This document shows, in pieces, positions 1 through 39,469 of a stretch of DNA of 39,469 nt. A program made the translations under genes and the position numbers. Source of the stretch: Gracilibacter sp. BRH_c7a (GTDB lineage: Bacteria > Bacillota > Desulfitobacteriia > Desulfitobacteriales > Syntrophobotulaceae); the NCBI GenBank assembly GCA_001516055.1, contig LOEZ01000032.1, positions 1 to 39,469 on the forward strand, written 5' to 3'. The stretch's first letter is position 1; every line of letters starts with the position of its first letter. A model generated the notes under the pieces. That model was given only the letters and a program-made list of their open reading frames with translations, was not told the origin of the DNA and made no database searches.

Positions 1-440
1 CCAAAATATTTTCCCACATCACTGTACTTCCCTTTAAACCGGATCGCCGCAACTGTCAAGGCCTCAAATTCCTTCAACTCAACTTTGTAGTTCATACTAC
101 CTACCTCCATCTCATTAGGTTGAAGGTAAAGGTCAATTCTTTGAATCAGTTCTTTTTGTTTTTTTATTTGTTGGGTAATTATGTCTTGTTTTTCCGTCAA
201 ATAATATGAGAGATCATCCGGACTATCGCAATGGGCTATGATATCTTTCATCTCCGCAATGGAAAAATCCAAATCTCGCAGTAGTATAACAACCCTTGCC
301 CTTTGAAAATCCTTATCATCATAATACCGATAGTTGTTTTCGGCACGGTAAGACGGCTTGAGAATACCCTCATCGTCGTAATATCTAAGGGTCTTAACAG
401 TTAAACTGGTAATCTTGGAAAATTCACTGATTTTATACAT
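1..440 (-). CDS. MerR-family regulator with GyrI-like effector domain (partial, C-terminus off the left edge)
   Basis: Reading leftward from an ATG at 438-440, the protein begins MYKISEFSKITSLTVKTLRY, the typical MerR winged-helix start (YKI-x-EFS-K, then TVKTLRYYD). A helical linker follows (about residues 75-110, rich in K, Q and E), and then a segment starting near residue 120 (YKVELKEFEALTVAAIRFKG) that resembles the GyrI-like small-molecule binding domain of BmrR/TipA-type regulators. The gene is cut by the window edge after about 146 codons. A GGAGGTGAG ribosome site sits 3-4 bases before the ATG. The family activates promoters with over-long spacers, often for drug efflux or detoxification; the ligand cannot be told here. 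Both domains are recognisable, so the family is well supported. Confidence 0.88.
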   Translation of the reverse strand, partial: MYKISEFSKITSLTVKTLRYYDDEGILKPSYRAENNYRYYDDKDFQRARVVILLRDLDFSIAEMKDIIAHCDSPDDLSYYLTEKQDIITQQIKKQKELIQRIDLYLQPNEMEVGSMNYKVELKEFEALTVAAIRFKGKYSDVGKYF

Positions 441-460
441 GACCTCACCTCCTTGTAAGT

Positions 461-492
461 AGTATAAACCCTCCCTTGCACAGGAAAGTCAA
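461..492 (-). promoter_or_regulatory. MerR-type promoter with 20-base spacer
   Basis: Upstream of the MerR gene, reading leftward, TTGACT (487-492) and TATACT (461-466) are separated by 20 bases. MerR activators act on promoters with such over-long 19-20 base spacers. The spacer holds an imperfect inverted repeat (CTTTCC...GGAGGG), so the gene is probably autoregulated. That the protein binds here is inference. Confidence 0.6.
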
Positions 493-532
493 TAGTTATA
501 TTTCTCTATTTGTTTCTTAGTTCCTGTCGGTG

Positions 533-583
533 AAAACAAAAGCCCCAACAAAGTACAGATATACCCTCTTTATTTGCGGCTTT
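533..583 (-). terminator. possible terminator after the GGDEF/HD-GYP gene
   Basis: Just past the stop codon, reading leftward, AAAGCC and a nearby CAAA can pair with TTTG and GGGCTTT across a large loop, followed by a T-rich run (TTTTGTTTT). The stem has bulges and a loop of about 20 bases, so this is a weak call. Confidence 0.35.
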
Positions 584-585
584 AA

Positions 586-2238
586 TTAACTTTGCATAAC
601 CTTACTAAAAACACCTACAAGATAGGGATCAAATTGTTTCCCAGCCCACTTGTTAATCTCCACAAGCGCATCCGCCCTATTCATCGTTTGTTTATACGGT
701 CTGTCATGGGTCATCACATCATAGGAATCTACGATAGAAACGATTCTTGAGTAAAGAGGAATTTCCTCTCCTCTTAAACCCTGGGGGTAGCCATTGCCGT
801 CCCACCATTCATGATGGGCGAGGATGGCTTCGGAGATATGAGCAAGTTCACCAGAAGACTGTGTAATTCTGTAACCTATCTCTGAGTGCTTCTTCATGAT
901 ATTCCACTCCTCAGCTGTCAAGTTTCCTGGCTTGTTTAATATTTCAACCGGAACGCTGATTTTGCCTATATCATGAAGCATTGCTACCTGAGATAAATCA
1001 ACTATTTCTCTTGCCGACAAGCCAATCTCTCTGCCGATCATACCGACCAGGCTATTCAGCCTCATAACATGTTCCTCGGTTTGATAATCTTTTTCCCAGA
1101 GAAGCTTTTCCAAAAACTCAATAATCGCCATCCTGGTTTTCTTGCTTTCATTGAGTTTGTTGCTATACATTCTGTCTTCAGCTTGTTTGATGATGTCTGC
1201 AATTACTTGGTCTTTAGTGGTAACGACGGATAGACCAAAGGAAATATCCAAAGGAATGGTTTTGGGACGAAATGACTTTAATCCCGCTTTGATTTTTTTG
1301 ATTAACCTTTCAGCTTCATTCAGGTTTATACCCGGCATAATCAGAATGAACTCGTCTCCGCCCCACCGGACAATAATATTTTTATCACCGATGGATGCTT
1401 GCACGGCTTTTACCCCATCAGCCAGCAGTTCATCACCTTTTTGATGTCCAAATGTATCGTTGATCAGCTTTAGACCGTTAAAATCACCCATTCCTAAAAC
1501 GACCGGTAGGGTAAATATTTCATAAAAATCTTCCAGTGTTTGTTCGAAATAGGCACGGCTAAAAGCTCCTGTTAATTTATCATAAACAACTAGTTTCCTG
1601 ATGTTCGCTTCCTTTATTTCCAATTCTTCTCTGATGCTTTGGAAATACATGGCTTGTATAGTTATAAACGCGATTAAACCTATAAGCCCGATTAACAAAT
1701 AGCTTATAGAAGTCGGAATAATCTTCAGGATATGACTCAGGGGGTATATGAGCGAAACAAGAGCCCATAAAAAAAAGGTATAACTTAGCGATATCCGAAT
1801 AGGGCTTTTGGGACTGGGAGCATTAAGACATGTTATCCCGGATTTAACTAGTAAAGCCGCAGTATAGCCAACCGAGGCCAGTAAAACACCATCCGCCGGT
1901 AGGGTGAGGACTGTTAAAATGGAGAAAACCAATACTAGAAGACCTGCACCCATGTTCCAAAACAAATGATTTTTTATGCCGAAAAAAATATTGGTTCCTT
2001 TGAAAATCAACCAATAACCTACGATGGTAGAAGTAAAGTTAATTATCAGGAGGATGGAATATTCTTGGCCTGTCTCAATCATGATAATTCTGGAAAGATA
2101 AGCTATCAGCAATAAGGACAAGGAAAGTATCCATGTTAAGATACAGGACTTTCTTTCAGAGATATACAAATAACCATAGGATATAAGAAGTGCTATAGTT
2201 ACCGAACAACTTGCAATAATCATAGAATTTTGCGCCAC
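586..2238 (-). CDS. membrane-anchored GGDEF + HD-GYP protein (c-di-GMP synthesis and/or breakdown)
   Basis: A 550-residue protein. The first ~200 residues form about six to eight hydrophobic membrane segments. A GGDEF domain follows (about 215-370) with an intact RWGGDEF at 291-297. A C-terminal HD-GYP phosphodiesterase domain (about 385-545) has HDIGK at 422-426, HHEWWDGNGYP at 475-485 and the later IVDSYD. Both catalytic signatures are intact, so it may make and break c-di-GMP. The RxxD inhibitory site expected five residues before GGDEF is absent (GDKN there instead), so classical product inhibition at the I-site is unlikely. I chose the GTG at 2236-2238 because GGAGTGG lies 7 bases upstream. 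A TTG further upstream would fall in the terminator T-run. A c-di-GMP riboswitch lies directly in front, pointing to feedback at the RNA level. Confidence 0.93.
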   Translation of the reverse strand: MAQNSMIIASCSVTIALLISYGYLYISERKSCILTWILSLSLLLIAYLSRIIMIETGQEYSILLIINFTSTIVGYWLIFKGTNIFFGIKNHLFWNMGAGLLVLVFSILTVLTLPADGVLLASVGYTAALLVKSGITCLNAPSPKSPIRISLSYTFFLWALVSLIYPLSHILKIIPTSISYLLIGLIGLIAFITIQAMYFQSIREELEIKEANIRKLVVYDKLTGAFSRAYFEQTLEDFYEIFTLPVVLGMGDFNGLKLINDTFGHQKGDELLADGVKAVQASIGDKNIIVRWGGDEFILIMPGINLNEAERLIKKIKAGLKSFRPKTIPLDISFGLSVVTTKDQVIADIIKQAEDRMYSNKLNESKKTRMAIIEFLEKLLWEKDYQTEEHVMRLNSLVGMIGREIGLSAREIVDLSQVAMLHDIGKISVPVEILNKPGNLTAEEWNIMKKHSEIGYRITQSSGELAHISEAILAHHEWWDGNGYPQGLRGEEIPLYSRIVSIVDSYDVMTHDRPYKQTMNRADALVEINKWAGKQFDPYLVGVFSKVMQS

Positions 2239-2255
2239 AATTAACCCACTCCATA

Positions 2256-2285
2256 ACAAAAATCGCGACTAATAGTAGCCGCGAT
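2256..2285 (-). terminator. intrinsic terminator of the c-di-GMP riboswitch
   Basis: Reading leftward, ATCGCGGCTA...TAGTCGCGAT (2262-2285) forms a 10-bp stem with one G-U pair and a four-base loop, followed by a run of five T (2257-2261). It lies between the riboswitch aptamer and the start codon, as in transcription-control riboswitches. The run of T ends just before the GGAGTGG ribosome site. Confidence 0.85.
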
Positions 2286-2289
2286 AAAC

Positions 2290-2390
2290 TTTCGATTTCT
2301 TACCGGCAACCCGACTATCAATATGCATAAGCACTTAGACTCGTAGTTTTGCGTCCCTGTTTTTCAACAGGTTTGCTATTATCAGCATGA
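2290..2390 (-). promoter_or_regulatory. c-di-GMP-I (GEMM-I) riboswitch aptamer
   Basis: On the minus strand the leader reads GCAAACC (2370-2376), a CCTGTT-GAAA-AACAGG hairpin with a GNRA tetraloop, GACGCAAAAC, then GAGTCTAA, a variable P2 arm, and TAGTCGGGTTGCC. These are the ordered conserved blocks of the GEMM-I class that binds c-di-GMP. Aligned to the Vibrio Vc2 aptamer, the residue equivalent to G20 is G (complement of 2376). The cGAMP-sensing subgroup carries A there, so c-di-GMP is the expected ligand. The A47-type adenine in GCAAA is also kept. A terminator follows directly. Whether ligand turns the gene off or on cannot be read from the sequence with certainty. Confidence 0.92.
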
Positions 2391-2433
2391 ATTTGGATAA
2401 TTAAGTTTTACTCAAATTGACAAATCCTAATTG

Positions 2434-2462
2434 ATTATATAAGAACAAGTAAAATCTGTCAA
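2434..2462 (-). promoter_or_regulatory. sigma-A promoter of the riboswitch-controlled gene
   Basis: Leftward TTGACA (2457-2462), 17 bases, then TATAAT (2434-2439): a perfect consensus promoter. It starts transcription about 50 bases before the GEMM aptamer. Confidence 0.9.
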
Positions 2463-2502
2463 TTAATGTTTATTTTCAGTGTGTTTTTTAAGAAAATATT
2501 CT

Positions 2503-3831
2503 TTACTCTTGCTTATCGCCTGAGACCAGTAAATCAGTTTCTTTAGATATCACAGGTACTTCATGTACATCTTTTAATTTCCTTTGAATTTGCCTAGTTC
2601 TGGCTCCTACAAGGTCTTCGAGCTCTTTATCTGCCTGACGCAGTTTTTCTTGTGTCTTACTTAATACTACGCCAAACTTATCAAACTCTGTTTTTACAGC
2701 ACCTAATACTTTCCATACTTCGCTGGATCTTTTTTCAATGGCCAAAGTTCTGAATCCCATCTGCAGACTGTTTAATAACGCAGCCAGAGTAGTCGGACCA
2801 GTTATGATAATCCTGAAATCTCTCTGAAGAATTTCTATTAATCCTGTTCTTCTAACCACTTCAGCATATAATCCCTCAATCGGTAAAAACAATATCCCGA
2901 AGTCTGTTGTACTTGGCGGTTCCAGATATTTATCTCTGATATCTTTAGCACACTTTTTAATACATATTTCCAGATGTTTAGTCGATTCTTCTATACCTGA
3001 GATGTCAGCCCTATCATAGGCTTCTAATAAATGATGGTATACTTCCAGCGGAAATTTTGAATCGATTGGCATGTATACACTATCTTCGGTACTTTCCTTG
3101 CCTGGAAGCTTGATAGCGAATTCTACGACCTCTCTGGAACCCGGTTTGGTTGAGATATTCTTCTCATATTGATCAGGTGTCAAAATTTGTTCCAAGATGT
3201 TCTCAAGCTGAATCTCGCCTAGGATACCTCTTGTCTTGACATTAGATAAGACTTTCTTTAGATCACCTACTCCGGTGGCCAGGGTCTGCATCTCACCAAG
3301 TCCTTTATATACTTGCTCCAGACGTTCACTTACTAATTTGAAAGATTGTCCGATTCTTTCTTCCAGAGTTTTATGTAGTTTTTCATCAACTGTTTGCCTC
3401 ATTTTTTCTAGCTTTTGACTATTGTCGTCCTGAAGTTCTTTTAGTTTAAGCTCTATGGTTTCTCTCATCTTCCCCAGTCTCTGTTCATTCGATGCAGTTA
3501 AATTTACCAGTTGATTAGAAAAAGTATCCAATTGATTTTTTTGGAAGTGGGCTATTTCGTTCATGCGAAGTAATTGTTGTTGTCCAAAATTACTAAGTGC
3601 TTTATTGAGGTCTTCCCTAGTCTCTCTTGCATTTTTATTTATCTCTTCCCTATTTCTGGTGAAGTCTTGTCTAATTGATTCTTCATTTCTGCCAAGACAA
3701 GATTCGATAAATATTAGTTTATTGATAATATCCTGTTCACTCTTATTACTTCGGCGATTACCTATTCTCAGAACAATAAAGATATTTACTAGAATTAAAA
3801 CAATAATTGCTGCTAGCATTATTTCTATCAA
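2503..3831 (-). CDS. rmuC: DNA recombination protein RmuC family
   Basis: About 442 residues. One N-terminal membrane helix (EIMLAAIIVLILVNIFIVL) is followed by a long charged coiled coil (about residues 35-190, with repeated KMRET/KMRQT and ELQ/EKL patterns), then the conserved RmuC domain (about 200-400), including KTRGILGEIQLENILEQIL, MPIDSKFPLE, FLPIEGLYAEVVRR and GPTTLAALLNSLQMGF. RmuC limits inversions between short inverted repeats in E. coli and its domain is related to the PD-(D/E)XK nuclease fold; the detailed role is poorly defined. The likely start is the TTG at 3829-3831, since GGAGGG lies 7 bases upstream. An earlier in-frame TTG is part of that ribosome site. It is transcribed alone. 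Confidence 0.92.
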   Translation of the reverse strand: MIEIMLAAIIVLILVNIFIVLRIGNRRSNKSEQDIINKLIFIESCLGRNEESIRQDFTRNREEINKNARETREDLNKALSNFGQQQLLRMNEIAHFQKNQLDTFSNQLVNLTASNEQRLGKMRETIELKLKELQDDNSQKLEKMRQTVDEKLHKTLEERIGQSFKLVSERLEQVYKGLGEMQTLATGVGDLKKVLSNVKTRGILGEIQLENILEQILTPDQYEKNISTKPGSREVVEFAIKLPGKESTEDSVYMPIDSKFPLEVYHHLLEAYDRADISGIEESTKHLEICIKKCAKDIRDKYLEPPSTTDFGILFLPIEGLYAEVVRRTGLIEILQRDFRIIITGPTTLAALLNSLQMGFRTLAIEKRSSEVWKVLGAVKTEFDKFGVVLSKTQEKLRQADKELEDLVGARTRQIQRKLKDVHEVPVISKETDLLVSGDKQE

Positions 3832-3888
3832 GTGAATTCCCTCCAATTAATTAACAAAACAACAGTTAAAATTAATATTTTCACTTAT

Positions 3889-3918
3889 ATAATACTATCA
3901 TACCTGAAGGATATCCAA
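3889..3918 (-). promoter_or_regulatory. probable rmuC promoter with overlapping inverted repeat
   Basis: Leftward TTGGAT (3913-3918), 18 bases, TATTAT (3889-3894). The -35 box overlaps an inverted repeat ATATCC-N5-GGATAT at 3911-3927, which could be an operator or chance. Confidence 0.5.
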
Positions 3919-3931
3919 AACGGATATAATC

Positions 3932-3978
3932 CAGAAAATAAAAATAGATTAGCCAGTGCTAACCTGATTAATCTATTT
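3932..3978 (-). terminator. terminator after the 188-residue membrane protein gene
   Basis: AAATAGATTA (3942-3951) pairs perfectly with TAATCTATTT (3969-3978), giving a 10-bp stem. Reading leftward it is followed by a T-rich run (complement of AAAATAAA). It separates the unknown gene at 4042 from rmuC. Confidence 0.75.
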
Positions 3979-4041
3979 CTATTGTTTATTCTACTTTATA
4001 ATTAATCGATTTTCCAATTTTTCAATATAGTGGTTTTATAT

Positions 4042-4608
4042 TCAGTTAACTTTCAAATAATGTCTTTTTGCTTGAAAATAACTCTCTTGAGTTTCCGGTC
4101 TTACTTGAGGCTGAAAGTAGTAATTATTAAGTGGGTCTGTAGATAATTCAGTGTTGGTTGCAGCTTTTGGGAAGATAGATTCATCTCCCAATCTAGCGAT
4201 CGAATTAGCCGTGACTAAACCATAAAGGGCATTGCACACCAAATAAGATAAATTACTAGAGGAATCTTTAGGTCTTAGCTTATTCTTGGGAAGTGCACTT
4301 TGGATTACTGATATTATACCGCCATACGCTGTCCCATAAAAAAAGCCTTTCGTATTGATATTATCTTTTCCTCTTTTAGATATCATTTCTGTCATAAGTA
4401 GACTACCAAACATACTTGATATTAAGGACATTGATATCCCTAATACTGTCCCTGTTTTAGATTGTGCTTGACGTTTTTCCCCGACCCACGTTCCAGCGGA
4501 AGCATCGGTATAGATTCTTTTCGATATATGGTCGGCAGCTAACATCACTATTCCACCAACTATTCCACTGATAACTCCGAGTGTATGTTTATCCTTAATT
4601 TTTCTCAT
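4042..4608 (-). CDS. uncharacterised small membrane protein
   Basis: 188 residues, unrecognised. Visible features: three to four glycine-rich hydrophobic stretches, including LGVISGIVGGIVMLAADHI, VLGISMSLISSMFGSLLMTEMI and GFFYGTAYGGIISVIQSAL, alternating with basic segments, then a polar tail (about 140-188) rich in N, Q, T and P. There is no signal peptide cleavage site, cysteine cluster or known catalytic motif. The ATG at 4606-4608 is preceded by a purine-rich but weak site (GGGAAGAGAG). It stands alone between a terminator on its left and the noncoding RNA candidate on its right, whose strong terminator lies about 190 bases upstream of this start. It is probably a real gene because it is long and has a plausible composition. 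Confidence 0.65.
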   Translation of the reverse strand: MRKIKDKHTLGVISGIVGGIVMLAADHISKRIYTDASAGTWVGEKRQAQSKTGTVLGISMSLISSMFGSLLMTEMISKRGKDNINTKGFFYGTAYGGIISVIQSALPKNKLRPKDSSSNLSYLVCNALYGLVTANSIARLGDESIFPKAATNTELSTDPLNNYYFQPQVRPETQESYFQAKRHYLKVN

Positions 4609-4790
4609 CTATGCTCTCTTCCCTCATTTCTGGATAAATACTAGACCAATTTGTAAATGCTCTATTACATGTATTGTTCGAATAATAGTCAGTTTTTATT
4701 ACACAATTAGATAGTAAAATTTGTGTAAATATTTTAAATATCTATTGAATAATTTCTTTTATGCAATAACGAAAATTATTAATCAATAAT

Positions 4791-4820
4791 AAAGAAAAAC
4801 CTCTCCGTCAAGCGAAGAGG
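4791..4820 (-). terminator. strong terminator of a minus-strand noncoding transcript
   Basis: Leftward CCTCTTCG-CTTGA-CGGAGAGG (4800-4820): an 8-bp stem with one G-U pair and a five-base loop, followed by TTTTTCTTT (4791-4799). No protein gene lies upstream of it on this strand before 5471. Confidence 0.88.
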
Positions 4821-4841
4821 TGATTTTATATGAGTTATTAA

Positions 4842-5109
4842 TCCCGCAGAGTCCCTCTGAAAAACACGACTTAGAAATCTAACAAAGGTCACCTACTTCA
4901 TGATCAAGAGACACGTTACGTTACAAAACCAGTCTTAATAGATTTTTAACTTGCCATGTTCTTAATACTTATCGGATTCTCGAACTATTGAACTCGGATA
5001 GGAAATTTTAACTTAATTATTTGGTCTCAAAACACGTTTACTATGTGGAAATCCATTGTTTCTGAAACCTGAAAAGAGATAGAAACTTAGTTTGATAGAC
5101 TCTGCGGGA
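4842..5109. repeat. 268-base segment closed by a perfect 12-bp inverted repeat
   Basis: TCCCGCAGAGTC (4842-4853) is the exact reverse complement of GACTCTGCGGGA (5098-5109). The arms are far richer in GC than the AT-rich interior. As RNA they would form a long-range closing helix. As DNA they could be terminal repeats of a MITE-like element, but I see no clear target-site duplication at the outer edges. A second copy is not present in this window. Confidence 0.7.
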
Positions 5110-5125
5110 AACTTTTCTAATATTA

Positions 5126-5150
5126 AAAGCCATCCTTAGCGGGTGGCTTT
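5126..5150. terminator. hairpin with short T run, possible internal attenuator
   Basis: AAAGCCATCC (5126-5135) pairs with GGGTGGCTTT (5141-5150). On the minus strand the stem has one mismatch and is followed by TTTTAATATT; on the plus strand the stem is complete with a U-G pair but is followed only by TTTAATCC. It lies about 115 bases into the minus-strand noncoding transcript, so it may attenuate it. Confidence 0.4.
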
Positions 5151-5269
5151 AATCCGGTCGGTCAACATTCAAAAAACTTTTTCTCTGACCCGAGTCGGAT
5201 TATAAACCAGCCTTTGTCAGGGAATATTGCTCAATGTTTAAACCATTATTTATTACATCAACTAATTAT

Positions 5270-5298
5270 AGTATAAATCTGCCTGATTATTCTGTCAA
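5270..5298 (-). promoter_or_regulatory. consensus promoter reading into the noncoding region
   Basis: Leftward TTGACA (5293-5298), exactly 17 bases, TATACT (5270-5275). The nearest protein start downstream on this strand is at 4608, about 650 bases away and beyond a strong terminator. The expected transcription start is near 5263. The 100 bases on the far side (5299-5412) show nothing I recognise. Confidence 0.8.
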
Positions 5299-5412
5299 CC
5301 AAATAGCACTTTGTAAAATATTCCATTCTTCTTGTAAGGCTGCGTTTCATAATCCTGAGCTACAAATCCCCATAGCAGACTTTCACCACTCATAATTGCC
5401 ATGCAGTGTACT

Positions 5413-5453
5413 AAAAAACCTTCTCCAATCATGAACTCATATTGGAGAAGGTT
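5413..5453 (-). terminator. terminator of the feo operon
   Basis: AACCTTCTCCAAT (5417-5429) pairs with ATTGGAGAAGGTT (5441-5453) in a perfect 13-bp stem. Reading leftward a run of six T follows (5413-5418). It lies 18 bases after the stop of the Cys-rich gene. Confidence 0.9.
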
Positions 5454-5470
5454 CAGTGTTATTGCGGTGG

Positions 5471-5662
5471 TTACTTATCAGAGCAATGGGTGCATTGGGA
5501 GAATTCGGAGGATGGAGAGGATAAGGAGGATTCTGAGCAGACGCTGCACCCGCTGCACCCACAACTGTTGACACCTCTTTTTCTGTCTCTGACTATTTTA
5601 TATGTGGCAAGAGAAATAACCGCAACGAGAATAACAACAACAATTAAATCTACTGTGTTCAT
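5471..5662 (-). CDS. FeoB-associated Cys-rich membrane protein
   Basis: 63 residues: one N-terminal membrane helix (VDLIVVVILVAVISLATYKIV), a basic stop (RDRKRG), then a cysteine-rich tail with CGCSGCSVC and CTHCSD. This matches the small FeoB-associated protein family that often takes the place of FeoC in Firmicutes. Its exact job in ferrous iron transport is not established; the cysteines may bind iron. The ATG at 5660-5662 has AAGGTGA five bases upstream. It lies 35 bases after feoB and before the operon terminator, so it is the last gene of feoA-feoB-this gene. Confidence 0.85.
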   Translation of the reverse strand: MNTVDLIVVVILVAVISLATYKIVRDRKRGVNSCGCSGCSVCSESSLSSPSSEFSQCTHCSDK

Positions 5663-5697
5663 CAAATCACCTTCATCTTTTTACTATTGATTTAGTC

Positions 5698-7713
5698 TCA
5701 TAGTTTTGCTCCTTGCATTCCGACAGATACCTGGGCGCGGCGGCCATTACCTTTTCTCATAAGGTAACCAACATAGCCTACGATGATCATCACAACGATA
5801 AGTCCGCCCATAAATCCTTGACCTAGGGTGCCGACTGTTACTAAAGTACCGATCTGGTAAACAAAGAAAGCTAATGTATAGCCCATTCCCAGCTGGAAAG
5901 CAATTGCTCCCCACAGCCATTTCGGTGATTCCATTTCCGAGTTCATGGCACCAATTGCCGCAAAGCACGGTGGAGTAAAGAGATTAAATACCAGATACGA
6001 CAGTCCTGCAACTGCAGTAATACCGAATATCTCATTTACGTTCGCGCTGCCGCCGATGAGTGCTAATTCTTCCGTATTGATAAAGTTCGTTACGCTAAAG
6101 GTAACCGCTAAAGTTCCAACGACATTTTCTTTCGCGATAAATCCGGTTACGGCTGCTGCTGCAAACTGCCACAGACCAAAGCCCAGTGGAACGAACAGTA
6201 CCGCGGCCGGGTTCGCAATGCTCGCCAGGATACTGGTTTCCGGTGCATTCTCTGCAACAACCTGAAATTGCCAGTTGAATGTTTGTAAGATTTGAACAAC
6301 TGCGTTGCATACCAAAATAATGGTACCAGCTTTAATAATAAACCCTTTTGCTCTCATTAACATGGAGATGGCTGCTTTTTTAATACTTGGCCACCTGTAT
6401 TCAGGAAGTTCCATGATAAAATAGGACCTGGAATAATCTCCTGTAATTTGCCTGATAATTAACGCCCCGATAATGATTACGATAATTGCCAGGAAGTACA
6501 TGGTAGTCCCGACCCAGGCGTTTTCACCGAAGAAAACGGCTGCGAAAAGGGCGATAATCGGTAGTTTAGCCCCGCAAGGCATAAACGGAGTTAACATTGC
6601 CGTGGTACGCCTTTGTCTTTCATTTTTAATCGTTCTTGTAGCCATCACACCGGGGATACCGCAGCCAGTACCCACAATCATTGGAATAATCGATCTGCCG
6701 GATAATCCAACTTTTTTAAAGAATCGGTCCAAGACAATCGCCACACGAGCCATATACCCACTATCTTCCAATAATGCCAGGCAGAAAAACAAAACCATAA
6801 TCAAGGGTAAGAATCCGATAACGGCACCCACGCCGCCAATAATACCATCCAGAAGTAACGCACCGATAACTGGGTTTACGCTTTCGCCCAGCAATGAGGC
6901 TACCCCTTCATACAGCAAGTCTATCCAACCGACAAATATATCCGCAAACCAGGGTCCAACCCATGCTTGGGAGATGGAAAACACCAGGTAGATGATAGCG
7001 GCAAAAATCGGAATCCCCAACCACTTATGGGCAATAATCCGATCAACTTTATCTTGAGCGGTTTGTTTTTCCGAGCTTACCTTTCTTCTCTCTACTTCGT
7101 CGACAATATCGTTGACAAACGTATACCTTTTATTATCCGCTTTATCGAATTCTTCCTTAGTGGAAGCTTTATTAGCACTTCTAATACTCGGAGCAATTTG
7201 CTTTTTGCCGGATTTACCTGCCATTATGACAGTCTCCATCAATTCAGACAAACCGTTATTTTCGGATTTTGTGGATATTGTTTGTATAGCTGGGCACTTC
7301 AGGGCATCGCTTAAGGCTGGAACATTAATGATAGTTCCTTTTTTGTCAATTAAATCACTCTTATTCAGTGCAATAACAACAGGTATCCCCAGTTCCAATA
7401 ATTGGGTAGTAAAGAATAAACTCCGGTTTAAATTTGTGGAATCAACTATGTTAATGATGACATCAGGATTTTCATTTTGAACAAAATCTTTAGTTATGGA
7501 CTCCTCACTTGTGTAAGGCGACATAGAATAGGCACCGGGTAAGTCCACAACAACTAAATGTTCATTTTTGGGGTTAAGGCTCTGTTTGACATCACCTTCT
7601 TTCTTTTCCACGGTAACTCCTGGCCAATTTCCTACATGTTCGATTTTACCTGTAATAGCATTAAACAAGCTGGTTTTTCCGCTATTGGGGTTTCCCGCTA
7701 GTGCAATTTTCAT
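5698..7713 (-). CDS. feoB: ferrous iron transporter FeoB
   Basis: 671 residues. The N-terminal G domain has G1 GNPNSGKTS (7-15), G3 DLPG (57-60), G4 NKSD (117-120) and a G5-like STKS (147-150), followed by a helical insertion domain rich in K and E. The membrane part (about 220-655) holds the Gate-type motifs GTGCGIPGVMATRTI and TPFMPCGAKLPI and about eight helices. The protein imports Fe(II) across the cytoplasmic membrane. At 671 residues it is shorter than the E. coli protein (773), as is common in Clostridia. AGGAGG lies 6 bases before the ATG. It sits between feoA and the Cys-rich partner, all under a Fur-box promoter. Confidence 0.97.
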   Translation of the reverse strand: MKIALAGNPNSGKTSLFNAITGKIEHVGNWPGVTVEKKEGDVKQSLNPKNEHLVVVDLPGAYSMSPYTSEESITKDFVQNENPDVIINIVDSTNLNRSLFFTTQLLELGIPVVIALNKSDLIDKKGTIINVPALSDALKCPAIQTISTKSENNGLSELMETVIMAGKSGKKQIAPSIRSANKASTKEEFDKADNKRYTFVNDIVDEVERRKVSSEKQTAQDKVDRIIAHKWLGIPIFAAIIYLVFSISQAWVGPWFADIFVGWIDLLYEGVASLLGESVNPVIGALLLDGIIGGVGAVIGFLPLIMVLFFCLALLEDSGYMARVAIVLDRFFKKVGLSGRSIIPMIVGTGCGIPGVMATRTIKNERQRRTTAMLTPFMPCGAKLPIIALFAAVFFGENAWVGTTMYFLAIIVIIIGALIIRQITGDYSRSYFIMELPEYRWPSIKKAAISMLMRAKGFIIKAGTIILVCNAVVQILQTFNWQFQVVAENAPETSILASIANPAAVLFVPLGFGLWQFAAAAVTGFIAKENVVGTLAVTFSVTNFINTEELALIGGSANVNEIFGITAVAGLSYLVFNLFTPPCFAAIGAMNSEMESPKWLWGAIAFQLGMGYTLAFFVYQIGTLVTVGTLGQGFMGGLIVVMIIVGYVGYLMRKGNGRRAQVSVGMQGAKL

Positions 7714-7808
7714 GATTTCCTCCTCAAAATAATTTATATATGTTAGGATAACCTAACTTATAAGCAAAAAAAATTGCAAGATAAATATTGCTTATGCCAT
7801 ATGGTTAT

Positions 7809-8024
7809 TTATACCATGATGGCATTTGCTAAATCCTCGTCAATACTGTACCTTGCATTTTTAATGTTAATAATATAATTCGATGGCAGTTTAGAAATAA
7901 TCGTTACTTTCTCACCCGGATAGCAGCCAAGCGTAAATAAAAACTTGCGCATATCCTCGTGCTCGGTATTAACAGAATTTACGATATATGGCGTATTTAA
8001 TTTTCCTTTAGATAATGACATCAT
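7809..8024 (-). CDS. feoA: FeoA family protein
   Basis: About 71 residues forming an SH3-like FeoA domain, recognisable from F-TLGCYPGEKVTIISKLP-NYIINIKNARYSIDEDLANAIMV, the usual LGxxPGxxVxVxxxxP ... R-IALrxxxAxxIxV pattern. FeoA is a cytosolic partner thought to regulate FeoB. GAGAGG lies 6 bases before the ATG at 8022-8024, so I prefer it to an ATG two codons upstream that would touch the ribosome site. A third ATG follows directly and is also possible. It is the first gene of the feo operon, 95 bases before feoB. That gap contains a weak hairpin with a long T run (GCAA...TTGC then AATTTTTTTT), which may reduce read-through. Confidence 0.88.
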   Translation of the reverse strand: MMSLSKGKLNTPYIVNSVNTEHEDMRKFLFTLGCYPGEKVTIISKLPSNYIINIKNARYSIDEDLANAIMV

Positions 8025-8098
8025 AATCATCCTCTCGTTGAATTCGTCTAAGCCGGTTCATACCTGTCGTTGATACTCCGTCATCAGTTTCTAAATTA

Positions 8099-8127
8099 AT
8101 AGTACTTTTATTGATAATGATTGTCAA
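8099..8127 (-). promoter_or_regulatory. feo promoter overlapped by a Fur box
   Basis: Leftward TTGACA (8122-8127), 17 bases, TACTAT (8099-8104). On the plus strand TGATAATGATTGTCA (8112-8126) matches the Fur 7-1-7 consensus TGATAATNATTATCA at all positions but one and covers the -35 box and spacer. Iron-loaded Fur bound here would block transcription, so iron repression of the feo operon is a firm inference. Confidence 0.9.
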
Positions 8128-8221
8128 TACCATTTTGTCTTTTTGTAATATAATTTTTTTATAACCTAATATAAAAGACATCTTTCCAGCTTTCAAGCGA
8201 TATTGCCGAATCAAAAATTAT

Positions 8222-8253
8222 AAAAAAAAAGATGCCCCTTACTTTGGGGAATC
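8222..8253 (-). terminator. terminator after the ABC lipoprotein gene
   Basis: Leftward GAT-CCCC-AAAGTAA-GGGG-ATC with one mismatch (8231-8253), followed by nine T (8222-8230). It separates the lipoprotein gene from the feo promoter. Confidence 0.85.
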
Positions 8254-8363
8254 CTTAGATTATAGACTAGGAAAAGTGGTTATAAACACAATTCTTTCTT
8301 TTGGTAAACAACACTAGTTTGAGTCTCGTTCTCCGTGAACATTGCCTGAATATATATTTACCC

Positions 8364-9326
8364 CTAAAAAAGCCCTTTATCTATAACATCTTCATAAGAA
8401 GCTGGTTTTTTTAAGAGTTGTTTTTTGTCTAGCCATTCTATGACATTTTCTATCTCCTCTTGTTTGGGTAGTTGGGGTTCGGGATACTTTTGAATGGTAT
8501 AGCTTTCTGCAATCGGTTCAGGAATATTAACGTTATCCACAAGCAGGTCTTTAAAGTCGGCAGGATTGGAGTTGATGTCCTTGACAGCTTTGGCGTAGGC
8601 AGAATAGAAGAGTCTCAAAGCTTCGTTTTTTTCTTTCAAGGCCTCCGGAGTCATGATTACAACTGCCTGAGATAGATTTTGAGTAACAGTATCTTCCAAA
8701 ATTATTTTAGAACCTTTGAATTCTGCAAAACTAACCAAAGGATCGGGTACATTTATCGCATCGATTTGATTATTCAGCAGCATCTCTACCCTGACTGGTA
8801 TTTTTGGAACGGAGGTTTTTGTTACTTCGGATGGATCGATACCTACTTCTTGTAACAAGCCATCTGTAACATATTCTATAATTGAATTATTTGATATACC
8901 TATGGTTTTACCTTTCAAATCCGCTGGTGAATTAATATCACTTCCAGGAGCAGCAACGATGGCAAATCGCCCTTCTTTCGGAGTGGAACCAAGAGTTAGA
9001 GAAGTTATCTTTACATCGAGACCTGAATTATTAAGCAAAATGGCTACGATAGTATCTGTTATCATGCCATCGAGTTGTCCCGCTTGAATCGCACTTTGAC
9101 TTTCAATTGCACTTTGGAAAGGTATGAGTTCAACCTCCACTCCTTCTTCTTCAAAGTAGCCTTGCCTTTCGGCAACTAAAATAGGTAAAATGTCTTCTAT
9201 AGGAAGAGCACCAATTTTCAATTTAAGATTCGAAGAATCTTTCTTAGTCGGCGCAGAGCATCCTGCTGCGAAGATCAAAGACAAAATTGATATTATTAAA
9301 ACTACCTTAGATATTTTCCTCCTCAT
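8364..9326 (-). CDS. ABC transporter substrate-binding lipoprotein (SsuA/TauA/NMT1-like)
   Basis: 320 residues. A lipoprotein signal peptide (MRRKISKVVLIISILSLIFA-AGC, lipobox Cys23) is followed by a periplasmic-binding-protein type II fold: LKIGALPIEDILPILVAERQGYF, DGMITDTIVAILLN, DLKGKTIGIS and VEMLLNNQIDAINVPDPL. This resembles proteins that bind sulfonates, taurine or thiamine precursors; the ligand cannot be named. The ATG at 9324-9326 is chosen because GGAGGTAAGGG precedes it and the signal peptide starts there. The permease and ATPase genes of the same importer type lie at 10423-11931, beyond the oppositely oriented menA. It has its own promoter and terminator. Confidence 0.88.
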   Translation of the reverse strand: MRRKISKVVLIISILSLIFAAGCSAPTKKDSSNLKLKIGALPIEDILPILVAERQGYFEEEGVEVELIPFQSAIESQSAIQAGQLDGMITDTIVAILLNNSGLDVKITSLTLGSTPKEGRFAIVAAPGSDINSPADLKGKTIGISNNSIIEYVTDGLLQEVGIDPSEVTKTSVPKIPVRVEMLLNNQIDAINVPDPLVSFAEFKGSKIILEDTVTQNLSQAVVIMTPEALKEKNEALRLFYSAYAKAVKDINSNPADFKDLLVDNVNIPEPIAESYTIQKYPEPQLPKQEEIENVIEWLDKKQLLKKPASYEDVIDKGLF

Positions 9327-9372
9327 GATACCCTTACCTCCAAAAAATGAATTGCTGTTCATATCTTGTTTT

Positions 9373-9401
9373 ATTGTAAATTCTTGTGCATAATAAGTCA
9401 A
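9373..9401 (-). promoter_or_regulatory. promoter of the ABC lipoprotein gene
   Basis: Leftward TTGACT (9396-9401), 17 bases, TACAAT (9373-9378). Transcription would start about 40 bases before the ribosome site. This gives the lipoprotein gene a promoter separate from that of the permease and ATPase genes. Confidence 0.75.
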
Positions 9402-9512
9402 TAGTATAAAATACGTAGGGGTAAATATTTTTTACTCGTTGTTGTCTTTAGTAATCCTATTTTGTTCGTAATACAAGAAAGTAAATGTGTTTATAATTAA
9501 GGAGTACATCGT

Positions 9513-10412
9513 ATGCATCCTGATGATAAAAATCGAAATCTAACCGCGTTTCAAATATGGTATTTGGCTATGCGCCCTAAGACCCTGCCTGCGGCTGCCG
9601 CTCCAGTCCTTGTGGGGATAAGTCTCGCCTTGGGTGACGGGGTTTTTCGATTGCTCCCTGCTCTAGTAGCTCTGTTAGGTGCTCTTCTTCTGCAGATTGG
9701 CAGTAATCTTGCCAACGATGTTTTCGATTTCAAGAAGGGGACGGATACGGCGGAAAGACAAGGTCCTGTGCGGGTTACCCAAGCTGGTCTGCTAACACCT
9801 AAACAGGTAATGACAGGGATGTTAATGGTCTTTGGTTTAGCAGCCTTGATAGGGCTTTATCTTATCTATGTTGGAGGTTGGCCCATACTTCTTGTAGGAT
9901 TACTTGCTATCCTCGCCGCTATTGCTTATACGGCCGGCCCTTTCCCTTTGGGATATAATGGCTTAGGTGATATATTCGTTTTTATTTTTTTTGGCCCAGT
10001 TGCCGTTATAGGGACATATTATGTACAATCAGGAGATGTCAGTACTCTTTCTTGGTGGGCTTCTTTACCTATGGGTTTTTTAATCACGGCTATTCTAGTT
10101 GTAAATAACCTTCGTGACATTGATACAGATAAGAAAACCGGTAAAAGAACTCTGGCCGTTCGCTTTGGACTAAGGTTCACTCAACAGGAATATCTTTTGC
10201 TCGTTCTATTATCTTACCTTGTTCCTCTTATTATACAGTTCCAAGGTGTGTCCCCCTGGGTACTATTGACATGGCTCTCTCTCCCACTGGTCTTGCCTTT
10301 AATCAGGGAGATTTATAATCAAAAAGGAAAACCTCTTAACAAGACCTTGGCAGGTACTGCTCGCTTAGCATTGGTCTATGCCGTTCTTTTCTCTCTAGGG
10401 TATATTCTTTAG
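9513..10412 (+). CDS. menA: 1,4-dihydroxy-2-naphthoate polyprenyltransferase (UbiA family)
   Basis: 299 residues with eight to nine membrane helices. The N-terminus FQIWYLAMRPKTLPAAAAPV is typical of MenA. The first Asp-rich motif is NDVFDFKKGTDT (68-79) and the second is NNLRDIDTDKKTGKRTLAVR (about 200-219); both bind the prenyl diphosphate through magnesium. MenA joins a polyprenyl chain to dihydroxynaphthoate in the membrane, the step before methylation in menaquinone synthesis, so the cell probably respires with menaquinone. AAGGAG lies 8 bases before the ATG, and TATAAT at 9492-9497 may be its -10 box without a good -35. It points into, and ends 10 bases from, the convergent ABC permease gene with no terminator between. 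No other menaquinone gene is in the window. Confidence 0.9.
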   Translation: MHPDDKNRNLTAFQIWYLAMRPKTLPAAAAPVLVGISLALGDGVFRLLPALVALLGALLLQIGSNLANDVFDFKKGTDTAERQGPVRVTQAGLLTPKQVMTGMLMVFGLAALIGLYLIYVGGWPILLVGLLAILAAIAYTAGPFPLGYNGLGDIFVFIFFGPVAVIGTYYVQSGDVSTLSWWASLPMGFLITAILVVNNLRDIDTDKKTGKRTLAVRFGLRFTQQEYLLLVLLSYLVPLIIQFQGVSPWVLLTWLSLPLVLPLIREIYNQKGKPLNKTLAGTARLALVYAVLFSLGYIL

Positions 10413-10422
10413 TGGCAATTTC

Positions 10423-11178
10423 TTAGGGGTTAAGCCAGGAGCAAAGATACCTCTCACAGCCGTCAAGGAAGATGTATAGAAGAAAACCCATCAAACCCAT
10501 AGCTATAATGCCTGCGAACATCTTGTCATAAGCCATACTGCTCCAGGAGTACATAATAAAATATCCAATACCTTTTGACGTGGCATATGTTTCGGTAAGG
10601 AAGAGAACAGCCAGAGCTGTCCCTAATCCTAGTCTTAAGGAAGTAAGTATGGCCGGTAAACATCCTGGCAAATAGACATGTCTATATAGTTCTAGAGAGT
10701 TGGCACCTAGGGATTTGACAGATACGATGTATTCCGTTTGCAGATTTCTTGCGGCATCCCGAGTGGTTACTAATATTTGATAAAAGACTATTAATGCTAT
10801 TAGTACAACTTTTGAGAGATCCCCTATTCCCAGAAGGATAAGGAGTACAGGAAGAAAGACAACTTTGGGAATCGGATAGGTCAGATAAATCACCGGTGAG
10901 ATGTATTGGTCAATATGAGGATTTTTGCCTAGAAATAGTCCAGCTGGAATGCCTAGAACAGCGGCCATTAATAAACTGGCGGCAACACGGTAGAAGCTAA
11001 TTCGTAAATGTAATAACATATCGCCTTGCATACTCTTAAAAAAGCTGGTAAAGGCTTCTAATGGCGGAGGAAAAGCTGGAGTTTCAAGCAGGAGGGCGAA
11101 TATCCACCAGCTCAAGAGGATAAAAACAATGGCTAAGAAGAATTGAACCGTTTTCCACCCGATTTTAGAGATTTGCAT
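10423..11178 (-). CDS. ABC transporter permease (SsuC/TauC-like)
   Basis: 251 residues, about six membrane helices, with the binding-protein-dependent permease signature: SVKSLGANSLELYRHVYLPGCLPAILTSLRLGLGTALAVLF, which carries the EAA-loop that contacts the ATPase. The family imports sulfonates, nitrate, or thiamine and other precursors with an SsuA-type binding protein, fitting the lipoprotein at 8364-9326. Only 3 bases separate it from the ATPase gene upstream, so the two are co-translated. The substrate is unknown. Confidence 0.9.
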   Translation of the reverse strand: MQISKIGWKTVQFFLAIVFILLSWWIFALLLETPAFPPPLEAFTSFFKSMQGDMLLHLRISFYRVAASLLMAAVLGIPAGLFLGKNPHIDQYISPVIYLTYPIPKVVFLPVLLILLGIGDLSKVVLIALIVFYQILVTTRDAARNLQTEYIVSVKSLGANSLELYRHVYLPGCLPAILTSLRLGLGTALAVLFLTETYATSKGIGYFIMYSWSSMAYDKMFAGIIAMGLMGFLLYIFLDGCERYLCSWLNP

Positions 11179-11181
11179 GGT

Positions 11182-11931
11182 TTAATTCTCCTTTCGTAAA
11201 TAGGAACGTAAAGTATTACACATTTCCAAGAATTCTACTTTGCCCCGTGAAGAGTAATCTCCCGCAATATCATTATCAAATGTCTTGATGATGGTACCAG
11301 GACAGGCTGACATAACAAATATTTTTTGTCCAAGGAATACTGCCTCTTCAATATTGTGAGTTATTAATAAGATAGTGAGGTTGGTTTCCTGCCAAAGATG
11401 CAGAAGGATATCCTGCATCTCTTCCCTATTTAGGGCATCAAGGGAAGAGAACGGTTCATCCATCAACAATAGTTCTGGTTCTAAGACAAGTGATCTGGCG
11501 ATAGCTACTCTCTGTTTCTGCCCCCCGCTCAATTGAGCGGGGTACCTTTTTTTCAGGTCGGCAATCCGCATTTTGTTAAGTATAGCTTGATTTCTCATTT
11601 TCGAATCTTCTTTAGAAACTTTTCTTATATCCAGACCTAGCTTGATATTATTCCAAACGTTCTTCCAAGGAAGAAGGCCATAATCCTGTAGAATCAAGGC
11701 TGTTCCCTTATGTTCTATGGGTAATTGACCATTAATATTGACTCGCCCCTGATAATCCTGGTTAAGATTAGCTAACACATTTAGAAGGGTGCTCTTTCCA
11801 CAACCAGAAGGTCCTATAATCACCCCAATCTCTCCTTGAGGAAGTTGAAGATTGACGTCGAATAGAACGTTATGTTTTTTGTTCTTTTGCCGATAATCCA
11901 CTTGCAGGGATTCGATATCTAGATAGGTCAT
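11182..11931 (-). CDS. ABC transporter ATP-binding protein (SsuB/TauB-like)
   Basis: 249 residues. Walker A GPSGCGKST (about 40-48), Q-loop ILQDYGLLPW, signature LSGGQKQRVAIARSL (about 134-148), Walker B LLLMDEPFSSLD, and switch His in LLITHNIEEAVFL. All catalytic elements are intact. It powers the importer made with the permease that follows and very likely the lipoprotein at 8364. It lies 11 bases after the TetR gene in the same operon. Confidence 0.93.
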   Translation of the reverse strand: MTYLDIESLQVDYRQKNKKHNVLFDVNLQLPQGEIGVIIGPSGCGKSTLLNVLANLNQDYQGRVNINGQLPIEHKGTALILQDYGLLPWKNVWNNIKLGLDIRKVSKEDSKMRNQAILNKMRIADLKKRYPAQLSGGQKQRVAIARSLVLEPELLLMDEPFSSLDALNREEMQDILLHLWQETNLTILLITHNIEEAVFLGQKIFVMSACPGTIIKTFDNDIAGDYSSRGKVEFLEMCNTLRSYLRKEN

Positions 11932-11942
11932 ATCATCATTCC

Positions 11943-12554
11943 TTAGGAGATTTTGCCTAAACCACGCATATTATATTGAATCAAAGTCTGACAAGCTTCT
12001 TCGAGATTTTCAGGTTGTCCTTCCTGAAGCCAGCTTAAAATAACCTGACGGAAAGTTCCCACAAAAGCTGTGGCACTAATGGATGTGTTCTGCAGTGGAA
12101 TTAAGCCTTGTTCCTGTAATTCATCAAGGTCTATCCGTACAAGGTTAATCAGATCTTTTTCAATCTCTGTAAATTTGTTGTTAAATGCCATATTAATCTC
12201 GGGGAAATGTTTGAGCAGCAATCTAGCTATTCCCTTCTCCCTGATAAAGACCTTGATACATACTTCCATGGAAGCCTGGAGCTTATCGAAAACGGATTCA
12301 TAGTTAGATCTTTCTGTTTTAATCAGCCCCATCAGTTCCTTGTACATTTCTTTGACTACGGTTTCAACCAAAGCCTCTTTATTCGTAAAATATAAATAGA
12401 AAGTACCTGTTGCGATACCTGCTTTCTTAGCTATAGCCTTAATAGACATATTTTGAAAACTGTCTTCAGTGAAAATCTCCCTGGCGGCTTTTACTATTCT
12501 TTCCCGCCTGCCTTCCATCTTATCTTTAACTTTTTGGGTTTTGTTATATACCAT
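11943..12554 (-). CDS. TetR-family transcriptional repressor
   Basis: 203 residues. The N-terminal helix-turn-helix is typical: RRERIVKAAREIFTEDSFQNMSIKAIAKKAGIATGTFYLYFTNKEALVETV. The rest is a helical ligand-binding domain of the usual size. I start it at the ATG 12552-12554, with GGAAGG 7 bases upstream; a longer frame would begin inside the operator. It is the first gene of TetR-ATPase-permease, so it probably controls that importer and itself. The inducer is probably the transported compound or a related one, which is inference. Confidence 0.9.
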   Translation of the reverse strand: MVYNKTQKVKDKMEGRRERIVKAAREIFTEDSFQNMSIKAIAKKAGIATGTFYLYFTNKEALVETVVKEMYKELMGLIKTERSNYESVFDKLQASMEVCIKVFIREKGIARLLLKHFPEINMAFNNKFTEIEKDLINLVRIDLDELQEQGLIPLQNTSISATAFVGTFRQVILSWLQEGQPENLEEACQTLIQYNMRGLGKIS

Positions 12555-12579
12555 TTTTAGCCTTCCTTTTATCAAAAAA

Positions 12580-12634
12580 TGAATACCCATTCACTTAACG
12601 AAAAAATTTTAAGCTTAAACTAAGATTAAGTCAA
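12580..12634 (-). promoter_or_regulatory. TetR-operon promoter and palindromic operator
   Basis: Leftward TTGACT (12629-12634), 17 bases, TAAAAT (12606-12611). Just downstream lies the palindrome TGAAT-ACCC-ATTCA (12580-12593), a size and form typical of TetR-family operators. Its place near the transcription start suggests repression by the encoded TetR protein. Confidence 0.75.
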
Positions 12635-12677
12635 GCTTTTATAGTCGTAGGATTCTTGCTATTAAAAGAAGCAGTTA

Positions 12678-13481
12678 TTAATTTAAACAGGTCATCCTCT
12701 TAACGTGCTTCTTATATTCATCCATAATTAAATTCAGCATCTTACTTTGGATTTTTTTGGGTTGGTTATCAATCTGTGATACTGGCATTATCCCCAACAA
12801 AGCATTGGTCAAGAAAACTTGGTCAGCTTCTCTAAGTAACGAGTGTTGATATTTTCCTTCCTGAACAGAAATACCTAAATCAGAGGCTAGTTGCAAGACA
12901 ACTTTACGTCTTGTTCCAGCTAGACAACCACAATCCAAGGAAGGTGTATAAAGTACATCTTCTTTTAAAAAGAAAACATTGCTTATTGTACCTTCCGCGA
13001 GATATCCTTGGGTATTGATCCAGAGACCTTCTTGAGCCTGAGATGTGAGAGCTTGTTCTCTAGCGAGGATGTTTTCCAGATAGTTAGTCGATTTTATTTT
13101 ATTTAGTATAGAATTCTCTGAACGAGGGGCAGACAAGAAGATAACACGGAAACCTTGTTCATAATCTTGCGAAGTGTATGGTATTTCCCGAGTATTGAAG
13201 AAGAGTTGAGGTTGTATCTCATGAGCAGGTGAGCCGCCACTTAAAGTGACTCTTAGAGCATATGGATATACGCTAGTTTGCTGGCCGAGGAAAGCATGTA
13301 TCTGGTCTAGCCATTCTTGATAAGGCGGTACCATCAGGCCTAGCAGTTGACCTCCTTGATTCATCCTTTGCCAATGGGAAACAGGAAGTTCTATCCCTGA
13401 TGAAGTAACTTTCAAAGTCTCGAATAAGCCATAGCCGAAAAGGAATAAACGGTCGTTCTTATCCATTGTTATCTTAGTCAT
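12678..13481 (-). CDS. pabC: aminodeoxychorismate lyase (class IV PLP enzyme)
   Basis: 267 residues with the fold-type IV aminotransferase pattern: LFGYGLFETLKV at the start, the PLP-binding lysine K130 in KIKSTNYLENILARE, and GYLAEGTISNVFFL. It splits 4-amino-4-deoxychorismate into p-aminobenzoate and pyruvate in folate synthesis. Branched-chain or D-amino-acid aminotransferase activity is an alternative in this family, but the operon decides: it overlaps the stop of the PabA-PabB fusion by 8 bases (ATGACTAA), a sign of translational coupling. Confidence 0.88.
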   Translation of the reverse strand: MTKITMDKNDRLFLFGYGLFETLKVTSSGIELPVSHWQRMNQGGQLLGLMVPPYQEWLDQIHAFLGQQTSVYPYALRVTLSGGSPAHEIQPQLFFNTREIPYTSQDYEQGFRVIFLSAPRSENSILNKIKSTNYLENILAREQALTSQAQEGLWINTQGYLAEGTISNVFFLKEDVLYTPSLDCGCLAGTRRKVVLQLASDLGISVQEGKYQHSLLREADQVFLTNALLGIMPVSQIDNQPKKIQSKMLNLIMDEYKKHVKRMTCLN

Positions 13482-15585
13482 CAGTAATCGTTACCCCCAA
13501 AACATCGAAAAGAGCTTTTGCCTTCGTTAGCGTTTCTGCATATTCGCTTCTGGTTTCAGAGTCTGCCACGATTCCTCCTCCGACATGAACATAGGCATTT
13601 CCTTCTTTAAGCACAATAGTACGGATTACTATGTTCAGGTCCCAAGCTCCATCAAAACCGAGGTAGCCAATACTTCCAGTATATATTCCCCTGCTGAATG
13701 GTTCCAGCTCATCTATGATTTCCATAGACCTGATTTTAGGTGCCCCTGTTATCGAACCGCCAGGAAACAGACCTTCAATGATATGACTAGGCGATATATC
13801 CTCGTTTATCTGTCCCTTTATAGTCGAGACCAAATGCCACACTGTAGGATATTTTTCCAATGACATGAAGTCCTTGACTTCAACCGAACCAAAGCTACAT
13901 ATTCGGCCCAGATCATTTCGTTCCAGATCGACGATCATAGTAAGTTCGGCTTTATCTTTTTCACTATTTAATAGTTCGTTTGCCAGTTTCAAATCTATAT
14001 CCTGAGTCTTACCACGTGGTCGGGTTCCTTTGATAGGCCTGGTTTCTATCTTTCCATCCTTATCGATGCGCACGAAACGTTCAGGCGAACTGCTCAATAC
14101 CTGGAAATCTTGATAAGGCAAAAAGGCTGCAAAGGGGGCTGGATTTCGTCGATGAAGTTGCTTATAAAGCTCCCAAGGGTCTCCATCCCATGCTAGACCG
14201 AATCTTTGAGAAAGATTGGCTTGATATATATCCCCTGCGTATATGTATTCTATAACTTTGTCTAATGCTTGAAGATAATCACCCTTAGCTATTTTCTCTT
14301 TAAACACAGCTGATGGAAGCGGTGATATAGTATTCTCCAGAGATAATTTGCCATGTAAGGTATTACTTTGAATGTATTCCTCAAGTAGGGTGTGCAGACG
14401 ATTTAAACGAGATTCAGCCAATTCTTTAGTACATTGTCCATGTTCGTCTATACCACAAGCCGTGAGCGAGTATTGATTAGTAGTATGATCAAAGACAATA
14501 ATCCCATCATACCAGGCAAACCGCCATAAAGGGATATGCAAATCATCCTTGGCAGTTTGAGGAAGCTGTTCTATTTCATTTTTCAAATCATAGCTCAAAT
14601 AACCTACCGCGCCTCCGGCGAAAGGAAACGGTGTAGTGTTTGGAACCTTTAGTTTAGCTAAAATGAAGTCTAATATCTCAAGGGATCTATATGTATTATT
14701 TTTAGCGGATATATCGACATCTATGATCTTTATGTTATCTATGTTATCTGTCTTGTTATCGATATTATTATAATTTTTATCACTCTCGGGATAAGTCACT
14801 TCTACCCTATCACTAAAAGCTGTCATACAAAGAAATGGAAATGCCCCCATAAAAGAATACCTTCCAAGTTCAGGATAGTCGTCCCCACTATCTAAAAAGA
14901 AAGGCATTGTACTTAGACGAAATGCAGGAAGAAGTTGAATCGGACGAGCCTTATAAGATAAAGTGCGTATTTTCCAAGGAGAAGAATCTTTATCAAGTGA
15001 ATTTTTCTTTAACCAGATCCTGGCGTTTTGGACAGCGTTTCTTAATAGATCATGACCCGACTCGGTCAAAATTGCTTCGGGATGGAATTGTACCCCTTCC
15101 AAAGGAAGATATTTATGTCGGATACCCATAATCTCTCCATCTTCACTTTGAGCGGTGATAATCAAATCTAAAGGAAAATTATTATGGTCAAGGGCCAAGG
15201 AATGATAGCGTACTACCTTTAGGGGATTAGGTAGTTCAGTAAAAAGGCCCTGACTGTCATGCTTGATTCGCGATACTTTGCCATGGACGGGAACTTGAGC
15301 TCGAATTACTTTCGCACCAAAAACTTGCCCAATAGCTTGATGACCAAGACATACTCCCAGAATTGGAATGCGCCCTTGAAAATGTTCAATCACTTTCAAA
15401 GTGAATGGAGTATCGGTAGGAGCACACGGCCCAGGAGAGATAACAATTAAATCAGGGCGTAACTTTGCAATATTCTCAAGCGAACATTTGTCGTTCCTAA
15501 TTACCGTTACTTTTTCACCCATTTCCCCAAAGTATTGATATAAGTTATGGGTAAATGAGTCATAATTGTCAAGAATAAAGATCAT
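13474..15585 (-). CDS. pabAB: fused aminodeoxychorismate synthase (PabA-PabB)
   Basis: 703 residues. Residues 1-190 form a class I glutamine amidotransferase: oxyanion region SPGPCAP, nucleophile Cys79 in GVCLGHQAIG, and His168/Glu170 in QFHPE. Residues about 205-700 form the chorismate-binding domain: PIKGTRPRG, ERNDLGR, and GGSITGAPKIRSMEIIDELEP near the end. It makes 4-amino-4-deoxychorismate from chorismate and glutamine. The PIKGTRPRG lysine is typical of PabB rather than anthranilate synthase. A low-complexity insert (about 268-296, repeated N-I-D-N units) lies in the PabB N-terminal lobe. AAGGAG precedes the ATG. It lies 22 bases after the DUF2062 gene and overlaps pabC. Confidence 0.93.
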   Translation of the reverse strand: MIFILDNYDSFTHNLYQYFGEMGEKVTVIRNDKCSLENIAKLRPDLIVISPGPCAPTDTPFTLKVIEHFQGRIPILGVCLGHQAIGQVFGAKVIRAQVPVHGKVSRIKHDSQGLFTELPNPLKVVRYHSLALDHNNFPLDLIITAQSEDGEIMGIRHKYLPLEGVQFHPEAILTESGHDLLRNAVQNARIWLKKNSLDKDSSPWKIRTLSYKARPIQLLPAFRLSTMPFFLDSGDDYPELGRYSFMGAFPFLCMTAFSDRVEVTYPESDKNYNNIDNKTDNIDNIKIIDVDISAKNNTYRSLEILDFILAKLKVPNTTPFPFAGGAVGYLSYDLKNEIEQLPQTAKDDLHIPLWRFAWYDGIIVFDHTTNQYSLTACGIDEHGQCTKELAESRLNRLHTLLEEYIQSNTLHGKLSLENTISPLPSAVFKEKIAKGDYLQALDKVIEYIYAGDIYQANLSQRFGLAWDGDPWELYKQLHRRNPAPFAAFLPYQDFQVLSSSPERFVRIDKDGKIETRPIKGTRPRGKTQDIDLKLANELLNSEKDKAELTMIVDLERNDLGRICSFGSVEVKDFMSLEKYPTVWHLVSTIKGQINEDISPSHIIEGLFPGGSITGAPKIRSMEIIDELEPFSRGIYTGSIGYLGFDGAWDLNIVIRTIVLKEGNAYVHVGGGIVADSETRSEYAETLTKAKALFDVLGVTITDD

Positions 15586-15607
15586 TTGATTTCTCCTTAT
15601 CTAGACA

Positions 15608-16132
15608 TCATTTTGTATCATCATTTATATTATTAGTTAGTTTTTTGTACTTCTTTCTATTCTTTAAAACAAGCCAAAGAGATATATAAATCATGCAAGC
15701 TGCCAGAAAAGCATTGGTGATAGATCCAATAACAAAATCAATTGACAGAGAGTGAAACATGTCATATAAGAAGTATAATTTGGGGTTAACGATTACTTCA
15801 TCAATACCAGTTACGGATTGCTCAATAGAATTACCCAGTGTGCCTCCAATCTCATCAAGATTGACTGTAAACCCTGTTAATATTCGACCTGTAATAAGAT
15901 TTAACGTATAGAAAAAAGGGATGAAAAAACCGGTAGCAAGGTTGGCTGTTGCAGCTATTACTACTCTTACCTTTAGCAATTTTGCAAATAAGATGGAAAC
16001 AAAAACTCCTAGTCCTATTGTCGGAATAAAGTTCCAAAATACACCGATTGCAACACTCAAAGCTATAGCATTAGGTGTATCCTCCAGGTGCAATATTTTG
16101 ACTAATTCTGTGCGAATGTTTCGTAGTTTCAA
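15608..16132 (-). CDS. DUF2062 family membrane protein
   Basis: 174 residues. The N-terminus LEDTPNAIALSVAIGVFWNFIPTIGLGVFVSILFAKLLKVR-AATANLATGFF is the DUF2062 pattern (xPxxIAxGxAxGxFxxxxPxxGxxxxxAxxxA...R-NxxAxxxxT). Three to four membrane helices. No function is known for the family. The TTG at 16130-16132 is preceded by AGGGTGG at a good distance. It heads the unit DUF2062-pabAB-pabC; the link with folate synthesis is probably only co-transcription. Confidence 0.82.
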   Translation of the reverse strand: MKLRNIRTELVKILHLEDTPNAIALSVAIGVFWNFIPTIGLGVFVSILFAKLLKVRVVIAATANLATGFFIPFFYTLNLITGRILTGFTVNLDEIGGTLGNSIEQSVTGIDEVIVNPKLYFLYDMFHSLSIDFVIGSITNAFLAACMIYISLWLVLKNRKKYKKLTNNINDDTK

Positions 16133-16342
16133 TTTATTCCACCCTTTAGTTTATTGTATAACTATACTATTTTATCATATTTTCCCCTAACTAAAAGGAT
16201 TATTTGTCTAAGACATCAACTTTTATATCTTTATTGCAAACTTCTATACTACTCAATATATGTTTATTGTTGTTACTTGCGATTCAAAGCTGTATTTGTT
16301 AATCTTAAGCAATAGGATTGAGCTATTTGGAGGTATTGTTAC

Positions 16343-17347
16343 GTGCCGGACAATTCAATGACTAAAGCTATTCTTGCTGAAAATTTAACTAAACGTTTTG
16401 GTACATTCACTGCTGTTAATGAGGTGAATTTTTCTGTCTTTCGTGGAGAGTGCTTTGGTCTGCTGGGCCCCAATGGAGCAGGTAAAACATCTATCGCACG
16501 GATGATTTTTGGTTTCTCTCCACTTACTAACGGTAAACTTCTAGTTTTTGGTAAAGATATCCAAACAGAGGCTCGGAAGATTAAAGCAAAACTTGGAGTG
16601 GTTGCTCAGGAAGATAATCTTGATCCTGAATTAACAGTAAAAGAAAATCTGCTTGTCTATGCAACATATTTTGGTATTCCGCCATCCGCTGCACTCCAGC
16701 GTACAACTGATATACTTAGTTTTATGGATCTATCCGCTAAGATTAACTCTATTGTAGATGAACTATCCGGTGGGATGAAGCGACGTTTAACCATTGGTCG
16801 TGCCCTCATTAATCAACCCGAACTTCTTATTCTTGATGAACCAACTACTGGACTCGATCCATATGCCCGACATATGGTGTGGCAGCGTCTTAGACAATTA
16901 AAAGAAAAAGGAACAACGATGTTGCTGACAACCCACTACCTAGAGGAAGCGAGTCAGCTTTGCGATCGTCTGATAATAATTAATGATGGTAACATTCTTG
17001 CTGAAGGGACACCATCTGCCCTAATTGAGAGTTATGTTGGTCATTCTGCCTTAGAGTTAGAGACAGACAACTCTAAGTATACAGAAATAGAACACTGGTG
17101 TTCTCCTCTACTCAAAACTTCTCAAAATATCGGAAATACTCTTATCCTCTATTCGGACCAAGGTCAAAATTTGGTAGACAGACTAACTACATTTTTAGGC
17201 AATAATAGGCTTACTCCAAGTTATCAGAGACTTCGTCCTACTAATCTTGAAGATGTGTTCCTTAAACTTACCGGTAAGACCCTGGAAACAGGTGATTTAC
17301 AATCAGATATCTCGGAAGAAGGAGGCTATTACCATGGTAAAGCTTAA
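16343..17347 (+). CDS. ABC transporter ATP-binding protein (NodI/DrrA-like)
   Basis: 334 residues. Walker A GLLGPNGAGKTS (about 40-51), signature LSGGMKRRLTIGRAL, Walker B LLILDEPTTGLDPYARH, switch LLTTHYLEEASQLCDR. The C-terminal 90 residues are the extra domain seen in NodI/DrrA-type exporters, with a final PTNLEDVFLKLTGK. GGAGGT lies 8 bases before the GTG at 16343; no ATG fits better. It pairs with the overlapping ABC-2 permease gene. The substrate, possibly a drug, lipid or glycan, is unknown. A weak promoter TTGCGA-N17-TAATCT may lie upstream. Confidence 0.9.
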   Translation: MPDNSMTKAILAENLTKRFGTFTAVNEVNFSVFRGECFGLLGPNGAGKTSIARMIFGFSPLTNGKLLVFGKDIQTEARKIKAKLGVVAQEDNLDPELTVKENLLVYATYFGIPPSAALQRTTDILSFMDLSAKINSIVDELSGGMKRRLTIGRALINQPELLILDEPTTGLDPYARHMVWQRLRQLKEKGTTMLLTTHYLEEASQLCDRLIIINDGNILAEGTPSALIESYVGHSALELETDNSKYTEIEHWCSPLLKTSQNIGNTLILYSDQGQNLVDRLTTFLGNNRLTPSYQRLRPTNLEDVFLKLTGKTLETGDLQSDISEEGGYYHGKA

Positions 17348-18140
17348 AAGCTTCCTACGAGCTATGATAACCAAACCGGACCTTAATTTACGTTCATCTT
17401 TCAAGGTATTTAACCGCAATCTTAAAGTCTTTCGCAAAACCTGGAAGTCTAACTTAATGTTTAACTTTTTAGAACCTGTACTCTACCTTTGGGCTATGGG
17501 TTTTGGCTTAGGGATCTACATTAACGAAATCAATGGGTTATCCTATTTAGAATATCTTGCTCCCGCCCTTATCGCTTCTTCTGCCATGTTTGCAACTACT
17601 TATGAGATGACCTATAGTAGTTTTACCCGAATGGGCTATCAAAAAGTCTTTCACGGTATAGCTGTTACACCAGTAAGTATGGATGATATCGTGTTAGGAG
17701 AAATAATCTATGGAACTTTCAAGGGAGTTGTGTATGGCCTTGTATTCTTTTTGGTGGTAGTAATTTTTGGGGTAGTCGAATCACCATTGGCCCTATTAAT
17801 GATTATACCTCTTAGTTTAATGGCTTTAATCTTCTCTAATCTTTCTTTGATATGGACAAGTATAGCTCCTAATTATGACTCGTTCGGTTATTTCTTCACT
17901 TTGTTCATCTCTCCTATGTTTCTCTTTGCAGGGGTGTTTTTCCCAATAGAAAACTTACCGGAAGGAATCCATTTTCTTGCCTTATTAACTCCTCTTTATC
18001 ATACGGTTGCTATCATCCGCCCCTTAGTCTTAGGACAGCTATCTTGGGATTTTATTAGCCATCTAATTTGGTTAACTGCCATAGCTTTAGTCACCCTGCG
18101 AATACCTTTAATCATGGTAAAGAACAAACTTATAAAATAA
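17334..18140 (+). CDS. ABC-2 type permease (NodJ-like)
   Basis: 268 residues, six membrane helices with short ends. NodJ-like features: FKVFNRNLKVFRKTWKSNLMFNFLEPVLYLWAMGFGLG at the N-terminal amphipathic start, YLEYLAPALIASSAMFATTYEMTYSSF, and the late FFPIENLPEGIHFLALLTPLYHTV. The ATG at 17334 has GGAGG nine bases upstream and overlaps the ATPase gene by 14 bases, so the two subunits are co-translated. An earlier in-frame start would read through the end of the ATPase gene and add residues that match nothing. Confidence 0.88.
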   Translation: MVKLKSFLRAMITKPDLNLRSSFKVFNRNLKVFRKTWKSNLMFNFLEPVLYLWAMGFGLGIYINEINGLSYLEYLAPALIASSAMFATTYEMTYSSFTRMGYQKVFHGIAVTPVSMDDIVLGEIIYGTFKGVVYGLVFFLVVVIFGVVESPLALLMIIPLSLMALIFSNLSLIWTSIAPNYDSFGYFFTLFISPMFLFAGVFFPIENLPEGIHFLALLTPLYHTVAIIRPLVLGQLSWDFISHLIWLTAIALVTLRIPLIMVKNKLIK

Positions 18141-18166
18141 TTCTTAAAGTTTTATGCTTAATTTGT

Positions 18167-18205
18167 TAATAAACAATCCTGTTTTACCTACAGGATTGTT
18201 TATTA
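18167..18205. terminator. strong bidirectional terminator
   Basis: TAATAAACAATCCTGT (18167-18182) pairs without mismatch with ACAGGATTGTTTATTA (18190-18205). It lies between the convergent ABC exporter operon and the Fe-S protein gene. The T run is short on either side, but the 16-bp stem is strong. Confidence 0.85.
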
Positions 18206-18238
18206 GTGAGGATTCATTATTTAGGTGTATTTTTTTCC

Positions 18239-19519
18239 CTAGCCTAACTTTGTTTGTGAAAGTAATCTATCCAGATAAACCGACTTCATCTGCTTACTAG
18301 CCATTAGCTGTTTAATAGGAGGCATTTTTAGAATCGCTGAAAGTATAGCCGCCATTGCTCTATGACTTCCTAGTACTTGATTATCAAAGATGAGATTTTG
18401 AAGTAGTCCTTTTTCAATAGCCATCAATACTGTTCTATGTACTGAATTAGCAGGAGTGATGATCTGGTGCTCACGTCTCTTTAGATACATACTTTGGGTG
18501 CTACAGGACCGAACACAAATGCCACATCCCAAACAGATATCCAAATCTATTTTAGCAGTTTTCTTTTTATTTTCCTTATCCGGCTGTAAAACCATCCCAA
18601 TCGCATCTATTGGACAAGCATTGACGCATCTTCCGCACCCGGTACATCTATCTTCAATAATAACGGGAAAGTAATGTGTCGTATGCAAAGGTTGCATCAG
18701 ACCAAATTTTTTAACTGCTATTAACCCCTCACAGCAACAACCGCAGCAGTTGCAAATAAAGCTCACTTTATTTCTAACGTTTTCTCCACACTGCACTAGG
18801 TTTTTTTCCTGACATTCTGCTAGAATTGATAGAGCTTCAGGTACATCTACCTGACGTGCATGGCCGTGCTTGATCAACGAAGCAGCTGCATTATTTAAAG
18901 TCATACAAACATTTTTGGGAGCTTCACATCCTAGATTTATGTGTTCCATCTTCTGACGGCAATAACACGTTCCGATAGCAATATGGGTTGATTCCCAAAT
19001 TACATTACTTGCTCTTTCGTAATCTAAGATGTGAATTGCACCTTCATTAGTAAGGACAGGCTCCTGAACAAATACCCTTCCTAACCTAGTTTCACTACCT
19101 AGAAACAAATCTTTGATAAAATCCTCTTCAACATTTAAGTACTGATGTAAAAGTTCGCTTAAGGCTTTCTGATCTATATCTTCTCTAATTCTCATTAATG
19201 AAAATTCAAAGAAACCTGCCATCGGTGGCGGCAATAAGTATTCCTGTTCACCATTATTATCGATATCTAACAGGATAGCCCTCGAGGCCAGTTCATCTAG
19301 TATTTTTCGTGCTTCTACCTCTTCCATCTTCCAAATATGACTGGCTGTTTTCACCTTAAAAGGTTTAATAGGAAGTTGAGCCACGAGGCCAGCTTCTTTT
19401 TCACTAAATAAATGACTTAAAATTTTGTAAAGAGCTTTAGATGGAGGAACTCTTTGGGGAAATTTATTTAAACGTTTCTCTAGTCTTTCATAACTCTCCC
19501 CTTCTGGATTATTCGACAT
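18239..19519 (-). CDS. winged-helix multi-cluster 4Fe-4S ferredoxin-type protein
   Basis: About 426 residues. The first ~100 look like a winged-helix domain. Middle cysteines: CYCRQK (185-187), C198, C205, C246 and the dense run ICNCCGCCC (about 255-263). Two ferredoxin motifs follow: CTGCGRCVNACP (292-303) and CLGCGICVRSCS (329-340). Together these suggest two 4Fe-4S clusters plus a third metal site, in a soluble electron-transfer or sensor protein. Proteins of this build occur in anaerobes, but no reaction is established that I know. The ATG at 19517-19519 is preferred because AGGAG lies 9 bases upstream. A first ATG three codons earlier abuts the ribosome site. It follows trkH in the same direction. 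Confidence 0.8.
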   Translation of the reverse strand: MSNNPEGESYERLEKRLNKFPQRVPPSKALYKILSHLFSEKEAGLVAQLPIKPFKVKTASHIWKMEEVEARKILDELASRAILLDIDNNGEQEYLLPPPMAGFFEFSLMRIREDIDQKALSELLHQYLNVEEDFIKDLFLGSETRLGRVFVQEPVLTNEGAIHILDYERASNVIWESTHIAIGTCYCRQKMEHINLGCEAPKNVCMTLNNAAASLIKHGHARQVDVPEALSILAECQEKNLVQCGENVRNKVSFICNCCGCCCEGLIAVKKFGLMQPLHTTHYFPVIIEDRCTGCGRCVNACPIDAIGMVLQPDKENKKKTAKIDLDICLGCGICVRSCSTQSMYLKRREHQIITPANSVHRTVLMAIEKGLLQNLIFDNQVLGSHRAMAAILSAILKMPPIKQLMASKQMKSVYLDRLLSQTKLG

Positions 19520-19586
19520 ACTGTCCATCTCCTAATCTGTATTATTGAGTTTATTTATTACTTAATTCACACAGTTGTTACAGAGT

Positions 19587-19603
19587 TCTGGATCAGATCC
19601 AGA
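19587..19603. promoter_or_regulatory. 17-bp perfect palindrome upstream of the Fe-S protein gene
   Basis: TCTGGATC-A-GATCCAGA is symmetric over 8+1+8 bases and lies in the 97-base gap between trkH and the Fe-S protein gene, about 70 bases before the latter. Leftward it is not followed by a T run, so it is not a normal terminator. It may be an operator. Confidence 0.4.
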
Positions 19604-19616
19604 TGGGTATTTACTA

Positions 19617-21074
19617 TTAAGCCAACTTTCTTGGAAAGAACAAAACCATTATTGTAAAAATTTCTAAACGTCCAACTAACATTAACAAAGACAAAAAATA
19701 TTTTCCCCCAATAGGAATTTCAGCATAATTCATGGTTGGTCCCACTGCTCCAAGACCGGGGCCGATTACGCCAATACAAGCCAGAACAGAAGTAAGAGCA
19801 GCTTCAAGGTCCAAATTGAAACCTGCCATAACAAGCGTACTAAACCCTACAATGAACATATATGCGAAGAAAAAAAGGAGTGTATTGCTCACAATTCTAT
19901 TATCTACCGACATTCCATTAACTCTAACAACTTGTACCAATTTGGGTTGAGCAAGGCGATGTAACTCAGATATAAAATACTTAATCAATACAATAAAGCG
20001 TCCAATTTTTATTCCGCCTGCTGTTGATCCAAGACTTCCTCCAACGAAGAGTAAGATAAACATGATACCTCTTGAAAGATTAGGCCACAAGTCATAATCT
20101 ACCGTTGCAAACCCTGTTGTGGTTATAATCGAAACAACTTGGAATAATGCCGTAATCGGCAAGAATCCTTCGCTTTCAGGTTTAGCTAAATAAAGGCTTA
20201 AAATTATTATCAGTGTTGCTATGATGATAGTTTTTATATATAGTTTGAATTCATCATTTTCTTGAAATACTTTAAGTGTTTTTTTATACCATGCTAGGTA
20301 AAAAAGGGTAAAGTTTGTTCCTCCTAAGAACATAAAGAGAATTATAATTAGTTGAATCCAATTATTATCAAGATAGAAGCCAATACTTGCGTTTTTAGTT
20401 GAGAAACCACCGGAAGCGATAGACGTAAAGGTATGCGCCATCGAATCAAAAAATGTCATACCTGCAAAATTGAGAAGAATCATCTGAATAATGGTAAAAA
20501 CCATATAGAACATCCATAATTTCTTAGCTGTATCACTGATACGTGGCGTAACCCTTTCTACTACAGGACCTGGTGACTCTGCACCAAATAGCCTACTCGC
20601 TCCTGATCCGAAGTGTGTTGTGACTAGTGCTACAAATAGAACGATAATGCCCATGCCACCGAACCACTGTGTCAAAGCACGCCACATAAGTATCCCCGGA
20701 GGTATAGACTCAATATCAGTAAGGATACTGGCTCCCGTTGTTGTAAAACCGGACATGGTTTCGAAAAATGCGTTAGTAAACCCCATCGTTCCCGAGAATA
20801 AGTATGGTAGTGTACCAAACAAAACCACTGTAATCCAACTACAAGTAACAATCAAATATACCTCTATGTAACGCAAGCTGATATCCTCTAAGGGAAATTT
20901 GTAGTACAAGATAATACCAATAATAAAAATGATACTCATCGCGTATATAAAGGCAGACCAACTTCCGTCACTATAGTATAAAGACCAAGATAATGGTATT
21001 ATCATCGACAGACCAACAATGATTAGAAGCCTAGATATTGATGCGATAACAACTTTCCATCTCATCTTATACAT
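19617..21074 (-). CDS. TrkH/KtrB-family potassium uptake membrane subunit
   Basis: 485 residues with the four-fold pore repeat of this superfamily. The selectivity loops are visible as SGFTTTGAS (108-116), SIASGGFSTKNAS (218-230), ITTTGFATVD (about 325) and ACIGVIGPGLGAVGP (about 428). WFGGMGIIVL after the first pore loop is typical of TrkH. It imports K+ (or Na+/K+) and normally needs a TrkA/KtrA NAD-binding subunit, which is not in the window. The start AAAGGACG-TA-ATG is acceptable though close. Weak promoters (TTGATT-N16-TAATTT, TTGAAA-N16-TACTAA) lie upstream. It is 131 bases after the potassium channel gene on the same strand. Confidence 0.9.
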   Translation of the reverse strand: MYKMRWKVVIASISRLLIIVGLSMIIPLSWSLYYSDGSWSAFIYAMSIIFIIGIILYYKFPLEDISLRYIEVYLIVTCSWITVVLFGTLPYLFSGTMGFTNAFFETMSGFTTTGASILTDIESIPPGILMWRALTQWFGGMGIIVLFVALVTTHFGSGASRLFGAESPGPVVERVTPRISDTAKKLWMFYMVFTIIQMILLNFAGMTFFDSMAHTFTSIASGGFSTKNASIGFYLDNNWIQLIIILFMFLGGTNFTLFYLAWYKKTLKVFQENDEFKLYIKTIIIATLIIILSLYLAKPESEGFLPITALFQVVSIITTTGFATVDYDLWPNLSRGIMFILLFVGGSLGSTAGGIKIGRFIVLIKYFISELHRLAQPKLVQVVRVNGMSVDNRIVSNTLLFFFAYMFIVGFSTLVMAGFNLDLEAALTSVLACIGVIGPGLGAVGPTMNYAEIPIGGKYFLSLLMLVGRLEIFTIMVLFFPRKLA

Positions 21075-21205
21075 TACGTCCTTTAATTAAATTATTGCGT
21101 TAAATAGTCTAATCAATTCTTATAGTAAACTCTCTTAGTATTTTCATAAGCTAAAGTTTCAATCCAAGTGGACATCCATTTCAGGCAAGGTCAGGTAAGT
21201 ATATA

Positions 21206-22021
21206 CTATGCATTTAATTGATTTCCGCAATACTTACAGTACTGATCATCATTAACTTCTAAAGTTGCCTGACAATTACTACAGAGTACTTGTTTTAATC
21301 TTGGTCGTGATAACTCAGCTGAGACAATCCCTGTAGGAACAGCGATAACACCATAACCAAGAAGCATAAGGAAAGAAGCCACAAATCTCCCAAGTGGTGT
21401 GATTGGAGCAATATCGCCAAACCCTACTGTAGTTAAGGTTACAATAGACCAATAAATAGAGTGAGGTATACTTTCGAAGCCACTTGCTTCTCCCTCAATC
21501 AAATACATCATCGTTCCGATGATAACCACTACGACTAAGACACCTTCGAGGAAAACGATAATCTTAAACCTGCTGGCTTTAAGGGCATTCAACAAGACAA
21601 ATGATTCTCCAATGTACTTGCCCAGGCTTAGAACCCTAAATACCCTTAGTAAACGGAAGATTCTCAAAACGAGAGCAAATTGCGTTCCAGGAATAAACAA
21701 GCTAAGATAAGTAGGTAAGATAGCTAATAAATCAACTATACCGAAAAAACTAAATATATATTTACGCTTACGTCTGACAACAGCTATTCTCAGAATATAT
21801 TCAATTGTGAAGATAATTGTTATTACCCATTCAAAATAAGACAAAAGCCCGCTGTACTTCAGGTTAATACTTGAGATAGATTCCATACTAATGGTTACAA
21901 TACTGAGGATGATAAGGATAAGAAGGGCTATATCAAAAGCCTTTCCTAGTCTTGTATCTGCCCTGAATACTATAATATATAACTTATCTTGCCAATTATT
22001 TACTTGCTCTTTCTCTTTCAT
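21206..22021 (-). CDS. voltage-gated-type potassium channel with C-terminal zinc ribbon
   Basis: 271 residues with a six-helix ion channel plan: S1-S3 from about residue 28 to 110, an S4 with regularly spaced arginines (LRIFRLLRVFRVL; R120, 123, 126, 129), the pore with selectivity filter TTVGFGD (197-203), and S6 SFLMLLGYGVIAVPTGIVSAEL. A short C-terminal tail carries a zinc-ribbon, CSNCQATLE-x9-YCKYCGNQL (C247, C250, C262, C265). This points to a K+-selective voltage-dependent channel; the tail may be a redox or assembly element. It lies next to the TrkH gene, so K+ efflux and uptake genes adjoin. A modest AGGG ribosome site precedes the ATG. Confidence 0.9.
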   Translation of the reverse strand: MKEKEQVNNWQDKLYIIVFRADTRLGKAFDIALLILIILSIVTISMESISSINLKYSGLLSYFEWVITIIFTIEYILRIAVVRRKRKYIFSFFGIVDLLAILPTYLSLFIPGTQFALVLRIFRLLRVFRVLSLGKYIGESFVLLNALKASRFKIIVFLEGVLVVVVIIGTMMYLIEGEASGFESIPHSIYWSIVTLTTVGFGDIAPITPLGRFVASFLMLLGYGVIAVPTGIVSAELSRPRLKQVLCSNCQATLEVNDDQYCKYCGNQLNA

Positions 22022-22147
22022 AAAAGGCCCTATTTGCTTTCACTAAATTTATTCAAGTAATCTATTCAACTATTATTCATGTTATAATCTTAATGCTTCT
22101 AAACAATAATATAGTAGAGATTACCTTTTAAAGGAGGAGTATATATC

Positions 22148-22987
22148 ATTGAAGTCGGAAAAACTCATCAACTAAAAATTGCGAATTTTACTTCTTTTGG
22201 TGTTTATCTTGATGCAGAAACCGGTAATAGAAAAGATAACATTTTGCTACCCAAAAAAGAGATACCTTCAGGAAGCGGAGAAGGTGATTCCTTAGAGGTC
22301 TTTATCTATCGGGACTCTGAGAATCGTATTATTGCCACTACTAAAGTTCCTTATGCTCAAATTGGTGACTTAGCCTACTTAAAGGTTACTGCTAATACCA
22401 AATTAGGTGCTTTTTTAGATTTTGGACTCGAAAGAGGTTTATTCTTGCCGTATAGTGAGCAACGATATCCTCTCTTTATCGGAAAAAGATATTTGGTTTT
22501 TCTGTATTTGGATAAAAGCGGACGAATCTGTTGTACCACCGACATCTACAAGCACTTGTCCTCAGATAGTCCTTATGGGAAAAATGATAAAGTTAAAGGT
22601 ACAGTGTACTTAAAGAAACTTGAGACTGGAGTCTTCGTGGCTGTCGACAACAAATACCTCGGACTTATACCTAACAATGAGTTTTTTGAAGATCTCATGG
22701 TCGGAGATGTTATTCAGGCAAGGGTAATTAAAGTAAGAGAAGACGGTAAACTTGATCTGTCCACTAAAGATCTCTCTCATAAGCAAATGGATACAGACTC
22801 CAAGATACTATATGAGGCTATGTTGGCTAATAATGGTTTGTTACCTTATGATGAGAAAGCTAGTCCTGACATTATTCAACGTAAATTTAAGATGAGTAAA
22901 GCAGCTTTTAAAAGAGCAATCGGTGGCTTATTAAAATCTAAGAAGATATCTAAAACAGAAAACGGCTTACGGATTATTAAAAAATAA
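22148..22987 (+). CDS. cvfB: CvfB-like S1-domain RNA-binding protein starting at ATT or ATC
   Basis: About 279 residues. S1-like OB domains: EVGKTHQLKIANFTSFGVYLDAETG at the N-terminus, GDLAYLKVTANTKLGAFLDFGLERGLFLPYSEQ in the middle, and KVKGTVYLKKLETGVFVAVDNKYLGLIPNNE, then a C-terminal winged helix KFKMSKAAFKRAIGGLLKSKKI. This is the CvfB/YitL arrangement; such proteins bind RNA. No ATG, GTG or TTG lies between the in-frame stop at 22115-22117 and the conserved first residues. A perfect AAAGGAGG (22130-22137) is followed by ATC (22145) and ATT (22148), so a rare near-cognate start is likely. A TTG at 22244 would remove most of the first OB domain. Confidence 0.85.
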   Translation: MEVGKTHQLKIANFTSFGVYLDAETGNRKDNILLPKKEIPSGSGEGDSLEVFIYRDSENRIIATTKVPYAQIGDLAYLKVTANTKLGAFLDFGLERGLFLPYSEQRYPLFIGKRYLVFLYLDKSGRICCTTDIYKHLSSDSPYGKNDKVKGTVYLKKLETGVFVAVDNKYLGLIPNNEFFEDLMVGDVIQARVIKVREDGKLDLSTKDLSHKQMDTDSKILYEAMLANNGLLPYDEKASPDIIQRKFKMSKAAFKRAIGGLLKSKKISKTENGLRIIKK

Positions 22988-23024
22988 ACTGTCAAAAGTA
23001 CTGTAAGTAAATTATTAATAAACC

Positions 23025-23327
23025 TTAAGCTAAAAGATGCTCCAGATCTAAAATCTCTTCTTCAGTAAGGGAAGTGAATCTTTCCCCTTCTTTACGACAG
23101 AAAAAGCAAGAGCCGAAAATAGGGTCTTCCTGAATGACTCGGTTTAAGTCCAAAGCTTTGGTGTGGCCTTCGTCGTTGAAAACTAGACATATGCCGTCTT
23201 CTTCCAGAACCTTTATCCCTAAACGACCCTCTAATAATTCTTCCATTACCTTAACTTCATTGTATATTTCTATAAGCTTAGGCTTGGATCCCGGTGGACA
23301 TAACAATACGGTAATTTTATTATTCAC
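23025..23327 (-). CDS. DUF3846-type small protein
   Basis: 100 residues. The order KITVLLCPPGSKPKLIEI-x14-LLEGRLGIKVLEEDGICLVFNDEGHTKALDLNR...IFGSCFFCRKEG fits the DUF3846 pattern (V-P-G-x-P-x-x-x-x-I, GG-x-I-E, NEEG, LNR, G-x-x-F). No function is known; related domains are common in phages and plasmids, but this copy sits among chromosomal genes. GAGGG lies 7 bases before the GTG at 23325-23327. It converges with the CvfB gene with no clear terminator between. It ends ELEDLEHLLA-like, that is, with an acidic helix. Confidence 0.7.
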   Translation of the reverse strand: MNNKITVLLCPPGSKPKLIEIYNEVKVMEELLEGRLGIKVLEEDGICLVFNDEGHTKALDLNRVIQEDPIFGSCFFCRKEGERFTSLTEEEILDLEHLLA

Positions 23328-23395
23328 TTACAGCCCTCATTTCTTAAAGCTACGCAGCAGACAATATTGCAATATATCAGCGTAACAAGATTAAA

Positions 23396-23423
23396 ATAGA
23401 GTAAGGAATTATCCTTACTCTAT
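23396..23423 (-). terminator. terminator of the LUD/CCG operon
   Basis: ATAGAGTAAGGA (23396-23407) pairs perfectly with TCCTTACTCTAT (23412-23423) around a four-base loop. Reading leftward TTTTAATCTT follows. It lies 57 bases after the LUD gene stop. Confidence 0.82.
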
Positions 23424-23479
23424 CACTATATTATTAAGATAATACAATCCTCAAATGAAGTCAATTTGCTTAGCAAGAT

Positions 23480-24679
23480 CTACTCAGATACCAGTCTGTT
23501 TCTAAGTTCTCCAACCATAGTAGGGACTTCAATCTTCATAGGACATCTTTCCACGCACCGTCCGCATCGCAAGCAGGTATATAGCATAGGAGCAGCTTCT
23601 TCAACCCCGCCATCAACAAAGGATGTCCACACAGACCCGATACCGCTTAAATATGTCCTCCCATAGTGACCAGCAGTTACTTGGAAAACCGGACATTCAT
23701 ACATGCATCCACCACAACGAAGACAACTTAGTGCCTGTCTGCATGTGGGGTCTTTCAGCATTTCTGACCTTCCATTATCAACGAAAATTACGTAGAATTC
23801 TTTCGGCCCATGTGCACCATAGGTAGTAACCTTTTCAATATCTCCAGTCTTACTCGGGCCACTGATAATGTTCACATAGCTTGGTGAAGCATATTGGGCA
23901 TATCTCCAGGTGACTTCGGCCACCTTCATGGAATCGAGGAAAGACGGAACGAGCTTCTCGATTCCTACAAGGACGATATGAACTGGCGGAGCACCCGTGC
24001 ACAGTCTAACATTTCCTTCGTTTTCAATAATCACGATCTGGCCTGTGTCTGCTGCGACAACGTTAGCACCACTTATCCCTACATCGGCTGTAAAATATTT
24101 TTCTCTTAAGAATTCCCTTACCACTGCAACTTCCTGAGCGATGTCTGGGGGTATTTCCTTCTTGAAGAACTCCGTGAAAATCTCAGCAACCTGTTCCCTA
24201 GGCACATGAATTGCAGGTGAAAGAATATGCATGGGGCGATCGTTCTTGAGTTGAAGTATAAACTCTCCTAAATCTGTTTCCCAAACCTCGTTGCCTGATT
24301 CTTCTAATCCGTGGCGTATTTGCAACTCTTCTCCCAACATACTCTTACCTTTAACTACTGTTTTACCAGTGCCGATAATCTCATTGGTAATTCGTAAAGC
24401 CTCTTCCCTATCTTTAGCATAGAAAGCCTTCCCTTTATTCTTCTCAATTGATTGCATGGCTTTCTCTAACAGTTGCTGATTGTTCTCCATAGAATATTCT
24501 TTAATCCGGCGTACTTCCTCAGCAAGTTCAGGGGTGTGGGGATGTCTTTCCATTGTATCTTCCACAGTATCACGATAAGCTTTTACTGCTCTGGTTATAG
24601 CTCTATTGATATTAGAATCCTTACTTGCTTTATTTAAATTCTTGGTGTATTCGCTTAACTCTTTATTTAAATCAGACAT
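23480..24679 (-). CDS. LUD-domain 4Fe-4S protein (LutB-like, short form)
   Basis: 399 residues. An N-terminal helical part and the LUD domain (about 70-300: KGKSMLGEELQIRHGLEESGNEVWETDLGEFI, DVGISGANVVAADTGQIVIIENEGN) precede two ferredoxin motifs, CLRCGGCMYECP (319-330) and CLRCGRCVERCP (369-380). This is the LutB/LldF architecture of L-lactate oxidation complexes, but the usual C-terminal domain of about 80 residues after the second cluster is absent and no LutC lies nearby. It probably passes electrons with the CCG protein upstream; lactate as substrate is only a guess. Its ATG overlaps the stop of that gene (TAATG). Confidence 0.88.
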   Translation of the reverse strand: MSDLNKELSEYTKNLNKASKDSNINRAITRAVKAYRDTVEDTMERHPHTPELAEEVRRIKEYSMENNQQLLEKAMQSIEKNKGKAFYAKDREEALRITNEIIGTGKTVVKGKSMLGEELQIRHGLEESGNEVWETDLGEFILQLKNDRPMHILSPAIHVPREQVAEIFTEFFKKEIPPDIAQEVAVVREFLREKYFTADVGISGANVVAADTGQIVIIENEGNVRLCTGAPPVHIVLVGIEKLVPSFLDSMKVAEVTWRYAQYASPSYVNIISGPSKTGDIEKVTTYGAHGPKEFYVIFVDNGRSEMLKDPTCRQALSCLRCGGCMYECPVFQVTAGHYGRTYLSGIGSVWTSFVDGGVEEAAPMLYTCLRCGRCVERCPMKIEVPTMVGELRNRLVSE

Positions 24680-25704
24680 TAGTTTTTAAACCCCCTATAT
24701 AAGAATTCGACAATATCATCTAAAACAAAATCATTATCTTTGACTATACCGCTTTGTAGTGCGGAAAGACAATACGGGCAAGAAATCAGTGCTTTCTTCG
24801 AACCAGTATCACTGAGTTCATTTATCCTACGTTCAGCAACAATCTTGGATATTTCAGGAAATAACATCTTACTAGGACCACCACAACATGTCGTCCACTC
24901 TTTATTTCGAATCGGCTCAATATAGGTTACACCTACGCTAGTTAATATATCCCTGATCTCTTGAGTGATCCCTAGTTCCCTGGCCATTCTACAGGAATCA
25001 TGAATAACGACAGGTTGATTATAGTTTATCTGAGGGAGTAAGTCTCTTTTTTCCCAAACCATTTCAATAAAAGTCTTAACTTCTACTTTGGGAAAATCCA
25101 CTAATTTGGGATAAATAATTTTAAACATTTCGGCAGCATGTGGTGATAAGCAGACAATCGTTTTCGCCTCTGTCTTTTCTATGCTCTTAGCTACCTTACC
25201 GGCATATTCTTTAAGTTCTTTCCAGAAACCAAGCTCATATAAAAGGGCACCGCTATAAAGTTCATTCTTGCCATCATAACATAGATCATAACCTAATTTT
25301 TGCAGAATAGTAGCTGCCTGGTAGTTTATAGAAAAATATCTCTCTTTGTCTTTAGCCAAAATTGAAGCGTAAATTTTTTCAGCATTGATACCAGTCTTAT
25401 TAACGATTTTACGCGCTTCCATAAGCCATGAGAAAATATTACTGGCTGGATCTACATAAGTTAAAGTCTTTACCAACGAGTCTATATATGGCAATAATTG
25501 GTACTCACCGCCTGTATAGTACAATATTTGACCCTTTTCTGGTAAATCTAATCCTTTAGCCCAAGAAGATAATTCCTTGGATTTCAAAGCGAGAGGATTA
25601 CCATGTTCAACTATATTATCTCTCAGTATTTCTAGAACAGGTGGCAATGTTTTCTTTGTAGCCATATTAGGATAGTCACAACCCTTCAGAAAATATTTAG
25701 GCAT
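24679..25704 (-). CDS. CCG-domain (Fe-S)-binding oxidoreductase subunit (LutA/GlpC/HdrB-like)
   Basis: 341 residues. One complete CCG module is visible: HDSCR (235-239), TTCCGGPSK (271-279) and ISCPYC (307-312), the cysteine-rich signature of LutA, GlpC and HdrB that binds an unusual Fe-S centre. The first module expected in LutA seems degenerate: YYTGGEYQLLPY (62-73) and YDGKNELYSG (143-152) sit where cysteines would be. It is co-translated with the LUD protein (TAATG overlap). No convincing ribosome site precedes the ATG at 25702-25704; an ATG at residue 14 is an alternative but also lacks one. The electron donor or acceptor is unknown. Confidence 0.85.
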   Translation of the reverse strand: MPKYFLKGCDYPNMATKKTLPPVLEILRDNIVEHGNPLALKSKELSSWAKGLDLPEKGQILYYTGGEYQLLPYIDSLVKTLTYVDPASNIFSWLMEARKIVNKTGINAEKIYASILAKDKERYFSINYQAATILQKLGYDLCYDGKNELYSGALLYELGFWKELKEYAGKVAKSIEKTEAKTIVCLSPHAAEMFKIIYPKLVDFPKVEVKTFIEMVWEKRDLLPQINYNQPVVIHDSCRMARELGITQEIRDILTSVGVTYIEPIRNKEWTTCCGGPSKMLFPEISKIVAERRINELSDTGSKKALISCPYCLSALQSGIVKDNDFVLDDIVEFLYRGFKN

Positions 25705-26094
25705 ACTACAATATTAAATAAGAGATCTAAGGCAGAGTAAATAGATATATTAATTGTATTTTGTATACTTTTTATAAACTTTTAATATTTTTTAAATTTA
25801 TACGAAAGAATCGTTTCCTTAGAACCTTTGATTCAATGTTTAAACCTATAATATCATATAAATGAATTAAAAATAAATAAGTTTATAATACTTTAAAGTT
25901 ATAATAATAAAAGTTTGATTATTTAAAAAATTCTTAAGCCCTAAAATAAGCCCGAAAAACAAATCATAAATAGTGCACAAAAATGATTGCTAAGAACATA
26001 ACAAGATTGAAATCAAGTCTTTTTTGGCTTAAGATTAGCTTATATGATAAACTATAAACAGAAATGTTCATATCTTAAGAAAAGAGGAGATTCA
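25705..26094. other. AT-rich divergent intergenic region
   Basis: A 390-base gap between the CCG gene (leftward) and the SPFH gene (rightward), very AT-rich. No coding frame or strong hairpin is seen. It must contain both promoters; the rightward one is given separately. A leftward candidate (TTCTAA-N16-TATAAA) is weak. Confidence 0.5.
26007..26035 (+). promoter_or_regulatory. probable promoter of the SPFH gene
   Basis: TTGAAA (26007-26012), 17 bases, TAAGAT (26030-26035), about 50 bases before the ribosome site. An imperfect inverted repeat around the -35 box (AAGA-TTGA-AA-TCAA-TCTT) is also present. Confidence 0.55.
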
Positions 26095-26949
26095 ATGGTT
26101 GAGAATGTTGTACCCAAGAAACCTGGACATGCCTTGTTAAAAGGGATTATCGTGTTATTTGTAGTTGCCCTTATCGCAGCTTTAATAGTCTTCAAAGCCT
26201 ATGTAATTATTGATCCCGGTCATCGAGGGGTTGTTGTACAACTCGGAGCTACCAAACCTGTAGTATTGAATGAAGGCTTTCATTTCAAGATACCTTTTAT
26301 CCAAGAAGTCGTCCCAATTGAAGTTCGAGTCCAAAAGGTTCAATCGGAACAAACTACCTCATCTAAAGATTTACAAGTTGTTAATACCACCATTGCTGTG
26401 AACTACCGCCTTGAACCCGACTCAGTAAATAGATTGTATCAGGAAGTAGGCCTTGGTTTTCAGGACCGTATCGTTGACCCTGCTATCGGAGAAGCACTAA
26501 AAGCTGTCACCTCTCAGTATACAGCAGAAGAACTTATTTCTCGGAGACCTGAGGTCAGTGCTAATGTTAAAGAGACTCTCAGCAAGAAACTAGCAACATA
26601 CTATATCAGATTGGATGAAATAAACATAACTGAATTCAATTTTAGTACTGAATTCAATGAGGCTATTGAAAAGAAACAGATTGCTGAACAGCAAGCGCTT
26701 AAAGCTAACTTAGATTTACAGAGAATCGAAATAGAAGCTCAACAAAAGATAGAGCAAGCCAAAGCTGAGGCTGAATCGTTAAGGCTGCAGAAAGATCAAG
26801 TCACAAGTGAAATGGTGGAATTGCGTAAAATAGAGGCTCAAATCGAAGCTATCAGAAAATGGGATGGCAAACTTCCTACCTATACCGGTGGTGGAATGAT
26901 TCCTTTCATTAATATCGACCAACTTCAAAATAATCAGCTGCAAGAATAA
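26095..26949 (+). CDS. prohibitin-like SPFH/Band 7 membrane protein
   Basis: 284 residues. A membrane helix near the N-terminus (ALLKGIIVLFVVALIAALIVFKAYVII) leads into the SPFH domain (about 45-200: DPGHRGVVVQLGATKPVVLNEGFHFKIPFIQEVVPIEVRVQKVQ), then a coiled coil rich in E, Q, A and K (about 190-260). Proteins of this family form ring or cage assemblies that organise membranes and proteases such as FtsH. The ATG at 26095 has AGAGGAG just upstream and gives the expected short N-terminus; an ATG 17 codons earlier has no ribosome site. Transcribed alone, ended by the strong terminator after it. Confidence 0.9.
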   Translation: MVENVVPKKPGHALLKGIIVLFVVALIAALIVFKAYVIIDPGHRGVVVQLGATKPVVLNEGFHFKIPFIQEVVPIEVRVQKVQSEQTTSSKDLQVVNTTIAVNYRLEPDSVNRLYQEVGLGFQDRIVDPAIGEALKAVTSQYTAEELISRRPEVSANVKETLSKKLATYYIRLDEINITEFNFSTEFNEAIEKKQIAEQQALKANLDLQRIEIEAQQKIEQAKAEAESLRLQKDQVTSEMVELRKIEAQIEAIRKWDGKLPTYTGGGMIPFINIDQLQNNQLQE

Positions 26950-26971
26950 AAGTTTAAGCTCATCTTAGAAA

Positions 26972-27022
26972 ATAAAACAGGGGGCGTACCGAAACCATAG
27001 TTTCGCTCGCCCCCTGTTTTAT
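26972..27022. terminator. strong bidirectional terminator
   Basis: ATAAAACAGGGGGCG (26972-26986) pairs perfectly with CGCCCCCTGTTTTAT (27008-27022). Inside lies a second helix CGAAAC/GTTTCG. Each strand ends in TTTTAT, so it stops both the SPFH gene and the convergent DUF1540 gene. Confidence 0.93.
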
Positions 27023-27035
27023 CATTATCAAGTGT

Positions 27036-27431
27036 TCAGTAGTCTTGGGTAGAATACACGCTGTCATTTTCTTCTGTTAAAGTTTGACTTGGCCTAGGAA
27101 AGAAAGTATGACATTCCGTTTGAACAGGAACTGTTGCTATCCCACCAAGAATTTTTACATGAGGAGCATGGCATTCTTCTCCCTCATTATAGATACAGTT
27201 TTGTGCAGAACAAGCTATTTCAGGACTAGTAATAAAGTAATTATCTTTGGTATCCTTACTGAACTCCTTTAATACTGCTTCACTATCATCAACATCTACG
27301 GAGAAAGTATTACAGTAAGTAAATCTCCCTCCCATGGTATCGTGTCCATTAACATGGATTTCAGGAGCCACACATAATTCTTTTAAGTTGAATACACACT
27401 TTTCAGCTTCACATTTTAGTTCTACTTCCAC
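27036..27431 (-). CDS. protein with two DUF1540 repeats
   Basis: 131 residues with two copies of a cysteine motif: CEAEKCVFNLKELCVAPEIHV...CNTF (about 7-43) and CSAQNCIYNEGEECHAPHVKI...CHTF (about 73-110). This is the DUF1540 pattern, C-x4-C-x2-N-x4-C-x-A-x2-I-x-V...C-x-T-F, with four cysteines each, probably binding a metal or Fe-S centre. Function unknown. The GTG at 27429-27431 has GGGGAT at a good distance. It lies 73 bases after the NdvB-type gene on the same strand, so it may share its transcript. A palindrome ATACTAGTAT lies in the gap. Confidence 0.85.
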   Translation of the reverse strand: MEVELKCEAEKCVFNLKELCVAPEIHVNGHDTMGGRFTYCNTFSVDVDDSEAVLKEFSKDTKDNYFITSPEIACSAQNCIYNEGEECHAPHVKILGGIATVPVQTECHTFFPRPSQTLTEENDSVYSTQDY

Positions 27432-27504
27432 TGTATATCCCCGCTTTCGTATAATGATTTATACTAGTATTTTTAGCCTTTTTTTAAATCTTATGCTCTC
27501 TATC

Positions 27505-30500
27505 TTACATTTCTATCTTAAGGATATGTGTTTGTCCATCGTCTATCAACGATACTGGGAAACCATCTGACTCCGTTTCATCCATTACAATTCTAATCTT
27601 TTCTTTTCTTCCAAGTTGGACCTCGATTACATAGTCTGTATTTTTATAGCGATAGTTAATTGTATATCCTGGCCAGCTTGTAGGTACACACGGTGAAACA
27701 GTCATTTTATCGTTGTTAATAGAGATTCCTAGTATTCCTTCAATAGCTGCCTGGTACATCCAACCTGCAGCACCCGTGTACCAAGTCCAACCGCCTCTTC
27801 CCACATTAGGATAAACGTCGTAAACATCAGCTGCAATTACATAAGGTTCAACTTTATATTTGGCTACTTCAGCCTTGGTTCTGGAATGGTTAATCGGATT
27901 CAGCATGTTAAAGAGTTCCATAGCTTTATCCTTATCTCCAAGTTTTGTGTAAGCTAATATGGTCCAAATTGCTGCGTGGGTATATTGACCACCGTTTTCC
28001 CTTACCCCTGGAATATAACCTCTGATATAACCGGGGTTATGTTCTGTTTTATCAAATGGAGGAGTGAATAGCTTTAGAATTCCTTCTTCTTTATCCCATA
28101 AATAGCGCTCTACAGCCAACATTGCATCTTTTACCCGATTATCTCTGCCACTTTCAGAGATAATAGCCCAGGACTGTGCTATAGAGTCTATTTGACACTC
28201 GGAAGAGGATATCGAACCAACAGGTGTTCCATCATCAAAATAGGCTCTCCGATACCAAGATCCATCCCAAGCATTCTTCTCCATATTTTCAAGCAGTTCT
28301 GTCATCACTTGCCCATATCTCTGGTATCTTTCATTATCTTCAAACTTTTGACAAATGGGCATAAACCTCTTCAGGGTTAAGAGAATAAACCATCCTAACC
28401 AAATGCTTTCTCCTTTTCCTTCCCTACCAATTGCACTGAAACCATCATTCCAGTCTCCGGTGCCGATGAGAGGAAGCCCGTTACTACCAAATTTCAGGCC
28501 TCTGTCGATTGCTCGGACACAATGTTCATATACTGTAGCATAATCCTCCGTTACTTTAGGAATTGCATATCGTTCATCTTCCTCTTCCCCGAGCAATTCT
28601 TGATCAAGAAAAGGAGTTTTTTCTTCCAGAACACTATAATCTCCTGTATGTTCTATATAATCTGCGGTGACGAAGGGCAGCCATAACAAGTCATCAGAGA
28701 ATTTGGTTCTGATGCCTTTACCTTTTTCAGGATGCCACCAATGTTGAACATCTCCTTCGGGAAATTGTCTTGAACTATGAAGAATAATCTGGTCACGGGT
28801 CATCTCCGGTCTCAAGATGGCTAAGGACATGACATCTTGTAATTGATCCCTGAATCCGTAAGCACCACCTGATTGATAGAAAGCTGAGCGGGCCCAAATC
28901 CTACAGACAACTGTCTGATATATGAGCCAACGGTTTACTAAGAGATCCAATGATTTTTCGGGAGTGCTTATTTGGATAGTTGTAAGAATCTCGTTCCAGT
29001 AATTAATAATCTCTGTATACGCTTGTTTAATTGTTTCCTGATTGCTATATGTTTGGGCCAGATCTCGTGCTGCCTTACTGTCTACATCATCACCTATAAT
29101 AAAATAGATGCTCTTCTCTTCTCCAGGTTCAAGATTCGCTTCCAGTTGAAGGACAGTACACGGGTCTAGCCCGCTGCCGTATCGCCCTGAAAGCACTTCA
29201 TTTTCTAAGCTTCGAGGATGTTGAAGAGTTCTATTTATTCCAATGAATTCTTGTCTGTCACAGGTGAATGATTTAAGTCTCCCACCATTCCCTTTAATAA
29301 AACTAACCCGCTGAGCAAATTCTTCTTGATAGACATTACGACAGAACACAGCATCTTCATCAGGCTCGGTTACCAGATAGGGGCTGTTCTGTTCTCTGCT
29401 TGTCCCCAGGGTCCACTCCATATAATAATATACTGCAAGTTTTTTGGAGGCTGGAGATAGATTCGTTAATTTGAGCTCCACTATCTTGAGAGAATCGTAC
29501 AATGGAACAAACATCTTGGTCTCTTGTTTGATATCGTTAGAGATGTGCTCAAAGACGGTATAACCTTGACCATGCCTAATAGTATACGGTTTATTATCCC
29601 GAGCTGGTTGAGGAGTGGGAGACCAATAGCGGCCTGTAATCTCATCTTTGAGGTAGAGGGCTTCTCCACTATAATCCAATAATGGATCGTTCGACCATGG
29701 TGAAAGCTTATATTCTCTACTATTCTGCGACCAAGTATAGCTTGAACCTCTACCTGTAATCAAAAAACCAAACTTTTTATTGGCTATCACATTCACCCAA
29801 GGTAAAGGAGTCATTGTTCCTTCTGTCAGATAAATAACATATTCCTTACCGTCTTCTGAAAAGCCACCATAGCCGTTATAATACATAAGACTATTGTCCG
29901 GAGAAGTATCCCTATCCTCGTTCACTACTTCTTTGGAATATACATACTCTTTCTTATCTCCTTGGTCAAGAATATTCTGTTCTCCTAATTGTACATATTT
30001 GGCAATCTGATTGTTTAAGGAACCTTTATCTGCAGATAATCTCATTCGAGCTACAGTTCTGAGTAAAATAAGAATCTCAGGAGATAATTGGTCTTTCTTC
30101 AGGATGAAAACTCCTCCTGGTTTATTTACCATCATTCTTACATGGCTTATTCCTATCTTTTCTTGTATGGCATCCTGGATGGATTGGAAATACCCCGTTT
30201 TATCCTCATTAATAATTACCAGATCTACAAATAAGCCTTTAATCTTCCAGAATTCATGTATTCTGAGCATCTGGTCCACCATTTTTAAATTATTACTATC
30301 TTGAATCGAAAGGAGAACTATTGGCAGATCACCAGGTACACTGAATTGCCATAAAGCCGACTGCCCTAAGTTATTCTTGATAATATTAATATTTCTGCGG
30401 ATTCTCCCGGGATATATAACTTGACTCGCTAGACTAGAAATTTGATTAGCCTTATCGAAAGATAAATCCAGGTTAGTTAATTCCATCAGACTCTGAGACC

Positions 30501-33500
30501 AGGATAATTCTTTTGCTTTATGGATGTTAGAAGTAGACCTATATTTTTCGGCAAGAGATAGAACGCCTTCTTTCTTCTCTCCTACTCCAGTGATAAAGTA
30601 TAAAGTTACTGTTTTTCCTGGGTTGATTCTAACCCTTGTACGCAGACTCATAATTGGGTCAAGAACTGCGCCTACGGAATTAGATAATGGTTGATTAATA
30701 TCCATTACTCTCGGATCAGCTAAAGAACGACCCCTACCAATAAATTTTGTCCTATCAGTCTCATACTCTACATTCCCTAAGGTCTCACCTTCTACAAGCA
30801 AGGTGTGCATCAGGAAAATCTTTTTCTTGCCTTCATGTCTGGGTCTTCTAAAGGCTACTAAAGTATTGTTTTCAAAGCGAGTCTGAATAAAAAGCTTACT
30901 AAAAGTTGGGTGGGCGATATCAGCATTTAATTGGTCAAGAGCTACTTCCAAATAACTTGTAAGCTGAATGTCACGACTATATTCACTGTGGTTGCTCAGT
31001 GTTAGTTTTCGTATCTCGACTGGGTCTTCTGGAGAGACGAACACTTCTGTTAGAGTCTCTATATTTCCATCTTTCCTGTAATATTTAACAGTATTGGGAA
31101 AACAGGTCACTTTATAATTCTCTCCAGGATAATCAAGCGGTTTAGACGTTGCTGACCAGAAACTACCGGAGTTCAAATTTTGGATATAGATAAACGTTCC
31201 ATAGAGATCTATGGTTGGATCTTCTCGCCAACGACTAATATATATATCATTGAACTTACTGTAACCAGATCCATTCAAAGTAAGCATAATAGAATATTCT
31301 CGATTTGATATAAAGCTGGTACGCGGGATGATTGTATTGGGATTATGATATATAGCTGGCTTTTCTCCTTTTTTACGACTGATTGGAGTAGCCTTTTTCT
31401 CGCCCTCTTCTTCCATAATTGGATTAAAGGTGTATTCCTTAAGAGGTACTTGTTCCTGCAAAAGGATCTCTATAGATCGAATCATTGGTTCTTTGTGGAA
31501 TCGCTCTCGCATTATATTATTTGTTAATAAATTGCCTAAAGAAACAAGACTCATCCCTTGATGATGGGCCATATAACTCTTAACTAAGCTATACTCCTTG
31601 TTGTATGGAACTCTTGTTGGAGTAAAATCAATAGCTTCATAAAGCCCATATAAGCCATTAAAACCTTTATTAGTCATTAACTTAAGATTTTTAATACTTT
31701 TAGGATAATCGACTAATAAAGCCATAAAAGTTGAATAAGGGGATATCACCATGTCCTTGGATAACCCTCTTTTCAATCCTAAACCGGGGACTCCAAAAGC
31801 TTTATATTGATAATTGTTTTGAATATCGAAGGAAAAGAAACCCGATTCAGAAATACCCCAAGGGATCTGGGTATTCTTTGTGTATTGTCGTTGTATCTCA
31901 ACTACTGATTTATTAGATTCATACATTAAGGTGCCAGGATAGTTTTTAAAGATTATCAAAGGGGTCAAGAATTCAAACATAGTCCCACTCCAAGAGACTA
32001 GGCACCTATTACCTTCTATCCGAGTAAGTGGACGTGATAATTTAAACCAGTGTTCTTCAGGTACATCGCCTTTAGCTATAGCTATCAGACTTGCTTGTCT
32101 GGCTTCAGAAGCCAATAGATCATAATATGAGTTATCCAGGCGTTGTTCACTTAAGTTATACCCTATAGAAAACAATTTCTTCTGTTTATGGTACAAGGGT
32201 TTAAATTCCATGTTGACGACAATTCGTTTTAAAACCTGTTGAATTCTAGTCACCCATAATAGTGAGAGTAAAGTATTCTTTAAACCTTCGCGAACATGGG
32301 TTTTAAGCTCATCTGATATATTCTGATTACCTTGAAGAAGGGTAGAATACTTTCTTGCCAAATTTCTCGTACTTAAGCTTTCTATACCCTGTAACTCTTC
32401 TGGCATCTCCGCCATGACGATATATGGATAGAATTTTTCTATAGCTTTCTTATAGTCACTAAGCATATTGAATAACGTAGTTGACCAAAAATCAAAACTG
32501 TTCCCTTCCGTCGTTTTATCTTTTAACTGATGTAGGTCTTGAACCATAGAGTGTAAGATAATCTGGTATTTTTCTAAGAAGATGTATAACGATTTAAGCG
32601 ATTGAGTTTCTCTCTGGAGATTATATAATTCCTCCCCAAAATGTTCTAATGGAGTTCCAGATATATTGTTATTAAAAATATTAAATGTATCCTGAAGGCC
32701 TTGAATAATAGAATGTCGTTGGACAGGAGGAGTTCCAGCCAATTGTGCTACACCATTCTTCAAGACAATCAAGTATCCGGCGAAGTTGCCACTGTCAACT
32801 GTGGAAATATAGATAGGGTTAAGGGGTTCTAGGTTTTTGGTATTATACCAATTGTAAATATGGCCTTTCCACTTGGGGAGCTTGCTAATTGTACTAAGGG
32901 TATTTCTTATTTTGATAATCATCATCTTTTGTGAAACATACCCAAGGTCAAGGGCAACCAGATTAGCTAATAACGCCAATCCTATGTTAGTAGGAGAAGA
33001 TCTATGGGCTATACCCTTATATGGTTCAATTTGAATATTATCTGGAGGCAAATAATTGTTTTCCTCTTCTACGAAGGTATCGAAGAAAGCCCAAATCTGT
33101 CTGGCCCATTTTCTGAGTTCAATATTGTCAGATGGGGATATTTCAGGAATATCTCTTCTATAAGGTAAACTCAGCTTATAAGCTATAATTGGTGAACTTA
33201 GCCAAGTAATGATCGTCAATGTCAATAAAACCCCAGTTGTTACATTGACAAAAAAGTAACCCACACCAAAGAGTATACTCAATACTAACCCTCTAAACAT
33301 TATGAAGTAAAAGTTACTCAGATTCAGTTCCAGACGTTTCTCGCATTCAGAGGCTGCTTCCCATTCCAAGAGTAAACGTTTGCTGACAAGCTGTCGAAAA
33401 ACACTTCGTACAATTGCGTCTGACTGAATATAGGCCTGATAAGGGAGTGTTACCAGAGAAAATAAAATCTGCTTTAACCCTGAGGTTAATTCATGCTTAA

Positions 33501-36033
33501 TAATTCTTCGCGTTAAAGAACGATCTAGAGTTTTTTCAAATATATTAAGCAGTAGTGGCAAGCTCAGACTCAATATCACTAGACCCGTCATGAGAGCGAA
33601 ATAATTATTCAGATAAGTAAAACCAAGAAACAGCATAATCAGTTGAATCGGTGCATCTAAACTTCTTCTTAAATTATCAGCTATTTTCCAACGAGAGATA
33701 AAGGACAGCTTGGCGTCAAAAATATATTTTGCGATCTGCCAATCTCCTCTAATCCAGCGGTGTGTACGTTTGGTATGAGCAAGATACTTACTTGGGTAAC
33801 CATCGAATAACTCTATGTCTGTGGCCAGTCCTGTTCTGGCATGAAGCCCTTCGATAAGATCATGGCTTAAGATTGTATTCTCGGAGAATGTATCGCGCGT
33901 GACTGCATGAAAGATATTGAGATCATAGATCCCTTTACCAGTATAAATCCCTTCTCCAAATAAATCTTGATAGACATCAGAGATGGCGCAAGTATAGGGA
34001 TCAATTCCAGCAATTCCGGTAGAAATCTTAGCATAGGGAGTTGCAAATGCACTTTCTGCAGTCAAGCTAATTCTTGGTTGGATAATCCCATAACCTGATA
34101 TAACTCGCTTGCTATCCTCATCCATCTTAGCTTTTTGCATGGGGTGAGCAATTGTACCGATAAGTTTTTTGGCGATATCTCGAGGCAATAAGGTATCTGC
34201 GTCCAGCGTAATTACATAACGTATATCTTTAAGTAGCTCAGTTTTTCCTGATTGATATAAATAACTGGTTTCTCTTTCTTTAAGCAAGAATTGATTAAAC
34301 TCTATTAGTTTTCCTCTTTTTCGTTCCCATCCCATCCATATCTTTTCTTGTTCATTCCATTGTCTGGTTCTATGGAAGTAGAAGAATTTTGAGTTCCCAT
34401 ATTTTTGATTTAATTTTTTAACTCCTTTTATTCCTGCCTCTATAATTTCATCATCACCAGAAATTGTTTCTTTCTTAGCATCAATGAAATCCCCTAGAAT
34501 TGCAAAGTAAATGTTATCTTCTCGATTATTAAGATAATGTATTTCTAATTGCGTTAATTGCTCTTTAACTTTTTCTGCATCACTAAATATGGCAGGAATA
34601 ACTACCACGGTTTTTAGGTCTTCAGGAATCACATCTTCAAAGAATAGTTTAGGCAAAAAGCTGGGTTGAGATGCTTTACAACACAGTCGATTGCCCAAAA
34701 AAATAGCCATGCCAGCGAAAATAGCTAGAGAAGAAATTATGGTAATAATCCCAATTCCTAAAGGTGCACGATCTAAGCCTCCTCGGACAAGCCAAAGGAA
34801 GATAAGAAAAGGTATTAAAGTGCTTAAAGAAATTAGACTCAAATACTGTTTGAGAGGATTCTTGAATAACCTCGAATTCAGGAATTGATTTACTTTCCCC
34901 CAATTATCCGCCAATTTCTTTTCTAACTGAACTTTACCTGGTCCAAGAAGATAATAACCAACATGGTTCTCTGGAGTATTTTGCTGTTCCTTTGCTAGTT
35001 CTTCTACATCGCTTACAACAGTTAACTCCGATACTTTGAACTTTGAAGCAAGGTTCTCTATTTCATGACGATATTTATCACGGGAATCAAAATCCATCTT
35101 GGCAAATATTTGAGCGGGGTCATTATATAGTACGTGCTGGACAAGGCTGACCTCTTCAAAAAACTCTGACCAATTTTCAGAATTAATTAATTTCAAGGTG
35201 GAGATTATATTCCCCATTATCACACCCTGTGAGGTTAGATGATAATGTTCATTACTAATAACTTTTTCGACTGTGAGGTTTTGTTTGCTCGCTATATTGT
35301 CAAGCCAGTTGATTAAGACCTTGGCATCTGGGCCCAACTCTTTGAATCTTTTCGCAACTCTCTCAATAAATATCGTAGAATATGAACTCTTAAGATCAAG
35401 GTCATCAGAAGTAATTTTTTCACTATTACTTTCCCCACCTAAGATAGAGTTCAGCCAATTCTCTGCAAACTCTCTCTCTTTCTGAATATAGATTATTCTT
35501 TCTACTTGATAGAAGATTTTTTCCAAGAGAATTACTTTCAGCATTATGGATATAGCCCAGATTTCTGCCGAGGAAAGTGGAGCTTCCGACTGATATTCAA
35601 TGATAAAATCTCTCAAGTGATTAAAGTTTAATTCGTTATCATTATTCTTAACGAAGTCTGAAATCAGCACATATATTCTTGGGTATCCAACTAAGTCTCC
35701 ACCCTTGAAATACTGCAGTTTTGATTCATATTCGCTAGTCAAGTCCTTGACTACATCATCAAGTAAATCATTGATTAAATAATAATTGTCCAAATACCAT
35801 TCTGCAGCAGGAATAACATCTTCAGTCTTATAATAATGTTGATTTATATTTTGATAAGACTCTTTAATATAATGTCCACGATCATTTAGCAAAGGTAATA
35901 GACTATTCCCTTTGTCCGTTATACCAAGCCAATTATGAAATTGTGCGAGTTCAGTTGCATACTCCTTTATATTATCAAATTGGTCATTCGCTCTATCATT
36001 AACCTTAGAAAATAAATTACTCGTTATTCTCAT
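27505..36033 (-). CDS. NdvB-type cyclic beta-1,2-glucan synthase-like protein (GT84 + glycoamylase-like + GH94)
   Basis: 2842 residues, close to the length of proteobacterial NdvB/Cgs. In order: a helical N-terminal part (1-390); membrane helices (about 395-447); a GT84 glycosyltransferase domain with TLDADTLLP near 611 and HRWIRGDWQ near 756; a second membrane group (about 795-950); a glycoamylase-like domain (about 1300-1500: SWSGTMFEFLTPLI, GISESGFFSFD, MAHHQGMSLVSLGNLL); two carbohydrate-binding/GH94 N-type modules; and a GH94 phosphorylase-like catalytic domain (about 2280-2780) with GDWNDGFSAIGREGKGESIWLGW near 2531. NdvB makes cyclic beta-1,2-glucans from UDP-glucose, the GH94 part setting chain length. 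In a Gram-positive cell the product and its site are uncertain. GGGG-TTGA precedes the ATG. No frameshift is seen. Confidence 0.9.
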   Translation of the reverse strand: MRITSNLFSKVNDRANDQFDNIKEYATELAQFHNWLGITDKGNSLLPLLNDRGHYIKESYQNINQHYYKTEDVIPAAEWYLDNYYLINDLLDDVVKDLTSEYESKLQYFKGGDLVGYPRIYVLISDFVKNNDNELNFNHLRDFIIEYQSEAPLSSAEIWAISIMLKVILLEKIFYQVERIIYIQKEREFAENWLNSILGGESNSEKITSDDLDLKSSYSTIFIERVAKRFKELGPDAKVLINWLDNIASKQNLTVEKVISNEHYHLTSQGVIMGNIISTLKLINSENWSEFFEEVSLVQHVLYNDPAQIFAKMDFDSRDKYRHEIENLASKFKVSELTVVSDVEELAKEQQNTPENHVGYYLLGPGKVQLEKKLADNWGKVNQFLNSRLFKNPLKQYLSLISLSTLIPFLIFLWLVRGGLDRAPLGIGIITIISSLAIFAGMAIFLGNRLCCKASQPSFLPKLFFEDVIPEDLKTVVVIPAIFSDAEKVKEQLTQLEIHYLNNREDNIYFAILGDFIDAKKETISGDDEIIEAGIKGVKKLNQKYGNSKFFYFHRTRQWNEQEKIWMGWERKRGKLIEFNQFLLKERETSYLYQSGKTELLKDIRYVITLDADTLLPRDIAKKLIGTIAHPMQKAKMDEDSKRVISGYGIIQPRISLTAESAFATPYAKISTGIAGIDPYTCAISDVYQDLFGEGIYTGKGIYDLNIFHAVTRDTFSENTILSHDLIEGLHARTGLATDIELFDGYPSKYLAHTKRTHRWIRGDWQIAKYIFDAKLSFISRWKIADNLRRSLDAPIQLIMLFLGFTYLNNYFALMTGLVILSLSLPLLLNIFEKTLDRSLTRRIIKHELTSGLKQILFSLVTLPYQAYIQSDAIVRSVFRQLVSKRLLLEWEAASECEKRLELNLSNFYFIMFRGLVLSILFGVGYFFVNVTTGVLLTLTIITWLSSPIIAYKLSLPYRRDIPEISPSDNIELRKWARQIWAFFDTFVEEENNYLPPDNIQIEPYKGIAHRSSPTNIGLALLANLVALDLGYVSQKMMIIKIRNTLSTISKLPKWKGHIYNWYNTKNLEPLNPIYISTVDSGNFAGYLIVLKNGVAQLAGTPPVQRHSIIQGLQDTFNIFNNNISGTPLEHFGEELYNLQRETQSLKSLYIFLEKYQIILHSMVQDLHQLKDKTTEGNSFDFWSTTLFNMLSDYKKAIEKFYPYIVMAEMPEELQGIESLSTRNLARKYSTLLQGNQNISDELKTHVREGLKNTLLSLLWVTRIQQVLKRIVVNMEFKPLYHKQKKLFSIGYNLSEQRLDNSYYDLLASEARQASLIAIAKGDVPEEHWFKLSRPLTRIEGNRCLVSWSGTMFEFLTPLIIFKNYPGTLMYESNKSVVEIQRQYTKNTQIPWGISESGFFSFDIQNNYQYKAFGVPGLGLKRGLSKDMVISPYSTFMALLVDYPKSIKNLKLMTNKGFNGLYGLYEAIDFTPTRVPYNKEYSLVKSYMAHHQGMSLVSLGNLLTNNIMRERFHKEPMIRSIEILLQEQVPLKEYTFNPIMEEEGEKKATPISRKKGEKPAIYHNPNTIIPRTSFISNREYSIMLTLNGSGYSKFNDIYISRWREDPTIDLYGTFIYIQNLNSGSFWSATSKPLDYPGENYKVTCFPNTVKYYRKDGNIETLTEVFVSPEDPVEIRKLTLSNHSEYSRDIQLTSYLEVALDQLNADIAHPTFSKLFIQTRFENNTLVAFRRPRHEGKKKIFLMHTLLVEGETLGNVEYETDRTKFIGRGRSLADPRVMDINQPLSNSVGAVLDPIMSLRTRVRINPGKTVTLYFITGVGEKKEGVLSLAEKYRSTSNIHKAKELSWSQSLMELTNLDLSFDKANQISSLASQVIYPGRIRRNINIIKNNLGQSALWQFSVPGDLPIVLLSIQDSNNLKMVDQMLRIHEFWKIKGLFVDLVIINEDKTGYFQSIQDAIQEKIGISHVRMMVNKPGGVFILKKDQLSPEILILLRTVARMRLSADKGSLNNQIAKYVQLGEQNILDQGDKKEYVYSKEVVNEDRDTSPDNSLMYYNGYGGFSEDGKEYVIYLTEGTMTPLPWVNVIANKKFGFLITGRGSSYTWSQNSREYKLSPWSNDPLLDYSGEALYLKDEITGRYWSPTPQPARDNKPYTIRHGQGYTVFEHISNDIKQETKMFVPLYDSLKIVELKLTNLSPASKKLAVYYYMEWTLGTSREQNSPYLVTEPDEDAVFCRNVYQEEFAQRVSFIKGNGGRLKSFTCDRQEFIGINRTLQHPRSLENEVLSGRYGSGLDPCTVLQLEANLEPGEEKSIYFIIGDDVDSKAARDLAQTYSNQETIKQAYTEIINYWNEILTTIQISTPEKSLDLLVNRWLIYQTVVCRIWARSAFYQSGGAYGFRDQLQDVMSLAILRPEMTRDQIILHSSRQFPEGDVQHWWHPEKGKGIRTKFSDDLLWLPFVTADYIEHTGDYSVLEEKTPFLDQELLGEEEDERYAIPKVTEDYATVYEHCVRAIDRGLKFGSNGLPLIGTGDWNDGFSAIGREGKGESIWLGWFILLTLKRFMPICQKFEDNERYQRYGQVMTELLENMEKNAWDGSWYRRAYFDDGTPVGSISSSECQIDSIAQSWAIISESGRDNRVKDAMLAVERYLWDKEEGILKLFTPPFDKTEHNPGYIRGYIPGVRENGGQYTHAAIWTILAYTKLGDKDKAMELFNMLNPINHSRTKAEVAKYKVEPYVIAADVYDVYPNVGRGGWTWYTGAAGWMYQAAIEGILGISINNDKMTVSPCVPTSWPGYTINYRYKNTDYVIEVQLGRKEKIRIVMDETESDGFPVSLIDDGQTHILKIEM

Positions 36034-36131
36034 GATTCAACCCCAAATTGTAAAATTTCGCCTTTATTCATTATGTCCATTTCTTTGGTCCTAATTCGCA
36101 ACAATAGCGGCACTCAAGGAAAAACTAATGA

Positions 36132-36167
36132 AAAACATCCTTATTCTTGACTCAAGAATAAGGATGT
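36132..36167 (-). terminator. terminator of the ftsK/PHP unit
   Basis: CATCCTTATTCTTGA and TCAAGAATAAGGATG (36137-36167) form a near-perfect stem of about 13 bp plus loop. Leftward it is followed by TTTTTC (36131-36136). It separates the FtsK gene from the NdvB-type gene. No strong promoter for the latter is visible between 36034 and 36131. Confidence 0.9.
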
Positions 36168-36218
36168 CAAAGCAAAACCTTATAAAGATTCGGGATGGCT
36201 GTTCTAAATCGGCACGAA

Positions 36219-38348
36219 TCAACCAAAATTACTTTGGAAATCATCTAGAGTTATGAGGATATCCCTGGGCTTGTTACCTTCAGATATTCCAACTATTCCA
36301 GCCTCTTCAAGCATGTCCATCAAACGTGCAGCCCTGGAATATCCGACTCTCATTCTTCTTTGAATAAAGGATACTGATGCTACCCCTGAAGTGATTACGA
36401 GTTTACAAGCTTCTAAAAACCGATCATCAGACATCTTTTCTTCATAAATATTCTCCTGAATATGTTCTTCGGTAAAGACATAATCGGTACCCTGGCTCTT
36501 CCAGTGCTGAACCACATTTCTCACTTCATTTTCATCGATATAACAACCATGAATCCTCAGAGGCTTAGACAGTCCTATTGGAGAGTAAAGCATATCACCT
36601 TTACCGAGTAGTCTCTCTGCACCAGTAGCATCAAGAATGGTTCTAGAATCTATCTGAGAAGAAACGGCAAAAGATATCCTACTAGGTATGTTAGCTTTGA
36701 TTAATCCTGTGATTACGTTAACTGATGGACGTTGGGTTGCGATTACCAAATGGATTCCTGCAGCCCTAGCTTTTTGTGCCAATCTGCATATTAATTCTTC
36801 CACATCATGTGCTGCTACCATCATCAAGTCTGCTAGTTCATCTATGATAACCACGATGTATGGCAAGGATTTATTAGTAGTCTGATTATTGTAATGTTCA
36901 ATATCACGTATTCCCTGGGAAGCAAATAGTTCATAGCGATTATCCATCTCATTGACAATATGTTTAAGGTACTGGCTAGCCTTCTTAGGATCGGTAACAA
37001 CTGGGGTCATAAGATGAGGGATTCCATTAAACTGGCTTAGTTCAACCATTTTAGGGTCAATTAATAAAAGCTTGGCCTCATCCGGAGTGGTATTGAACAG
37101 TAAAGATGTAACTAAACAATTTATAAAGATACTTTTTCCTGACCCTGTAGCTCCTGCTACTAAGAGATGCGGCATCTTATTGAGTTCGCCTATCTCCGGT
37201 ATATCAGTTATATTTTTACCTAAAGCTACTTTTAGTGTGGATTTGGCTGTAGAGAACTCCCGCGAGTCAATTACGTCCCTAAATGTAACTGTGACAGGGT
37301 TTTCCCTAGGAATCTCGATACCGATAGCCGCTTTTCCAGGTATAGGAGCTTCGATCCGGATTTCTTTGGAAGCTAGTGCTAATGATATATCATCTGCAAG
37401 ATTGGTAATTTTACTTATCTTGGTACCAGGGTGAGGCGATAACTCATAGCGAGTGATAACCGGGCCCACAGAGATATTAACGACTTTAGCATTTACCCCG
37501 AAATTGCTTAATACATTCTCTATTATTTTAGGATTATGCTGTGAGGAACTAGGATCTCTTTTCGAGGAAGTATTCAATAGTTCCAAACTTGGGAGCTTCC
37601 ATTTCGTCTTATAATTGTTTGTGTTATTACTACAATCAATATTATATCCTTCTTCAGCTTTGCCTTCCCAGGTGTGGTCTTCTGCTTTGCTTTCTCTCTT
37701 GGGCTCCTCAGCATACCTGCCTGAATTAGGATATTGTTGTCTTCTTGAACTAATTATGGTATTTCCTTCATTCTTTCGAGACCTGTTCACCACAATATCA
37801 TTTGCCACTTGATCATATTCATATAAAGTGCTACTACTAAAATATTCTTGAAACCCTTGAAGTTTTTTCACCCTTGATGGTAAGTAGATATTCCTTTTTC
37901 CTTGACCAAAATATGTAGAAAAATCAGAACCTAGATGATTATATTCCTTCTCATTGATTCTGGTGTTATCTTTTATGAATAGTTCTTCAATGAAGTAGGA
38001 CTCAAATCCGTTTGTGGAATAATTATTAGACCCATACTTTTTTTCAGGAGTATTTCTATAGTTAGGAGTATTTCTATAATTGTGTTTTTTCACATCACTT
38101 TCTTTTTCTTCTATTTCTTCGTCTTCCTTTTTTTTTGCGTAGAATCGAGAAACAAACCAACATACAACGGCGAAGAAAAGACAGATTAAAGGTATAGCCA
38201 AAACGTATTCGCCCAGAATATTAGCGAACACATGAAAGATATTCGTAGAAAATTCACCAATCTCAAAATAACCTAACCCTGCTATGATAAACATAATAAA
38301 ATAAACAAATGACAGTAGTTTTAATAATACATTTTTTAATAAATTCAA
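36219..38348 (-). CDS. FtsK/SpoIIIE-family DNA translocase
   Basis: 709 residues. Two N-terminal membrane helices (about 8-30 and 45-65), a variable charged linker (about 75-260), then the motor: VNISVGPVITRYELSPHPGTKISKI (alpha domain), Walker A GATGSGKS near 398, Walker B VVIIDELADLMM, and VIATQRPSVNVITGLIKANIPSRISF. The C-terminal 65 residues are the DNA-reading gamma domain (ASVSFIQRRMRVGYSRAARLMDMLEEAGIVG). It pumps DNA at division septa or into the spore. Fewer membrane helices than in typical SpoIIIE/FtsK (two rather than four) suggest an accessory paralogue. The TTG at 38346-38348 is the only in-frame start before a stop; GGAG lies 10 bases upstream. It follows the PHP gene by 57 bases. 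Confidence 0.92.
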   Translation of the reverse strand: MNLLKNVLLKLLSFVYFIMFIIAGLGYFEIGEFSTNIFHVFANILGEYVLAIPLICLFFAVVCWFVSRFYAKKKEDEEIEEKESDVKKHNYRNTPNYRNTPEKKYGSNNYSTNGFESYFIEELFIKDNTRINEKEYNHLGSDFSTYFGQGKRNIYLPSRVKKLQGFQEYFSSSTLYEYDQVANDIVVNRSRKNEGNTIISSRRQQYPNSGRYAEEPKRESKAEDHTWEGKAEEGYNIDCSNNTNNYKTKWKLPSLELLNTSSKRDPSSSQHNPKIIENVLSNFGVNAKVVNISVGPVITRYELSPHPGTKISKITNLADDISLALASKEIRIEAPIPGKAAIGIEIPRENPVTVTFRDVIDSREFSTAKSTLKVALGKNITDIPEIGELNKMPHLLVAGATGSGKSIFINCLVTSLLFNTTPDEAKLLLIDPKMVELSQFNGIPHLMTPVVTDPKKASQYLKHIVNEMDNRYELFASQGIRDIEHYNNQTTNKSLPYIVVIIDELADLMMVAAHDVEELICRLAQKARAAGIHLVIATQRPSVNVITGLIKANIPSRISFAVSSQIDSRTILDATGAERLLGKGDMLYSPIGLSKPLRIHGCYIDENEVRNVVQHWKSQGTDYVFTEEHIQENIYEEKMSDDRFLEACKLVITSGVASVSFIQRRMRVGYSRAARLMDMLEEAGIVGISEGNKPRDILITLDDFQSNFG

Positions 38349-38405
38349 ACCTTTATCACTCCATACTGTTAATTAGATAATTCCTACTAAAAATTTATTT
38401 TATAC

Positions 38406-39236
38406 TTATTTAATATCAAGATAAGTCATTAAATCATTGCCGCATTCCGGAGGAACATTAATCTCTCCTATTTCTATCGGACTATAAAACCCATGATAAT
38501 CACTTCCTCCAGTAGATAACACAGCACTCTTTCTAGATATCTCACTAAAGTAAGATATTATCTCTTCTTGATTCTCCCAATAACCATAATACACTTCGAG
38601 ACCTATCGGCTTATACTTTAGTAATTCCGGCACTAATGATCTATTCTTAATGATACCGGGATGAGCTAAGACAGGCAGCCCTCCAGTTCCCAGGATAAAA
38701 TCTACAGCTTCTTGATAGGGATTACCTGTATAAGGGATATAAGCCAAACCTCCTGGCCTAAACCAAGAAGCGATAAGATTCCAATCTAGGTATTGAGGCT
38801 GTCTCATCTTATTTCTAAGCGCATACATAATGTGAGCTTTACAGATAATACCGTGTTCACTAGCTACTGCACGAACTTCATTCCATGCTATATCGATTCC
38901 ATTCTGTCGAAGCTTTGCAACCATATTTTTAGTTATTTCTGTTCTTTCAAGACGTATATCTTTTAGTCTCTTCTGAAGACGGTCATTATCAATATTTTTA
39001 TAATATCCTAGGAGGTGGATTTCTTCATCGTTATAACTCGTATTAAACTCTACACCTGGTATAATTCTAAGTGAGGATTTTTCTATTATTTTGAGAGCTT
39101 TCTCTATTCCCAAAGTTGTATCGTGATCTGTAATGGAAATGAGATTTATACCACGTTTATAAGCGATAGATATCACTTCTTCAGCCGTGAGGAATCCGTC
39201 AGATTCTGTTGTATGAATATGCAGATCAATTCTCAA
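38406..39236 (-). CDS. PHP-domain phosphoesterase (YciV/TrpH-like)
   Basis: 276 residues. PHP motifs: DLHIHTTESDG (4-14), ISITDHDT (about 35-42), IPGVEFNT (about 59-66), VLAHPG and the final GSDYHG. These supply the metal-binding His and Asp residues. Relatives act on short RNA or nucleotides (RNase AM) or 3',5'-bisnucleotides; the substrate here is not proven. The TTG at 39234-39236 has AAAGGG 9 bases upstream. It is the first gene of a two-gene leftward unit with the FtsK-type gene. Confidence 0.9.
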   Translation of the reverse strand: MRIDLHIHTTESDGFLTAEEVISIAYKRGINLISITDHDTTLGIEKALKIIEKSSLRIIPGVEFNTSYNDEEIHLLGYYKNIDNDRLQKRLKDIRLERTEITKNMVAKLRQNGIDIAWNEVRAVASEHGIICKAHIMYALRNKMRQPQYLDWNLIASWFRPGGLAYIPYTGNPYQEAVDFILGTGGLPVLAHPGIIKNRSLVPELLKYKPIGLEVYYGYWENQEEIISYFSEISRKSAVLSTGGSDYHGFYSPIEIGEINVPPECGNDLMTYLDIK

Positions 39237-39267
39237 TTGGATTTCCCTTTCGACAATGCTTCTATGG

Positions 39268-39295
39268 ATAGTATTGTATTCTTTTTTTTAAACAA
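39268..39295 (-). promoter_or_regulatory. probable promoter of the PHP/ftsK unit
   Basis: Leftward TTGTTT (39290-39295), 16 bases (with a run of eight A), TACTAT (39268-39273), about 20 bases before the ribosome site. Confidence 0.55.
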
Positions 39296-39365
39296 AAATC
39301 CTTTTAATTTTGACATACTTTTTTCAATATATTGGCATTGTCTTCAGTATTTTTTGGTGTTAATA

Positions 39366-39394
39366 TTGACACATATGCTTTATTCAGATATAAT
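39366..39394 (+). promoter_or_regulatory. consensus promoter of tRNA-Trp
   Basis: TTGACA (39366-39371), 17 bases, TATAAT (39389-39394): a perfect sigma-A promoter, 34 bases before the tRNA 5' end, as expected for a highly expressed RNA gene. Confidence 0.9.
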
Positions 39395-39428
39395 ATCTTT
39401 CGTCGCCTTTTTAAAAAATAATGACCTT

Positions 39429-39469
39429 AGGGGATTAGTTTAATGGTAGAACAGCGGTCTCCAAAACCG
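39429..39469 (+). tRNA. tRNA-Trp (anticodon CCA), 3' part off the right edge
   Basis: Visible parts: 5' acceptor strand AGGGGAT (39429-39435), T8-A9, D arm GTTT-AATGGTA-GAAC, and the anticodon stem-loop with CGGT, the seven-base loop CTCCAAA and ACCG. The loop gives anticodon CCA for UGG tryptophan codons. The T arm and 3' acceptor strand lie beyond the window. In many Firmicutes a tRNA-Trp stands just before secE-nusG, so those genes may follow; this is not visible. Confidence 0.92.

What the first reader, a model, noticed from the sequence alone, without database searches (positions are those of the whole stretch)
4791..5298. Possible undescribed structured noncoding RNA (about 470 nt) between the feo operon and an unknown membrane protein
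Seen: a near-consensus minus-strand promoter (TTGACA-N17-TATACT), no reading frame, alternative pairings in the 5' part, an internal hairpin with a T run, a 268-base domain closed by a perfect 12-bp GC-rich helix in AT-rich surroundings, and a strong terminator. Known: the signature blocks of tmRNA, 6S, SRP, RNase P, T-box and common riboswitches are not apparent. Inference: a stand-alone regulatory or structural RNA, or a very long leader for the gene starting at 4608.
Basis: partly seen in the sequence, partly recalled or inferred. Interest (0 to 1): 0.72.

Follow-up and report, generated by a model that had tools for sequence, protein, structure and literature searches.

The report
New repeat-rich bacterial noncoding RNA family
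The stretch between the iron-transport genes and the next gene is a conserved gene for a long noncoding RNA found, with its own promoter and terminator, in most genomes of one bacterial order (Dehalobacter and Desulfosporosinus relatives) and matching no known RNA family; its function is unknown, but it looks like a clamped, mostly single-stranded platform RNA with a switch-like head.

Summary
Window 5298-4791 (minus) is a free-standing RNA gene: promoter, head with competing pairings, closing helix, C-poor interior, intrinsic terminator. No Rfam 15 family matches. Homologs occur in at least 47 of 74 genomes of the order, often 2-4 copies, beside unrelated genes, so it is neither a feo element nor a leader for the gene at 4608. 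I collected 58 elements (cores 205-1005 nt). Loci chosen only by hairpin and 5' arm carry a 14-16/16 complementary 3' arm 220-870 nt downstream in 28 of 28 cases; the helix shows double-sided compensatory changes. In the Desulfosporosinus group the head has a covarying fold plus a mutually exclusive helix. No ORF is conserved. Wider searches found no relative outside the order, nor on phages or plasmids. Best guess: trans-acting protein-binding platform/sponge RNA gated by the head. Family: near certain; mechanism: inference.

The parts
5270..5298 (-). Sigma-70/A-type promoter TTGACA-N17-TATACT (inferred start about 5263)
   Evidence: Sequence; conserved about 200 nt (45-112 nt in elements with a short or no head) before the closing helix in 55 of 58 elements
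5126..5220 (-). 5' head module (CTGAC..GGCTTT), model R1; contains mutually exclusive pairings
   Evidence: R1 finds it once in each of 14 genomes of the order, E down to 1.7e-16; absent from some homologs whose promoter lies 45-64 nt from the helix (L008, L020, L169, L186)
5145..5208 (-). Candidate alternative long helix GGTTTATAATCCG (5208-5196) with CGGATTAAAGCC (5156-5145), which would consume the 5' arm of the hairpin
   Evidence: 83% of cells paired, weak covariation
5126..5150 (-). Hairpin AAAGCCACC..GGATGGCTTT (attenuator-like; weak U tract here)
   Evidence: A5: 99% of cells paired, one-sided changes only, G-C/G-U/A-U; part of model R3
5094..5109 (-). 5' arm of closing helix TCCCGCAGAGTCTATC (12 perfect pairs here, 16 in most relatives)
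   Evidence: A6: 96.5% of cells paired, double-sided changes at 5 of 16 pairs; 28 of 28 loci chosen without sight of the 3' arm have the partner
4858..5093 (-). C-poor interior, not folded better than shuffles, enriched in GUU-containing motifs
4888..4898 (-). Near-invariant box AAGTAGGTGAC
   Evidence: In 13 of 13 elements of this lineage (0.0 expected in shuffles), also L035 and L036
4842..4857 (-). 3' arm of closing helix GAGGGACTCTGCGGGA
4791..4820 (-). Intrinsic terminator CCTCTTCGCTTGACGGAGAGG + T run
   Evidence: Sequence; equivalent terminator after the 3' arm in homologs

Best explanation
A free-standing noncoding RNA gene, to my knowledge the first described member of a family confined to the order of Dehalobacter and Desulfosporosinus. 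SHOWN by comparison: transcription unit with own promoter and terminator; switch-like 5' head with competing helices; long-range closing helix kept by compensatory change; fast-evolving, C-poor, repeat-prone interior with a few near-invariant boxes; no conserved ORF or neighbour gene, so it should act in trans. INFERRED: the head works as a transcription attenuator or ligand/protein-sensing switch that decides whether the body is made; the helix clamps the ends, protecting the RNA and presenting the interior as an open loop; the loop's repeated short motifs (GUUAG/AGUU or GUUUC/GUUC) bind several copies of an RNA-binding protein, so that the RNA acts as a sponge or assembly platform, while the boxes contact one specific partner. 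The partner is unknown. (That it is a conserved RNA gene: about 0.95; the mechanism as a whole: the confidence given below.)
For: Rfam: no match in the window or in 20 loci holding homologs at E up to 5-10, apart from a neighbouring 6S RNA and chance hairpins. Distribution: R3 hits 44 of 74 genomes of the order at E <= 1e-5; R2 adds G009, G021 and G048 at E <= 2e-6. Closing helix: 13 double-changed cells against 3.2 in shuffles, 0 of 500; selection-free test 28 of 28 loci with 14-16/16 against 11-14 in controls. Head: 27 pairs, 98.3% of cells, four double-changed pairs, 0 of 500; exclusive helix P3 95.2%, 4 double-changed cells, 2 of 500. Interior: MFE weaker than composition-matched shuffles in all 18 tested, mixed against dinucleotide shuffles; GTTAG 7.9-fold enriched, with CTAA rare on the same strand; C content mostly 6-16%. 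Boxes: GGAGGATTTGTCCAGATTAGTT occurs only inside elements in 5 genomes. Neighbours unrelated. Frames broken between close relatives.
Against: No expression data. The partner protein and the ligand are unidentified, so sponge/platform is analogy. In this window's lineage the interior repeats are weak and the hairpin U tract is poor, so attenuation is least convincing here. Some homologs (L008, L020, L169, L186) lack the head, so switching is not essential. The near-invariant boxes suggest a specific contact, perhaps base pairing, that pure sponge action would not need.
Confidence: 0.42

Rival explanations
1. Antisense regulator: the near-invariant boxes (AAGUAGGUGAC here; AGUGGAGGAUUUGUCCAGAUUAGUU in Desulfosporosinus) base-pair with target RNAs, and the rest is scaffold.
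For: The boxes are by far the most conserved parts of the interior. AAAGUAGGUGA is complementary at 10 of 11 positions to the 16S 3' tail UCACCUCCUUU, and the other box contains GGAGG, so contact with ribosomes or ribosome-binding sites is conceivable (sequence inspection; 16S tail from general knowledge).
Against: No complement of the Desulfosporosinus box was found with up to 3 mismatches in 5 genomes other than the elements' own (a shorter target would be missed). The two lineages have different boxes. The 16S match is short and could be chance.
Confidence: 0.25
2. Structural RNA of the large ornate kind (OLE, ROOL, GOLLD): it folds or multimerises into a particle, with function in the fold.
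For: Length of several hundred nt, stand-alone unit, long closing helix.
Against: The interior folds no better than shuffled sequence, diverges freely and expands by tandem repeats, unlike ornate RNAs. No match to these Rfam families.
Confidence: 0.1
3. Riboswitch-like head whose real output is the short attenuated head RNA, the body being a by-product.
For: Head with exclusive folds, strongest in the Desulfosporosinus lineage.
Against: Some homologs keep the body and lack the head (L008, L020, L169, L186); every R1 hit in the order lies at an element with a body.
Confidence: 0.08
4. Non-autonomous mobile or selfish element without cellular function.
For: 1-4 copies per genome, some in tandem, at varying positions.
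Against: Single copy in many genomes; same locus kept within species groups (e.g. same two upstream genes in four Dehalobacter-group genomes); no plasmid, phage or viral contig carries it; promoter, helix, head and boxes are under selection; no associated enzyme.
Confidence: 0.08
5. Long leader or cis-regulator of the gene at 4608, or part of the feo operon.
For: Adjacent and co-directional.
Against: Terminator at 4820-4791 and a hairpin-plus-T-run terminator-like site after the feo genes (about 5457-5415); neighbours differ in other genomes.
Confidence: 0.02

Closest known systems
CsrB/RsmZ and CrcZ-type sponge RNAs
   Same: Stand-alone trans-acting RNAs with many copies of a short exposed motif (works like; general knowledge)
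   Different: No GGA-hairpin array and no A-rich array; different motif (GUUAG/GUUUC), long-range clamp helix, switch-like head; no sequence relation in Rfam
OLE, ROOL and GOLLD RNAs
   Same: Long, stand-alone RNAs known only in some bacterial groups and discovered by comparison
   Different: Those have ornate conserved folds and form homo-oligomeric complexes by cryo-EM (PMC12286853); here only head, clamp and boxes are conserved and the interior is open
Riboswitch-controlled noncoding RNAs (e.g. the B12-riboswitch-headed Rli55/EutX)
   Same: A switch-like leader placed in front of a noncoding body (from memory, not tested)
   Different: The head matches no known riboswitch; no ligand known; body unrelated
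Type III toxin-antitoxin RNA antitoxins (ToxI)
   Same: Tandem-repeat noncoding RNA next to hairpins
   Different: No conserved downstream toxin gene; repeats are not obligatory
6S RNA
   Same: Long-range closing helix around an open region, stand-alone
   Different: A separate 6S gene is present in all 10 genomes tested

Membership tests
Any Rfam 15 family | Covariance-model score above gathering threshold | tested here: not met
   No hit at gathering in the window except c-di-GMP-I elsewhere; sub-threshold hits are unrelated chance matches
6S RNA | RF00013 model match | tested here: not met
   6S found elsewhere in G000 (C7:63507-63689) and in 9 other genomes; no 6S match at the element
OLE/ROOL/GOLLD | Conserved ornate fold / Rfam model | tested here: not met
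   No Rfam match; interior not folded better than shuffles
CsrB/CrcZ-type sponge RNA | Many copies of a binding motif in single-stranded context | tested here: inconclusive
   Motif enrichment in an open interior is present, but the motif is not that of CsrA or Hfq and no protein is known
CsrB/CrcZ-type sponge RNA | Binds and titrates a regulatory protein | not testable with these tools
   Needs pull-down or binding assay
Riboswitch / attenuator (head) | Two mutually exclusive conserved folds | tested here: met
   Desulfosporosinus lineage: P1+P2 98% and P3 95% of cells paired, with double-sided changes; weak in the window's lineage
Riboswitch / attenuator (head) | Terminator hairpin with U tract overlapped by an antiterminator | tested here: inconclusive
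   Overlap clear in the window's lineage but U tract weak; U tract good in the other lineage but overlap not clear
Riboswitch / attenuator (head) | Ligand or factor binding changes termination | not testable with these tools
   Needs in vitro transcription or in-line probing
Type III toxin-antitoxin | Toxin gene directly downstream | tested here: not met
   Downstream genes unrelated across loci
Protein-coding gene | Conserved reading frame | tested here: not met
   Longest frames differ in place and are broken between close relatives

The most novel reading that the evidence does not exclude
A new class of bacterial noncoding RNA: a switch-headed, helix-clamped single-stranded loop that grows by tandem-repeat expansion and serves as a multivalent platform for an unknown RNA-binding protein, possibly organising an RNP body, restricted to one order of organohalide- and sulfate-respiring bacteria.
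Probability: 0.35. Interest if true: 0.85.

Novelty: categorically new. Interest (0 to 1): 0.66.

Why it matters
It is a long RNA gene kept in roughly two thirds of the genomes of a bacterial order that includes important dechlorinating and sulfate-reducing bacteria, yet absent from Rfam and, as far as the held literature shows, undescribed. Its make-up (switch, clamp, open repeat loop, invariant boxes) is unusual and easy to test: isolates with several copies exist, and deletion, RNA pull-down and structure probing would each tell quickly what it binds. If the repeat loop recruits a protein in many copies it would be a bacterial case of a repeat-expanded multivalent RNA.

Tried and rejected
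Rfam at permissive threshold for the window and for 20 homologous loci: nothing. Weak phylum- and class-wide R3 hits (G129, G112, G136, G446, G164, G215, G075): inspected; only 12-14 of 16 complementary downstream, like controls, so judged chance. Pattern hits in viral contigs: none has the partner arm. Genome-contig pattern hits outside the order (Lachnospiraceae, Oscillospiraceae, Anoxynatronum, Ureibacillus and others): no partner arm. Plasmids and phages: none. Conserved neighbour gene: none. Coding potential: none; 95- and 110-codon frames in a few elements are broken or not shared by near relatives. CsrA-type GGA array and TRAP-type UAG array: considered from the k-mers; motifs and spacing do not fit well, not pursued. 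Search for a complementary target of the Desulfosporosinus box: none.

Full report
What is in the window. On the minus strand a near-consensus promoter (5298-5270) is followed by about 40 nt, a 95-nt head (5220-5126), the 5' arm of a helix (5109-5094), a 236-nt interior, the 3' arm (4857-4842) and an intrinsic terminator (4820-4791). The upstream feo genes (FeoA, FeoB, FeoB-associated Cys-rich protein) have a hairpin-plus-T-run terminator-like site of their own near 5457-5415. The downstream ORF 4608-4042 has only a weak, below-cutoff DUF5518 match.

It is not a known RNA. cmscan of the window finds only a c-di-GMP-I riboswitch far away; a permissive scan of 4500-5700 finds only chance miRNA-, sRNA- and snoRNA-like hits; the same holds for 20 loci carrying homologs (which finds a 6S gene beside one element). 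6S is encoded separately in all ten genomes tested. Six literature searches found no description (the library holds open papers only).

Homologs. A DNA search found an 80% identical full-length relative in the sister species and partial matches in the family. Three profiles were built: R1 (head, 9 sequences), R2 (3' part, sequence only, 10 sequences), R3 (hairpin plus 5' arm, 18 sequences). R3 hits 44 of 74 genomes of the order at E <= 1e-5, many with 2-4 copies, some in tandem 700-950 nt apart; R2 adds G009, G021 and G048. Among 398 genomes of the phylum the strong hits are all in the order; the weak others, and G075 in the same class, fail the partner-arm test. A pattern scan of named genomes gives the same picture: elements with both arms lie in Desulfosporosinus (D. 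hippei, lacus, nitroreducens, fructosivorans, acididurans and others), Peptococcaceae bacterium CEB3, Acididesulfobacillus acetoxydans and related MAGs. From its size G003 looks like Dehalobacter restrictus (2,943,336 bp; memory, not tested). No viral contig with the partner arm, no plasmid and no phage.

Anatomy from 58 elements. Promoter: 55 of 58 show TTGACA-like / TATAAT-like boxes with 16-18 nt spacing. Closing helix: 16 pairs in most relatives; over 23 distinct arm pairs 96.5% of cells are standard pairs, with changes on both sides at five positions (C-G/U-A, A-U/G-C, G-C/A-U, U-A/C-G, C-G/U-A), 13 cells against 3.2 in shuffles. Because those elements were chosen partly by having a complementary arm, I repeated the test on loci chosen by R3 alone, which does not see the 3' arm: 28 of 28 have 14-16 of 16 pairs 222-872 nt downstream; the upstream and shuffled controls reach 11-14.

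Head. In the Desulfosporosinus lineage (28 sequences) helices P1 (UUCAG/CUGAA), P2 (GGU-GCGUGCU/AGCAUUGC-AUC), an inner hairpin and the GCCACC/GGUGGU hairpin are paired in 98.3% of cells with double-sided changes at four pairs (0 of 500 shuffles). A helix P3 (AGCAUU/AAUGCU) that excludes P1 and P2 is also paired in 95.2% of cells with double-sided changes in 4 cells (2 of 500). Two conserved, mutually exclusive folds are the hallmark of a switch; what they sense is unknown. In the window's lineage the corresponding exclusive pairing (GGUUUUAAUCCG/CGGAUUAAAGCC against AAAGCC/GGCUUU) is visible but covariation is weak (9 sequences). Four elements (L008, L020, L169, L186) have no head: their promoter lies 45-64 nt from the helix.

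Interior. It is C-poor (mostly 6-16% C, up to 20%) and folds more weakly than composition-matched shuffles in 18 of 18 tested, and about as well as dinucleotide shuffles. Short motifs are strongly strand-biased: GTTAG, AGTTA and TCAGT in the Desulfosporosinus lineage; GTTTC, GTTCC and TTCAG in the window's lineage. In some species they have become tandem arrays, e.g. (GTTAGTTAGGTCA)n in L042 and GTAGATAGTCGTTTAGTTAGTAGGTCGTTC in L047. Against this drift stand near-invariant boxes: AAGUAGGUGAC in 13 of 13 elements of this lineage, AGUGGAGGAUUUGUC in 31 of 45 of the rest, GAGCCGUGUAUCC in 30 of 45. No reading frame is conserved.

Context. Flanking genes are unrelated between groups (short-chain dehydrogenase, M42-like peptidase, ABC transporter, cobO-like, thiE-like; names from inspection of the translations) and mostly co-directional. 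This argues against a cis role for feo or the 4608 gene and points to action in trans.

How it probably works. The solid part is a trans-acting, order-specific RNA gene (about 0.95). The rest is inference: the head decides by folding whether the body is transcribed or exposed; the helix holds an open, repeat-bearing loop that binds a protein in several copies; the boxes contact a specific partner. The antisense rival, built on the boxes, is the strongest alternative; the box AAAGUAGGUGA resembles an anti-16S (Shine-Dalgarno-like) sequence with one central mismatch, which may be chance.

Caveats. No expression data exist here; E-values of the custom models are rough; elements in the collection share ancestry, so cell counts overstate independent events; the literature library and Rfam are incomplete, so 'undescribed' means not found here. 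'Categorically new' is meant as a new RNA family without a known relative, within the broad category of long bacterial noncoding RNAs.

Noticed in passing
window 2302-2387 (-): c-di-GMP-I riboswitch (74.9 bits) just upstream of a GGDEF + HD-domain protein (586-2259), a likely c-di-GMP enzyme apparently under c-di-GMP control.
   Followed up: partly
window about 5320-5415 (-): Looks like a degenerate 5' end of a group II intron (GAGTGGTGAAAGTCTGCTATGGGG) right after the feo terminator-like hairpin; better copies follow the terminator of the RNA in L005 and L006 (by eye; weak group-II-D1D4 hit in L024).
   Followed up: partly
L005, L006, L011, L030, 127-296 nt downstream of the element: Homologous ORFs resembling group II intron reverse transcriptase/maturase sit directly after the RNA's terminator in four genomes, consistent with introns that target terminators.
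   Followed up: no
L042 and L047-L049: Tandem-repeat arrays inside the RNA, with lengths differing between close species, like a minisatellite in a noncoding RNA.
   Followed up: partly
L044 and L045: Two complete copies of the RNA in tandem, each with its own promoter, head and terminator.
   Followed up: partly
L039:419-610 (+): 6S RNA gene lies a few hundred bases upstream of a copy of the element.
   Followed up: no
L026:1646-1745: Strong palindromic hairpin soon after the element's terminator, matching miRNA-hairpin models by chance on both strands; perhaps a miniature inverted-repeat element.
   Followed up: no
window 4042-4608 (-): 188-aa protein whose relative was seen only in the sister species; weak DUF5518 match below cutoff.
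   Followed up: no
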